Positions 1 to 46,666 of a stretch of 46,666 bases of DNA are shown here, piece after piece (the first letter of the stretch is position 1; each line of letters opens with the position of its first letter). A program made the position numbers and the translations under genes. The stretch spans positions 1 through 46,666 of the IMG/VR virus record IMGVR_UViG_3300028399_000003; one strand, written 5' to 3'. The stretch comes from a virus. Under the pieces are notes generated by a model. That model ran no database searches. It had not been told where the DNA came from and worked only from the letters and a program-made list of their open reading frames with translations.

Positions 1-127
1 GGGGAACTTGGGCTGGCGGGCCTTCTTCTTGCCGGGTTGTTTCTTCTGGGTTGCCATGGTGGATTAGTTTAGCTCAGGCCGCCGGGCCTTGCCCGGCCTG
101 CGCCGGTTCGGGTTCGATTCCGATTTC
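1..127. repeat. Terminal direct repeat, left copy (contig closure overlap)
   Basis: Bases 1-127 are identical to 46540-46666. The repeat covers the start of the large terminase gene and the 3' end of the nuclease gene on the minus strand, and both reading frames continue smoothly across the join. The length of exactly 127 matches a common maximal k-mer size, so I read it as an assembly overlap proving circularity or terminal redundancy rather than as a biological long terminal repeat. Confidence 0.95.
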
Positions 128-577
128 GGATTGCGCCATTTCGCCGCTGCCTTGCGCCGGTTCGGGTTCGAAGCCTGCGCTGCCCGGGGCGGAGCCCCGG
201 GGGTTGTAAATCCACACCGCAAAGCCATCTGGCGGGACCTTCAGGGGATGGAGGGTGTCCAGGAGGGTGTAGTTGGCGTCGGGCGGCAGGGCCAGCGGGT
301 CGTGGCTTGATGTAATAAGGAGTTGGCGGGCGGGCAGGGGGTAGAGGTTGCGGTAGGCCGCGAGCTGGAGGGGGGCCTCGGGGCAGGTCCGGATTTTGAT
401 TTCGATGAGGATGGGCGGGCCGAATTTCTGAGGGGGGCGCCAGAGGGCGTCGGGCTCAAGGGGGCCCAGGCGGGGGTGCTCGAGGAGCAGGCCCCAGGAG
501 TTTTCCGAGATGAGGTGGCGCAGCCGGGCCAGGGCTGCTGCCTCGTAGTGGAGGCCGCGGGTGTAGCGATTAGTCAT
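74..577 (-). CDS. PD-(D/E)XK superfamily nuclease-like protein
   Basis: 167 residues. A helical start is followed by EPDALW, then ILIEIKIR, then QLAAYRNLY. This order (Asp, ExK, then a Gln/Tyr helix) is the catalytic layout of RecB-like PD-(D/E)XK nucleases. The C-terminal third is low complexity and carries two copies of EPEPAQ, encoded by a DNA repeat (about 100-118 and 156-174). I chose the ATG at 577, which overlaps the last codons of the small terminase gene; an in-frame TTG lies at 592. It sits between the small and large terminase genes, so a role in DNA packaging or end processing is possible but inferred. Fold assignment is from motifs only. Confidence 0.6.
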   Translation of the reverse strand: MTNRYTRGLHYEAAALARLRHLISENSWGLLLEHPRLGPLEPDALWRPPQKFGPPILIEIKIRTCPEAPLQLAAYRNLYPLPARQLLITSSHDPLALPPDANYTLLDTLHPLKVPPDGFAVWIYNPRGSAPGSAGFEPEPAQGSGEMAQSEIGIEPEPAQAGQGPAA

Positions 578-1076
578 CGGAGTCTCTTTCAACAGGCGCA
601 GCCAAGCCTTCGGCTTGGGCCCCCGTCAGCTCTTTTATGTTGTTTGGGGCGCCAGTCCCAAACAACATTCTTGCTTCGTGGATTGTTGAGGGGTCCACGT
701 GGAGGTGGAGGTGGCGGGCTGGTTCTGAGGGTTTGGAGGGGTCGAGGTCTTTTTTGTTTGGGGCGATAGCCCCAAACAAAGCTTTCATGGCGTCGAGGAT
801 TAGGCGGGGGTCGTTGGTGGTTGAGAGGACTTCGGCCAGGCGGTCGAGGGCCAGGGTGGCGATTTGTTCGAGGCGGGTTTCGAGGGTTTCTAACAACTGG
901 GAGGTTTCGCGGGCCAGGGCGTCGCGGAAGGCGTCGGTGGAGGTGATGCGGTAGAGGGTTTCCGCGGGGATGTCGAGGTCGCGGGCGCAGGCGGTCAGGG
1001 GCCGGCCGGGGTTGGTGAGGAGCCAAGTGATTATTCGCGTGTGGGTGGCTTTGAGGGCCTGGTTGTTGGTGGGCAT
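570..1076 (-). CDS. terS: Terminase small subunit (probable)
   Basis: 168 residues. The N-terminal 60 residues look like a helix-turn-helix DNA-binding domain (ACARDLDIPAETLYRI followed by an F-R-D-A-L helix), the form seen in phage small terminases that recognise the packaging site. A coiled region rich in Leu/Glu (about 58-90) would mediate oligomerisation. The position upstream of the large terminase in the same transcript supports the call. Two segments, LFGAIAPNK and LFGTGAPNN, are encoded by near-perfect DNA hairpins at 753-780 and 638-667, as if palindromic elements had been inserted into the gene in frame. The ATG at 1076 has an AAGGAG site 7 bases upstream. Small terminases diverge strongly, so the call rests on domain type plus context. 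Confidence 0.65.
   Translation of the reverse strand: MPTNNQALKATHTRIITWLLTNPGRPLTACARDLDIPAETLYRITSTDAFRDALARETSQLLETLETRLEQIATLALDRLAEVLSTTNDPRLILDAMKALFGAIAPNKKDLDPSKPSEPARHLHLHVDPSTIHEARMLFGTGAPNNIKELTGAQAEGLAAPVERDSDD
638..667. repeat. Near-perfect hairpin inside the small terminase gene
   Basis: Arms TGTTGTTTGGG and CCCAAACAACA around a short centre (GCGCCAGT). It is related in sequence to the hairpin at 753-780 and encodes LFGTGAPNN. Confidence 0.8.
753..780. repeat. Perfect hairpin inside the small terminase gene
   Basis: Twelve-base arms TTTGTTTGGGGC / GCCCCAAACAAA around a GATA loop. It encodes LFGAIAPNK in the gene on the minus strand. It has the same GGGGC-NNNA-GCCCC core as hairpins at 2699-2718 and 2751-2786. 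Confidence 0.85.
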
Positions 1077-1145
1077 TGCGGGCTCCTTGGCTCCTTGGTG
1101 GTTTGGTGGTTGGGGGAGAGTTTAGCTTGGGGTTGGGGGGAAGCT

Positions 1146-1168
1146 CAAGTTTATAGCCCTACAACTTG
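1146..1168. promoter_or_regulatory. Inverted repeat in the gap upstream of terS
   Basis: CAAGTT and AACTTG arms flank an 11-base centre containing TATAAA on the minus strand. It lies in the 173-base gap between the 37-codon gene and terS, so it could be an operator or a weak promoter for packaging genes. I saw no convincing -35 hexamer at the right distance, and nothing else recognisable in this gap. Confidence 0.25.
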
Positions 1169-1249
1169 TGGGGTTTTGTTTTGGAAATTTTTTGGAGTCG
1201 GGTGTGTGGTGATGTGAGGTGGGACCCCCTCCTTATAAAAGGGGGGTGG

Positions 1250-1363
1250 CTACCCCCCGGCTTGCAGGGCCTTGGCGATTGAGGCGGTGCAGGCGCTGGC
1301 CGCCTGGGCGGCGGCCTCAAGGTGCTGGCGGGCGGGATGGTCGGCGAAGGGGTTGAATGGCAT
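1250..1363 (-). CDS. Small protein, 37 residues, unknown function
   Basis: A short Ala-rich helical peptide starting MPFNPFADHPAR. The ATG at 1363 is preceded by AAGGAG at a spacing of 7 bases, a strong ribosome site, which is the main reason for calling it. It lies just downstream of a terminator hairpin (1385-1416), so it would depend on read-through or a separate promoter. No family recognised. Confidence 0.45.
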   Translation of the reverse strand: MPFNPFADHPARQHLEAAAQAASACTASIAKALQAGG

Positions 1364-1384
1364 GGCTAACTCCTTGATTGGGTT

Positions 1385-1416
1385 GAAGAAAAGGGCGGGA
1401 GCTTCGGCTCCCGCCC
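1385..1416 (-). terminator. Rho-independent terminator (leftward)
   Basis: Perfect 10-base arms GGGCGGGAGC / GCTCCCGCCC around a 4-base loop (1393-1416), followed on the minus strand by TTTTCTTC. It begins 8 bases past the stop codon of the 68-residue gene and would separate it from the downstream packaging genes, either as a full stop or as an attenuator. Confidence 0.8.
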
Positions 1417-1423
1417 TGTGCTA

Positions 1424-1630
1424 TCAGCCGTTGGGCTGGTATAGGTTCAGCCCAAGGCGCATCACGCCCTTGGGCGTGCTGATGGGCTGGTTACCCCGGG
1501 TCGAGGCGAAAACCAGCGACTTGCCGGAGCCGCTGGGCTCGCCTTCTCCGAGCTTGATTGTGACCGTGAGGGTGTCCCCTCGGGCGGTCACGGTGATGTT
1601 GTCGCTAACGCGCTGTGCCTGTTGGCTCAT
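1424..1630 (-). CDS. Small conserved phage-type protein, 68 residues
   Basis: The sequence alternates hydrophobic residues (NITVTARGDTLTVTIKL), then has SGSGKSLVFASTRGNQPI and ends RLGLNLYQ. It resembles small beta-rich proteins with the pattern GKS-x-ASTRGN-x-LNxY that recur in phages and prophages without a known function; this is recalled, not searched. The GSGK is not in a P-loop context. The ATG at 1630 has GGAGG 8 bases upstream. It is the first gene behind a good sigma70-type promoter (1713-1741) and is followed at once by a terminator, so it may form its own early transcript. Confidence 0.7.
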   Translation of the reverse strand: MSQQAQRVSDNITVTARGDTLTVTIKLGEGEPSGSGKSLVFASTRGNQPISTPKGVMRLGLNLYQPNG

Positions 1631-1712
1631 GGCTATAGCCTCCGTCTATTGTGTCCCCAATCTTGATAGGCGCCGGACATGGGGGACGTTCATGCCCGGG
1701 GCCGCGATGCAT

Positions 1713-1741
1713 ATTATCGCCCATCCAGCCCGATGGGTCAA
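1713..1741 (-). promoter_or_regulatory. Sigma70-type promoter for the 68-residue gene
   Basis: On the minus strand TTGACC (1741-1736), 17 bases, then GATAAT (1718-1713), the best promoter match I saw in the genome. An 18-base inverted repeat overlaps the -35. It shares the context GCATATTRTCGC plus GGGTCAA with the promoter at 2377-2406. Confidence 0.65.
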
Positions 1742-1752
1742 GCCGTTGACCC
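1735..1752. promoter_or_regulatory. Operator-like palindrome over the -35 box
   Basis: GGGTCAAGCCGTTGACCC: 7-base arms with a 4-base centre, covering the -35 at 1736-1741. A version with three changes lies at 2400-2417 over the other promoter. This suggests a dimeric repressor acting on both; the HTH protein at 16058-16285 is the obvious candidate but there is no direct evidence. Confidence 0.5.
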
Positions 1753-1830
1753 AACCGGATGGCCCAATTTTGCCACCTGTAGGCTCTTGACACCTGCAAC
1801 CCGCAGGGTTGCCTGCGCAATCTCGCGGGC

Positions 1831-2229
1831 TTAGTGGGCGGTGTTGGCCATTTCAGCTTCGAGGCAGGCGCCGAGGTAGGTGCTAAGGGCCAGGGATTCA
1901 TCCTCAGGCCCGAACCGTTCCAGTTCCGTATAGGCTCCCTTGGCGGTTCGTTTCAGGACGGACATCCATCCGTCGTCCCACTTGACCAACAGGACGCCGT
2001 GGGGCGATTCCGACAGAATCTCGCCTTGGGCCAGGGCTTGAGGGTTCGCCAGTGCCGAAGGTACTGGCGAAATTTCGCCTTTGGCGTTGTCGAGCATGTA
2101 GTCGAGGGCGGCGGAGAGGTGGCGGAAGCATGCCACCGGGCTTTCGCCCTCCCGGACCACGTAGTGGTTCTGGTATTCCCAGATGGTGAGGGTGCTCATG
2201 GTGTCGGTGTAGAGGGGTTTCGGACTCAC
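1831..2229 (-). CDS. Hypothetical protein, first leftward gene
   Basis: 132 residues if translation starts at GTG 2229, which has GGAGG 9 bases upstream. The ATG at 2199 (MSTLTIWEYQ) and one at 2262 lack good sites. The protein is mixed alpha/beta with no motif I recognise (WEYQNHYVVREGESP near the start, LLVKWDDGWMSVLKR in the middle). It lies immediately downstream of the parS sequence and of a promoter at 2377-2406, so it is probably expressed early. If the upstream ATG were used, the parS sequence would be coding. Confidence 0.6.
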   Translation of the reverse strand: MSPKPLYTDTMSTLTIWEYQNHYVVREGESPVACFRHLSAALDYMLDNAKGEISPVPSALANPQALAQGEILSESPHGVLLVKWDDGWMSVLKRTAKGAYTELERFGPEDESLALSTYLGACLEAEMANTAH

Positions 2230-2245
2230 TGGTTGGTTCCTCCAT

Positions 2246-2261
2246 TGTTTCACGTGGAACA
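2246..2261. promoter_or_regulatory. parS: parS-like ParB-binding site
   Basis: The minus strand reads TGTTCCACGTGAAACA, an exact match to the bacterial chromosomal parS consensus (TGTTNCACGTGAAACA) and, as I recall it, to a Bacillus subtilis parS. It is the only full match I found; other CACGTG hexamers in the genome lack the flanks. It sits 17 bases upstream of the first leftward gene, in the divergent control region. No ParA- or ParB-like protein is encoded, so a host ParB would be the binder. Confidence 0.75.
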
Positions 2262-2376
2262 TTGGGTTACTTGAGTTCTTTCCATTCGGTGTCTTCGTGG
2301 TGCATTTTTTGGGTCTCCATGTTGGTTTGTTTGGTTGGGCGCGCCGGCGCCCAACGGGGCGCAGCGCACGGGGCAT

Positions 2377-2406
2377 ATTGTCGCACGGCTGGCATACGCG
2401 GGTCAA
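2377..2406 (-). promoter_or_regulatory. Leftward promoter upstream of parS
   Basis: On the minus strand TTGACC (2406-2401), 18 bases, then GACAAT (2382-2377). It is weaker than the promoter at 1713-1741 but built the same way, with AATATGC at the -10 and the GGGTCAA palindrome at the -35. Transcripts would run through the parS sequence into the gene at 2229. Confidence 0.45.
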
Positions 2407-2417
2407 GCGGTTGGCCC
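2400..2417. promoter_or_regulatory. Operator-like palindrome, second copy
   Basis: GGGTCAAGCGGTTGGCCC, matching 16 of 18 positions of the palindrome at 1735-1752 (same length, same position relative to the -35 hexamer). Confidence 0.4.
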
Positions 2418-2466
2418 GCTGGCGTCGGGCTGGGTTGCCACCCGTGGAGTTGCCACCCGGGGAGTT

Positions 2467-2481
2467 CTCCTGAGGGGGGAG
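2467..2481. repeat. 15-bp dispersed repeat, copy 1
   Basis: CTCCTGAGGGGGGAG, found exactly nine times in the genome (either orientation): 2467, 5713, 14751, 26136, 26169, 27576, 41755, 43502 and 46251. This copy is non-coding. The unit has CTCC/GGAG ends and carries AGGAG in one orientation. Confidence 0.85.
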
Positions 2482-2933
2482 GAAGTTGGGGGATATTTTT
2501 GTGGGCCGTCAGGGCCACGGCGCAAGCCTCCGGCTTGCCTGCGCCATCTGGGGCTTGCCTGCGCAATTTTGGCTTTGTGGGCCGTCAGGCCCACCCCGCG
2601 CCAGTTCGGGGTAAGCCTTTGGACTTGCCCTGTGCAATCTTTGTGGCCCGTTAGGGCCACCCGTTAGGGCCACAATTTCATTTTTGAAATTTTTGTTTGG
2701 CGGGGCGCTAGCCCCGCCAACTAGCCCCGCCAATTTCTAAGTTGTTGTTTTTTAAACTTAGGGGGCTTCAGCCCCCTAAGTTTAAAGGCTGTTGGTAGTG
2801 GGAGTTTCGCAGCAAGGTGGGGTTTTGGGAGGGGGGTGCTTGTGTGTATTTATGCCCCCCTGCGCGATGTTGTAAAATACCTGAGTTTTTTGGTCGAGTA
2901 TCTTGGAGTTGGCTCGAAGTTAGTGGGTACTAA

Positions 2934-2964
2934 TTGCTGATTCGTCAAAGATTCCTTTTATATT
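2934..2964 (+). promoter_or_regulatory. Candidate rightward promoter
   Basis: TTGCTG at 2934-2939 and TATATT at 2959-2964 (19-base spacing) or TTTATA at 2957-2962 (17-base spacing), in the most AT-rich part of the divergent region, about 130 bases upstream of the first rightward gene. Weak matches; the position is the main argument. Confidence 0.3.
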
Positions 2965-3038
2965 TATATCTCTCTTAGAGCATTATTTGGGCGCAGAAAT
3001 ATATACACACAAGCGGGGGGTTGCATTTTCGTTGACTT

Positions 3039-3055
3039 ACTGGGAAACTCCCAGT
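3039..3055. promoter_or_regulatory. Inverted repeat upstream of the first rightward gene
   Basis: ACTGGGA / TCCCAGT arms with an AAC centre, directly after TTGACT (3032-3037) and 40 bases before the GTG start at 3095. It could be an operator or a leader hairpin. Confidence 0.35.
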
Positions 3056-3094
3056 GCCAACGGCGTTTAACTCTAGGGTTTTGGGAGGTGAGTT

Positions 3095-3295
3095 GTGAAG
3101 TTGAGGGGTGATAGGTGTCAGTGTGGGGCTTGTGGGGAGTACTTTAATTCGACCTATGCGTTTGATTTGCATAGGGTTGGGGAGTTTAGGGATGGTTCCA
3201 GGAGGTGTTTGAGTGTTGAGGAGATGAGGGAGAGGGGCATGGTTAAGAATAAATTGGGTTTCTGGATTTCTGGGGTGAGTAGGAGATTTGGCTGA
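3095..3295 (+). CDS. Small zinc-finger protein, first rightward gene
   Basis: 66 residues. CQCGACGEYF, then an AFDLHRVG helix, then RRCL gives a Cys-x2-Cys ... His ... Cys arrangement, followed by EEMRERGMVKNKLGFW. Small proteins of this design (zinc knuckle, then a Met-rich helix and G-x-W end) are frequent early genes in phages; function unknown. The start is GTG with GGAGG 8 bases upstream. As the first gene on the right arm it is a candidate early host-takeover or regulatory protein. Confidence 0.75.
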   Translation: MKLRGDRCQCGACGEYFNSTYAFDLHRVGEFRDGSRRCLSVEEMRERGMVKNKLGFWISGVSRRFG

Positions 3296-3395
3296 TTGGG
3301 GTAGGCGTAAGTGATTTTTAGGGGATTTCTGCTTGGAGTAGTACCCTAGTAGTGGGTTTGGGAAAAAACGGCTAATTTTTCGGGAGGGCTGTCTC

Positions 3396-3761
3396 ATGGC
3401 TGGGTACAAGAGGAGGCCGCTGAATACTTATCCGACCACGTTTTTTACCTTGGCGAGGTTGGGGAAGGGTGTTACGCCTGAGGGGATTGAGGTGAGGTTT
3501 CCCCAGAAGAAGGAGGCGTATCAGTTGAGGACCATGTGGTATCACTTCGTGGCGGCGCTTGTAAGGGAGAAGCAAAGGGATTTGGTTTATGGGGCCAAGC
3601 AGATTTCGGTGTCGATTCATCAGGATGGGGGTGAGTGGGTGGTGAATTTCCATTCGTGCCGGGATTGGCATTTGGCACAGCCGTTGGAGCAGGCGCTGGC
3701 TGAGGCCGGGGTTGAGGTGAGAGAGGAGGATAGGGTGGAGCCGGATAGGGATTTGGGGTGA
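3396..3761 (+). CDS. Hypothetical protein, 121 residues
   Basis: Starts MAGYKRRPLNTYPTTFF after a GGGAGGG ribosome site 8 bases upstream. It is basic at the N terminus and acidic at the C terminus (EVREEDRVEPDRD), with a central segment EAYQLRTMWYHFVAALVRE that may be a DNA-contacting helix. I recognise no family. It is followed by a 200-base gap with its own promoter, so it belongs to the first short early transcript. Confidence 0.65.
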   Translation: MAGYKRRPLNTYPTTFFTLARLGKGVTPEGIEVRFPQKKEAYQLRTMWYHFVAALVREKQRDLVYGAKQISVSIHQDGGEWVVNFHSCRDWHLAQPLEQALAEAGVEVREEDRVEPDRDLG

Positions 3762-3875
3762 TTGTGCAGGGATTTGCTGAGAACTGGCCGGTATCTTCTT
3801 GTATCCTGGGGGGTTGAGTGCAAGCGGCGTGCCAGCGCGCGCAAGCGCTTGATTTTGCGTGTGAAATTTTGCGGG

Positions 3876-3904
3876 TTGACAAGCGCGGCGCGGCGGGCCA
3901 AAAT
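3876..3904 (+). promoter_or_regulatory. Rightward promoter for the MoxR/VWA cassette
   Basis: TTGACA (3876-3881), 17 bases, CAAAAT (3899-3904), within the 201-base gap before the gene at 3963. A perfect palindrome CAAGCGCTTG lies 25 bases upstream (3842-3851). The -35 context TTGACAAG is the same as at 11689. Confidence 0.5.
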
Positions 3905-3962
3905 TGCCCCACGTTGCGGCGCTGCGCGCGCCCGGTTTGGAGACCTTGGGGAGGTGGAACAG

Positions 3963-4847
3963 ATGAGTGTTGAGGTGACGAAGGAGCGGATGGATTTCGG
4001 GGATTTCGTTGGCACGGTGTCGGTGATTTCCCTGAGGGAGATGGAGAAGAAGGGGCTGTATGTCTCGGCTGCCGAAGGGAAAGAGGGAATGATGAAGATT
4101 CTGAATGGGGCTGGGAAGGTTCTTCATTCGTTCCTGGAGGATGTGGTGGTTCCTGAGATGGTGAGCCAGCCCGGGCTGGGGGGCCACCTGGATGAGGTGG
4201 GGCTGGAGGACTGGAAGGGGCTGCTGAGTCTGGTGTCGCAGAGGGGGATGCGGCCTTTGGTGCTTGGAGCCAAGGCGAGGGAGGATGGTTCGATGGCCCG
4301 GTCGGTTTGGACGTTCTCGACGCCGGATTCGGATTCGTTCGCCACCGAGTCGATTTACATGGCGAAGGACTGGCGGAGGGAGGTTCAGTGGCTGGTGGCC
4401 GGGATGGAGATTTGGGCTGTGGGATCGTGGGTGTCGGGGACGGATTTGAGAACGGTGTTTGGGACTTCGTACCAGAGGAGAAGGTTGGAGGAGTTCTTTA
4501 CGGAGGCCCAGATTCAGGAGCTGGAGGAGATGTGGGAGAAGGAGGCCAATGACCAGAGCAAGTCGTTGGCTGTGGGAAAGAAGATTATGGAGATGAATGT
4601 GGAGGCGACCTACACGCTGAGGACTCCGCATGTGTTCCTGTCGGCGGGGACGAACAAGGGAGAGGAGATTCTGCTGATGGGGGAGATGGTGCCTCCGCTG
4701 AAGGATGGGGATGAGGAGAAGCCCGGGCTGGTGGTGACTGGCCTGGGGGTTGTGGCCCGGGATGGGGCTTTGACGGAGTTCGGGAAGGGGTTTTTGCCCC
4801 TTACCGACCAGGGGATGGTGGGCATCGGGCTCAGCGTCCTGTCGTAA
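3963..4847 (+). CDS. Hypothetical protein opening the MoxR/VWA cassette
   Basis: 294 residues from the ATG at 3963 (GGGAGG 9 bases upstream); upstream in-frame starts are ruled out by the promoter-containing gap. No signal peptide or membrane segment and no motif I can name. It has a helical middle (RRRLEEFFTEAQIQELEEMWEKEAND) and a beta-rich C-terminal part. It ends 34 bases before the MoxR gene and lies on the same transcript, so it is probably a partner or substrate of that ATPase. Alternative: an unrelated early protein. Strongly G-rich coding strand like its neighbours. Confidence 0.65.
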   Translation: MSVEVTKERMDFGDFVGTVSVISLREMEKKGLYVSAAEGKEGMMKILNGAGKVLHSFLEDVVVPEMVSQPGLGGHLDEVGLEDWKGLLSLVSQRGMRPLVLGAKAREDGSMARSVWTFSTPDSDSFATESIYMAKDWRREVQWLVAGMEIWAVGSWVSGTDLRTVFGTSYQRRRLEEFFTEAQIQELEEMWEKEANDQSKSLAVGKKIMEMNVEATYTLRTPHVFLSAGTNKGEEILLMGEMVPPLKDGDEEKPGLVVTGLGVVARDGALTEFGKGFLPLTDQGMVGIGLSVLS

Positions 4848-4881
4848 CTTGTTGTTTTTGATGGTGAAAGAGGAGAAGAAG

Positions 4882-5682
4882 ATGTCGGAGAGCGCGGCAG
4901 AACAGAAGGGTTCTGTGGTGTATGAGGCGGTGGCTGCCACGGGCGAGAAGAGCGTGATTCCGGTGCCGGACCCGGGTGCGCCTCCCCCGGACCTGGGGTG
5001 CTGGGATTTGGTGGCGGCGGTGCTGAGGTCTGCCCGGCGGGCGTTGCTGTATGGGCCGCCGGCCACGGGCAAGACGCATATCGCCAGCTACATCGGGGGA
5101 GACAAGCCGACCTACTCGGTGACGCTGACGGAGGACATGCCGGAGGCGGAGCTGCGGGGCCACTACATTCCCAAGGGGAATGAGTTTGTGTGGCAGGACG
5201 GGCCGGCGATTCGGGCCTGGCGGGAGGGCGCCAATCTGGTGCTCAATGAGATTAACCGGGCCTCGCCCGAGGTGCTGAGCTTCCTGTTTGTGCTGCTGGA
5301 TGACCCCAAGACGGCGATTCTGACCCTGCCTACTGGGGAGACGGTGCGGCCCCATTCCGAGTTTCGGGTGTTCGGGACCATGAATGGGGAGCCGGGGATG
5401 CTGCCGGAGCCGTTGCAGGACAGGTTCCCGGTGCAGATTCATGTGGACAAGACGAATCCGGCAGTGCTGGAGCTGTTTCCCAAGGAGATGCGGAAGCTGG
5501 TGAAGCGGACCATGGACCTGAGTGGGGAGCGGCGGATTACCGTGCGACAGTGGCTGGCGTTCTGGGAGCTGCTGTGCCGGGGTGCTGAGGTGGATGCCGC
5601 CGGCCCGTCGGTGTTCCGGGACAAGTGGGAAGGGCTGCGGGAGTCGATTCTGTTGGCTCTGGCCCCGGCTGGGAACAAGTGA
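4882..5682 (+). CDS. MoxR/dynein-related AAA+ ATPase
   Basis: 266 residues. Walker A GPPATGKT at 58-65, Walker B region LVLNEINRA at 119-127, sensor 1 within FRVFGTMN, and QDRFPVQI carrying the expected arginine finger. The layout is that of MoxR/CobS-like AAA_5 ATPases, which remodel proteins and nearly always work with a VWA-domain partner; that partner is encoded at 8592. The Walker B Asp before the catalytic Glu is Asn here (N122-E123), so ATP handling may be altered. The ATG at 4882 has AGGAG 7 bases upstream; the longer frame from 4849 has no better site. Confidence 0.85.
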   Translation: MSESAAEQKGSVVYEAVAATGEKSVIPVPDPGAPPPDLGCWDLVAAVLRSARRALLYGPPATGKTHIASYIGGDKPTYSVTLTEDMPEAELRGHYIPKGNEFVWQDGPAIRAWREGANLVLNEINRASPEVLSFLFVLLDDPKTAILTLPTGETVRPHSEFRVFGTMNGEPGMLPEPLQDRFPVQIHVDKTNPAVLELFPKEMRKLVKRTMDLSGERRITVRQWLAFWELLCRGAEVDAAGPSVFRDKWEGLRESILLALAPAGNK

Positions 5683-5712
5683 TGGATGAGGGAGGGGAGT
5701 TCTTTCCCCTCC

Positions 5713-5727
5713 CTCCCCCCTCAGGAG
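5713..5727. repeat. 15-bp dispersed repeat, copy 2
   Basis: Reverse orientation. Its AGGAG end plus the next bases (AGGAGGTG) form the ribosome site of the gene starting at 5736. Confidence 0.85.
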
Positions 5728-5735
5728 GTGCAAAG

Positions 5736-6374
5736 ATGATTGACATTCATGATGGGCCGGCAGCCCTGAAGGAGATGGATGAAGAGGCCAAGGAGTTCTT
5801 TACGTCTCTTGTGCTGGGCATAGACACGAAGAAGGATACTGTGCTTAGCACGTTGGGGAAGCTGGGCAGGGGGCTTGAGACCGGGGCTGAGAGGTTTGGA
5901 TGGGGGCGTGAGGGAGTGACGCCGAATCCTGTGGTTGCGTTCATGATGGGGCTGGTTTCCTCGTTGTGCTGGGATTTGTCTCAGGTGCTCAAGGAGGTAG
6001 GGCAGGGAGTCGAGGTGACGCTGGCTGCTGCGCGTCTGGCGGGGATGAAGGAGGTTGGTGAAGAGAGAAGGAAGGGGGCGGTTGAAGCTATCAAGGCTGG
6101 TGTGGAGGAGCTGGATAAGGGGGATGCGATAGACATTATCGTGAACGCGGTTTATGTGCATAGGGATGTGGAGTTGTTGCTTGCTACTGCTGAGAAGAAG
6201 CAGGAGCTAGTGGGGCCGGGGATTGAGTATTACAGGATGGTTGCCCCGATGTTGGGGATTTATGAGTCGCTGCGGGCGTTGGAGGACAAGCTGACGATAC
6301 TTGTGGGAGATCCCTTGGTGAAGGAGTACAAGGGGGATATTTTGGATGCGCTGGATGTTTTGGGAGGAGTTTGA
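5736..6374 (+). CDS. Helical protein, tandem paralog A
   Basis: 212 residues from the ATG at 5736, whose ribosome site comes from a copy of the 15-bp repeat. Almost entirely helical and soluble. It aligns by eye with the next gene: RFGWG, then a VVAFMMGLVSSL helix, and near the end EYYRMVAPMLGIYESLR followed by EYKGDILDALDVLGG. The two are therefore a duplicated pair of a family I do not recognise. Being enclosed between the MoxR ATPase and the VWA protein suggests adaptor or substrate roles. Confidence 0.7.
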   Translation: MIDIHDGPAALKEMDEEAKEFFTSLVLGIDTKKDTVLSTLGKLGRGLETGAERFGWGREGVTPNPVVAFMMGLVSSLCWDLSQVLKEVGQGVEVTLAAARLAGMKEVGEERRKGAVEAIKAGVEELDKGDAIDIIVNAVYVHRDVELLLATAEKKQELVGPGIEYYRMVAPMLGIYESLRALEDKLTILVGDPLVKEYKGDILDALDVLGGV

Positions 6375-6377
6375 GAG

Positions 6378-7058
6378 ATGGTGGCTGAGAGTGGGAAGTG
6401 GTTGAAGGAGGAGCATCCTGGGTTGGACCCCGCCCAGATTAAGAAGTTGAGCCCTGAGGTTACTCAGTTTTTGATGGAGGAGACTGAGGGGTTGAAGGTT
6501 GAGAAGAAGTCCAAGGTGGAGCTTGCGGAGGGGATTCGCAAGATGATTTTGGAGGGGCGGCACAGGTTTGGATGGGGGCACAAGAGTGAGGCGCCTGTGG
6601 CTGTGGCAGAGTTTTTTATGGGTGCGGTGATGGCTTTGGCCGCGGATTTGGAGGAGGAGCTGACCAAGGCCGGGGCGGTTAGCGAGGCCATGAGCGCAGC
6701 TGTTGTGCTGCTGCATGGGGCGAAGGATGAGAGGGATGTGAGATTGGGGGTCTCTACCTGTAGGGAGACCATTGAGAGTCTGGAGAAGAGGGGGGTTTTC
6801 AGGGCTTTGAAGGATTTTATGCTGTGTCATGTGCATGTTGAGGCGATTATGGCCAATGCGTGTGATGCGGATGGGGCGAGGGTGAGGCCTGGGGTGTCGT
6901 TGAATTATTACCGGAGGGTTGTCCCGATTTTGGGGGTGAACAATTCGGTGAGGGGTTTGGCGGAGGATTTGGAGAATTTGTTGGGGTCTTCCAACAAGAA
7001 GGTGAGGAGGTATCGGAAGGAGATTGATGGGATTCTGGACCTGCTGGACTGGGTTTAG
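6378..7058 (+). CDS. Helical protein, tandem paralog B
   Basis: 226 residues, starting 4 bases after paralog A stops. Shared features: RFGWG, a VAEFFMGAVMALAADL helix, and NYYRRVVPILGVNNSVRGL followed by RRYRKEIDGILDLLDWV. The N-terminal 50 residues and the middle (a Cys/His-containing MLCHVHVEAIMANACDAD) differ from paralog A, so the copies have specialised. No catalytic motif is evident. Confidence 0.7.
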   Translation: MVAESGKWLKEEHPGLDPAQIKKLSPEVTQFLMEETEGLKVEKKSKVELAEGIRKMILEGRHRFGWGHKSEAPVAVAEFFMGAVMALAADLEEELTKAGAVSEAMSAAVVLLHGAKDERDVRLGVSTCRETIESLEKRGVFRALKDFMLCHVHVEAIMANACDADGARVRPGVSLNYYRRVVPILGVNNSVRGLAEDLENLLGSSNKKVRRYRKEIDGILDLLDWV

Positions 7059-7122
7059 CGGATCTGGGGTGCCCCAAGCCGGGCGGGGCTTGAGTGCCTG
7101 GCGTATCGTGGAGGAGAAGAAG

Positions 7123-7353
7123 ATGGTTGAGTTGGGTGTGATTCTGAAGGGTCTGACCATGGCGGCGGCGTTCATCGGTGCCCCGTACTACTTCGGGACT
7201 CAGCACGGGGTGGAGCCCCTGCCGTGTGCGCAGGAGCCGATTCGGGTGGTTCGGTGGACCGGCCCCGATGCCCCGAGCTACCAGTTCGAGGTGGCGGGGT
7301 GCGAGTTTTCCGCCAATGCGGACAAGTACACCGTGGTTGAGGTGAAGCGGTAA
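7123..7353 (+). CDS. Small membrane-anchored or secreted protein
   Basis: 76 residues from the ATG at 7123 (GGAGGAGAAGAAG just upstream, the same leader as the MoxR gene). A hydrophobic stretch (about 5-22, VILKGLTMAAAFIGAPYYF) follows the start, then a beta-rich part with two Cys (PLPCAQEPIRVVRW and FEVAGCEFSAN) that could form a disulfide outside the membrane. Unknown function; it is the first of two membrane proteins in the cassette. Confidence 0.6.
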   Translation: MVELGVILKGLTMAAAFIGAPYYFGTQHGVEPLPCAQEPIRVVRWTGPDAPSYQFEVAGCEFSANADKYTVVEVKR

Positions 7354-7450
7354 GAACCCCGCCCCAGGGAGCGGAGACCCTGATGGTTCCCCGGCTGGCC
7401 CGGTCGTTCTCCGCAAGGGCACTTTTTCACTAGAGGCGGAGGTATAAGTC
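7354..7450 (+). terminator. Structured gap, possible weak terminator
   Basis: GCGGAGA (7370-7376) pairs with TCTCCGC (7409-7415), and TTTTT follows after a further 8 bases. The long loop and the gap before the T run make this a weak candidate for attenuation between the first and second halves of the cassette. Confidence 0.25.
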
Positions 7451-8590
7451 ATGTTCATTCGGATATACAACAAAATTGTTGAGTGGTTCTGTGAGAGGGG
7501 TGCGAAGTTGGGGATTGTTGGGAGTCCCATTGATTCTCGGTACATCCTGAGGAATTTCCCCCGTCCAGTCCGTCGTATCGGGGTAGAAGCTGCTGCCTTG
7601 AGGGTGGCGGAGAATGGGACTTTCTGGTGGGCCTTGGGCCGGCCCTGGGTAGCCCTGATGATTTGGGCCTATGTGGCTGCATGTCTGGCGGAATGGGTGT
7701 TTCAGGCGAATGGGCTTATGCCTGAATATCGGTGGGCCTATTTCATCGTTATGGTTTTGATTGGGGTGGCTTTCGGGGTGGTTTATGCGGTATTCACGTT
7801 TCCGAGGGCCAAGAAAGGGGCTGTGTGGGTTGTGGATTTGGAGTATTGGCTGGGCCTGCTGGTGAATATTTCGGCGAAGGCCCGCAAGGAAGGATGGGAG
7901 AATGTGCCGGATGATTGGATTCGGAAGGCTGGGCAGATTGGGGTGAAGTTGGTTAAGGGATGGAAGCCGTCTTCGTTCCGGTGGTCGTCCCGGTGGGGTT
8001 ACGAGGTGGCGATGGCTGTCCTCAATGATATGGTCAAGGATGGGCTGGTGAAGTGCAAGGAGGAGGGTAAGATTCGGGAGGGGATTCTGATTGTGTTGTG
8101 GTATATGTGGGCGTTCTCCCGGGATGGCGTAAAGGCCAAGGATAACAATATTTTGGAGTTGGTTTTTCTCATGGAGAATTTCCCGGAGGAGGCAAAGCGG
8201 GTATTTAGTAAGACCGGGGAGAATGTGTTGTTGGCTCTTGGCGGGCGTGATGTAACTATTAATCCGGGAAAGACTCGGATTGAGGATTATCCCGGGGGCG
8301 GGGTGATTAACATGCTGATTCGGCTGTGTCAGGAAAGGAATCCAGAGGTTGATGTGAGCAAGTGCGGGAATCTGGCCTGGGGATATTCGTATATTTCCGG
8401 GACGCTGGTGCTCAAGGAGTTGGAGAGGAAGGGACTGGCTAAGGTGAGCCTGAGGGGACAGGGGTTTGAGTATTTCAAGCAACAGGTTACTGAGGAGGTG
8501 GAGCCTATTGTGAATCCGCTGACTTCGGTGTTTGGCCCCGGAGGGGTGCTTGCTTGGGCGTTGAGAGCTGGTAATAACGAGGGGAAGTGA
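7451..8590 (+). CDS. Two-pass membrane protein of the MoxR/VWA cassette
   Basis: 379 residues. A short amphipathic N terminus, two adjacent membrane segments (about 58-85 and 97-119), then a 260-residue soluble helical domain containing ILIVLWYMWAFSRDG and a C-terminal winged-helix-like stretch. ATG at 7451 with GGAGG 8 bases upstream. It ends 1 base before the VWA gene, so the two are translationally coupled. It could tether the ATPase/VWA complex to the inner membrane. I recognise no family. Confidence 0.7.
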   Translation: MFIRIYNKIVEWFCERGAKLGIVGSPIDSRYILRNFPRPVRRIGVEAAALRVAENGTFWWALGRPWVALMIWAYVAACLAEWVFQANGLMPEYRWAYFIVMVLIGVAFGVVYAVFTFPRAKKGAVWVVDLEYWLGLLVNISAKARKEGWENVPDDWIRKAGQIGVKLVKGWKPSSFRWSSRWGYEVAMAVLNDMVKDGLVKCKEEGKIREGILIVLWYMWAFSRDGVKAKDNNILELVFLMENFPEEAKRVFSKTGENVLLALGGRDVTINPGKTRIEDYPGGGVINMLIRLCQERNPEVDVSKCGNLAWGYSYISGTLVLKELERKGLAKVSLRGQGFEYFKQQVTEEVEPIVNPLTSVFGPGGVLAWALRAGNNEGK

Positions 8591-8591
8591 A

Positions 8592-10196
8592 ATGTATCCT
8601 GAGCTGATTGATGAGAAGGAGCGGGAGTGGGAGCTGAAGCGTGGGACGGCCATGCTGGATACCCGGACTATGGCAATTGTTTCCCATGAGAGGGGACGGG
8701 GATGGGATTTTTACCATGAGATGGCGCATCTGAAGTGGAGCCCCATGGAGGGGCCGGTGCTCCCGGAGGAGTTCAAGGGGGACAAGGTGGCGCAGTTGTT
8801 CCTCATGGGCGTGGAGGATATGCGGGTGAACAGCCTGCTGGCGCGGGTGGCCCGAGTCAGGCCGACGCCCACCCCTGCCGAGCTTGACTTGGGGATTAAG
8901 GGGTTGCAGGTGGCTCAGAAGGCCACCAAGACTTATTACAGGGAAGTGAAGCGTGGTGATATGCCGTTGACTGGGGCGGTGCTGGTGGCGATGGGGCTGT
9001 CGGGCTGGGATGCGCCGGTGTCCCGGGAGGTTCCGCATTATCTGCCGCCGGAGTTGGGGAGGTTGGTCAAGGAAGCGGCTCAGCGGCTGTGGGCTGACGG
9101 TGCACCGTTGGATTACCAGCGGACTCTTGAGGTGACTCGGTGGCTGTACGAGGAATTTTGGGATTCCGTGGTCCCTGAGGGCGAGAAGATTAAGAGGAAG
9201 GGGGGAAAGTGCCCTGAGGGTGTGGAGACCCCTATGGAGCTTGACAGGGGGAGTGAGAAGAAGCTGGAGGTTAAGATTGTCAAGGGGCTTGGGAAGAAGG
9301 CGGCTGACCGGCTGAAGATGTTGGAGTCCGAGGGAGCCTTTGCGGAGGCTGCCGATGAGGAATACTCGGGGGGTCTGGGAAAGGTTCCTCCCGGGTTGAA
9401 GCAGGCGGCTGAGGAGGGAAATGACGGGCCGCTTTGGAATCCGCAGACCGGCGTGAATCTGGTGGTTGAGGCCACGAGTCTTCGGGAGCTGCTGAAGAGG
9501 ATGCGGGAGTACGGGCATGATTGGGGGGATGCGGAAGTGCCCTTGCTCAAGTTCCCGATGCAGGATAATCCGAGGCTGGCGGAGGTGCGGGACAGGAGGT
9601 ACACGGAGTCCGGGGTGCATCCGTTGGGGATGCACCGAATTGGGATTGACCGTAAGGTTTTCCTGACCAAGAAGAAGAGGCCGCAGGCCAAGGATGTCGG
9701 GAGTATTGCCATTGACGTATCGGGCTCCATGCACTGGTCCATTGATATGTTCAAGAGGGTGATGGAGATGATGCCCCGCGCTAATGTGATTGCCTACAAC
9801 AGCGCCGGTGGTAAGAGCAGGTTTATTCTGTTGGCGAAGGATGGAAAGATCCTCACGGAGGAGAGTATCACGAAGGCTTGGGGGAAGTTTGGTGGGGGAA
9901 ATGGATGCGACATTCAGGCCCTTTGGTGGCTGGCGAGTAACCCTGAGCCCCGGATTTGGGTCTCCGATGGCGGTATTTGTTCCGATACAGATAACGGGGC
10001 GGAGGTGGATACGCCGATGGGGGCGGGAGCTGCAATGCAGCTTTGCATTGCGAATAACATCGTTCAGGTGAAGGATGGGAGTGAGCTGTTGACGTTGTTG
10101 CGGAATGGGACTTTGCCCAACTTCGATGTCGAGATTTATTCTGGGGGGAATTGGTTGGTTCGCAGGGAGGCGTGGGCGATTAGGTGGGACAAGTAA
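8592..10196 (+). CDS. HExxH metallopeptidase-like plus VWA domain protein
   Basis: 534 residues. The N-terminal domain has HEMAH at 42-46 followed some 30 residues later by GVEDMRVN, the zincin-type arrangement seen in CobT/DUF2201-like proteins. A charged linker (about 200-300) leads to a VWA domain with the MIDAS motif DVSGSM (about 374-379), a GGGNGCD segment and WVSDGG (about 455-460). MIDAS proteins bind partners through Mg2+; MoxR/VWA pairs act as chaperone-like or metal-insertion machines. Whether the HExxH site is a working protease is unknown. Together with the ATPase at 4882 this is the core of the cassette. Confidence 0.85.
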   Translation: MYPELIDEKEREWELKRGTAMLDTRTMAIVSHERGRGWDFYHEMAHLKWSPMEGPVLPEEFKGDKVAQLFLMGVEDMRVNSLLARVARVRPTPTPAELDLGIKGLQVAQKATKTYYREVKRGDMPLTGAVLVAMGLSGWDAPVSREVPHYLPPELGRLVKEAAQRLWADGAPLDYQRTLEVTRWLYEEFWDSVVPEGEKIKRKGGKCPEGVETPMELDRGSEKKLEVKIVKGLGKKAADRLKMLESEGAFAEAADEEYSGGLGKVPPGLKQAAEEGNDGPLWNPQTGVNLVVEATSLRELLKRMREYGHDWGDAEVPLLKFPMQDNPRLAEVRDRRYTESGVHPLGMHRIGIDRKVFLTKKKRPQAKDVGSIAIDVSGSMHWSIDMFKRVMEMMPRANVIAYNSAGGKSRFILLAKDGKILTEESITKAWGKFGGGNGCDIQALWWLASNPEPRIWVSDGGICSDTDNGAEVDTPMGAGAAMQLCIANNIVQVKDGSELLTLLRNGTLPNFDVEIYSGGNWLVRREAWAIRWDK

Positions 10197-10439
10197 GTGC
10201 TTTGGTGTAGCTGTTCCGCTTATCCCGGCCCGCATAGGCTGTTGGCTGGGGGGTGCGTGGCCCGGAAGGCTTGGGCGCAGGTGGTGCAGCGGGCCGAATG
10301 GTGCCGGAAGGGATGCCGGCACTTCCACCAAAGGTTTAACAGGGATGGGGAGAAGGTGGAGGAAGTGCGGTACTGTTCGGCCCCTTCGCCCAGGAGTTGC
10401 CCGGGATTCAGGTCTGTATTAACTGAGGAGGAGATGTGA
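10197..10439 (+). CDS. Cys/His-rich small protein
   Basis: 80 residues, GTG start directly abutting the VWA stop codon, so probably translated by coupling; the upstream AGGTGGG is a weak site. Seven Cys and four or so basic/His clusters (WCSCS, GGC, WCRKGCRHFH, YCS, SCPG) suggest two zinc sites. Stop overlaps the next start. Unknown function. Confidence 0.5.
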   Translation: MLWCSCSAYPGPHRLLAGGCVARKAWAQVVQRAEWCRKGCRHFHQRFNRDGEKVEEVRYCSAPSPRSCPGFRSVLTEEEM

Positions 10440-10717
10440 GCCGGGACAGAAGTTATTGGGAGAAGATGGCGGCTGATGTTCTCCATCGACTCTATATGTG
10501 TGAGTCAGAGGGGGAGAAGTTGCTGCTGTTGATGAGTATGCTTTGGCAACAGTGGGATGAGGGTGCCCGGACCGTCGTGGCGCAGGGGTTGGGCGAGCCG
10601 TGCCCGCGCCATGCCGGGGTCAGCGCATGGATTGTCCCAGGCCTGGAGACTTCGGTTAAGGGGTGTTTGGGATGTTTGATTGAGGCGGTCCGGGCGGAGG
10701 AGAAGAAACGGGCATGA
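10436..10717 (+). CDS. Hypothetical protein, 93 residues
   Basis: GTG start with GAGGAGGAG upstream and a 4-base overlap with both neighbours. An N-terminal helical half (YWEKMAADVLHRLYMCESEGEKLLLLMSML) is followed by CPRHAG and GCLGCL, possibly one metal site. No family recognised. Confidence 0.6.
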   Translation: MSRDRSYWEKMAADVLHRLYMCESEGEKLLLLMSMLWQQWDEGARTVVAQGLGEPCPRHAGVSAWIVPGLETSVKGCLGCLIEAVRAEEKKRA

Positions 10718-10959
10718 AACCGATACGGAAAAAGAGCCTTCCCCGGGAGGTCTGGGAGTTACTGGAGGAGTTGGAGCGGGAGGAAGGAATTAGGGCGGTT
10801 GGGATTAAGCCTCGGACTCAAGGCGGGCATATCAAGGTGGTTCTGGAGGATGAAGCGGGGAAGCGCAGGATTCTAGTGGTTCAAAGTAGCAAGATGCGGC
10901 CAAGGGCTGCTGCCAACGTGAAGGCTGTGGCCAAGAGATTGTTTCGGGAGGAGGGGTGA
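10714..10959 (+). CDS. HicA-like/dsRBD-fold small protein
   Basis: 81 residues. A helix, then GGHIKVVLEDEAGKRRILVV, then SSKMRPRAAANVKAVAKRLF. This resembles small phage proteins with the order G-x-H-strand, G-R-R-strand, S-x-x-x-x-R-A-x-x-N-helix that share the double-stranded-RNA-binding fold of HicA. HicA toxins carry a catalytic His in the GxH segment, kept here, but no HicB antitoxin is adjacent, so a toxin role is not supported. Confidence 0.5.
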   Translation: MKPIRKKSLPREVWELLEELEREEGIRAVGIKPRTQGGHIKVVLEDEAGKRRILVVQSSKMRPRAAANVKAVAKRLFREEG

Positions 10960-10960
10960 A

Positions 10961-11218
10961 ATGTTTGATTATTCGAGATTGCCTGACAGGGTTAGGAATA
11001 CGCCCCTCGATGTTGGGCTGGCAGAAATGTGGTATCTGTGGACTGATGAGGATTGGAAGATTCTTAGAGGGCTAAGAATCAGTAAGATAAGGCATTGGAG
11101 CATGCGGTTTGAAATACTTGCTTCGGAAGCGAACGACGCAAGGATAATGCAGGCGTTGGTGCATTGTCGGGCTAAGGGTCCGCTGGCTAAACTTGTCGAG
11201 TTGGAATTGAGGGGGTAA
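10961..11218 (+). CDS. Hypothetical protein, 85 residues
   Basis: Starts one base after the previous stop, with GGGAGGAGGGG just upstream. Rich in aromatic residues (MWYLWTDEDWKIL) and predicted helical. Lower GC than its neighbours. Function unknown. Confidence 0.55.
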   Translation: MFDYSRLPDRVRNTPLDVGLAEMWYLWTDEDWKILRGLRISKIRHWSMRFEILASEANDARIMQALVHCRAKGPLAKLVELELRG

Positions 11219-11237
11219 GGGTCTGGAGATTGCTGTT

Positions 11238-11453
11238 ATGGCATACGTTGCGACCGAGTATTGCGTGTTATGCGAGGCCAAAACTCAGCATGTCGATGGG
11301 AAATGCGCGCAGTGCGCTGAGCGGGAGGAGGCCATTCGCAAGGAGGAGTTGAGGAGAAGGCGGGAAGCTATGACATTGGAGGAGCGCGTAGAGGCCATCG
11401 AGGAGTGGATCGACAGATTCAGGCGCGGTTATGTCCCGCCGCCCAGGTTTTGA
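11238..11453 (+). CDS. Zinc-ribbon plus helix protein
   Basis: 71 residues. CVLCEAKTQHVDGKCAQC is a four-Cys zinc ribbon at about 9-26, followed by a charged helix (EERVEAIEEWIDRFRRG). Such proteins are common in phage early regions as nucleic-acid or protein adaptors; no specific function can be assigned. Confidence 0.6.
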   Translation: MAYVATEYCVLCEAKTQHVDGKCAQCAEREEAIRKEELRRRREAMTLEERVEAIEEWIDRFRRGYVPPPRF

Positions 11454-11462
11454 GGGTTTGGG

Positions 11463-11714
11463 ATGTTTTTGGAACGTGTCGTGCATGGGGGTGAGGTAAG
11501 GCACGTTGTGCTGGTGCCGTACTACCTGTCCTGTAGGGGCGGGATTGTGTTGTTTCGAGGGAGCTTCGAGGAGTGCGTGGCGTACCGGAGAGAGTATTTG
11601 GCGCGGATGCAGGCGGATGCGAGGGCGCCGGTGCTGGTGCGGCCCGACCAACGTTGCCACCCGACGACTTACCTTGCCACCCGACGACTTGACAAGTGGG
11701 GACAAAGGGGCTAA
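11463..11714 (+). CDS. Hypothetical protein whose 3' end contains regulatory repeats
   Basis: 83 residues. A short beta-rich start (MFLERVVHGGEVRHVVLVPYYL) and a helix (FEECVAYRREYLARMQADARA). Its last 20 codons lie in the tandem repeats at 11654-11690 and the promoter at 11689-11717, so the C terminus may have been extended by insertion of a regulatory element. Function unknown. Confidence 0.5.
   Translation: MFLERVVHGGEVRHVVLVPYYLSCRGGIVLFRGSFEECVAYRREYLARMQADARAPVLVRPDQRCHPTTYLATRRLDKWGQRG
11654..11690. repeat. Tandem 17-bp repeat, 20-bp period
   Basis: TTGCCACCCGACGACTT at 11654-11670 and again at 11674-11690. The 20-base period puts both copies on about the same face of the helix, and the second overlaps the -35 of the following promoter by two bases, as expected for an operator pair. 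The word TTGCCACCCG also occurs as a pair at 2435 and 2450. Confidence 0.7.
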
Positions 11715-11717
11715 CCT
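11689..11717 (+). promoter_or_regulatory. Rightward promoter for the replication/recombination genes
   Basis: Consensus TTGACA (11689-11694), 17 bases, TAACCT (11712-11717). It precedes a 130-base structured leader and the run of genes from 11851 to 20771. Confidence 0.55.
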
Positions 11718-11751
11718 TGACTTCGCCTGTGGTGATAGCCTGTGTTAGGCA

Positions 11752-11824
11752 CGCCGGGGCGGCCCAGCACCCTGCTGGAGTGTGGAGCCTGACCCTGGGT
11801 TTGCCCCCGCCCCGGCGCTCTTTT
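11752..11824 (+). terminator. Structured leader with terminator-like end
   Basis: An 11-base perfect stem (11752-11762 with 11807-11817) encloses about 44 bases holding a second hairpin CCAGCA-CCC-TGCTGG, and is followed by CTCTTTT. It lies between the promoter at 11689 and the gene at 11851. It could be an attenuator, an antitermination target or a terminator for read-through from upstream. Confidence 0.55.
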
Positions 11825-11850
11825 AACCACATGGTATAGGAGGAATTGAA

Positions 11851-12030
11851 ATGCCTGTATCGGAAGAGTTTTTCAAGATTCAGCAGGAGCTGATTGACTT
11901 CAGGCGGGCGATTCTGGCTGGCGAGGACCCGAAACCTGAGGAACTGGCTCAGGCAATTCGGAAGTATCGGGTTGCCCGGGCTGAGCTGGCCAGGAAGAAG
12001 ACCAAGGTGGATACGAAGGACGGAGAGTAG
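11851..12030 (+). CDS. Small helical protein, 59 residues
   Basis: Starts MPVSEEFFKIQQEL, all helical, with a basic C-terminal stretch (ARAELARKKTKVD). The ribosome site AGGAGG lies 7 bases before the ATG. It opens the middle transcript behind the structured leader. Unknown function; the size and charge would fit a small DNA-associated or regulatory protein. Confidence 0.65.
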   Translation: MPVSEEFFKIQQELIDFRRAILAGEDPKPEELAQAIRKYRVARAELARKKTKVDTKDGE

Positions 12031-12031
12031 G

Positions 12032-12340
12032 ATGCCAAGGCCCAAGAAACTCGAGGCGTATCCCAAGGTATTTGCCAAGCTGTTCATCAAGGGCGCCGAC
12101 AGCGTGGTTGAGATTGAGTGTCGGGACCACCGCGAGGCGGTGAACCTCAGGTTCGAGTTGTATACCTACCGGAGGGTCATCCGGCAGGAGTGCAAGGACC
12201 TGAAGCTGCTGCTGGCCGCCGAGAACATCAGGATGGAAGTCAAGGATAATGTCCTGGTGGTAAGGCCGGCAGTGCCCAGGCTCATCGACAGGGTCGCGGT
12301 GAGCCTGAAGGATGTGGTCAGGAAGGCCCAAACAGCTTAA
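12032..12340 (+). CDS. Hypothetical basic protein, 102 residues
   Basis: From the ATG at 12032, one base after the previous stop. Basic N terminus (MPRPKKLEAYPKVFAK), a strand/helix core with VVEIECRDHREAVNLRFELYTYRRVIRQE, and a LKDVVRKAQ tail. The longer upstream frame overlaps the previous gene entirely and is rejected. No family recognised; it precedes the recombination genes. Confidence 0.6.
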   Translation: MPRPKKLEAYPKVFAKLFIKGADSVVEIECRDHREAVNLRFELYTYRRVIRQECKDLKLLLAAENIRMEVKDNVLVVRPAVPRLIDRVAVSLKDVVRKAQTA

Positions 12341-12373
12341 CCATTCAATTGATTAGTTGAGGAGGAGCCGGTC

Positions 12374-13393
12374 ATGTCAGTGATTTCAGTGTCCCACAAG
12401 GACATTCCGCCTTTCAGCCTGTTCAAGCCCAGCTTTCCCAAGGTAATTGATGCCTCCATGCGGGAGACCTGGGCGGCCTGCCCCATGCAGTTCGCCTGGA
12501 GGTACATCTTTGGGTGGATGCCGCTGGGCGTCTCGGTGGACCTCCATGCGGGGAAGGCGTTTGCCGCCGGCATGGAGGCTGCCCGGAGGGCCTTCTACCT
12601 GTTCGAGGCTTCGCAGGACGAGGCCATCGGGATTGGGGCCAAGGCCCTCATCAAGTCCTATGGGGAGTATGAGCCGCCCGAGGGGCACCCCAAGACCTGC
12701 GAGAACCTGCTGTGCGCCCTGGACTATGCCCTGTCGGAGGCCTGGCCGCTGGAGACCGATACCCTGGTACCCATGACCACCATCTTCTCGGCGGACAAGG
12801 GCCTGGAGTTTTCGTTTGCCCTGGAGACCACCGCCAAGCATCCCGAGACGAGTGATACCATCCTGTACGCGGGGAGGTTCGACATGATTGGGAACCTGGG
12901 GGGGACCCTGTGGGTAGTGGACGACAAGACTGCCCAGAGGCTGGGCCAGCCCTGGCGCCGGCAGTGGGACCTCAGGGGCCAATTCACCGGGTACGTCAAG
13001 GCGGCCCTGGACTACGGGTACAACGTGACCGGAGTGCTGGTTCGGGGTGTCAGCATCCTGAAGTACAGCCATGGGCATGAGCAGGTGATGACCTATCGGC
13101 CCCAGTGGCTGGTGGACCTGTGGTGGGACCAGCTCCAGTCCGAGATTGCCGACATGCTCTTCTACTACGATGCCTGCGTGAGCCTGTGGCATCGGGCGGA
13201 TGATGCCTACCTGACCCACGTGTTCAAGCGGGCGTTTGGCTCGGCCTGCTCTGCTTACAGTGGGTGCCCCTACAAGGACCTGTGCAGCACCCAGGAGCCC
13301 CAGAACTGGGTCAAGGGCAACTACGTCAAGGGCCACTGGGACCCCATCACCGGAACTGAAACCATTGAAGCCGAGGAAACCGCCCATGAGTGA
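12374..13393 (+). CDS. Cas4/RecB-like PD-(D/E)XK nuclease with Fe-S cysteines
   Basis: 339 residues. One Cys in an N-terminal helix (WAACPMQFAWRYI), then GRFDMIGNLGG and VVDDKT as the catalytic Asp and DxK, then QFTGYVKAALDYGY (the Gln/Tyr helix), and a C-terminal cluster ACSAYSGCPYKDLC. One early and three late cysteines are the 4Fe-4S staple of Cas4/AddB-type exonucleases, which resect DNA ends. GGAGGAG precedes the ATG by 7 bases. It overlaps the Sak4-like gene by 8 bases, so the two probably act together in recombination. Confidence 0.8.
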   Translation: MSVISVSHKDIPPFSLFKPSFPKVIDASMRETWAACPMQFAWRYIFGWMPLGVSVDLHAGKAFAAGMEAARRAFYLFEASQDEAIGIGAKALIKSYGEYEPPEGHPKTCENLLCALDYALSEAWPLETDTLVPMTTIFSADKGLEFSFALETTAKHPETSDTILYAGRFDMIGNLGGTLWVVDDKTAQRLGQPWRRQWDLRGQFTGYVKAALDYGYNVTGVLVRGVSILKYSHGHEQVMTYRPQWLVDLWWDQLQSEIADMLFYYDACVSLWHRADDAYLTHVFKRAFGSACSAYSGCPYKDLCSTQEPQNWVKGNYVKGHWDPITGTETIEAEETAHE

Positions 13394-14222
13394 AGCGACT
13401 GTTGCGAGAATGGGGGCTGTAAGGTCCCTTCCTGGTGTCAATGTGATGCTGCTGGGGCCCACGGGCTCAGGCAAGACCCATTGCATCAGGACTTTGCTTG
13501 ACCACGACGACATCATGGATGTGTTCGTCTTGTTCACTGAGCCTGGTATGGAGGTCATTGGCGATATTCCTTGTGCCAGTGGGCTGCATTATCACTATAT
13601 TCCGCCGGCCAACACGGGCTGGGCCGAAATGATTGACAGCGCGAAGAAGATTAATTCGTTGAGTTTTGAGGCGCTGGCCAAGCTGCCGGGAATTAACAAG
13701 ACCAAGTACAACCAGTTCATTGAGGTGCTGGAGACCTGCGCCGATTTCACTTGTGACCGGTGCGGGGAGTCGTTCGGGGCCGTGGATTCGTGGGGGTCCG
13801 ACCGGGCCTTCGTGGTCGATTCGCTGTCGGGCCTCAATGTGATGGCCATGGACCTCGTGGTGGGCTCCAAGCCGACCAAGTCGCAGGCCGATTGGGGCGT
13901 GGCCATGGACAACCTGGAGCGCCTGATTCAGCGGCTGTGCACTTCGACTCAGTGTCATTTCGTGCTGACGGCGCACCTCGAGCCTGAGCGGGATGAGGTT
14001 TCGGGAAGGGTGCAGCTCATGGCCTCGACCCTCGGGAGGAAGTTGGCTCCCAGGCTGCCCAGGTTCTTTTCAGACGTGGTGTTGTGTGACCGGCAGGGCT
14101 CCAAGTTCGTGTGGAACACTGCCGCCGGCAACGTGGAGCTGAAGGCCAGGAACCTCAGGCTTTCGACTGAGCTTGAGCCTTCCTTCGTACAGATTCTGGA
14201 CCACTGGAGTAAGCGGAGGTAG
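13386..14222 (+). CDS. Sak4-like RecA-fold recombination ATPase
   Basis: 278 residues from the ATG at 13386. Walker A GPTGSGKT at 24-31, Walker B AFVVDS at 141-146, and QCHFVLTAHLEPE further on. It matches phage Sak4/AAA_24 proteins, short RecA-core ATPases that assist single-strand annealing with a phage SSB. Three cysteines (118, 123, 126) just before Walker B could bind zinc. The neighbours, a Cas4-like nuclease and an SSB-like protein, complete a recombination module. An upstream in-frame ATG at 13236 is rejected because it lies wholly inside the nuclease gene. Confidence 0.75.
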   Translation: MSEATVARMGAVRSLPGVNVMLLGPTGSGKTHCIRTLLDHDDIMDVFVLFTEPGMEVIGDIPCASGLHYHYIPPANTGWAEMIDSAKKINSLSFEALAKLPGINKTKYNQFIEVLETCADFTCDRCGESFGAVDSWGSDRAFVVDSLSGLNVMAMDLVVGSKPTKSQADWGVAMDNLERLIQRLCTSTQCHFVLTAHLEPERDEVSGRVQLMASTLGRKLAPRLPRFFSDVVLCDRQGSKFVWNTAAGNVELKARNLRLSTELEPSFVQILDHWSKRR

Positions 14223-14302
14223 ACGGTAGCGGAGAGAAGAGTAGAGCTGAAGCGAGTAACACTGGAACTGCAAACGTGAAACTGTAACGAGGTGAGTAGA
14301 GA

Positions 14303-14746
14303 ATGAGCACTTTCGATCCGGACACTTTCCTGCACACTGAATATGAGGGTCAGCTGGATACCCGCCGGGTGCCGCTGCCCGAAGGCGAATATGTTGGAGT
14401 CATTGCCGACATCAATCCGGGCTCGACGCCCAAGGGCACTGCCTTCATGGAGGTGCGGTGGGATATCGAGCACCCTGAGCTGGAGGGGGAGATTGGCCGG
14501 CCCCGCTCCCAGGTGCGCCAGACCGTGTGGCTCGACCTGACCGAGGCCGGCGACCTCGATTTCGGAAAGGGCAAGAACATCCAGCTGGGCAAGCTGCGGG
14601 CCGCCGTGGGCCAGAACGCCCCGGGCCAGCCCTGGAGCCCGTCGCAGCTGGTGGGCCAGAGCGCCCGGGTGCGGGTCAAGCACCGGCCCGACAAGAACGA
14701 CTCCGAAATCGTGTACGAGGAGGTCTCGGGGGTCAGCGCCCTGTGA
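14303..14746 (+). CDS. SSB-like (DUF669-type) single-stranded DNA-binding protein
   Basis: 147 residues. Beta-rich core (LPEGEYVGVIADINPGSTPKG, FMEVRWDI, VRQTVWLDL), a helix with GKLRAAVG, and SARVRVKHRPDKNDSEIVYEEV at the end. The pattern (LP-x-G-x-Y ... RVxVxH...) fits phage OB-fold proteins that follow Sak4. It would coat single strands during replication and recombination. Assignment is from pattern and context. Confidence 0.6.
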   Translation: MSTFDPDTFLHTEYEGQLDTRRVPLPEGEYVGVIADINPGSTPKGTAFMEVRWDIEHPELEGEIGRPRSQVRQTVWLDLTEAGDLDFGKGKNIQLGKLRAAVGQNAPGQPWSPSQLVGQSARVRVKHRPDKNDSEIVYEEVSGVSAL

Positions 14747-14917
14747 TGAACTCCTGAGGGGGGAGGAGTGCTGGGCACCACTCTAAACTGCCCGGGTGAG
14801 CAGCGGCCCTAAACTCCGGGGACCCCACCTGACCGGCTCCATCCCCGGGAGCTGCACCCTTTCAACCCGAGAAGGAGGTCTAGTAAAGGGATTCGATGGC
14901 TTGGGAGGAGGCCGGCG
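14747..14917. other. 171-base gap with 15-bp repeat and hairpin
   Basis: Holds repeat copy 3 and an imperfect stem CTCCGGGGA / TCCCCGGGAG (about 14814-14852), then AAGGAGGT well upstream of the next gene. A 9-codon frame (MAWEEAGDG) begins at 14896 and ends over the next start, which could couple translation. No clear promoter. Confidence 0.4.
14751..14765. repeat. 15-bp dispersed repeat, copy 3
   Basis: Starts five bases after the stop codon of the SSB-like gene, in a non-coding gap. Confidence 0.85.
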
Positions 14918-15331
14918 ATGGCTGATGTGAGCGATTTGTCTGACAAATTGGTTGGATATCTTGACCTGGTAGAGAAGGTAGTAGAGGAATATCATGAAAC
15001 TGCCATAGAGGTTGCCTACCAGTACCTTTATACAGAGATGGTGTTCAATATTATTTCATATTTTGTTGGTGGAGTGCTGCTGCTTGCGATAGGGGCAAGG
15101 TTCCTGCAAGTAGCTTACTGGATTTCCAATTGGGAGCTTATTCAGGATGAAGACAAAAGAAAGAAATGTCAGATGAATTACCAAAGGGACAATGAGCTTT
15201 GGTCATCCACGTTTGGAGCCCTGTTGAGCATGGTGGCAGGGGTCATACTGATTTTCGGATTCAAGAGTTTTTGCTTTTCAGTTGTTGGGCTGTTTGCCCC
15301 CGAAGTGTACCTTGTGTACAAGGTATTGTAG
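14918..15331 (+). CDS. Membrane protein, 137 residues, AT-rich
   Basis: Helical N terminus, membrane segments at about 42-70 (TEMVFNIISYFVGGVLLLAIGARF) and 98-137 (ALLSMVAGVILIFGFKSFCFSVVGLF), with a charged loop between. Its GC content is visibly lower than that of the recombination genes upstream and the polymerase downstream, so it looks like an acquired accessory gene. Possible roles include superinfection exclusion or membrane anchoring, but nothing specific is shown. Confidence 0.65.
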   Translation: MADVSDLSDKLVGYLDLVEKVVEEYHETAIEVAYQYLYTEMVFNIISYFVGGVLLLAIGARFLQVAYWISNWELIQDEDKRKKCQMNYQRDNELWSSTFGALLSMVAGVILIFGFKSFCFSVVGLFAPEVYLVYKVL

Positions 15332-15343
15332 AAGGATGGCGGC

Positions 15344-15631
15344 ATGGTTATCGGGAAGTACAAGATTGATGCGGCCGGGCATCTGATACGGGTTCTGGAT
15401 GGCAAGGAGATAAATCTGTTTTGCCCGTTCTCTCCGGGCCACGACTATTGTGGAGTTTGGTGCCCGCATTTCAGGTTTCCTGTGCCACACAAAGACTTCG
15501 CGCCCGACCCTATGTATAACATCAAGATAGGGTTGTGCCATGGAACTGAGTTGGTGTGTTACTCGGAGGAGTACACTCGGAGGAGTACACAGAGCTGTTT
15601 GAACTTGAACGGGGGGAGTAGGGATGCCTGA
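15344..15631 (+). CDS. Cys-rich hypothetical protein, 95 residues
   Basis: CPFSPGHDYCGVWCPHF and later GLCHGTELVCYSEE supply five or more Cys/His ligands. Near the end the DNA carries a tandem duplication ACTCGGAGGAGTAC (about 15559-15590), giving a repeated EEYT/RRST segment and two GGAGGAG sites. Similar small Cys-rich proteins recur in phages beside the family of the next gene. Unknown function. Confidence 0.55.
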   Translation: MVIGKYKIDAAGHLIRVLDGKEINLFCPFSPGHDYCGVWCPHFRFPVPHKDFAPDPMYNIKIGLCHGTELVCYSEEYTRRSTQSCLNLNGGSRDA

Positions 15632-16061
15632 TGAAAGTGATTTGGTTGCGCATGCGAAACGGGAGCTTGAGTTGGCAGGTTTGCATGAACCCGATTCTGA
15701 TTATGGGGGAATGCTCTATAAGGCTGTATTGGAATTGATTGAGGTTTTTTCGAGGCAAGGCCATAGTGGTGCCTCGGCAAGTATTACTATTGAACTGTTT
15801 AAGAGATTGGCTTCGTACAAGCCATTGACTCCGCTGGAAGACAAGCCCGAAGATTGGATTGAAGTGGCAGAGGGGCTGTACCAGCACCGAAGATGCAGCG
15901 AGATTTTCAAACAGGATGGGGAGGCTTATTGGGCTCAGGGCCGGATATTCAAGGATTCCGATGGGGGATTATATGTAACAGAAAAGTCAAGCGTGCCGAT
16001 TGCATTCCCCTTTACGATGAGAGAGCCTGAAATCGTGCCAATGCGAGAGGAATCGAAATGA
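15624..16061 (+). CDS. Conserved phage protein of unknown function
   Basis: 145 residues. AKRELELAGL, DSDYGGMLYKAVLELIEVF, QGHSGASASITIELFKRLASYKPLTPL, then QHRRCSEIFKQDG and FPFTMREPE. This is a pattern I know from many phage genomes near early genes; its function remains undetermined. It overlaps both neighbours by a few bases. Confidence 0.7.
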   Translation: MPDESDLVAHAKRELELAGLHEPDSDYGGMLYKAVLELIEVFSRQGHSGASASITIELFKRLASYKPLTPLEDKPEDWIEVAEGLYQHRRCSEIFKQDGEAYWAQGRIFKDSDGGLYVTEKSSVPIAFPFTMREPEIVPMREESK

Positions 16062-16285
16062 GACAGAAGTCGAAGGATGCTATTCGCAGGGATTTCTCTG
16101 TTAATCTTCGCAAGGAGTTGAGTCGGAGGGGGCTCAATATGGCCGAGGCGGCGCGGGCTGCTGGGGTTGATGTGGCTGTCATGTGGCGTTGGTGCAACAA
16201 CCTCTCGGCGCCTGATGTGGCGAGCTTGTACAAGCTGGGCCGAAAGCTCGGGATTTCTGCTGACAAGTTGCTTGGGTTGAAGTGA
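16058..16285 (+). CDS. XRE-type helix-turn-helix regulator
   Basis: 75 residues. NMAEAARAAGVDVAVMWRWCNNLSAPDVASLYKLGRKLGIS is a Cro/C1-type five-helix DNA-binding domain; nothing follows it, so it is Cro-sized. It probably represses or activates phage promoters, the GGGTCAA and TTGCCACCCG sites being candidate targets. There is no integrase, so its presence alone does not argue for lysogeny. Confidence 0.8.
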   Translation: MRQKSKDAIRRDFSVNLRKELSRRGLNMAEAARAAGVDVAVMWRWCNNLSAPDVASLYKLGRKLGISADKLLGLK

Positions 16286-16938
16286 TGTATGGGTGGCGGA
16301 CCATTCGGGCCCTGCTTCTGGAGGCTATGGCCTCCCTGAGCAAGGTGGAGGATTTGGCCAAGGTCGAGGACGCCCTTCAGGAATTGTACAAGTTGCACGA
16401 GGTCCTGGACCTCGAAGATATCAATATGCGGAAGGACCTGGCCTACGTGCTCATGTCCTCGGCGTACCTGCACAGGCTGCCGGTCGAGGGCCGCAAGGCG
16501 GTGTTGAGCGAGGTCTGGCCCCAGGACTGGAAGACGCCTCGGGGCCGGAGCACGGTCAACATGTGGCTGGGCAGCCGCCGGCACATGTCCACCAGAAGGC
16601 TGCTGAGGCTGGCGTGTCTCAGGCTGTGGAGGTTCTACCAGCGGGAGCGGATGATTCGGGAGCTTCTGTTCTGCCTGGAGGAGGAATGGGAGGGCCTGAG
16701 CCGTTACACCCAGAATGCCGTTGCCAAAATCAGGGACTACAACGCCAAGTATCCGGCGGCTGTTGGCGTTTATCCCAAGGAGAGGTGGAGGACGCCGGCC
16801 TCCATCAAGAAGCTCATGGAGGAGTGCAAGCATGGGGAGGATTTGGCTGCGGAGCTGGCGGACAGGGAGCCTGCCGATTACAAGGAGATTGCCCAAGACA
16901 TCGAAGAACAGTTGCAGGGGGAGAATGAAGAAGAATGA
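16285..16938 (+). CDS. Hypothetical protein with possible HTH, upstream of polymerase
   Basis: 217 residues; the ATG at 16285 overlaps the previous stop as TGATG (a GTG one codon earlier is also possible). All helical. RGRSTVNMWLGSRRHMSTRRLLRLACL looks like the recognition half of an XRE-type helix-turn-helix. Its stop overlaps the polymerase start (ATGA), so it may regulate or accompany replication. No family recognised. Confidence 0.6.
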   Translation: MYGWRTIRALLLEAMASLSKVEDLAKVEDALQELYKLHEVLDLEDINMRKDLAYVLMSSAYLHRLPVEGRKAVLSEVWPQDWKTPRGRSTVNMWLGSRRHMSTRRLLRLACLRLWRFYQRERMIRELLFCLEEEWEGLSRYTQNAVAKIRDYNAKYPAAVGVYPKERWRTPASIKKLMEECKHGEDLAAELADREPADYKEIAQDIEEQLQGENEEE

Positions 16939-19274
16939 AGAGATACTATGCGGAGGGGCCGCAACCTGCCAGGGTGCTGATTGTAGGGGAGGCGCCCGGC
17001 GCCCAGGAGGTTGAGCAGGGCCGCCCTTTCATCGGGGCCTCTGGGCATGAGCTGCGAAGGATGCTTTTGCAGGCGGGGTTCAAGCCCACGGACCACAGGC
17101 TCAACGGCTTCGAGGATGTGCGGATTACCAATGTCTGCCACGTGCAGCCGCCCCGCAACGACATCTCCAAGTTCTTTGGGACAAGGCACAACAATTGCGG
17201 GGTATATCTCAATGGGAGGTGGCCGGACAAGCCTGTCATCGAGGGCCTGGACCTCCTGGAGCATGAGGTCAGGAAGACTGACCCTGATGTGATTATTGCC
17301 CTGGGCGCTACGGCGCTGTGGGCCCTGACCGGCCAGGTGAAAATCGGCGATTGGCGGGGCTCGCGGATGCAGGCCCTTGAGCGGTTCGGCAAGCGGACCG
17401 TGTTTCCGACGTACCATCCGGCGGCCATTCTCAGGCAATGGAGCATGAGGTATATCGCGGTGCGGGACCTCATGCGGGCCTGCGCCTGGGTGGACCCCGC
17501 CAAGCGCCATCCTGCACCTGAACCCAACGTGAGAATAGGAGAGACTTATGAGGAAGCCAATCTTTGTCTTGACCTTGTCGAAGCTGCCCTACGGCATCGG
17601 CCACAAGTGGAGATTGCTGTTGACCTGGAGACCCGAGGCAAAACCTTCATCGAGTGCATTGGGCTTGCGTGGTCGGACCGGGACGCAATAGTCATTCCCT
17701 TCAGCTCGACCAACTATCCCAACCTGTGGTCCGAAGAAGAAGAGATTTCGCTGGTCCGCAGGCTCAAGGCCATTCTGGAGCATCCCAAGGCCTACATCAT
17801 CGGCCAGAATTTCGTCTATGACATGCAGTTCCTGGCGGCGAGGTGGGGTATCAAGCCCCGCTGTCATTTCGACACCATGCTTGCGCATCATGTGGCGTTC
17901 GTGGGCCTGCCCAAGTCCCTGGCCTTCATGGCTTCGCTGTACCTGGAGGACTACCAGTTCTGGAAGTATATGGGCCGGGAGCAGGACCACCAGCTCTGGC
18001 TCTACAATGGCCTGGACTGCATCAATACCTGGCGCCTGTACCCGGTGCTATCCGACTCGTTGAGGTCCATGGGCCTGTGGGAACTGTTCGAGTTCCAGAT
18101 GGGCCTTCAGGCCCCGGTCCTCGAAATGATGTTCCGGGGCCTGCGGCTGCACAACTCCAAGCGCAAGAAGTTCAATGAGGCGGTGCAGGCCGAGATGGAC
18201 GAGATTCTGGCGTACCTGGTCAAGGCCACCGAGGACCCTGAGTTCAATCCCAGGAGCCCGCAGAAACTCATGAAGCTGTTTTACGAGGACATGGGCATCA
18301 AACCCTACATCAACAGGAAGACGGGAAATCCTACGGTGGATGCCGAGGCCCTGGAGCGCATCAGCAAGAAGGAGCCGCTGCTTCGGCCCATCTGCTCCCG
18401 CATCAAGAAATACCGGGAGCTGGGTACTCTGAAAAGCACCTTCCTGGAGGCGAGGGATGACCCGGATGGACGGCTGCGGTGCGAGTTCAAGATTCATGGG
18501 ACTGAGACCTACAGGTTCAGCTCCTCGGAGAATGCCTTTGGCATGGGCCTCAACGCCCAGAACCTGCCGCCGGCCTTCAAGACCCTGGTGTACCCGGACG
18601 AGGGCTACGTGCTGGTGGAGTGCGACCTGGAGCGGGCAGACCTCCAGGTGGTGGTCTGGGAGGCCGACGACGAGGAATTGAAGCAGGCCCTGCGCGAGGG
18701 CGAAGACATCCATTGGGTCAATGCTCGGGCCATCTTCGGCCCCAGGGCCACCGAATATCACAGGAAGCTGGCCAAGGCGGCCTGCCATGCCATGAACTAT
18801 GGGGTGGCGGCTCGCACCCTGGCAGCCACCCTGGGATTGACTGTGAAGGAAGCCGAGGACATCATCAACCGGTGGTTCTCGGCGCACCCCGGCATCCGGG
18901 AGTGGCATCGCAGGACCCAGCATCTTCTTGAGACCGAGCGGATGGTGACGAACCGGTTTGGCTACCGGCGGTACTACTTCGACCGGATTGAACATCTGTT
19001 GCCGCAGGCCCTGGCGTGGGTCGGCCAGAGCACGGTGGCCTGCGTGACCAACCGGGGGCTCAAGGCAATCCACGACAGGCTGCCCGAGGTGCAGCTGCTG
19101 GGCCAGATTCACGATTCCGTCGTATGTCAGGTGCCCAAGGGCCGGGTGCTCGGGCTGGTTCCTGAAATCGTCGAGTGCATGAAGGTGCCTGTGCCCTACG
19201 ACGACCCCCTGATTATTGGGGTGGAGGCCAAAATCTCTGAGGGGAGTTGGGCGGATGCCGAGAAGTTGCCGTAA
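16935..19274 (+). CDS. polA: Uracil-DNA glycosylase / DNA polymerase I fusion
   Basis: 779 residues. Residues 1-185 are a family 4/5-type uracil-DNA glycosylase (GEAPG at 18-22, RPFIGASG, HPAAILR at 161-167). It lacks the usual N-terminal CxxC, so its Fe-S cluster is probably missing or altered. Residues 225-370 are a 3'-5' exonuclease with intact motifs DLET (230-233), NFVYD (292-296) and YNGLD (357-361). The family A polymerase follows: motif A Asp564, motif B Arg610/Lys614/Tyr622, motif C HDS 726-728. His618 occupies the position of E. coli Phe762. This is the replicative polymerase; the glycosylase may remove uracil as the strand is copied. Confidence 0.9.
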   Translation: MKRYYAEGPQPARVLIVGEAPGAQEVEQGRPFIGASGHELRRMLLQAGFKPTDHRLNGFEDVRITNVCHVQPPRNDISKFFGTRHNNCGVYLNGRWPDKPVIEGLDLLEHEVRKTDPDVIIALGATALWALTGQVKIGDWRGSRMQALERFGKRTVFPTYHPAAILRQWSMRYIAVRDLMRACAWVDPAKRHPAPEPNVRIGETYEEANLCLDLVEAALRHRPQVEIAVDLETRGKTFIECIGLAWSDRDAIVIPFSSTNYPNLWSEEEEISLVRRLKAILEHPKAYIIGQNFVYDMQFLAARWGIKPRCHFDTMLAHHVAFVGLPKSLAFMASLYLEDYQFWKYMGREQDHQLWLYNGLDCINTWRLYPVLSDSLRSMGLWELFEFQMGLQAPVLEMMFRGLRLHNSKRKKFNEAVQAEMDEILAYLVKATEDPEFNPRSPQKLMKLFYEDMGIKPYINRKTGNPTVDAEALERISKKEPLLRPICSRIKKYRELGTLKSTFLEARDDPDGRLRCEFKIHGTETYRFSSSENAFGMGLNAQNLPPAFKTLVYPDEGYVLVECDLERADLQVVVWEADDEELKQALREGEDIHWVNARAIFGPRATEYHRKLAKAACHAMNYGVAARTLAATLGLTVKEAEDIINRWFSAHPGIREWHRRTQHLLETERMVTNRFGYRRYYFDRIEHLLPQALAWVGQSTVACVTNRGLKAIHDRLPEVQLLGQIHDSVVCQVPKGRVLGLVPEIVECMKVPVPYDDPLIIGVEAKISEGSWADAEKLP

Positions 19275-20469
19275 CTGGCTGGAGACCTACCTGGAGTATA
19301 CGGCCATCTCCGAGACGCCGGCCCACATGCACCTGTGGGTGGGTGTCGGCACCATCGCCGCAGTCTTAAGAAGGCGGGTATGGATAGACCAGTTCTATTT
19401 CAAGTGGTTGCCCAATTTCTATATTGTGCTTGTGGCCCCCCCAGGGACTGTGGCCAAGTCCACTGCCATTGGCATTGCCAAGGACCTCCTGAGCCAGGTG
19501 CCAGGCCTCAACTTCGGGCCCGACTCGACCACCTGGCAGGCCCTCATGCAAGAGATGGCTGGCATCACAGAGCACGTCCGCCTGGAGGATGGCTCCTACC
19601 TGCCCATGTCATGCGTCACCCTGACTATCAGCGAGCTGGGGACCTTGTTGGACAAGGACGAGCCCAAGGCCTACGACGTGCTGGTGGACTTGTGGGATGG
19701 GCGGCCTGGCATCACCCGCAAATCCACCAAGACCCAGGGCGAGGACCTCATCGAGAATCCCTGGATTAACATTCTTGCGGCAACCACGCCGACATGGATT
19801 GCCGACAACCTCCAGGCCATTGCCATCACAGGCGGATTCATTTCAAGGTGCATTTTTCTGTATGCGGATGCCAAGCGGCATTTCGAGGCCTATCCAGGGC
19901 TCAGTGTGCCCAAGGGCCATGAGACGCTCAGGGCCAAACTCATTGGGGACCTCAAGCACATCGCCAAGACCCTCAAAGGCCCCTATTCGCTGACGCCGGA
20001 GGCGGTGGAATGGGGCCGCAAATGGTACGAGGACCTCCAGGCGGCAGCCCCTACAAGCACCCTCAGGTTCGACCTCAAGACCTCTGGATACCTGGAGCGC
20101 AAGCAGACGCACTTGCACAAGCTGGCCATGGTCCTCGCAGCTTCGGAGTCTGATGCCATGACTATCACTGCTGAGCACCTGGTTCGGGCCGATGCCATGC
20201 TGCGGGAAGTCGAAGAGAAGTTGCCCAAGGTCTTCCAGCGCTTCCAGGTCAGGGGCTCCATGAACCACGCCCAGGACATCCTGGACCGCATCCGAGCCAG
20301 GAAGACCATCGAGATGAGTGTCCTGTACCGGGAGGTGTTCAGCGCCCTGCGCCTCAGCGAGAGGGAGTTCAACACCATCATCCAGTCGGCCCTCAAGGCC
20401 AACCTGGTCAAGCTCAAGGTGGCCGGTCCCACCCGCTACCTTGAAATCACAGAGGAGGAGACGCCATGA
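19255..20469 (+). CDS. DUF3987-like P-loop helicase/ATPase
   Basis: 404 residues from the ATG at 19255, which overlaps the polymerase by 20 bases and has GAGGGGAG upstream; an ATG at 19216 is less likely. The P-loop APPGTVAKST (61-70) after WLPNFYIVLV is the variant seen in DUF3987-type phage proteins thought to serve as replicative helicases. Later LTISELGTLLD and ILAATTPTWI resemble Walker B and sensor segments, and the C terminus looks like a winged helix. Pairing with the polymerase supports a replication role. Confidence 0.65.
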   Translation: MPRSCRNWLETYLEYTAISETPAHMHLWVGVGTIAAVLRRRVWIDQFYFKWLPNFYIVLVAPPGTVAKSTAIGIAKDLLSQVPGLNFGPDSTTWQALMQEMAGITEHVRLEDGSYLPMSCVTLTISELGTLLDKDEPKAYDVLVDLWDGRPGITRKSTKTQGEDLIENPWINILAATTPTWIADNLQAIAITGGFISRCIFLYADAKRHFEAYPGLSVPKGHETLRAKLIGDLKHIAKTLKGPYSLTPEAVEWGRKWYEDLQAAAPTSTLRFDLKTSGYLERKQTHLHKLAMVLAASESDAMTITAEHLVRADAMLREVEEKLPKVFQRFQVRGSMNHAQDILDRIRARKTIEMSVLYREVFSALRLSEREFNTIIQSALKANLVKLKVAGPTRYLEITEEETP

Positions 20470-20771
20470 ACCTGAAGATGGCAGCCAAGCTCGACCGCAT
20501 GATTTCCGACCTGCTCTACCAGTATCCCCGGTATCCGGGAGCCAGCACCTATGGCCAGTGCTCCGTGGACGGCTGCAACAATACCGCCAGGGGTTCCAGG
20601 GCCTGCCCGGAGTGCCTGGAGAAGGAGCTGGCCGCCTTCCTGGGTAGCGATGATTATGCAGCCAGCCTGCACTCAGCCGTGCGTCTGACCAGCGAGCTGA
20701 TTCACGGCGCCTACGACATCGCCGAGCGCCGCTTCAAGGGGAAGTCTGAACTTCGGGAAACGCCCTCTTGA
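20466..20771 (+). CDS. Small zinc-binding protein, last rightward gene
   Basis: 101 residues, start overlapping the helicase stop as ATGA. CSVDGCNNTARGSRACPECLEK is a four-Cys zinc site (about 34-53), flanked by helices. It overlaps the 3' end of the leftward giant gene by 38 bases, so the two arms meet tail to tail with no room for a classical bidirectional terminator. Confidence 0.65.
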   Translation: MNLKMAAKLDRMISDLLYQYPRYPGASTYGQCSVDGCNNTARGSRACPECLEKELAAFLGSDDYAASLHSAVRLTSELIHGAYDIAERRFKGKSELRETPS

Positions 20772-23700
20772 CCTCGGCGGCCACCGGCACCAGGCCCTTC
20801 TCCACCGGGATGCCGGTCTCCCGAGCCCGGGCCCGCCGCCGGCGCTCCTCGACGCTGCGCTGGAGTACCTTGGGCGTCAGCCGCAGCTTGAAGTGGGGCA
20901 CAGCCTGGTTGAACTGGCGGATGGCCTCGCGCACGTCCTTGAGGCCCTCGGGGTCCCTGACCCGGGTCACGTACTCGTACTGCATGAGCAGGCGCTTGCG
21001 CCAACTCAGGTAGAACTCCTTGAGGTCCTCCTGGTGCGCTCGCAGCTCGTAGCGCTGGTTCAGCCGCGTGGGCGTGAAGCCGAAGGCCTGGGCAATCAGC
21101 TCGGCCATGTGCTGGGAGTCATAGGGGTCGAAGGGCACTACCACGCCACCGCCCTTGAACTCCTCGGCCTCCCGCTCGTACAAGCGCCAGGCCCGATTCG
21201 CCGCCTTCATGGCCGAGGGCATGGCCCGCTCCCACCGCTTCCAGCTGTCGGGGTTGTCGTCGCCTACCGCCTTGAAGAACATGTACGGGATGCCGGCCAC
21301 CGGCCCCATCAGGTCGATGATGGTCCGCCCTGCCTTCTCATCAACAGAGGTTGCCGGCCCGAACAGCTCCTGGGTTCCGGGCAGCATCCGGCCAAGCGAA
21401 ATCGACCCGGAGATGTCCACATTGGGCACAGGGATTCCTACCGAGTTGAGCAGGTGCAGCGGCCCCAGCCCGTAGTACCGGCTCAGCCCATGCATGAAGA
21501 TGTCTGGGTTGTCCGTGAACGTGGTCAGCCACTCCCGAATCGCCAGCCTCACGTCGGTATGGGGGTCCCTGGAGCCCAGGGCCTTCTTGACCCGGGTGGC
21601 GCTCCAGTCGAACAGGTCCATCAGGTTCTCGGCAAAGGGCAGCCCCTGGATGCCAGCCGACACAAACAGCCCCAGCCACACCAGCAGTGCTGTTTTGGCC
21701 CCCTCCCCACCGAACAGCACAAATGCCATGTGCTGCATGAATGTCCAGAACAGGAAGAACACGCTCTTCTTCCCGCGCATGAAGGCCGGCCGCGCCCACT
21801 TGGCATACTCGAACAGGGTGCTTCTTACCGCGTTCTTGGCTACCTCGAAGGCCTGCTCGTAAGTCGCCCCCCGGGACTTGGCCAGCTCGAAGGCGGCTAT
21901 AAACGCGACCCGACGACTTAGCTTCTCCGTCACGCGGAAGGGCAGGGCCCCATAGTAGCTGAGCTGGGCTGTCACCCGGTTGAACTTGTCCGTGGGCAGC
22001 ACCCGCTCCACCAGCGGCCCGTTGACCACCGCCGCAATCTCGGTGGCCAGCGCCTCGTCCAGGAAGCCCTCCCGGATTCCCCTCGCAATCGCACTGCTCA
22101 GGTCCTCGGGCAGCCTCTGCGCCAGCTTCTCGCGGTTCATGGCCGCGGTGGCCAGCGGAATCGCCCTGGAAATCGCCTTGAACGAATCCTTGAAACCGTA
22201 GCGGGTGGCCAGCCAGGGGTAAGTCACCAGCGGCACCTGCGTAAAGTTGACAAGCGCGCTCTTGATATTGAAGCCCAGGTACCACAAGAAACCCAACGCT
22301 CGCAGCGAGGCCAGCTCATTGCCCGGGTTGAAGATGTACTCCTGATGCTTGCGCATGGCATTGATGAGGGCATCCACCTCCCGGGTATCCCCCAACTTCT
22401 CGGCGTAAATCTGCCGCTGCTCCACCAGCCGGCTGATGGTATTCTTCATGGGCTGCTGCCACTGCAACCGGGCAACCATCTTGGCCGCACTCTGCATATA
22501 CAGGGTGAACGCCCGGCGCCCGTCGAGCGAGAAGCCCTTGACCCCCTTCCTGTGAATCATGTGCTGGACGAACGACTTGCCCGGGGTCTGCTTGAGCAGG
22601 TTCTGCCTAATCTGGTTTCTCTGCTCCTCTGACAGCGCAACATCCTTGGTCAGTGCCTCGAAGATGCTGGGCGGCAACCCCATGAACTCGTACTCCTTCT
22701 CCAGCAGCTCGCCCAACGAGGCAATGCCACCATTCTTCACCATCTTCTGCACTTCGGCCGACTTCATCCACAGTTCGGCCTCCTTCGGATTCTCGAAAGT
22801 CCAGAATCCGACGGTGTCGCCCTCGGCGTAGGCCTGCCCATCATGCACCATACCGTTGACGGGCGCCTTGACCGTCACCGTGTACTTGCCAAACCGAGTC
22901 AGTGGGAAATAGTCCTTGTTCCTCAGAACCCTGAAATCCTCCTCGATGCGGCCCAGCTGCACCGCCAAATCCTCCTTGACCTCCTCAGGAATACTCAGCA
23001 CTTCGAGCAGGGCATCCCTGCGCATCTGCACCTCACGATGGCTCAACGGCGTACCGTCCATTGCCGTCTTGATGTTCCACTCCACCACGAACCGCCGGGC
23101 CTTACCCTCATCCTTGATGACTTTCATGGCCGCAGACAGCATCTGCCCGGACTCCAACGCATCCAGAACACGGGGGAACAGCCCCTGGAATCCTCCACCC
23201 CCCAGAAGCATGTTCACAATCTTACGGCCTTCAAGCCCCAACCCATGCTTGGCGTAAATCTTTTCGCGCTCCCTCGGCGTCAGCCTTCTGATTTCGCCGG
23301 CCTTGTGCAGCTCATCACTCTCCAGCGTGATGTCGATGAGGCTCATCCACAGGGCCTGCTCCTGCTTCTTGCCCAGTTTCCGTGCCTGCTCCAGCACAAA
23401 CTCAGTCTCCTCCAGGTAATCCGTGAAGGTCGCATTCCACTGCGTCAACTGCTCCACATACTGGTCAACCAACGGCAGCTTGAATTTCTTGGCAATCTGG
23501 GGCCAGGTCAGCACCCCCAACAGGAGCTTGTTCTTCCACACCCGGGCCAGGCCCTCAACCCGACCCACCGTCGCCCGGTCAGCGCCCAGGGCCTCTGCAT
23601 CCATCGCCTCGGGCGTCGTTACTCGGCCAGCAAAGTACAGGTGAACGTCCTGCTCCTGCTCCTCCAGCGGGATGCTGTACCACTCATTGCCCATTTCATC

Positions 23701-26700
23701 CTTGATAATCTGGCCCTCGGGATACCTGTTCTGCACCCACTCCCAAATCTTCTTGTAGCGGGCCAGCGGCCGCTTCTCGATGAATCCCTCGTGGACCTTG
23801 GCCACCAGTTCGGGAGAAGCCAGGTTGTAGGTGCTCTTGCCCTGGGTGGCCAGCCAGGCCACCTCCTCCTGAATCATCCGCTGCCAAATATCCTTGGCAA
23901 ACAGGTCCCATTTCTTCCCGACCGCCTCCACGAAATCGTAAGCATGGAAGTCCTTGGTCGCATCGACCTCAATCTTGCGGGCCTCCTTGAAAATCTCATC
24001 CACCGCCTTGAGAGTGGCCAGGGGCCCCTGCGCCTCAAGCAACTGCTCCAGCAGCGCCTGGTTCTTGACCCGAGTCCCCGACAGCTCCATCAACCGCTCG
24101 AACTTCGGGGTCAGCTCCGCAACCACCCGGCTCTCGGCACCCAGCTCGGTATTGAGCGCATTGACCGCCTTGGAGGCCTCCTTCACAACTTCGCTGGCCG
24201 CCGCCGCGGTTTCATGCGCACGGACCTGGCTGAACCCCTTGGTACTCTTGATTCTGGCACCCCGCTGCACAATGTCACTCTGGACCTCGAAGACCCAGAC
24301 CGACCCATCCTCGGTCTCCATCGACCTAGTGTGCGCCGCATACCGGGGGTTGTCCCAATGCAGGGCCCCAACAGGCACCCGGGTCCCATCCCGAAACTCC
24401 AGGGTCCGAATCACGGGCTCGCCGGCCTGAACCGAGGGCGGCAACCTGTCCACATGCGCATCCTTGTACGTCCGAGTACTGCGCCCAAGGTCGTACACCA
24501 CCTCGAAGGGCACCAGCCTGGACCGAATCCCCTGCTCCAGCTCCTTCCTGAAAATGGTCCGCTCGGGATGGTCAGCAAGGACAGCCTCCACCAGCGCCCG
24601 CTCCGCCTTGGATGCCGACACCTTGTTCAAATACATCAGCACTTCGGCCTTGGTGAACCGCTCCTTGTCCGGCAGCCCCCGCATCAACCGGGTCGTCACC
24701 TTCTTGACTTCCTCGGGGCTTCTGGCCGCAAACAGGTACTGCGGGTCCAGCAGCCTCTCGGTGTTCACCGCCATGCCCTCGCCCGGCATGGCCCGCAACC
24801 TCCTCTCCAGGCCGCTCAGGAAGAACCGCAAATCATCCTCATTGAGCTTGAGCCCGAAGACCTTGCGCACCCATTCCCGAAGCACTGCCAGCACCTTCTT
24901 CCACACCGGCAGCTCGTAATCCCCCAGCTCGGCCAGCTCGGCCAGTACCTCCTCGGCCAGCTCAATCTCGTTGCCCTTGACCTTCATGCCGCGGGACTTG
25001 GCCATGGCCTCCACCGCCCCGGGCATATCCCTGACAATCGCCTCAAGAATCGCCTTGCGCTCTGCCTTGGGCAGCATCCGCAGCCCGTTGTGCACCATCA
25101 CCTCGTGCAGGTACAGCGCCAGCGCCCGCTCCTTCGACTCAATCCGGTCCAGAATGAACCAGGTGGTCCGGCTCTTGGGGTCGTAAATCGCCTCAGGGAG
25201 GAAGCCCTTGCCAACCCGCTTGGCCGCCACCCGCTGCAACATCCTGGAAGGAAGCTGGGCCGCCGTGGCCACCAGCTTGAGCCGGCCCTCCACGGGAAAC
25301 CGCTTCTCGCCCACCGCCTCAAAAAACTCATCGGCAGTAATTCCACCACGCCGGCCCCCACGCCTTCCCGCGTACAGCGGCCCCTCCTCAAACAGCTCCT
25401 CAATCTCGGCTACCAGGTTGCTCTTGCGGCCCCTGCCCTTGCGGGCCCGGACCCGACTCCTGGCAATCTGCTCATCGACCTCCCGCTCAATCTCCTTGAG
25501 CGCCGCCTCATCCGCCGGCCTTCTTTTCAGTGGCGGCTCACCCTCAATCTTGGCCAGCAGCCGCTCCAGCTTCTCGGCCTCCTCGGCACTCAGCCCCTCG
25601 ACCTTGTCCTTCTCCTCCAGCCGGGCCAGAATCTTCCGCTCCCCGGGCTTCAACGCCGAGAGGTCACGCTCCACCACAGCCTCTTCGGTCGGCAGCGGAC
25701 TCAGGAACTCAGCCACGCCCGGCTCCCCGAACTCCAGGGCCAGCCGCTCAATCTCCTGCTCAATCTCGGCCAGCTGCTGCGCCACCCCCTTGCGCAAAAA
25801 CCCCTTCTTGGTGTAGCTCGTCGGCCTTCTCAGCAGCTCCTCCCGCCTGGCCCTCAACTCCTGGAACCTGGGGTCCTCCTCCAGGCTAACCGCCTCGACC
25901 TCTTCTGCCGCCGGCAAGTCAACCACCTCGACTCCCGAGGGCGTAAACACCTCCACCGAATTTCTGTAGGCATCCCTCAAGGTCTCCTGCCCGAACCCCT
26001 CAACCACAGGAATCTCGGCCGGCCCAGCCTCAGCAGCCCCAGCCTCCTCGGCCCGCTCACCCAGCGGCTCGGTCTCGGGTGGGGTTTCCTCAACAGCCTC
26101 GGGAGTAGTTTCTTCGGCAGCAGAAGGTGGGGTTCCTCCCCCCTCAGGAGACGGCGTTGCGGCCCCACCTCCCCCCTCAGGAGAAGGACCCCCTTCAACC
26201 TCAGGCGCAGGCGCTGTACCCTCTCCGCCACTAGCACCTTCCCCGCCTCCTCCTCGTATTCCGGCCAGGCCGCCAAAGAAGAAGCCAAGGAAGGCGCCGC
26301 CTGCGGCGGCGTTCAGCACCCGGGAAGCCTGCTCCTCGCCCCAGAAATCGTAGTTCTCATCGACCACCTGCCGAGCCGTGATGCCCAGGATTTCCTGCAA
26401 TGACTCGGTCACGGCCTCGCCCGTGGCACCCAGACCGGCCGTCAGGCCCATCCGCTGCAACAGGGTCTTGTCCCTCAGATTGGTGTGCAGCCGCTCAATC
26501 AGCTTCTTGGCCACAGGCAGCTTGAGCCCGAACCGGGCAGCCACGGCCGCGGGGGTCACGATGTCCAGCGCACCGATGGCAGCGCCGAAGGCCAGGGCAG
26601 AGCCGCCCCCAAGCTCCAGGCCCTCATCAATCCGCTCGCCGGCCACCTCCCCAGTGCCAAGAGCAACAGAGGTGGTTGTAGCAGCGCCCAGCCCGCCCCA

Positions 26701-27219
26701 CTTCTGGGCGGCATTGGCCAGGGCCACGGCCGTTCCGGCCTTGACCAGCCCCCGCCCAACCAACCTGCTAATGATGGCACCGGCCCCGAACGAGGCCACG
26801 AGGGAAGCAATGAAGGGCACCTGCTCGCCCAGCAGGTTCGCCGCCCAGGCCACGAATTTCCCTGGCGAGTCGATGTCCTCGATTCGACCAACTTCAGGCG
26901 CTCCGACCGCTTCGGCCTCGGCCACCAGCCGCTCGTAGTCGGCCACCCGATTCCGGGTGAACTCCTCCAGCCCCAGCACATCGCCCAGCGCCGCGCCCGC
27001 AGCGTGGAAGGCCGCCCGAGTCTGAAGAATCCCTCGCTCTAGCCCCTTGGAAAACTCCCCCTGGTCCTCTTCCTCGGGCTGCTCCAGCGGCCCGTACATC
27101 CACTCCGCGGCCTGGTCAAGCGCCTCCAGGTCCGGGGGCACGAAGCTCCCTTCCTCCTCCAGCGGCCCGTAAAGAGCGTCCGCCAGAGCATCCAGGGTCT
27201 GTATCTCATTGGCCGCCAT
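20734..27219 (-). CDS. Giant internal virion (ejection) protein with zincin-like motif
   Basis: 2,161 residues. An Ala/Gly-rich region with hydrophobic helices (about 120-325), then a Pro/Glu/Gly linker (about 325-400) holding two copies of the 15-bp repeat, then a coiled helical part. LHEVMVH (about 704-710) in a helix preceding GLRML is the HExxxH of metallopeptidase-like domains in polyvalent phage proteins. VFEVQSD and a long helical second half follow, with two hydrophobic stretches near the C terminus (FFLFWTFMQHMAFVLFG and ALLVWLGLFVSAGIQG). As the last late gene of a podovirus, it is most likely packaged in the capsid and ejected to form a channel, helped by a protease domain. The ATG is at 27219. 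Confidence 0.75.
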   Translation of the reverse strand: MAANEIQTLDALADALYGPLEEEGSFVPPDLEALDQAAEWMYGPLEQPEEEDQGEFSKGLERGILQTRAAFHAAGAALGDVLGLEEFTRNRVADYERLVAEAEAVGAPEVGRIEDIDSPGKFVAWAANLLGEQVPFIASLVASFGAGAIISRLVGRGLVKAGTAVALANAAQKWGGLGAATTTSVALGTGEVAGERIDEGLELGGGSALAFGAAIGALDIVTPAAVAARFGLKLPVAKKLIERLHTNLRDKTLLQRMGLTAGLGATGEAVTESLQEILGITARQVVDENYDFWGEEQASRVLNAAAGGAFLGFFFGGLAGIRGGGGEGASGGEGTAPAPEVEGGPSPEGGGGAATPSPEGGGTPPSAAEETTPEAVEETPPETEPLGERAEEAGAAEAGPAEIPVVEGFGQETLRDAYRNSVEVFTPSGVEVVDLPAAEEVEAVSLEEDPRFQELRARREELLRRPTSYTKKGFLRKGVAQQLAEIEQEIERLALEFGEPGVAEFLSPLPTEEAVVERDLSALKPGERKILARLEEKDKVEGLSAEEAEKLERLLAKIEGEPPLKRRPADEAALKEIEREVDEQIARSRVRARKGRGRKSNLVAEIEELFEEGPLYAGRRGGRRGGITADEFFEAVGEKRFPVEGRLKLVATAAQLPSRMLQRVAAKRVGKGFLPEAIYDPKSRTTWFILDRIESKERALALYLHEVMVHNGLRMLPKAERKAILEAIVRDMPGAVEAMAKSRGMKVKGNEIELAEEVLAELAELGDYELPVWKKVLAVLREWVRKVFGLKLNEDDLRFFLSGLERRLRAMPGEGMAVNTERLLDPQYLFAARSPEEVKKVTTRLMRGLPDKERFTKAEVLMYLNKVSASKAERALVEAVLADHPERTIFRKELEQGIRSRLVPFEVVYDLGRSTRTYKDAHVDRLPPSVQAGEPVIRTLEFRDGTRVPVGALHWDNPRYAAHTRSMETEDGSVWVFEVQSDIVQRGARIKSTKGFSQVRAHETAAAASEVVKEASKAVNALNTELGAESRVVAELTPKFERLMELSGTRVKNQALLEQLLEAQGPLATLKAVDEIFKEARKIEVDATKDFHAYDFVEAVGKKWDLFAKDIWQRMIQEEVAWLATQGKSTYNLASPELVAKVHEGFIEKRPLARYKKIWEWVQNRYPEGQIIKDEMGNEWYSIPLEEQEQDVHLYFAGRVTTPEAMDAEALGADRATVGRVEGLARVWKNKLLLGVLTWPQIAKKFKLPLVDQYVEQLTQWNATFTDYLEETEFVLEQARKLGKKQEQALWMSLIDITLESDELHKAGEIRRLTPREREKIYAKHGLGLEGRKIVNMLLGGGGFQGLFPRVLDALESGQMLSAAMKVIKDEGKARRFVVEWNIKTAMDGTPLSHREVQMRRDALLEVLSIPEEVKEDLAVQLGRIEEDFRVLRNKDYFPLTRFGKYTVTVKAPVNGMVHDGQAYAEGDTVGFWTFENPKEAELWMKSAEVQKMVKNGGIASLGELLEKEYEFMGLPPSIFEALTKDVALSEEQRNQIRQNLLKQTPGKSFVQHMIHRKGVKGFSLDGRRAFTLYMQSAAKMVARLQWQQPMKNTISRLVEQRQIYAEKLGDTREVDALINAMRKHQEYIFNPGNELASLRALGFLWYLGFNIKSALVNFTQVPLVTYPWLATRYGFKDSFKAISRAIPLATAAMNREKLAQRLPEDLSSAIARGIREGFLDEALATEIAAVVNGPLVERVLPTDKFNRVTAQLSYYGALPFRVTEKLSRRVAFIAAFELAKSRGATYEQAFEVAKNAVRSTLFEYAKWARPAFMRGKKSVFFLFWTFMQHMAFVLFGGEGAKTALLVWLGLFVSAGIQGLPFAENLMDLFDWSATRVKKALGSRDPHTDVRLAIREWLTTFTDNPDIFMHGLSRYYGLGPLHLLNSVGIPVPNVDISGSISLGRMLPGTQELFGPATSVDEKAGRTIIDLMGPVAGIPYMFFKAVGDDNPDSWKRWERAMPSAMKAANRAWRLYEREAEEFKGGGVVVPFDPYDSQHMAELIAQAFGFTPTRLNQRYELRAHQEDLKEFYLSWRKRLLMQYEYVTRVRDPEGLKDVREAIRQFNQAVPHFKLRLTPKVLQRSVEERRRRARARETGIPVEKGLVPVAAEVKRAFPEVQTSP
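26136..26150. repeat. 15-bp dispersed repeat, copy 4
   Basis: Inside the giant internal protein gene, where it encodes SPEGGG in a Pro/Glu/Gly-rich linker. Confidence 0.85.
26169..26183. repeat. 15-bp dispersed repeat, copy 5
   Basis: 33 bases from copy 4 in the same frame and orientation, giving a second SPEGGGG; the pair looks like a local duplication of linker sequence. Confidence 0.85.
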
Positions 27220-27222
27220 TCC

Positions 27223-28404
27223 TCAAAACGCCTCAAGAGCTTCCCGCGTCGCCTTCTTCTGTTTCTCGCTCACCAGCTTCTGGCGCAGCTCGGGGTGCTT
27301 GGCCAGAACCCTCTTCACCTGGGCAATCAGGGCCGACTTCCCAGGAAAGTCCTTGCCCTTGCCCGCAGCCAGAATCTTCTGCGCCCTCTCCACGAACTTG
27401 CTCGCCCCCTTGACACTGGCAGGCACACCCCCGGCATTGATTCTGGAGACCAGGTCCGAGGCCGCTCCCGCCAACCGATTAATTTCCTCGCGCCGGGCCT
27501 TCTCCTCCGCCCTGACCTTCTCCTCCTTCTCCACCCGCCTGGCCAGCTCGGTAACATCCTCAGGCTCCAGGCCACCTCCTGAGGGGGGAGGGGGAGGAGG
27601 GGGGGCTTCCTCGGCCAGCTGCACAGCCAGGTCTCTCACCTCGTCCAGCGACTCCGGCGTGTAGATGCTGGCGGCCGCATCCAGCCGGCGCATGGCCCGC
27701 TTGCGCACCTGCGGGTCAGGACTCACCATGTCCTGGGCCATGGCATTGATGGTCGCTTTCGGCATGGGCACCAGCGACGGCTCCTCCCCAACAGAAACCA
27801 GCAGCGAATTGAACTGCTGCCGGGCCAGGAGGTCGGCCGCCCCCATGTTCACTCGGCCCGTGGGGTCCGCCGCCTGCAACATCTCCACGGTGCGGTCCAT
27901 GATTTCCTTGAACAGCTTGGCCTTGTCCTTCTTCCCCAGAATGTTCTCGTTCTTGGTCTTGGCCTTCAGGGCCTCCAGCTGCTTGCGCAGCACGGCCATC
28001 CGCTCGGCGTGCTGCTGCTTGAGAAGCTCCAGCCGGTCGCGGTTCAGCTGCTCCTGGGCCAGCTGCTGGCGGGCCTGCATCCTCTCCTTGCGCTCCTTCT
28101 CCTTGCGCTGCCCGGCCTGCCCCAGCCCCTGGCTCAGAGCCGCCAGGCCCAGCGCCACCGGATTCTGGTTGGGCTGCAAGGGCTGCATCAGGCTCGCGGC
28201 CAGTTGGTAGGTCTCGGCCGGCGTCAGGCCCAGGAAGTTTTCAGGGGCCCCCTCCTGCGGCACCACAGCCGACACCGCCGGCAGTTGCCCAGGGTCGATG
28301 GGAGGAATGGTCGGCACCTGGGCTGGCTCTGCGAGGGGAATCGCCGCCGGTGCCAGCATATCCGGCACCGCAGGCAGGGGCACATCCGTCGGAAACTCAG
28401 GCAT
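27223..28404 (-). CDS. Internal virion protein, coiled coil
   Basis: 393 residues from the ATG at 28404 (a GTG at 28410 overlapping the previous stop is an alternative). A Pro-rich N terminus (about 1-60), then a long Gln/Lys/Glu coiled coil (about 95-160, RKEKERKERMQARQQLAQEQLNRD...), a proline run with repeat copy 6 (about 275) and a basic helical end. Its place between two ejection-type proteins suggests a capsid-internal component. No family signature beyond this. Confidence 0.6.
   Translation of the reverse strand: MPEFPTDVPLPAVPDMLAPAAIPLAEPAQVPTIPPIDPGQLPAVSAVVPQEGAPENFLGLTPAETYQLAASLMQPLQPNQNPVALGLAALSQGLGQAGQRKEKERKERMQARQQLAQEQLNRDRLELLKQQHAERMAVLRKQLEALKAKTKNENILGKKDKAKLFKEIMDRTVEMLQAADPTGRVNMGAADLLARQQFNSLLVSVGEEPSLVPMPKATINAMAQDMVSPDPQVRKRAMRRLDAAASIYTPESLDEVRDLAVQLAEEAPPPPPPPSGGGLEPEDVTELARRVEKEEKVRAEEKARREEINRLAGAASDLVSRINAGGVPASVKGASKFVERAQKILAAGKGKDFPGKSALIAQVKRVLAKHPELRQKLVSEKQKKATREALEAF
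27576..27590. repeat. 15-bp dispersed repeat, copy 6
   Basis: Inside the 393-residue internal protein gene, read in a different frame as PPPSGGG within a proline run. Confidence 0.85.
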
Positions 28405-28406
28405 CG

Positions 28407-29315
28407 TCACTCACCATAGTAGAAGTCATCATAGGGGTCATAACCCCCTTCACCACCAGACCCCTTCGTACTGAACAGGTCGCTGAACTGCTTGTAGAGC
28501 TGGAAGCCGGCCAGCGCCCCACCAATCCCGGACAGTACCGGGTTGGGTGACGGTAACGGCGGCCCAACCCTGGTCCCGGTGCTTCCCACCGGGTTCCGTA
28601 CAAACGAGGCAAACCGCTGCAACCTGGTGAACGGCTCGTCCAGCTCCGCCTGCCGCTGCTTCTGCTGCTGCAACCCAATCTGGCTCAGCGTCTCCGCCGG
28701 CAGCAGATTCAGCCCAATGATACTGGGCGCCAGCTGCAACCCGCCCAGCATCCTCCGCAAGCCCTCCGAATAGGTCTGCGCCAGCAGCCGACTGGTCGCA
28801 TCCCCGGCCCGCCTTTGCGTCTCGGAGATGGCCAGCCCCTGGGCAATGCCCTGCCGGCTGCTTCCCACATTCCCGGTGGCCACCGCTCCCGAGGTAATGC
28901 TGGGCAGCACATTCCGCACCAGGTTCTCATACAGCGGAGAGACCGTGGCCTGAACCGCCCCGGCCAGGTAGGGATTGCTGTTGGGGTCCAGCATCGCCGG
29001 GTCCAACAGAAACCCAAGGCTGCCAGCCGCCTGGTCCAGCTGCTGCGGAATGACATTGAGCGCGGCATACCGGGCCAGTGCCTGGCCCACCAGCTGGTCC
29101 GGCGTGAACCCAGCCACAATGGACCCCGGCGCCTCAAACTGCTTCTCCGCCTCACTGAATACCCGCTTGATATAGGGAATCTGGAACGCCGGCGGCATGT
29201 TCACCACCGTCGTCGTCCGATTCCCCAAGGCCTGCGCAGCCTTGGCCGACTTCCGGGCGCCCATGTAACTGAGGACACCCCCTACAATAGAAGCTACAGC
29301 AGGAGCCCAAGACAT
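28407..29315 (-). CDS. Internal virion / DNA-transfer protein
   Basis: 302 residues from the ATG at 29315. A short hydrophobic N terminus (APAVASIVGGVLSYMGARKSAKAAQA), then a largely helical body with PSITSGAVATGNVGSSRQGIAQGLA and a Gln-rich coil (LQQQKQRQAELDEPF), and a Gly/Tyr/Asp-rich tail (YDPYDDFYYGE). This design resembles P22 gp7-like and related podovirus ejection proteins. Probably packaged and ejected with the genome. Confidence 0.6.
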   Translation of the reverse strand: MSWAPAVASIVGGVLSYMGARKSAKAAQALGNRTTTVVNMPPAFQIPYIKRVFSEAEKQFEAPGSIVAGFTPDQLVGQALARYAALNVIPQQLDQAAGSLGFLLDPAMLDPNSNPYLAGAVQATVSPLYENLVRNVLPSITSGAVATGNVGSSRQGIAQGLAISETQRRAGDATSRLLAQTYSEGLRRMLGGLQLAPSIIGLNLLPAETLSQIGLQQQKQRQAELDEPFTRLQRFASFVRNPVGSTGTRVGPPLPSPNPVLSGIGGALAGFQLYKQFSDLFSTKGSGGEGGYDPYDDFYYGE

Positions 29316-29325
29316 CTTCAAACCC

Positions 29326-29568
29326 TCACATCTTCACCCAGGCACCGCCCAGGTACTGGTACAGCCCGGCGCCGCCCCCCGGGTTCCAATTGGTCCCATC
29401 CGCATTCGCCACGTCCCCCTCCTGCGGCCTGTCCGGCGCCACCGGCTGGGGAATCAACCTGATTCTCTCGGCCTGGTACAACCTCAGCTCCTGAGCAATC
29501 TGGGCCAGCTGCTCCTGGAAGAAGGCCGGGTCATATTCAGGCGGAACCACTCCTTCCTGGTACGCCAT
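29326..29568 (-). CDS. Small virion-associated protein, 80 residues
   Basis: From the ATG at 29568, two bases past the stop of the nozzle gene. A helix (FFQEQLAQIAQELRLYQAERIRLIP), then a Gly/Asn/Trp-rich end (DGTNWNPGGGAGLYQYLGGAWVKM) like the short receptor- or carbohydrate-facing repeats of tail accessory proteins. Longer frames start inside the nozzle gene and are rejected. Confidence 0.6.
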   Translation of the reverse strand: MAYQEGVVPPEYDPAFFQEQLAQIAQELRLYQAERIRLIPQPVAPDRPQEGDVANADGTNWNPGGGAGLYQYLGGAWVKM

Positions 29569-29569
29569 C

Positions 29570-31195
29570 TCACAGCACCCCCACCACATCAAGGTCGAAA
29601 ACCAACCCAGTAAGCCTCCACGCAACACTCCCGGAATCCTCAACCCTCCAAGCCAGATACCTCGCATTCACCGAGCAATCCACATACTCCTGGCTGCCCG
29701 GATTGAAGGTGAAGGGCCCCTGCCAGGTCACAGACCCATCAGGCGTATCCTGCCCCCCAACATAGATATTTAAGGTCGGTGGAGTGCCGCCAGACCAGCT
29801 CACCTTGGGATACACCCTTCTCACGAACTTGATGGCCGCCGGGTCAACCTTCGGCTCCCCACTCCGGGCCCTTCCAGCCACCGCCAGGCCCAACCGCTCC
29901 ACCCTGGAAGTATAGGCGTTCCCGGCCTCATCGGTGTAACTGTCATCCCTCAAATACAAAAGCTTGGGGCTTGTGGTATCATAGACGGCCCCCACCAGCC
30001 GCAGGCTCACAGGGTCCAAACCCCCGAACCCGAACGGCCCGGTATCGTTGTCGAACGTCACCCCGGCACTGGCATCGAAGGAATCCCCACCAGTGAGGTC
30101 CAGCTGCCCATACCCAATGTGCGCCACGTTGGGCAATTCCCTCACACTCCAGGTGTCTTCCTCCCAGTTCCATACCAGGGCCGTGTCGGCAAACCCGGTG
30201 GTCGTTCCCTGCTGCGGGAAGCACACCAACATCTCGTGGAACACATAATCCGCAACGACAAAAACCCGCCTCGAATAGGCTGGGTCCAGGTTCTGGTAAA
30301 ACCACCGCCTGACCCTCGAACGAGTCACCGACTGCACCCGCTGGCCATCGAAGACCACAATATCATTGTTCCCAACCAGGAAATGCATCTTGTTGAACTC
30401 CTTGGCACACCTCGGCGCCAGGATGCCCATGACCGTCGTCACCCGGTCAAACCTGAACGGGTACACGAAATTCCCAGTCGGCGTCATCAAGTAAATCGAA
30501 TCCTCCTTGTAAATCACAAAGCTGCGACCCAACGCCAGCCCATCGACCACATACCCCGCGGTATCCGCCAGCTCCTGGGTCCCGGCCAGCGTCGTCGGGT
30601 CCGCCTCGTTCCAGCTCCCGGGCACCGTCCCCGGGTCCGCCACATCTGACCACCTGACCCGATACGGATACCTGGTCCCCCCCTCGGTCAGGTCCAGTGC
30701 CACCAAAAAATTCTGAAACGGCCTAATAATCCGGCAATAGGCACCTGACGGCCAGTTGTCCAAATCCTGCAACCGCTGGGTCGAAGGATTCCACCTCTGC
30801 GGGTAATCACTCCCCCCATCATGATTCAGAATCGGGACCCCATTGAGCACCCCCCCGGACCACACGGACGTACTCGACGCCGTGTAATCGTTGTCCCCTG
30901 GGTTCGTGGTGTACCTGGTAATGTTGGTATGAGTGCCTCCCAGGGTGGTCATCCAGACCTGCGCTGTCCCCGCATATATCCACTTGTACCCCGAGGGCTC
31001 GTTCCAGGGCAGCAGCCACAACGGCGCCACCTGCGGGGTTCCCAACTGTTGGCTGCGCCCCTTGACCTTCCTGATGGCGCCATCGGCAAACCGCACATTC
31101 AGCACATCGGACAGCGCCTCAGGCGGCAGCTCGTGGGGAAGCTGGTCCTTGACCACCCCCACCGCACTCACCATTTCCACAGGCACCATCGCCAT
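29570..31195 (-). CDS. Tail nozzle / stabilisation protein (beta-propeller-like)
   Basis: 541 residues, almost all beta with repeated Trp/Gly/Asp turns (YKWIYAGTAQVWMTTLGG, YPYRVRWSDVADPG, FVIYKEDSIYLMTPTG, HFLVGNNDIVVFDGQ). LPPEALSDVLNVRFADGAIRKVKGR near the start is typical of podovirus tail nozzle proteins (P22 gp10 / T7 gp12-like), which extend the tail below the adaptor. It directly follows the adaptor gene, the usual order in such phages. Confidence 0.7.
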   Translation of the reverse strand: MAMVPVEMVSAVGVVKDQLPHELPPEALSDVLNVRFADGAIRKVKGRSQQLGTPQVAPLWLLPWNEPSGYKWIYAGTAQVWMTTLGGTHTNITRYTTNPGDNDYTASSTSVWSGGVLNGVPILNHDGGSDYPQRWNPSTQRLQDLDNWPSGAYCRIIRPFQNFLVALDLTEGGTRYPYRVRWSDVADPGTVPGSWNEADPTTLAGTQELADTAGYVVDGLALGRSFVIYKEDSIYLMTPTGNFVYPFRFDRVTTVMGILAPRCAKEFNKMHFLVGNNDIVVFDGQRVQSVTRSRVRRWFYQNLDPAYSRRVFVVADYVFHEMLVCFPQQGTTTGFADTALVWNWEEDTWSVRELPNVAHIGYGQLDLTGGDSFDASAGVTFDNDTGPFGFGGLDPVSLRLVGAVYDTTSPKLLYLRDDSYTDEAGNAYTSRVERLGLAVAGRARSGEPKVDPAAIKFVRRVYPKVSWSGGTPPTLNIYVGGQDTPDGSVTWQGPFTFNPGSQEYVDCSVNARYLAWRVEDSGSVAWRLTGLVFDLDVVGVL

Positions 31196-31198
31196 CGC

Positions 31199-31852
31199 TC
31201 AATCCCCCATCGTCCGGCTCGCGTTGACCTCCTGTCGGGCCACATCCTGCCGATACAACGCCACCCTCGCGGCCGCCGCCATCTGCCCAAACTGCTGCGC
31301 CAGCTGCGCATTGAACACATACTGCCCGGCAATCACCTCACCCGCCATCCCAACCAGCAGCTCCGGAGAATACCTCAACCACTGATTCTCAATGTTGTTG
31401 GAATCCCCATAACTTCCAGCCAAGGAGCTGTCCTGCTTGTAGTACCGCATCCGCAGGGGATAAATCTTGTCAGGCACAGGCTTCAAAATGAAATACTGCC
31501 CCGTCAGCGAATAGTACCTGGGCTCTCCCGTCTTGGAGTTGTCAGGATACAGGCCCCTCAAGGCATCGAGGTCGTCCTTCACCAGCTCCTTCCAGCTCCC
31601 ATCACTCTTTACCAGGTACAGGGCCCCATCCTCATACTCCCGCAGGAAATTGGAAGGAAGGCCGACTCTCTCTTCGTCTGCTGTCGTCGAAGTCTCGGAG
31701 CTTTCCGACAACAGGAACCAGGGCAGGAAGCTGCCCCGCTCCAGCTGGTCCTGCGCCCTTACCAACTCCGCAATAATCTTGTCACGCAAGGACGTATCGG
31801 TCCGCTGGACCAGCCTGGCCATAATAATGTCAACTGCCTGGTCCCGGGTCAC
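31199..31852 (-). CDS. Head-to-tail adaptor (P22 gp4-like)
   Basis: 217 residues. RDQAVDIIMARLVQRTDTSLRDKIIAELVRAQDQLERG at the start, then ERVGLPSNFLREYEDGALYLV, YYSLTGQYFILKPVPDKIYPLRMRYY and LLVGMAGEVIAGQY: the pattern of P22 gp4/T7 gp11-type adaptors that bind the portal ring. The start is GTG at 31852, overlapping the stop of the small gene upstream (GTGA). Confidence 0.75.
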   Translation of the reverse strand: MTRDQAVDIIMARLVQRTDTSLRDKIIAELVRAQDQLERGSFLPWFLLSESSETSTTADEERVGLPSNFLREYEDGALYLVKSDGSWKELVKDDLDALRGLYPDNSKTGEPRYYSLTGQYFILKPVPDKIYPLRMRYYKQDSSLAGSYGDSNNIENQWLRYSPELLVGMAGEVIAGQYVFNAQLAQQFGQMAAAARVALYRQDVARQEVNASRTMGD

Positions 31853-31998
31853 TTCTTGCCACCCCGCTTCTTCCGCTTCACCTCACCCGGATAGCTCTTC
31901 CCATTCAGAAAGCAAATCCGCATGTACTTCCCACCGCCAAGGTCCTTTGTCCTCACACGCCCACCTTTCCGTACACACTCTTCAAAGGCCTTCGGCAT
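31849..31998 (-). CDS. Small basic protein, 49 residues
   Basis: MPKAFEECVRKGGRVRTKDL, then GGGKYMRICFLNGKSYPGEV and a Lys/Arg-rich tail. The K-x-GG-x-V-R-T and Y-x-R-x-C-F-x-x-G-K-S-Y-x-G-E-V pattern is one I have seen in short phage proteins of unknown role. It overlaps Rz1 upstream by 17 bases and the adaptor gene by 4, so it is translated within the operon. Confidence 0.65.
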   Translation of the reverse strand: MPKAFEECVRKGGRVRTKDLGGGKYMRICFLNGKSYPGEVKRKKRGGKK

Positions 31999-32254
31999 AA
32001 CTCTGCACCTCCCGCATCGCCTTCACCGCCGCCTCAAGCTGCACCCGGCAAAGGTGATACTCCTCAGCCCAAGCCAACATCGTCATCCTCACAGTGTTCC
32101 TCCGCCCATCCTTCAAGGGCGGCAGCTCCTCAGGACACTCCGCCTCCAGCAACCCCTGAGGAAACCGCACCTGCTGCGCCACCACGAGCGGCCGCGTTGA
32201 GCAACCTAACATCAACAGGGCCAAAACACTCCACATCAGCCATTTCACGCTCAT
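31982..32254 (-). CDS. Rz1: o-spanin (Rz1-like lipoprotein)
   Basis: 90 residues. MSVKWLMWSVLALLMLGCSTRP is a lipoprotein signal with the lipobox LMLGC (Cys18), so the mature protein is anchored in the outer membrane. It overlaps the i-spanin gene by 125 bases in another frame, the hallmark of Rz/Rz1. The mature part is longer than in lambda Rz1 and contains a helix. It fuses inner and outer membranes with Rz at the end of lysis. Confidence 0.75.
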   Translation of the reverse strand: MSVKWLMWSVLALLMLGCSTRPLVVAQQVRFPQGLLEAECPEELPPLKDGRRNTVRMTMLAWAEEYHLCRVQLEAAVKAMREVQSYAEGL

Positions 32255-32498
32255 GCCTTCTGGCCTCCTCCCGCAAATCCCGGTACACCACCTTCACCTC
32301 ACCCTTCGCCCGCGACATCGCAACAGCCATCTCCGCAATCTGCCCCTCCCTCTGCCGCACCTCCTCCTGCAAATCCAGAACCTGCTGGGCCACCCCACGC
32401 TCAGTCCTCCATTTGCACCAACTCCACCCGCCCAGGGCGCCTCCCACAGCCAGCACCAGGCTATACACCAGCACCGCAACAACCAGCCAAACCCTCAT
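32130..32498 (-). CDS. Rz: i-spanin (Rz-like)
   Basis: 122 residues from the ATG at 32498 (GGAG 10 bases upstream; a TTG at 32507 is too near the site). One N-terminal membrane helix (VWLVVAVLVYSLVLAVGGALGG) followed by a coiled coil (RGVAQQVLDLQEEVRQREGQIAEMAVAMSRAKGE) and an Ala/Gly-rich end. Together with Rz1 it disrupts the outer membrane, which implies a diderm host. Confidence 0.75.
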   Translation of the reverse strand: MRVWLVVAVLVYSLVLAVGGALGGWSWCKWRTERGVAQQVLDLQEEVRQREGQIAEMAVAMSRAKGEVKVVYRDLREEARRHEREMADVECFGPVDVRLLNAAARGGAAGAVSSGVAGGGVS

Positions 32499-32499
32499 C

Positions 32500-32679
32500 T
32501 CACTCAAACTCCAGACTCACCTTCGCATGAAGCAGCCTGTCACACACCGGGCACTCCAACGACCCATCCATGTGAATCACAAGATGCTGCCCTCCGCACT
32601 CCCCACACGTCGCCACAAAACTGAAATCCTCCCGCTCCTTCTTCTCCCGCCATTCCGCCAAATCCACCACGTCGCTCAT
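32500..32679 (-). CDS. Zinc-ribbon protein, 59 residues
   Basis: CGECGGQHLVIHMDGSLECPVC is a clean four-Cys zinc ribbon (about 25-46), after a charged helix (DLAEWREKKEREDF). ATGA overlap with the gene upstream and one base before the Rz start. Similar ribbons are common near phage lysis genes; function unknown. Confidence 0.7.
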   Translation of the reverse strand: MSDVVDLAEWREKKEREDFSFVATCGECGGQHLVIHMDGSLECPVCDRLLHAKVSLEFE

Positions 32680-33071
32680 GGCTCAATGACCTCCACCTCA
32701 ATCGGCAGCCGATACAAATAAACCAGGTTCAGCGCCCGCAAGTGATACCTCCCATACGGCTTGCCGACCAAAACCAACCTCGGCCTCAACCCGGTATACT
32801 GCGCATACATCAGAACCTGCCCAACCCCCTCGTACCACTTCCGCTCCTTCTCAACCTCAACAACCTCAGTCTTGGTCGCACAATCCGCCCAACCCACCAA
32901 CTCGCCGGTCACAGGATGCACAACCCGAAACTGGTGCTTCCCGCCGGCAGCTTTGCACCAAGCCTGCGAATACACAATCTCGGCAGTCTCAGCCCCGGCA
33001 TCCCTGAAACCAAGGACCGCCCCAATCATTGCGGCCAGCGCAATCGCCGGCCAAACCCAGTTCTCATTCAC
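32676..33071 (-). CDS. Secreted PD-(D/E)XK-like protein
   Basis: 131 residues. A signal peptide or anchor (MNENWVWPAIALAAMIGAVLG) precedes a domain with GELVGWADCATKTEVVEVEKERKW and GVGQVLMYAQYTGLRP. The order W-x-D, then V-x-V-E-x-x-x-K-W, then GQ-x-x-x-YA-x-x-TG resembles a family of exported nuclease-fold proteins found in bacteria and phages. One pair of cysteines (about 39 and 64) may form a disulfide. It lies in the lysis cassette, so it may act on host DNA or envelope outside the cytoplasm; activity is unproven. Confidence 0.55.
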   Translation of the reverse strand: MNENWVWPAIALAAMIGAVLGFRDAGAETAEIVYSQAWCKAAGGKHQFRVVHPVTGELVGWADCATKTEVVEVEKERKWYEGVGQVLMYAQYTGLRPRLVLVGKPYGRYHLRALNLVYLYRLPIEVEVIEP

Positions 33072-33415
33072 GAGCAGTGCCTCCCGTCCGGGTCTGCCGG
33101 GTCTAACAGGTTCTCACACAGCCACCTTGCTAATGCTCCCCTCCAGCCCTCAGTGTCATTCCACCTCGACACCCTCGCCGTAAACAGCCACTCCTTCGGT
33201 AGTTCCAGGAACATCACCGTCCCATAAACCGCATTAAACAGCACATCCACAATCACAAACAGCCCCAGCGTGGGATACGCAAGAGCGCGAAAGGCCCATG
33301 GAACCTCTCGCCCTCTCGCCCTGTGCCTGTCCCTGGTCGCCTTCAGCCCCATCACCGAGACATAGAAGGCCCAGGTCGCCCAGAAAACCACCACAGCCCA
33401 GACAGCAACTCTCAT
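33068..33415 (-). CDS. Conserved phage membrane protein
   Basis: 115 residues. Membrane segments at about 3-22 and 46-70 (YPTLGLFVIVDVLFNAVYGTVMFLELP), then LFTARVSRWNDTEGWRGALARWLCENLLDP and a final GRHCS. The order LD-x-x-x-N, FLELP, LFT-x-R, WR-x-x-x-x-x-W-x-C is familiar from phage proteins encoded near lysis genes. Coupled to both neighbours by ATGA overlaps. Function unknown. Confidence 0.65.
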   Translation of the reverse strand: MRVAVWAVVVFWATWAFYVSVMGLKATRDRHRARGREVPWAFRALAYPTLGLFVIVDVLFNAVYGTVMFLELPKEWLFTARVSRWNDTEGWRGALARWLCENLLDPADPDGRHCS

Positions 33416-33600
33416 TGCCCCTCCCCCAGCTTGTCTCTCAGCCCCAAAATCCCCAGGCCAAACAGCAGCACCTGAATCCCAGAGCCATATTCAGCCCTTT
33501 CCACCATCAAAAACACCCCAAGCCCAATGAGCCCCCATCCCGCCAGAAAGCCCTTGGACCTGATTTGCTCCCTCACCGGAGTCCGAAACACCCCTCTCAT
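33412..33600 (-). CDS. Holin candidate, 62 residues
   Basis: Two close membrane segments (about 19-34 WGLIGLGVFLMVERA and 40-54 GIQVLLFGLGILGL) with a basic N terminus and a charged C terminus. The size, topology and position between the endolysin and spanin genes fit a class II holin, but sequence alone cannot confirm this. Confidence 0.5.
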   Translation of the reverse strand: MRGVFRTPVREQIRSKGFLAGWGLIGLGVFLMVERAEYGSGIQVLLFGLGILGLRDKLGEGQ

Positions 33601-33857
33601 CGCGCCTGCCTCCTCATCTCATAGAGAATCCTATCCAACTTCTGACTATTTCTATCCACCGCCTGCTTCACTTCCTCAAGGTCCCTCTTAAGTTGCTTCA
33701 CCTGCTCCTCGGTCCGAATCTGGCTCTCCTCCCTCTTTTGCAACTTCGTAATTGCCTTCTCATTCGCGGCAATCTGCACCTGCGACGCCGAGAACGACGC
33801 CACGACAGCCGCCGCCGTCATTACAAGAGGCCACCACTTCATCGGATTCCCATTCAT
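33597..33857 (-). CDS. Membrane-anchored coiled-coil protein (XhlA-like)
   Basis: 86 residues from the ATG at 33857, which overlaps the endolysin stop as TGATG. One membrane helix (WWPLVMTAAAVVASFSASQVQI) followed by a long coiled coil (EKAITKLQKREESQIRTEEQVKQLKRDLEEVKQAVDRNSQ). The layout is like XhlA-type holin partners, though with the helix at the N terminus. Possibly part of the holin complex or an additional spanin-like element. Confidence 0.55.
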   Translation of the reverse strand: MNGNPMKWWPLVMTAAAVVASFSASQVQIAANEKAITKLQKREESQIRTEEQVKQLKRDLEEVKQAVDRNSQKLDRILYEMRRQAR

Positions 33858-34276
33858 CAACCAGCCCTCATTTGCTGCGCAAGTCTCACCGCCCGCGGCC
33901 CAACCTGACGAGCCCACTTAGAATCAAGCATCTCATCAGCCGCGGCCTCATAATCCCCCCTCTCCAGCGCCGCAATCATCCTCTTGAATCCCTTAAACTT
34001 CCTCAATCCAAGATTGAACATCATGTTCACAATTACTGCCTTCCTGGCGTCACTTAGTTCCTCAAACCACAAGAACGCCCGCGCCTCCGCAATGGCCAAC
34101 TCAATATCGTACTCAAGCAACGCATCAATAATATGCTCAGGAAGCCGACCACCAAGGCGCTTATCAATAAGGTGCCCAACACCAATAGTCCAATACCCCT
34201 CAGAATCCTGATAAGCATACGGAATGCGCCCCTCATCCCGCTCAAGCGCCTTCTTGACATCCTCTCGCCAGCTCAC
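33857..34276 (-). CDS. Endolysin, T4-type lysozyme (GH24)
   Basis: 139 residues. Catalytic triad Glu15, Asp24, Thr30 in ERDEGRIPYAYQDSEGYWTIGVGH has the same spacing as T4 lysozyme Glu11-Asp20-Thr26. NMMFNLGLRKFKGFKRMIAALERGDYEAAADEMLDSKWARQVGPRA completes the domain. No signal peptide, so it needs a holin. It cleaves peptidoglycan between MurNAc and GlcNAc. GTG start with AGGAGG 7 bases upstream. Confidence 0.9.
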   Translation of the reverse strand: MSWREDVKKALERDEGRIPYAYQDSEGYWTIGVGHLIDKRLGGRLPEHIIDALLEYDIELAIAEARAFLWFEELSDARKAVIVNMMFNLGLRKFKGFKRMIAALERGDYEAAADEMLDSKWARQVGPRAVRLAQQMRAG

Positions 34277-34285
34277 GCAGTCCTC

Positions 34286-35617
34286 CTATATAACAGCAAG
34301 AAGAGCTTTGGTGCCGCTCCTTATACCAACATTCCTCCAAAGTGCTCCATTTGAAGAGTTGCTCGTCCTTTGTTGCACAAGAATCACGTCCCCTGGCGCC
34401 ACTGAAACATCATATGTTCTTGTAGTGTAAGATGTGCCTGACTTTGAGAACTCGACAAGTTGCGTACCGTTCTTTACCACACGGGCATAGACCGTAACTG
34501 TACTTTCACTAGCGTGCTGAAAGTAAACAGTAATAGTTCCTGCAACAGTAACTACGCAGCCTAGCGACGCATTTAAGTCGTACAAAGCGCTAGTGGAATA
34601 GACGGTATTGTAAGTAAACCCAATGCCTGTAGTGTCGTACATGAAAGGTTTCAGCACATAAGTCGTGCCAGATGTAGGTGGCATTAACAAAGAGTCAGGA
34701 TATCCTAACCTTCTTACAAACACATCACTGAAATAGACAGTCCCTGTGGCGGACCCGCCCGATGGCTGTACTACATATACAGCTGCGTAATACGCACCTG
34801 ACGGGACTGTAGCAGATACAGTCAGTTGGTTAACATTGGTGTCAGGCGCTAGTTCGCTCGTAGTAGTCGCGCTGCCGATATACGCCTTATTGCCATCGAA
34901 GTAGTACAACCCAAAGCTGACCCGCACTCCAGCTCCAGTCGCCTTATATCTAACAGCCGCAAAATACTGCTCCCCAGGCGCGACAGGAATATATGCCCCT
35001 TGCGTCTGCCTCAGATACCCACCACCATTGGCAGTATCAGTAGAAGTAATCCCAAAAGTCTTCGACCCCGCAATCAGCACACTCGTGCTTAAAGCACCCG
35101 AGCCCCCGGAATACGCCGCAAACTGCCAGTGGTCAGGTGTATTATCCCCATCCGTATCAATATCGAAGCAGTTGTTATAAACCAGATTCCCTGCAACCTT
35201 GGCAGCAACATTGTCAATCTGCCCCTGGACTCCGCTAGTCACCCCAGACAAATAGCCCAGCTCAGTGTCTGTCACAGAACTCGCCACAGGCAGCCCATTG
35301 GCATCGGACGCCAACGCCCGATTTGCAGTAATGGCCGCTGCTTCTGTCAGATTCCCGTTTGAATCTGTCTGCACGACCCGGTTGGCAGTCCCCCCAAGCC
35401 CACCAAGCCTATTCAGCTGCGCAGTGGTAATCGTCGCTCCCGACAGGATATTCAGCTCGGCCGGCGTACAATTCACAGCCCCATTGATATTGGGAAAGCT
35501 GTTCTTCACGAACGTCTTAATCAACCGGTGGTGGTCGTCAGACGTGCTCCGGTCATCCCCGCCCTGGGGATAACTCGTCACAAAATCCGCAATGTAATTC
35601 CCGCTCTCAATCGGCAT
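34286..35617 (-). CDS. Tail fibre / receptor-binding protein
   Basis: 443 residues. The N-terminal part carries the trimeric-fibre words CTPAELNILSGATITTAQLNRLGG and later TDTELGYLSGVTS. From about residue 145 a carbohydrate-binding-like beta sandwich begins (NNCFDIDTDGDNTPDHWQF), and the C-terminal 130 residues (YNTVYSTSALYDL... SVAPGDVILVQQRTSN) form another beta domain. DNA for the C-terminal part (34290-35000) is clearly AT-richer and less strand-biased than its neighbours, as expected for exchange of host-range domains. Confidence 0.7.
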   Translation of the reverse strand: MPIESGNYIADFVTSYPQGGDDRSTSDDHHRLIKTFVKNSFPNINGAVNCTPAELNILSGATITTAQLNRLGGLGGTANRVVQTDSNGNLTEAAAITANRALASDANGLPVASSVTDTELGYLSGVTSGVQGQIDNVAAKVAGNLVYNNCFDIDTDGDNTPDHWQFAAYSGGSGALSTSVLIAGSKTFGITSTDTANGGGYLRQTQGAYIPVAPGEQYFAAVRYKATGAGVRVSFGLYYFDGNKAYIGSATTTSELAPDTNVNQLTVSATVPSGAYYAAVYVVQPSGGSATGTVYFSDVFVRRLGYPDSLLMPPTSGTTYVLKPFMYDTTGIGFTYNTVYSTSALYDLNASLGCVVTVAGTITVYFQHASESTVTVYARVVKNGTQLVEFSKSGTSYTTRTYDVSVAPGDVILVQQRTSNSSNGALWRNVGIRSGTKALLAVI

Positions 35618-35628
35618 CTTTCAAGCCC

Positions 35629-35880
35629 TCAAGGATACAAGTCCCGCTTGGTCAAAATCACATGCCCATCCTGCACATACACCCGGACTCCATCCAGCTC
35701 CCCCACCAGCCACCTCGTCTTCTCCTCAACACTTCCCGCAGTCCCTACCCGCATCGCCACCCGGGAAAACGCCCTTGTTTCCCCATCCGGCATCACTGTC
35801 AGTACCACCCCATCTCCCACAAGATGGATGGAGCCATCCGCCGTCTCATTCCTCTCATAGATATCCGGATCCATGCTCAA
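35629..35880 (-). CDS. Hypothetical virion-region protein, 83 residues
   Basis: Beta-rich (GSIHLVGDGVVLTVMPDGETRAF, GVRVYVQDGHVILTKRDL) with no motif I know. ATG overlapping the previous stop. It lies between two tail/fibre genes and may be an accessory fibre or chaperone. Confidence 0.55.
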   Translation of the reverse strand: MSMDPDIYERNETADGSIHLVGDGVVLTVMPDGETRAFSRVAMRVGTAGSVEEKTRWLVGELDGVRVYVQDGHVILTKRDLYP

Positions 35881-36374
35881 ATCTCATCATAACTGAACGT
35901 CAGCGTCTCGGCCGGCAGAGTCCCCTGCGTCGCCGTACTCTGCACCTCCAACAGCAGCACCGCATGGTCCCCAATCTCCCCCGTCGCCGTATAGGGCCCA
36001 GCCCCCAGGTTCAACGGAGCGCTCGATGTATAAGTAAACGCATCAGTGTAGCCAGTACTACCAGTCCCTTCAGCCGGCGTCGCATACGTCGCCACATTCT
36101 TCATCCAAAGGTTCACACCAGTCCCAAAGTTATTGGTCCCATCCGTATAAACCTTCAAATTAGTAATCTCAGTGAAAGTCCCACCAGTAATCTCCAACCG
36201 CAGCCACTTCTCAAAACTCCAATCAGAGCCACTCGACGGAATCACCATCGGATTGTTGGTATCCACATTGGCATCATCCGCATTCTTGAACCGCACAGTC
36301 CCCCCATCCTTCTGCGTCAAGGTAGGACTGGTAGAACTACCGTTCTTCTCAACAATCCTGACCGTCGCAACCAT
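35877..36374 (-). CDS. Virion structural beta-sandwich protein
   Basis: 165 residues. TVRFKNADDANVDTNNPMVIP, then FEKWLRLEITGG, ITNLKVYTDGTN and a C-terminal ATQGTLPAETLTFSYDEI. This resembles small phage surface proteins with an immunoglobulin-like or jelly-roll fold, but function is not certain. AGGAGGTG precedes the ATG. Possibly a head decoration or tail-associated protein. Confidence 0.55.
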   Translation of the reverse strand: MVATVRIVEKNGSSTSPTLTQKDGGTVRFKNADDANVDTNNPMVIPSSGSDWSFEKWLRLEITGGTFTEITNLKVYTDGTNNFGTGVNLWMKNVATYATPAEGTGSTGYTDAFTYTSSAPLNLGAGPYTATGEIGDHAVLLLEVQSTATQGTLPAETLTFSYDEI

Positions 36375-36384
36375 CTCTCACCTC

Positions 36385-38040
36385 CTAACTCCAGGAATTA
36401 CCCACTCCAGAATCCTCAACCCAACCATCAGAAACTCCAGCATCACCCGACCAGCTCCCACTCACACTCCCCCCACGCGGATTCCACTGCCCCGTCGGAA
36501 TCCTCAAAAACGCATCCAGACTGGTCGTCACCAGAATCCCAGCCTTCCCCAAGTACGCATCCAGCTGAACACTCAGCACCCTCCTCAAAATCAAGTAGGC
36601 ATCCAGGCTCACACTCTTAAGAATACCTACACGCCTAAGCATAGCATCCAGACTTGCCGAGACAACCACCCCCTGCCGCATCAAGGCCGAGTCAAGATTA
36701 GCCTGAAGCCCCACTACTTTCTTCAACACCGCGTCGGCCTGCGCCTGCAAACTCAACCCCTCCTTCCGCAAGGCCGCATCCACCGCCGCACTCAACTGAA
36801 CCCCCACCCTCTTCAACGCAGCATCAACAGAAGTGCTCACAGTTACACCCTGCCTCTGCAACAACGCATCAACCAAAGTGCTAACAGTCCTTGTCGTAGC
36901 CCCACCACTATCCTGCAGCACCGCATCCAAACTTGTCGCCACACTCACACCAGCCCTTTGCACTGCTGCATCCAAAGACGCGCTAACAGCAACACCCAAC
37001 TTCTGCAATGCAGCATCCAAGGACGCCTGTCTTGCAACCCCTACCGCCTGCAACAACGCATCAACCTGCGTCTGCCTCAACATACCCTTCTGCAACAGCG
37101 CGTCCAGGCTCGTCTGCAAACTCACTCCCCTCTTCTGCAACGCAGCATCAAGACTGGTCACTAACGCCACATCAACGGCCTTCACAATAGAGTCCAGCTG
37201 AGTCTCCCTTATCACAGTACGAAGCAGAGCAGCATCCAACGAAGTAGCTTTCAACAGCCCCTTCTTCTGCAACGCAGCATCTGCCTGGGCAGACAGTAAC
37301 ACACCCTGCTTCTGAACCAAAGAGTCCAAACTGGTAACAATAGTCTTGGTTGCCGCCCCAGAAGCCGCCAACGCCGCAATCGCATGCGCCACCCGATTAC
37401 TGGAGGCATGCGTATAACCTAAGGATTCCGCCCCCGCGCTCGTCAGTTGCTTGTAGGAGCTAGTCCCTCGGCTGGTCCCACTCGCAAGGTCCCACCTAAC
37501 CGTCTGCCCCGAGTTCGCCGTCGGCGCGTTGTTATCCCCCTGCGAATAACTGCCCAGCAACAGAGTATCCGCCGCTACAGTCGTCAGGCTGGTCGTGACC
37601 CCCGTACTGTTAGTCGCGGTCTGCGTGTTTTGCGCATCGGGGATCCCCGTCTGCTTTGCTCCAGACAGCACATAACACCCGCTCGCCGCATAGACGGTGT
37701 ACGCGTACCCGCTCGGCAGGTTGGTCGTAATCCTGATGGTATAAGTGCCAGCCGGCGGGATATTCGCATCGGCCAAGTACCACAGACTCGACTCATTCCC
37801 ATACGACCCAAAGACCGACGCGTTGTTAATCTTGGTAAAGTCCGCCTGATTTGCCCCACCGGGATCTATCTGCACCCCAGTAACATTAGATTCGTTCCCA
37901 TTATTCCCATACTCGTAGCTGTTCCCGACGATGAGGAGACCATCCGTGAGACCCGAGGGAATAACGACCCCCGTAATATCCCACGTTGTAACACCGCTCG
38001 CAGTGGCGGTGTAGGTCCCCTCTATCGTCGGGCCAGCCAT
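36385..38040 (-). CDS. Tail/adhesin protein with 19 copies of a ~15-residue repeat
   Basis: 551 residues. Residues 1-225 are a beta-sandwich domain of the kind seen in phage tail and surface proteins (GLLIVGNSYEYGNN, TYTIRITTNLPSG, THASSNRVAHAIAALA). Residues about 232-514 consist of 19 tandem units of about 15 residues, consensus V-x-V-x-T-S-L-D-A-A-L-Q-K-x-G, with D nearly invariant. A Gly/Ser/Trp-rich tail of 35 residues ends the protein. The repeat suggests an extended solenoid or trimeric stalk holding the N-terminal domain away from the virion. It lies among fibre genes, so receptor contact is likely. Confidence 0.65.
   Translation of the reverse strand: MAGPTIEGTYTATASGVTTWDITGVVIPSGLTDGLLIVGNSYEYGNNGNESNVTGVQIDPGGANQADFTKINNASVFGSYGNESSLWYLADANIPPAGTYTIRITTNLPSGYAYTVYAASGCYVLSGAKQTGIPDAQNTQTATNSTGVTTSLTTVAADTLLLGSYSQGDNNAPTANSGQTVRWDLASGTSRGTSSYKQLTSAGAESLGYTHASSNRVAHAIAALAASGAATKTIVTSLDSLVQKQGVLLSAQADAALQKKGLLKATSLDAALLRTVIRETQLDSIVKAVDVALVTSLDAALQKRGVSLQTSLDALLQKGMLRQTQVDALLQAVGVARQASLDAALQKLGVAVSASLDAAVQRAGVSVATSLDAVLQDSGGATTRTVSTLVDALLQRQGVTVSTSVDAALKRVGVQLSAAVDAALRKEGLSLQAQADAVLKKVVGLQANLDSALMRQGVVVSASLDAMLRRVGILKSVSLDAYLILRRVLSVQLDAYLGKAGILVTTSLDAFLRIPTGQWNPRGGSVSGSWSGDAGVSDGWVEDSGVGNSWS
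36499..37347. repeat. Tandem ~45-bp coding repeats
   Basis: DNA for the 19 protein repeats above. Words such as TTCTGCAACGCAGCATC recur with many substitutions, so the array is old and selected at protein level. Confidence 0.8.
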
Positions 38041-38042
38041 AA

Positions 38043-38099
38043 ACTACTTCCCCTTCTTGGGCATCTTACCCTTACGTCCCTTCTTCTTCCGGCAGCTCA
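38043..38099 (-). CDS. Very short Lys/Arg-rich peptide, 18 residues
   Basis: MSCRKKKGRKGKMPKKGK, with AGGAGG 6 bases before the ATG and the next gene starting 2 bases after its stop. The perfect ribosome site and tight spacing argue for translation. Eleven of 18 residues are basic, so it could bind nucleic acid or act only as a leader coupling translation of the 551-residue protein. Confidence 0.45.
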
Positions 38100-38110
38100 T
38101 AACACACCTC

Positions 38111-38314
38111 CTACTTGTCCAGTCCACGAGTCAACACCTTCATCAAGAAAGGCCTAACTTCCTCCATAGGAAGCACCAGCCCCTCATGCCCAATAATCCT
38201 AAGCCGATTATCCTCCCGCACAAACCTCACCTTCTGCACCCCATCATCAAAGCTCTCAACAAAACTACCCGGCTTCCAATACGGATTCCTCTTCACCACT
38301 GCATACAGCGCCAT
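38111..38314 (-). CDS. Hypothetical protein, 67 residues
   Basis: ATG at 38314 with AGGAGG 9 bases upstream; it overlaps the 3' end of the glycosyltransferase gene by 50 bases in another frame. Basic, mixed fold: YAVVKRNPYWKPGSFVESF, VRFVREDNRLRIIG. Unknown function. Confidence 0.55.
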   Translation of the reverse strand: MALYAVVKRNPYWKPGSFVESFDDGVQKVRFVREDNRLRIIGHEGLVLPMEEVRPFLMKVLTRGLDK

Positions 38315-38999
38315 CCTCAACTACCTCCTGCCAGGGATATCTCCCATCAACCTCAACCATCGAGTGGTCATACGCCAGCACCCCCCGATGCCCAATCTCC
38401 TTGGACAAATCATGGTCCACCCAAAGACTCACTCCAGCCCGCTCAAGCCTCTGGCAAAAATACCAGTCCTCTCCCACATACTTCCCAGTCTCCGCATTCC
38501 ACTTCACATCAAACCAGGGCGGCTCAACCATCCCACTCCGCTCAAACACCCTCATGTCAATCATCATCACGCCAGTCCCAACCCGCCAAACCTTCTCCAG
38601 CCCCTGCGACTCCGGCAGCGTATAAACCGGCTCCTTGTCAAACCCCCTTGCCGTCGGCGTACTCGGCAGCATCTTGGTCGCCACATTCGCAGCCACCACC
38701 TGCACCTCCGGCTTCAGCATCCTCCTCAACATCCTGTGCACCAAATCCTTGGGAAACACCTGGTCCGAATCCACAAACAACAGATGCGTCGCCTCCATCT
38801 CCATCGCCTGCTCCACTAGCTCCTGCCTCATCTGCGCCAAAATACTCCCCCTCTTGTTATGAATCCTCACACTCTGCCTATCAAACCCAGGCACCGGAAA
38901 CCCCATAAACGTACTCATCAACACCAAGCTCATCCCAAACTCGGCATCCCATTCCTGCGTACTAGGAATCCCTACCATCAGCCGCAATTCCTTACTCAC
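38265..38999 (-). CDS. GT-A fold glycosyltransferase-like protein
   Basis: 244 residues. MVGIPSTQEWDAEFGMSLVLM at the start, HLLFVDSDQVFPKDLVHRML with the DxD-type metal site, AANVATKMLPS, then VWRVGTGVMMIDMRVFER and PPWFDV, EDWYFCQRLERAG, ending with the DHDLSKEIGHRG segment. This order is that of family 2-like glycosyltransferases in phages. It lies directly after the capsid gene, so virion-protein or DNA glycosylation are both possible. GTG start with GGGAGG upstream. Confidence 0.75.
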   Translation of the reverse strand: MSKELRLMVGIPSTQEWDAEFGMSLVLMSTFMGFPVPGFDRQSVRIHNKRGSILAQMRQELVEQAMEMEATHLLFVDSDQVFPKDLVHRMLRRMLKPEVQVVAANVATKMLPSTPTARGFDKEPVYTLPESQGLEKVWRVGTGVMMIDMRVFERSGMVEPPWFDVKWNAETGKYVGEDWYFCQRLERAGVSLWVDHDLSKEIGHRGVLAYDHSMVEVDGRYPWQEVVEDGAVCSGEEESVLEAG

Positions 39000-39015
39000 A
39001 ACACACCTCCCAAAT

Positions 39016-39051
39016 CAAAAAGGGGGAGAGAACCCAAGGCTCCCTCCCCCC
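39016..39051 (-). terminator. Rho-independent terminator after the capsid gene
   Basis: On the minus strand a GGGGGGAGGGAG arm (39051-39040) and a CTCTCCCCC arm (39030-39022) are followed by CTTTTTG (39021-39015 region). It lies between capsid and glycosyltransferase genes, where it would raise capsid messenger relative to downstream genes. Confidence 0.7.
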
Positions 39052-39081
39052 AACCAAGAGGACAACCAACCCCTCCGCAAA

Positions 39082-40179
39082 TTACGGATAGGTAAAGTTG
39101 CCTATATAGCCCATGGTCTTCTCGTGCCGGATTTCCAGGCCAGCGTGAGTCAGCCACTGCCCCTTGATGATATCCTCATCAGGCAGCTGGATATTATCCT
39201 CCAGCTGAGTATCACGCATATACCTATAAATGATGGCACTCGGGTCAATAATGAACATCGAGTTCTTGTACCGACCATGCACGTTCAGCAGCGGATGGGT
39301 CCTTACATACAGAGTCCCCTGCGGCAGAATCCACCGCTGCAACTCCATACCATAGGTCCGCACAACCCCATCGAAGTTCACCCGAGTCGAGCTCGACCGC
39401 TGCGCCAGCTTGTTCAGGGCATTCAGCGCCCCATTACCTGCCAGCACCAGCCGCTCACTCCCGGCGCTCCCGGCATCATAATCGAACACCGGGTACACCG
39501 CATCGAGGAAAGTATCCTCAGTCGGAGTCGTGGTAAAGATGGTCACATTCGACGTAATGAAATGCCGCAGACCACCCGTAAACCACTTAATCTCATTCCC
39601 CGAGGTATCCTCGTAGGGCCGGCCAAACAGCCACGCCAGCTCCAGCGCCACGGAATGGTCAAACATCTTCCGCTTCCGGTCATTCTTCAGCGGGTCCCCA
39701 GTCCGGGCATAAGTCAGCGCAGCCACCTTCGAGATACTGTAAGCCGTCTTAAACAGCTGACAGTAATTGGTCTTCTTGACCGGGTTACGAGTCGAAGTAC
39801 TGGGGCTCCTTCCACCTTCCTCGTAGGTATTCCCAATCTTCGTCAGGTACGAACTCGCAGGAATACCCGCAGCCGTAGTGCCAGCCGCCCCTCTCTTCAC
39901 CACAATAGTCGTATCATTGGTGACACTCGACACCTCCAGCAACTCATTGTCATAAGCCACCGTCTCGGCCTTCTCCACCAGCAGCACATCACCTGGCACC
40001 AAATCCAGACCGCCAGCAGTCAGACCAATGGTCGTCGAAGTGCTCGCCGCCCCGGTGGAATCGACCTGAACCCGAATCGGATTCAGCTCCTCTTCCCACC
40101 ACGAGAACTCGACATCATTCACCTTCTCCGACTTCATCCGCGCCATCAGCGCCGTCAGCGGCGCACTGCCATTCGGATT
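39082..40179 (-). CDS. Major capsid protein, exon 2 (HK97-fold, SU10/DUF5309-like)
   Basis: 365 residues continuing from exon 1 (41039-41125) after removal of the intron, for 394 in all. Codons before the first ATG at 40146 read NPNGSAPLTAL and then MARMKSEKVNDVEFSWWEEE, matching the N-arm of SU10/DUF5309-type capsid proteins. Features: DVLLVEKAETVAYDNELLEV, an E-loop-like LTKIGNTYEEGG, then NYCQLFKTAYSISKVA and LVLAGNGALNALNK, and a C-terminal domain with HPLLNVHGRYKNSMFIIDP. Gene order (portal, scaffold, capsid) supports it. If only the ATG at 40146 were used, the capsid would lack its first 40 residues. Confidence 0.8.
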   Translation of the reverse strand, partial: NPNGSAPLTALMARMKSEKVNDVEFSWWEEELNPIRVQVDSTGAASTSTTIGLTAGGLDLVPGDVLLVEKAETVAYDNELLEVSSVTNDTTIVVKRGAAGTTAAGIPASSYLTKIGNTYEEGGRSPSTSTRNPVKKTNYCQLFKTAYSISKVAALTYARTGDPLKNDRKRKMFDHSVALELAWLFGRPYEDTSGNEIKWFTGGLRHFITSNVTIFTTTPTEDTFLDAVYPVFDYDAGSAGSERLVLAGNGALNALNKLAQRSSSTRVNFDGVVRTYGMELQRWILPQGTLYVRTHPLLNVHGRYKNSMFIIDPSAIIYRYMRDTQLEDNIQLPDEDIIKGQWLTHAGLEIRHEKTMGYIGNFTYP

Positions 40180-41038
40180 CCCTACGTTCAGCCAGGCCCG
40201 CTACCTCCTGGCCCGTCCCCCTCAGGGACCGCCCCGAAGTTTCCCTCGGGGGTCGGACTATATCTTCACGCCAAAGACGTGCCGCGCACTTCGAGCCGCT
40301 TGGCCCTACCACTAGTCTCTGAGGATTCATCCCGAAACCTGGCCTCCAACCTCTCCTGCTTCCTGGCCGCCACGAAGTACCCCCGACGCCAATACTCCTC
40401 CGCATTCAACGTCATCCGGTACCCCACTCTCGCATGGCGCAAATCCTGCACCACACTCCCGCAGCCAATCCCAAGGTTCCTGGCCAACCCCCTGACAGCA
40501 TCCACCAACCCCAGCTCACAATTCGTGAACCTCACGGTGACATACCGCCCATTCCTCTCAACAGAACCATCCGAGTCCATCAGCCCAGCCAACACCTCTC
40601 TCTGCACTGCCAGCTCCTCCCCAAAATACTCCCGGGGAACAACTCGCCGCATCAAGGTGTTACCGGCCAACCACTCCCAAACATCCCTGCTACAAACAAT
40701 CAGGCACCCAACCGGCGCCCTACCCTCCCTGCGTCTCACCCGAATGGTCCCACCATTGCCAAAAACCTCGGCCAGCTGCCTGGACACCTTCTCAAGGCAC
40801 TCCAAATCAGGCTTCTCAAACCTGACCTGAAAACTGCCCCGGGACCTGGCCACATATAAGTGACCATCCCCCAGAAAGAACCCGACAGCATACGCCAGCT
40901 TTCGGAACTCCTCCTGCTGATTACCCATTGTTACATCCAGTCAACTTTCGCTCTTGGGCCCGACTGGCTTTAGGGCTTCCCAGCATTTCACGCGGTTATC
41001 CCAGGTCAATCACCTCCAAACCCGGGGCGCAATCACTT
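40180..41038 (-). other. Group I intron in the capsid gene
   Basis: 859 bp. The 5' exon end GGCGT pairs with GCGCC (41030-41026) to form P1 with the required U-G pair at the splice site and an 8-base loop. The intron ends in G before AAT of exon 2. AAGATATAGTCC (40266-40255) is the canonical S element of P7, and GTTGACTGG (40945-40937) can supply the pairing R strand. AATGCTGGGAAGCCC-TAAAGCC near the 5' part resembles P/Q. The homing endonuclease frame fills the loop between R and S (P8). Confidence 0.85.
40266..40928 (-). CDS. LAGLIDADG homing endonuclease (intron-encoded)
   Basis: 220 residues with two motifs, YAVGFFLGDGHL near the start and VLAGLMDSDGSV near residue 115, the paired acidic residues (GDG, SDG) expected of a single-chain LAGLIDADG nuclease. 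It would cut intron-less capsid genes to spread the intron and may assist splicing. Its TGA stop overlaps the intron S element. ATG at 40928. Confidence 0.9.
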   Translation of the reverse strand: MGNQQEEFRKLAYAVGFFLGDGHLYVARSRGSFQVRFEKPDLECLEKVSRQLAEVFGNGGTIRVRRREGRAPVGCLIVCSRDVWEWLAGNTLMRRVVPREYFGEELAVQREVLAGLMDSDGSVERNGRYVTVRFTNCELGLVDAVRGLARNLGIGCGSVVQDLRHARVGYRMTLNAEEYWRRGYFVAARKQERLEARFRDESSETSGRAKRLEVRGTSLA

Positions 41039-41125
41039 ACGCCAAAGAATCATCTCACGGAAGTTCTTGGGGCGCTCATCAGTACCCCAATCCCCCGTTC
41101 CTCTCAGTCCAGCAATTGCAACCAT
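41039..41125 (-). CDS. Major capsid protein, exon 1
   Basis: 29 codons: MVAIAGLRGTGDWGTDERP and then KNFREMILWR, after which the frame meets a stop two codons into the intron. GGAGAGGTG lies upstream of the ATG. The end ILWR joined to exon 2 NPNGSAPLTAL restores a continuous capsid N terminus. The last five bases GGCGT pair with an internal guide in the intron. Confidence 0.75.
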
Positions 41126-41128
41126 GAC

Positions 41129-42025
41129 TCACACCTCTCCATCCTCAATCATCTCCTCAGCCATCGCAACAAACGCATTGTCCTCATCCGAACCCTGCGC
41201 CTGCTGCCCCTGCGCCGCACTTGAAGAAGTCCCAGGCGCCGCCGGCCTGAAACCCCCCCTCGAGGAAGCACCACCACTGCGCTTCCTCAAAGGAACCTTC
41301 AACGCAACCACAGCCATCGCTCCCGCCTCCTCAATGGCCTGCTCCACCGGCACATCCGGGTTCGCCTGCCTGTACGTCCTCAGCGACCGCTGTATCACCT
41401 TCAGCTTCTCCGGGTCCTGGGCCGCCTCAGCCAGCTGCGGCCACCGCCGGTAGAAAGCCATCTCAATCCTCTGCGCCTCCTGCAACACAGCCATCTGCTG
41501 CTGCACTCTCCTGGGCACCACCTGCTGCTCCACCTGCTGCATCACCGACCCATAAAGGTCCAGGTAACTCCGGGCCAGCACCTTCGGCAGCACCTCCCGA
41601 GGGTCCGAAAACTCATCCGACCCCTCCATCATCCTTGCAAAATACTCCTCCAGCTGCTTCGCAGCCTGCTCCCTTTGCGCCTGCAACTCCTCAGGCGTCA
41701 ACTCCTTGGGACTCTCTTCCCCCTCATCACCACCACTCAACAACGGCGGCAACTCTCCTGAGGGGGGAGGGGAAGAAGAGGAGGATTCCTCACCAGCCTG
41801 CCCTTCCGAGCCACCCTCATCAGACTCCTCCGCAGGCTCCTCCCCCGAACCCTGGGGGGGCATAAGGGATTCATTCCCTTCTTCACCCTCGCCTTCATTC
41901 TGAGAAGGAATTTCGTCCTCGTCAAACAAATCGGACAAATCAAACCCCTCAGGGTCAACGTTATCCCCCTCACCAACAGCCTGCCCAACCACCTGCTCTC
42001 TCTCCTCAACCTTCTTCGTCGCCAC
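41129..42025 (-). CDS. Capsid scaffolding protein
   Basis: 298 residues from GTG 42025, with AGGAGG 7 bases upstream; longer frames begin inside the preceding gene. Residues 1-120 are acidic and low complexity (Glu/Ser/Gly/Pro, including repeat copy 7). Then come long helices (ELTPEELQAQREQAAKQLEEYFARM, VMQQVEQQVVPRRVQQQMAVLQEAQR) and a C-terminal part ending MAEEMIEDGEV. The acidic-helical build, and the place between portal and capsid, are those of podovirus scaffolds. Confidence 0.75.
   Translation of the reverse strand: MATKKVEEREQVVGQAVGEGDNVDPEGFDLSDLFDEDEIPSQNEGEGEEGNESLMPPQGSGEEPAEESDEGGSEGQAGEESSSSSPPPSGELPPLLSGGDEGEESPKELTPEELQAQREQAAKQLEEYFARMMEGSDEFSDPREVLPKVLARSYLDLYGSVMQQVEQQVVPRRVQQQMAVLQEAQRIEMAFYRRWPQLAEAAQDPEKLKVIQRSLRTYRQANPDVPVEQAIEEAGAMAVVALKVPLRKRSGGASSRGGFRPAAPGTSSSAAQGQQAQGSDEDNAFVAMAEEMIEDGEV
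41755..41769. repeat. 15-bp dispersed repeat, copy 7
   Basis: Inside the scaffold gene, read as PPPSGE in its acidic disordered half. Confidence 0.85.
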
Positions 42026-42326
42026 CTTCAGTCCTCCTCTTCTCTTCCTCAAGCAGCTCAGTGGCCGCATCCAGCGACCCCTGCGCCAACCCAATCGCAA
42101 TCCTCAGCCCGGCCACCTCCCCAGCCAGGAACTCCCTGCTCACCAACCCATCCAGCCCCCCAGCCGGCTTCCCGAAACTCGCCACCCGGGCCGCCACCTG
42201 CTTCTCCAACATCCTCACGAAAAACCTGAAATCCTCACTCTCAACCAGCTTGCTCAGCCTCCGAACAAGCTCCTGGGCCATCTCCACCTCATCGGCCCAC
42301 TGCTCCTCTGCCTCCTCAACCCTCAT
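42006..42326 (-). CDS. Helical protein between portal and scaffold
   Basis: 106 residues, charged, mostly helical with a coiled C terminus (LEEEKRRTEGGDEEG). ATGA overlap with the portal stop and a 20-base overlap with the scaffold start. Possibly an assembly factor; no family recognised. Confidence 0.6.
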   Translation of the reverse strand: MRVEEAEEQWADEVEMAQELVRRLSKLVESEDFRFFVRMLEKQVAARVASFGKPAGGLDGLVSREFLAGEVAGLRIAIGLAQGSLDAATELLEEEKRRTEGGDEEG

Positions 42327-44206
42327 TGCGCACCTCCTCCCAATCCAACCAGATTCCCCTGCTGCACCTGCTGGGCCACCTGCTCCTCAGGCTGCACCTC
42401 CACCCTGAACTGCCCCAGGTTCCTCACCCCCAACAGCTGCATCGCATGATTCAACAGCCCAATCACATCAAACCTCCCTGCCATCATCGGGTTCGATGCC
42501 ACATCCGCCACAAACTGCCTAATCAACTCAGCCTGCGCGAACCGGTCCACCGGCATCGTCCCATCCACCGGCACAAAATCATAAAATCCCCCAATCACAT
42601 CCGGCGTCACCTTCACCCAGGGCTCCTGCCCCTCCACCAGGTCCCCCGCAATCCTGAACACATCTTCCCCATCATAGAACTGCTGGGTCTGCTGCAACAG
42701 CACCTGCGCCATGGGCATCCACCCCATCGCACTCATGTACTCCGCCACAGTCTTCAACCTATTAATCCCAAAACTACTTGAAGTCCGCACCTCCGTCGCC
42801 GTCTTCCTCCCCCCCGGGTCCAACATCCCCATAATATTATCCGTCACCCCACTCACCCTCTGAATGAGGTCCGTCATCACCTGCATATCCCTCAAATGAT
42901 TCTGCGTCACATCCACCACCGCCAACTGATGGATGGCCTCCCGCGGGTCCGTCCCGTAAAACTCCTCCCTCAGCCGAATCAGTCGCCCCTCCGTCGGGTC
43001 CAGCAAATCCTTCATCACCACCCGACTCGGGTCAACCACAAACATATCATTCAACACCTTCCGCACATTATGCAGGTGACTATTCAGCAACCACGTCAGG
43101 GTATCCTGCATGGGCTGCATCACCTCAAGCAAACTCCTTGCAAACAAGTTATACCCATTCGGCTCATACTCCTGCACAAAAAACGGATACTTATTATGAT
43201 ACAACCCAAGCGGCTGCGCCCCAATAATCACCTCCTTCTCAGCCACCGTAAACACCCACTTCTCAGGCAGCCTGGACTCCCCCAGCCCCCACTCCTGAGG
43301 CACCAACTCCACATAAATCTCATGTAGCCCGACAAACCTCCTGTCCTCCCGGGCCCCCTTCTTCTCACTCCGGGGCGGTCCCAGCGCCACCTCCTCGGTC
43401 GCATTGGGCAACTCATTCTGACTACTCCCCTTATCCCTGTCACTCACCCCATACGACCGGACCCGCTCCAGCGCATCAAGATTAAAATACTTCCCATCCT
43501 CCTCCCCCCTCAGGAGGTCGTTCCACCCCACCTCAACATACCTTCCACAAAACTCCCCATCCTGAATCCGGCACAACGGCACCCTCGGGTCAGGAAAGAA
43601 ATCCTGCGGCCTCACATTGTAAATCCGATTCCCCCTGTACCCCTCAACCTTCCTCCTCACAATCTTCTTCCGGCTGGTCCCCTCAAGCTCCTCCCCCATG
43701 AACTCATCTGGCTCCTCAACAATCTCGGCAACCGTCCATTCTTCCTCATCCCAATACACCCCAATCACACCAAACCCGTACTTCGCCGGGTCCAACAGCC
43801 AAATGTACCAGGGCACCATCATCATCCCCTGCTGCACCTGGTAAGCCATCACCGCCTCAACCGCCTGAACCTGCTGCTGCGTCTCCCCATGCCTCGCAGT
43901 AAACTGCAAGACAGGATTCCTCGACAGAAACACGCTCGTCCAATAGGTATGCGCCGTCAGCGCCACCGCATAACTATACGGCACCACAATCGTCGTGTAC
44001 TGCGGCTTCCCCTGCTCCCTCTTCTTCCTCCTCTTCGCATCAGCCTCGGTCTCCGGCAAATACGCCATGAACTGCTCTTCCATGTCAGCCCAATCCGAAT
44101 ACCTCTTAGCCATGTGCCGCTGGCTCATATACAACCTGTCCAGCAGCGCATCCAGCACCCTCCGATGCTTATCACTCCCGTACTTCAACACGTAAACCCC
44201 AGCCAT
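42323..44206 (-). CDS. Portal protein
   Basis: 627 residues from the ATG at 44206 (AGGAG 9 bases upstream; TTG 44212 is too close). Features: helical N terminus, TIVVPYSYAVALTAHTYWTSVFLSRNPVLQF, PQDFFPDPRVPLCRIQDGEFCGRYVEV, NKYPFFVQEYEPNGYNLFARSLLEVMQPMQDTLTWLLN, and a C-terminal Gln-rich end (EEQVAQQVQQGN). This is the wing-stem-crown order of podovirus portals. It forms the dodecameric packaging ring. Repeat copy 8 falls in a variable loop. Confidence 0.85.
   Translation of the reverse strand: MAGVYVLKYGSDKHRRVLDALLDRLYMSQRHMAKRYSDWADMEEQFMAYLPETEADAKRRKKREQGKPQYTTIVVPYSYAVALTAHTYWTSVFLSRNPVLQFTARHGETQQQVQAVEAVMAYQVQQGMMMVPWYIWLLDPAKYGFGVIGVYWDEEEWTVAEIVEEPDEFMGEELEGTSRKKIVRRKVEGYRGNRIYNVRPQDFFPDPRVPLCRIQDGEFCGRYVEVGWNDLLRGEEDGKYFNLDALERVRSYGVSDRDKGSSQNELPNATEEVALGPPRSEKKGAREDRRFVGLHEIYVELVPQEWGLGESRLPEKWVFTVAEKEVIIGAQPLGLYHNKYPFFVQEYEPNGYNLFARSLLEVMQPMQDTLTWLLNSHLHNVRKVLNDMFVVDPSRVVMKDLLDPTEGRLIRLREEFYGTDPREAIHQLAVVDVTQNHLRDMQVMTDLIQRVSGVTDNIMGMLDPGGRKTATEVRTSSSFGINRLKTVAEYMSAMGWMPMAQVLLQQTQQFYDGEDVFRIAGDLVEGQEPWVKVTPDVIGGFYDFVPVDGTMPVDRFAQAELIRQFVADVASNPMMAGRFDVIGLLNHAMQLLGVRNLGQFRVEVQPEEQVAQQVQQGNLVGLGGGAQ
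43502..43516. repeat. 15-bp dispersed repeat, copy 8
   Basis: Inside the portal gene, read in a third frame as LLRGEE, in a variable loop between conserved portal segments. Confidence 0.85.
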
Positions 44207-44212
44207 CTTCAA

Positions 44213-44446
44213 TCACTCCTCAACCTTCTCAACACCCTCAAGCACCGCAACCCTCTCCTCCAACTCAACCACTCGCCGCTCCAACCTCACCAGGGCCTCC
44301 ACAAGAACCTCCCAAGGCGCCGGCCAACTCGACGTAATCTCATTAGACTCAGCCCTGCACACAATATCCCTCACCCAATGCTCAAAGGCCTCCCCACGCC
44401 CCAAGCGCTCAACCTCTCTCCTCAACCCCTCGCGACTAATAGCCAT
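44213..44446 (-). CDS. Small helical protein between terminase and portal
   Basis: 77 residues from the ATG at 44446, overlapping the terminase stop as TAATG. Leu/Glu/Arg-rich with a C-terminal coiled coil (VEALVRLERRVVELEERVAVLEGV). Possibly a packaging or portal accessory. No family recognised. Confidence 0.6.
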   Translation of the reverse strand: MAISREGLRREVERLGRGEAFEHWVRDIVCRAESNEITSSWPAPWEVLVEALVRLERRVVELEERVAVLEGVEKVEE

Positions 44447-46596
44447 TACGGCGCCCTCCTCCAACTGTCAGGTAAATCCGGCACCTCAGCCTCCCTCTCA
44501 ATCAGCCTGAGGTACTCCCCCTCAACGGCCGGCCCGACCCCTCCCGAATGGTCCAGGGCCATCGCCACCGCATCCAACAAATCGTCATGCCTCACATCAG
44601 GATAATCCGCAAACTGCTCCACAAACTCCACATGACTCGCATGAATATACAAATCCCCATTCGCCGCCCTGCCACTCAACGCCTGCAAAATCCTGTCCCT
44701 CTTCTTCCTCTTATCAGTCACCTCAATCACAGGCACAAACCTCCCCACCTCCCGCATCTTGACTTTCAAATACCGCGCCAGAGTCCTCTGGTACGCCACA
44801 CTCTCAACCACCACCTTCCTTGGTCTATACTTCTCCGCCATCCTGAAAAACTCAGCAGCCAGCTCCTCAACCTCCTGGTCCCTGTTCATCACATACTCAA
44901 GCAAGTACGCCTTCCCCTGATGAAACCCTACAGCCACAATCACCTGGTAATCCCCTAACCTCCCTTTCTTCCTGGCCTCCTCGCTCACAGGCGGCGCCGG
45001 GTCAATCGCCATCACCACACTCATCCTATCCGGCAAAATCTCCCAATGCCGCAACCACTCCGCCCGAAAATAACTCGTCTCCTTGGAAACAACCCGGCAC
45101 TCCATCTCCCGCATCCAAAGACTCAACTGGTTCCTCCGAATATGAGCCTCCTTATCCGCCAGCAACTGCTCAGTCGGAAACCGCTCCGGCCACCTCGACT
45201 CCCCACTCTCATCAAAACACCCAAACCTCAAACTAAACCACTGCGGGTCCCTCATGCAGCACTCCACCAAATCATCCCTATCCAATGGCGTCTGCAACAA
45301 CACCATCTTCGCATGGGGATTCTCCGTCCTCGGCACCAAGCTCTTCTCCAACGCCCCAAAAAACAACTGCTGCAACTTCTGCCGCTGCTCAGGCGTCCCT
45401 ACATTCTCCTCCGAGCACGCATCATCCACCACAATGAGGTCCGGCCTGTGGTCATCAATATTAATCCCTCGAATCTGCCCCGTAATCCCCAGCGCCAGCA
45501 CCCTTGCCGTATGCCCAGTCCTCTCACTCACAATCTCAATATCCTCCAGCGCCCACCTCACTCCAGGCCTCAACCCAAACACCTCGGCAAACAACCGATT
45601 GAACATCACCGCCTTCTTCAACCACTCCAAACTCTTCAACGCATGCGCCTGCGAATCAGACACAAACAAAATCGTATGACTCAACCCATACGCAATCCTC
45701 AACGCCGTAAACACCCTAAGCAGTGTCGTCTTCGCCCCACCCCGAAACACCTCAACCGCCACATACCGATTCTGCGGCGCCACCAACGCCTCCATCACCT
45801 CCCGATGAAACCCCGGGCTCCTCTGCCCCATCGCCTTGGGAAAGAACACCCGCCCAAAAAACAAGGGGTCCACCGCCCCCAGCTTCACAACCTCCTCAAT
45901 CGGCAACTCCAGCCCCAAGGAACCCTCCGCCTGGACATCCCCACCGCCACCTATATAATAGGTATCCGAGGGCCCGCTGGTCCCGCTGCCACCTGTAACC
46001 TGGGGGGGACCTATGGGTGGGGCAGGCCGCGGGCCCTCTTCCGTTGAGCCCTGGGGGGGACCAAGGGGGCAGGCCGGCTGGTCCGAGGCCCTGGGGGGGC
46101 CAAAGGAAGGGGCCATCGGGTCCTCCGGCCCGGCATGCGCAAGTTCGGGCTCGCTGGCCCCCTGGCCAGCCTGCGCCGATTCGCCATCCTGAGATTCCTG
46201 GCCAGCCTGCGCCATCTCACTCGAGCCAGCCTGCTCAGGCTGCTTGTCTTCTCCCCCCTCAGGAGATTCCTCCAGGCCGCCAGGCTCCGCCTGGCCCGCG
46301 CAATCTGGCTTCTCGGCGGGGTCGCTTCCGCCGGCCTCGAGGGGGTCGGGCGCATCCAGCTGGTCGAGGGGGATGGCCGCGGCCAGGGCGGCCTCCAGCC
46401 GGGCTTCGAGTTCCTGGTGGTCGTCCTTCGGGGTTTTGGGCTTTCCAGGCTTCGTGGGGGGCCGGCGGCTGGACAGGCCGCCAGTGGAGGTCCGGGCCTC
46501 GCGTTTTTTGGCGGCGGAGGTCTTGGGGGCCCGCTGGCCGGGGAACTTGGGCTGGCGGGCCTTCTTCTTGCCGGGTTGTTTCTTCTGGGTTGCCAT
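44446..46596 (-). CDS. terL: Terminase large subunit with long N-terminal extension
   Basis: 716 residues. Residues 1-228 are a basic, then Pro/Gly/Glu/Gln-rich low-complexity extension with repeated AQAGQ and GPPQ words. The core starts near ELPIEEVVKL: Walker A-like VFRGGAKTTL, Walker B LIVVDDACSEE, LLQTPLDRDD, and nuclease residues AIDPAPP, VVESVAYQ and HDDLLDAVAMAL. It drives DNA into the capsid and cuts it. No earlier conserved core is missing, so the extension is added sequence; it lies where plus-strand base bias flips. The gene spans the contig junction copy. The ATG is at 46596. Confidence 0.85.
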   Translation of the reverse strand: MATQKKQPGKKKARQPKFPGQRAPKTSAAKKREARTSTGGLSSRRPPTKPGKPKTPKDDHQELEARLEAALAAAIPLDQLDAPDPLEAGGSDPAEKPDCAGQAEPGGLEESPEGGEDKQPEQAGSSEMAQAGQESQDGESAQAGQGASEPELAHAGPEDPMAPSFGPPRASDQPACPLGPPQGSTEEGPRPAPPIGPPQVTGGSGTSGPSDTYYIGGGGDVQAEGSLGLELPIEEVVKLGAVDPLFFGRVFFPKAMGQRSPGFHREVMEALVAPQNRYVAVEVFRGGAKTTLLRVFTALRIAYGLSHTILFVSDSQAHALKSLEWLKKAVMFNRLFAEVFGLRPGVRWALEDIEIVSERTGHTARVLALGITGQIRGINIDDHRPDLIVVDDACSEENVGTPEQRQKLQQLFFGALEKSLVPRTENPHAKMVLLQTPLDRDDLVECCMRDPQWFSLRFGCFDESGESRWPERFPTEQLLADKEAHIRRNQLSLWMREMECRVVSKETSYFRAEWLRHWEILPDRMSVVMAIDPAPPVSEEARKKGRLGDYQVIVAVGFHQGKAYLLEYVMNRDQEVEELAAEFFRMAEKYRPRKVVVESVAYQRTLARYLKVKMREVGRFVPVIEVTDKRKKRDRILQALSGRAANGDLYIHASHVEFVEQFADYPDVRHDDLLDAVAMALDHSGGVGPAVEGEYLRLIEREAEVPDLPDSWRRAP
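45999..46102. repeat. CCTGGGGGGG words in the terminase extension
   Basis: CCTGGGGGGG occurs at about 45999, 46050 and 46090, each reading as GPPQ or GPPR on the minus strand. A fourth copy lies in the scaffold gene near 41850 (MPPQ). Like the 15-bp repeat, the word occurs in low-complexity coding sequence. Confidence 0.6.
46251..46265. repeat. 15-bp dispersed repeat, copy 9
   Basis: Inside the low-complexity N-terminal extension of the large terminase, read as SPEGGE. Confidence 0.85.
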
Positions 46597-46666
46597 GGTG
46601 GATTAGTTTAGCTCAGGCCGCCGGGCCTTGCCCGGCCTGCGCCGGTTCGGGTTCGATTCCGATTTC
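46540..46666. repeat. Terminal direct repeat, right copy
   Basis: Second copy of bases 1-127. Removing it leaves a 46,539-bp circle in which the leftward operon runs without a break from the nuclease gene at 74-577 into the large terminase gene. Confidence 0.95.

Follow-up and report, generated by a model that had tools for sequence, protein, structure and literature searches.

As judged from sequence, a MoxR-type AAA+ ATPase and a VWA protein with an HExxH motif form a widespread phage gene pair. In the window (the whole stretch of 46,666 nucleotides analysed here, IMG/VR record IMGVR_UViG_3300028399_000003), four further genes, helA, helB, tm78 and mem379, are inserted between the two partners. 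This insertion has been seen once and is the sole unusual feature of the cassette; its genes are lineage-specific orphans without relatives in the collections searched. The core of the cassette is probably a two-component machine for remodelling, working in the manner of NorQ/NorD, CbbQ/CbbO and the CobS/CobT-like pairs of phages. We regard the core as a machine of a known kind because the pair is widespread and because L220, the closest sister phage found (a 26-kb contig), has the pair and its flanks without the interposed genes.

The cassette consists of seven consecutive, co-directional genes at positions 3963-10196, with intergenic gaps of 34, 53, 3, 64, 97 and 1 bp. The tightly spaced gene run of the preliminary description is thus confirmed, and the spacing makes co-expression likely. 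The features are as follows:

3963..4847, plus strand: g2, open reading frame for a 294-aa orphan, first gene of the operon
4882..5682, plus strand: MoxR-type AAA+ ATPase, 266 aa (Pfam AAA_5, 3e-19)
5688..5717, plus strand: perfect 12-bp hairpin in the gap between the MoxR gene and helA, RNA fold of -29.7 kcal/mol
5736..6374, plus strand: helA, about 212 aa, all-helical by prediction, orphan
6378..7058, plus strand: helB, 226 aa, paralog of helA
7123..7353, plus strand: tm78, small orphan, 76 aa, whose N-terminal hydrophobic segment is borderline
7451..8590, plus strand: mem379, 379-aa orphan with predicted transmembrane segments at 66-84 and 98-116 and a soluble C-terminal part
8592..10196, plus strand: HExxH-VWA partner, 534 aa, identified by phrog_33218, family alignment and structure model; begins 1 bp past mem379
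8715..8729, plus strand: HEMAH, motif of the zinc-binding type in the VWA partner, residues 42-46, from the family alignment
8814..8825, plus strand: EDMR motif of the VWA partner, with E75 as candidate third zinc ligand and R78
9714..9728, plus strand: MIDAS motif DVSGS of the VWA partner, D375-S379; a further MIDAS aspartate, D459, is encoded at 9966-9968

It had been proposed that a single promoter drives the run. A candidate (TTGACA-17-CAAAAT) is indeed present at 3876-3904, but it is one of five matches to the consensus, with 3.6 expected by chance. The most likely start of helA is at 5736, with an AGGAGG ribosome site upstream. The hairpin that precedes helA (z -2.1 against shuffles, without a T run) could tune the expression of the downstream genes. 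The window is probably a closed, complete genome because it carries an exact direct terminal repeat of 127 bp (1-127 = 46540-46666) and because the gene order of L220 (portal, terminase, w_168) runs on across its end-to-end join; the earlier estimate that the cassette takes up about 13% of the genome therefore stands. A search of the window against Rfam gave no match. Between gene blocks, at 2500-2786, there are three copies of a 24-bp repeat of the TGTGGGCCGTCAGGGCCAC type and a perfect 17-bp hairpin with a 2-nt loop.

The ATPase has all the hallmarks of the MoxR type: an AAA_5 domain, Walker A (K64), the Walker B glutamate (E123), sensor 1 (N168) and the arginine finger (R181). The Walker A lysine, the Walker B glutamate and the sensor-1 asparagine are present in each of 181 aligned ATPases of the family, and the arginine finger in 179. 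The acidic Walker B residue preceding the catalytic glutamate is an asparagine in 172 of the 181 proteins; in the window, N122 replaces the aspartate. Midasin is the best solved relative of the ATPase profile, while NorQ and CbbQ are the best among proteins of similar length.

For the partner protein, Pfam detected neither the VWA domain nor the HExxH domain in the window, and both calls come from family alignments and a structure model. It has the features of the phage HExxH-VWA proteins of the phrog_33218 type: an N-terminal HExxH, a downstream Glu and Arg, and a C-terminal VWA (match to phrog_33218 at 1.5e-5, as compared to 6e-11 to 1e-38 for its relatives). The MIDAS signature DxSxS and the later aspartate corresponding to D459 are present in all 116 VWA family members; there is no clear threonine at the third MIDAS position of the window protein. 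HExxH is intact in 96 of the 116 members, all of which have a glutamate at position 75. The preliminary description had regarded the arrangement as an unrecognised one. This does not hold for the presence of an HExxH domain on the VWA protein: such a domain is the norm in the family and has been published (PMC7824862); the four orphans between the partners are indeed unusual. The HExxH motif is absent from the other 20 members, a few of which are divergent and possibly misaligned. MIDAS is always retained where HExxH has been lost, and the alignment suggests that these proteins may be peptidase-dead versions of the machine. Since the motif is broken in these 20 members, the family as a whole cannot share proteolysis as its function.

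The structure model of the VWA protein was built from 60 sequences and has a mean pLDDT of 68.8, with values around 90 in much of the VWA part. Among PDB structures, it best matches the VWA domain of NorQ-bound NorD, with Z 9.6 and an rmsd of 6.4 for 189 residues, and many ordinary VWA domains score within 1-2 Z units of this match. Of the motifs relevant to a zincin fold, HExxH is located on a helix at 38-49 of the model and the glutamate on a helix at 65-87. The structure matches span only the C-terminal VWA part; no solved peptidase matched the N-terminal region, and no zinc peptidase is among the matches listed, which cover almost solely the VWA part. The DUF2201_N domain (PF13203) of the DUF2201 VWA-metallopeptidases gave no match under conditions in which control genomes were matched.

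Scans of IMG/VR with the single VWA or the single ATPase sequence gave no relatives, and a tblastn search of 50,697 phage records with the window VWA stayed below detection. The family was uncovered when a two-sequence ATPase alignment was searched against IMG/VR, which contains at least 243 relatives of the ATPase and at least 249 of the VWA protein. Among 171 ATPase-VWA pairs in viral contigs and MAGs, a set in which some contigs are represented by several overlapping pieces and some members are closely related (109 pairs differ in a stretch of the ATPase), the two genes abut or overlap in 160 and are 51-500 bp apart in 11, and in none are they further apart. The window, in which 2.9 kb within one gene run separate the partners, is the only outlier. 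Its VWA partner has a MIDAS and is linked to the ATPase, as is characteristic of MoxR-VWA pairs. Across phages, the ATPase and VWA trees are similar, and the window sits on a long branch close to L077, L088 and L117, with weak support for its placement in the VWA tree. The earlier identification of a MoxR/VWA remodelling pair is supported. An HExxH-VWA reading frame was also found on a Deltaproteobacteria MAG contig (L143:4447-7455) beside a cellular-looking gene; this version may belong to a chromosome or a prophage.

Several known systems resemble this pair. In jumbo phages of group 2.2, adjoining genes for an AAA+ MoxR protein and a vWA protein with an N-terminal metallopeptidase domain were published in 2021 (PMC7824862). 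As compared by description only, the window differs in its compact 266-aa ATPase, in its phage, which is of another lineage and 46.5 kb in size, and in the four orphans between the partners. The bacterial NorQ/NorD and CbbQ/CbbO systems supply, in one complex, both the nearest solved ATPase among those of similar size and the nearest solved VWA. The target of NorQ/NorD is nitric oxide reductase, whereas no such target gene was seen in the window; the zinc-peptidase domain is not mentioned in the accounts of NorQD (PMC13036017, PMC9976466). The ternary MoxR-vWA conflict systems with VMAP, iSTAND, FtsH or beta-propeller proteins (PMC7159879) likewise combine a MoxR-vWA couple with further linked proteins, but the window system is phage-borne and its interposed proteins match no known family above noise in Pfam, PADLOC or NCBIfam. 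Finally, cobST genes occur in many tailed viruses, and cobT is often annotated as a peptidase (PMC8651126). The window shares with the CobS/CobT-like pair found in tailed phages and in archaeal viruses an ATPase similar to phrog_249 (1e-20; annotated as porphyrin biosynthesis) and, with the named phage CobT-like proteins, the order HExxH, E(D)xR and MIDAS (alignment A1). These similarities, together with the proposal that CobST has such a role in tailed viruses (PMC8651126), would fit cobaltochelatase subunits that boost cobalamin synthesis by the host. We consider this highly improbable: CobN (PF02514) is absent from the record, though the host could supply it, CobT_C (PF11775) matched nothing in the record even at E values up to 10 while control genomes were matched, and a zinc motif is unexpected for a chelatase subunit.

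The interposed genes set the window apart. L220 is 64% identical to the window in the terminase, 62% in the portal, 69% in Sak4, 49% in the nuclease, 55% in the ATPase and 25% in the VWA protein, and it has homologues of both genes flanking the cassette (g1 at 3396 and g10197). In L220, the MoxR gene ends at 10747 and the VWA gene begins at 10769, with a gap of 21 bp; g2, helA, helB, tm78 and mem379 are not detectable in the contig. Since L220 keeps the pair and the flanks without them, we regard the four interposed genes as lineage-specific orphans. The preliminary description held that free variation of these genes among related phages would speak against it, and this is largely what was found: no homologues of helA, helB, tm78 or mem379 are present in the syntenic L220 or in any of the 171 pairs. 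When the orphans were compared, profile against profile, with 100 neighbour families, the best probability was 7.5%, and helA and helB have no relatives in the viral and genome contigs searched. In tblastn searches, the VWA protein, helA, g2 and mem379 had no match in phages, nor did mem379 in plasmids; for g2, there was no match above noise in Pfam and none in the phage collection, the PDB or 271 loci. The proposed duplication is real: pairwise BLASTP aligns helA with helB over 211 aa at 30% identity (E=2e-22), which makes them true paralogs, and the genome has no third copy. The structure model of helA, with a mean pLDDT of 62.5 and matches typical of helical bundles, was set aside. Of the two membrane proteins described earlier, mem379 has two predicted hydrophobic segments, but tm78 has only one, which is borderline.

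It is a serious possibility, if somewhat short of an even chance, that the four genes are unrelated cargo, for example for host takeover or counter-defence, without a functional tie to the machine. They are missing from L220 and all 171 pairs and are orphans in every search, and the insertions of 51-500 bp at the ATPase-VWA junction of 11 other pairs indicate that this site tolerates extra DNA. The close packing of the genes is at odds with simple cargo: the gap between mem379 and the VWA gene is 1 bp and that between helA and helB 3 bp, all genes are co-directional, and the MoxR and VWA genes still belong to one gene run. It is tempting to speculate that in this lineage the MoxR-VWA pair is a membrane-anchored multi-subunit remodeller with helA/helB as a heteromeric adaptor and mem379/tm78 as the anchor, whose target would be at the host membrane, and that L220 achieves the same purpose with an SPFH protein and a different two-pass protein; this idea is tentative and rather doubtful. 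In L220, an SPFH/Band_7 protein of the stomatin/prohibitin type (8817-9782, Pfam 2.7e-21) is encoded 5' of the MoxR gene and a protein with two transmembrane segments after the pair, which together with mem379 in the window is a weak hint at a membrane site for the action of the machine. This link may be due to chance, since the membrane proteins of L220 are not detectably related to mem379 (including its two-pass protein, which shows no homology) and since among the 109 distinct pairs only that of L220 is followed by a two-pass open reading frame within 2.5 kb. Another locus, L160, encodes an SPFH/Band_7-like protein about 7 kb upstream of its MoxR-VWA pair.

For the probable two-component machine itself, a mechanism can be transferred by analogy from NorQD, in which cryo-EM has located a finger of the VWA protein in the pore of the ring (PMC13036017) and for which target activation is lost upon mutation of the MIDAS (PMC9976466). 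The phage ATPase would form a hexameric ring onto which the C-terminal VWA domain could dock, and the MIDAS might grip a target that ATP hydrolysis would then pull or twist and thereby remodel. The N-terminal zinc-peptidase-like domain, with its motif intact in most members, may cut or hold this target, and helA, helB, tm78 and mem379 may act as adaptors or as a membrane anchor. MoxR-VWA pairs are widespread in phages. The collected set provides a testable family in which the ATPase and MIDAS are constant and a minority of members have lost the zinc motif, and it includes two sister phages whose pair is the same but whose neighbours differ. The comparison of these sister phages could reveal the target of the pair and whether the membrane partners are real.

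The genomic context suggests when the machine might act. In the window, the pair lies 5' of the genes for the nuclease/exonuclease, Sak4, polymerase and primase, on the strand opposite to the terminase, portal and capsid genes. Similarly, 35 of 48 loci of the commonest lineage have an SbcD-like exonuclease behind the pair, 34 of the 48 have Rad52-like annealing proteins there, and the terminase, where seen, is on the opposite strand. Since the pair is thus part of an early recombination and replication block rather than of the virion genes, a target in early infection is likelier, and the data favour an early role over virion maturation. A chaperone-protease acting on capsid or tail proteins, which it would remodel and cleave, has been proposed for the jumbo-phage MoxR-vWA pair with the N-terminal metallopeptidase (PMC7824862), and a chaperone role in tail development has been ascribed to the p618/p892 pair of ATV (Scheele 2011, as cited in a later paper). 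We consider such a virion role unlikely here, both from the position and strand of the pair and from the apparent ability of related virions to assemble without the VWA protein, which was found in none of 49 records of the phage family, many of them fragments. The early position and the accessory distribution would also suit a counter-defence device that dismantles a host defence complex. We judge this quite unlikely: the only PADLOC match is a generic P-loop match to IetA, no defence target is indicated, and the layout of the pair is constant across diverse phages. None of the roles initially suggested, inactivation of a host complex, membrane takeover or counter-defence, has received direct support.

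By its terminase, portal, capsid, DNA polymerase and primase genes, the window is close to Microcystis phage Mel-JY34 and Vibrio phage VS-ABTNL-3, and its PD-(D/E)XK nuclease is common to 57 viral contigs. The search of the 49 family records was made with a VWA profile on whole records and without a positive control; a later VWA profile detected the window's own VWA protein, one of its training sequences, at 1e-153. In the same records, AAA_5 was found in one convincing protein of another type. As these records contained no VWA and only this different AAA_5 protein, the cassette is probably accessory in its phage family. In one relative from this family (L069:503-2727, minus strand), a different AAA_5 protein is followed by a 295-aa protein in which, by eye, a VWA-like segment is possible.

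Follow-up and report, generated by a model that had tools for sequence, protein, structure and literature searches.

A major capsid gene in two parts

The window, by which we mean the whole 46,666-nucleotide stretch that was analysed (positions 1 to 46,666 of IMG/VR record IMGVR_UViG_3300028399_000003), is one single virus contig. Its minus strand carries, in order, a terminase gene, an SU10-type portal gene, a small ORF, a gene without a Pfam match and the gene for the major capsid protein (Table 1). The ORF caller began the capsid gene at an ATG at position 40146 and gave a protein of 354 aa, with no Shine-Dalgarno-like sequence ahead of this start; such a sequence, GGAGAGG, lies upstream of a short exon on the far side of an insert. 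An earlier note on this DNA had proposed that this exon of 29 codons and a second exon give a continuous capsid N terminus and that gene calling would lose the first 40 residues, and we found both to be so: joined, the exons make 394 codons (394 aa) with no stop, and the N terminus is restored. Without splicing, exon 1 is read as MVAIAGLRGTGDWGTDERPKNFREMILWRK and then ends, since the insert, read in frame, has a stop as its second codon (CGT|AAG TGA).

Joining the exons also improved the family match. The score for SU10_MCP (PF17236) rose from 133.3 to 139.2 bits (cutoff 24.1), the E-value went from 1.6e-38 for the part beginning at ATG 40146 to 2.6e-40 for the spliced product, and the first matched profile position moved from 34 to 12. 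A solved capsid chain, 9in6_M, matched with an E-value of 3e-112 in an alignment that spans residues 1-390, the exon 1 part included. The PF17236 match above cutoff and the portal gene nearby identify this as an SU10-type capsid gene.

Table 1. Features of the split capsid locus in the window; the last three rows are loci from the motif scan
Feature	Coordinates	Strand	Evidence and remarks
SU10_portal gene	44212-42323	(−)	Pfam
Major capsid gene, exon 1	41125-41039	(−)	87 nt, 29 codons, end ...ATTCTTTGGCGT; joined translation and homologous uninterrupted N terminus in relatives
Intron (insert)	41038-40180	(−)	859 nt, last base G; RF00028 matches, helices, absent from 104/104 readable relatives
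Major capsid gene, exon 2	40179-39082	(−)	Includes stop codon; SU10_MCP family, Pfam PF17236
Peptide stretch MVAIAGLRGTGDWGTDERPKNFR			Predicted capsid product
Internal guide GAUUGCGCC	41026-41034	(−)	Intron bases 5-13; 9/9 pairs
P2 hairpin CCGGGU/ACCUGG	41001-41025	(−)	6/6 pairs; by hand
P3 CCGCGUG/UGCGCGG	5' strand 40989-40995, 3' strand 40288-40282	(−)	7/7 pairs, two G.U; by hand
P4 (UGCUGG/UCAGCA), P5 (GCCC/GGGU) and extra hairpin P5a	40915-40985	(−)	RF00028 P4/P5 columns, weak alone
LAGLIDADG homing endonuclease ORF	40928-40266	(−)	220 aa, intact; motifs GFFLGDGHL and LAGLMDSDGS
P6 UCCUC/GAGGA	3' strand 40321-40325, partner 40913-40909	(−)	5/5 pairs; by hand
P7 domain, GACUA/UAGUC	40256-40317 (strands 40317-40313 and 40260-40256)	(−)	RF00028 alignment
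P9 hairpin CCCCGAGG-GAAA-CUUCGGGG	40232-40251	(−)	RF00028 alignment; sequence-changed hairpin at the same place in L032-L037
P9.1 and P9.2 hairpins	40191-40229	(−)	5/5 and 6/6 pairs; by hand
L032 group I intron	1463-1722	(−)	RF00028, 72.8 bits
L035	6804-8647		Split major head gene (phrog_1357), group I-like intron, LAGLIDADG_2 ORF
L036	2053-3919		Split major head gene (phrog_1357), group I-like intron, LAGLIDADG_2 ORF

Relatives with an uninterrupted gene

Two scans of viral contigs, contributing 27 capsid loci and the best 80 of 193 relatives with two locus ids shared, gave 105 capsid loci; by contig name these represent 88 distinct contigs, 19 of which occur in both scans. The joined N terminus (the RPKNFREMILWR-NPNGSAPL stretch) was continuous in 104 of the 105, a call made by pattern for 101 loci and by eye for L106, L116 and L117. 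In the remaining locus, L011, the gene starts downstream of this stretch. These counts are no estimate of how rare the intron is among relatives, because the best 80 of 193 were picked by rank of match, and such a ranking favours genes without an interruption. Neither scan turned up another contig carrying this insert, and there was no DNA near-identical to the window among phage records.

An alignment of 18 capsid sequences, drawn from 18 of the 27 loci of the first scan, places the insertion point after R29, which is nearly invariant, and before the invariant P31-N32-G33. Thirteen residues of exon 1 (G6, R8, G9, T10, D12, E17, R18, P19, K20, F22, R23, I26 and L27) are invariant in these 18 sequences. 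In DNA, identity to the best relatives over the 63 bases of the site is 84%, and 10 of 67 distinct site sequences could form all pairs with the 9-base guide of the intron.

Predicted splice sites and ribozyme core

The exon boundary can slide by 0, 1 or 2 nt with the same protein product, and only a slide of 0 places a U before the intron and a G at its end (40180). In this register the end of exon 1, GGCGU (41043-41039), pairs with GCGCC of the guide to form P1, with a U.G pair at the splice site, while the start of exon 2, AAUC (40179-40176), pairs with GAUU of the guide to form P10. P1 and P10 make one gapless duplex of nine pairs. When the first 25 nt of the intron were shuffled 100000 times, its equal was reached 358 times; of the 93282 stretches of 25 nt in the window, 170 reached it. 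The P1 with its U.G pair, the terminal G and the AAGATATAGTCC element that the earlier note had pointed out are all present.

The conserved core from P3 to P9 could be laid out with its P7 pseudoknot, with P4/P5, P7, P9 and J8/7 aligned to the group I model RF00028 and P3, P6 and P8 placed by hand, as were P2, P5a, P7.1, P9.1 and P9.2. The 3' strand of P3, P8 (40281-40267) and J8/7 lie between the two strands of P7. P3 is the least certain helix of the core; an alternative found by eye, ACCGC/GUGGU, was set aside for CCGCGUG/UGCGCGG, which is longer and has a 3' strand that fits the RF00028 alignment. RF00028 matched 40395-40233 with 20.8 bits. With only the 3' half as input the score was 21.8 bits (E 7.6e-4, all 4227 families searched), and P7, J8/7 and P9 fell into place; the 5' part on its own gave 8.9 bits (E 5.7, which taken alone is not significant), with P4 and P5 aligned across the start of the endonuclease ORF. 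The covariance search that had been suggested as a check was positive for the 3' half, with a score that stayed below the cutoff: at the gathering score of 50 there was no RF00028 match in the whole window. The curators set this score as the limit for listing matches automatically, and it does not describe the molecule itself; the approximately 580 nt of ORF inside the P6 loop (40908-40326) probably lower the score. The 5' 125 nt folded alone no better than shuffled sequence (z -0.59), and a DNA pattern for the P4-P5 region found nothing in viral_contigs.

An endonuclease ORF that runs through the core

The ORF within the insert matched LAGLIDADG_3 in two stretches (Pfam, E 3.7e-15) and Hom_end (E 5.2e-5). 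Its bulk forms the P6 loop, and both of its ends reach into the core. The P5 3' strand begins at the last base of the start codon, and the first seven codons span the 3' strands of P5 and P4 and the 5' strand of P6; the end of the ORF encodes the P6 3' strand, the P7 5' strand, the P3 3' strand and P8. Of the stop codon (40268-40266), the first two bases close the P8 3' strand (40270-40267) and the third opens J8/7. An overlap of this stop with a P7 strand, as had been claimed, does not hold, since the stop sits at the P8/J8-7 border, five bases before the P7 3' strand.

At the protein level, the endonuclease comes closest to LAGLIDADG domains that sit inside terminase ORFs (L030, L031 and Aeromonas phage AerS_266); because of this location, these relatives do not trace this intron. 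Searched by pattern, two of five stretches matched in viral_contigs and none of 30 in genome_contigs, and one phage record gave a match. A second copy of the intron, sought by way of the endonuclease in viral_contigs and genome_contigs, was not found, which gives no sign of recent mobility. The endonuclease had no match among PDB sequences, and its AlphaFold model was poor (mean pLDDT 50.2), so that no reading rests on it. As a separate observation, the ORFs of terminase large subunits that enclose LAGLIDADG domains lie at 370-2844 in L030, 1819-4695 in L031 and 155484-158879 in OR496884.1; the domains in the L030, L031 and AerS_266 terminases are apparently inteins, and the AerS_266 record annotates its LAGLIDADG-bearing ORF as terminase only.

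Interpretation of the insert

Gene structure, intron-free relatives, family matches and guide pairing together suggest that the insert is very probably a mobile group I intron in the conserved N-terminal part of a tailed-phage SU10-type capsid gene. The split of the gene by such an intron with a LAGLIDADG gene, as the earlier note had it, agrees with the family matches, the uninterrupted relatives and the intron core alike. We weighed this against an insert that is dead and does not splice, with the capsid protein made from the internal ATG at 40146. The 354-aa ORF from this ATG does exist, and the RF00028 score is below the gathering cutoff; against this, the residues encoded by exon 1 show some of the strongest conservation in the family, judged by the 18 sequences, this ATG lacks a Shine-Dalgarno-like sequence, and the guide, terminal G and core are intact, which makes a dead insert quite improbable.

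That the endonuclease interrupts a protein, as an intein or a free-standing gene, and not an RNA, is suggested by its nearest protein relatives in the terminase ORFs. We regard this as very improbable, as the in-frame stop at the second codon of the insert leaves no continuous precursor protein, and group I elements are found at both ends of the insert. Least credible is a chimera of metagenomic assembly: the record is a single virus contig and its insert was found in no other, but the borders of the insert match exactly the splice register backed by P1, P10 and the terminal G, and its G+C agrees with its surroundings (0.588 for the insert, 0.590 for the window).

If the insert is a mobile group I intron, we infer its splicing, cutting and mobility from established group I chemistry and homing. 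The ribozyme would fold in the transcript, P1 would present the 5' splice site with its U.G pair, and P7 would bind the guanosine that attacks this site. The last G of the intron would then take the place of the guanosine, and exon 1 would attack the 3' splice site, held by P10, so that the exons are joined as CGU|AAU and the complete 394-residue capsid protein can be made. The endonuclease, with its two LAGLIDADG motifs, most likely cuts intron-free capsid genes at the conserved stretch, and repair of the cut gene would copy the intron in.

The course of the ORF through the core places it in sharp conflict with the folding of the ribozyme. Because the ORF begins in P5/P4/P6 and ends at P8/J8-7, ribosomes translating it would have to unfold the core. 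It is conceivable, though we think it rather unlikely, that core folding and endonuclease synthesis are mutually exclusive and that a switch between them sets the timing and amount of full-length capsid protein.

Comparison with other capsid introns

Phage capsid genes that house a group I intron with a LAGLIDADG gene have been published before. One report (PMC3706429) describes such a case in mycobacteriophage LittleE, where the major capsid gene is interrupted by an intron of some 820 bp that carries a LAGLIDADG gene. Splicing of this intron was demonstrated by RT-PCR and N-terminal protein sequencing; its type is given there as unclear, most likely group I. The same report names lactococcal phage Tuc2009 as an earlier case of a group I intron in a capsid gene, which is what it has in common with the intron described here. 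The LittleE intron shares with ours the U before it, the G at its end, the LAGLIDADG gene and the major capsid gene as its host. LittleE has an HK97-like siphovirus capsid and an endonuclease on the opposite strand (PMC3706429), whereas ours interrupts an SU10-type capsid gene and has its ORF on the sense strand, overlapping the core. For SU10-type capsid genes, a literature search brought up no earlier intron, but this is weak evidence only.

A motif scan for the P7 element gave eight loci (L032-L039), three of which (L032, L035 and L036) have interrupted major head genes. Only L032 and L034 (52.1 bits), two short introns that share this core, exceeded the RF00028 cutoff. In six of the eight (L032-L037) the place of P9 is taken by a hairpin that differs in sequence, and L038 has a longer one. 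The eighth, L039, was rejected as a group I locus, having no P7 5' strand and no fitting P9, and is probably a chance match. L032 resembles our intron in lying close to the beginning of a major head gene (phrog_14242) and in its P4 and P7 sequences, and differs in being short, without an endonuclease ORF, and above the Rfam cutoff. L035 and L036 likewise have a major head gene interrupted by a group I-like intron, a LAGLIDADG ORF, the AAGATATAGTCCGACCC element and P9 at the same place; they differ in capsid family (phrog_1357) and in having LAGLIDADG_2 instead of LAGLIDADG_3. On the phrog_1357 profile, exon 1 of L035 covers positions 22-114 and exon 2 positions 115-344. Candidate P7 5' strands in these two loci lie 718-746 nt upstream of J8/7. 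An ORF that runs into the core is probably not unique to our intron, as those of L035 and L036 seem similar by eye.

With this case, the SU10-type family would join the capsid families in which group I introns have been seen. It shows how automatic gene calling truncates a capsid protein, and with so many intron-free relatives, homing into a structural gene of high conservation could readily be tested.

Other features of the contig

Elsewhere in the window, the plus strand carries a family A DNA polymerase ORF (16935-19274, 779 aa) that combines in one frame an N-terminal uracil-DNA glycosylase superfamily domain (PF03167, residues 7-172), a 3'-5' exonuclease and the polymerase. Downstream in the structural region, the minus strand has an ORF of 2161 aa (20734-27219), a great length given the size of the contig.
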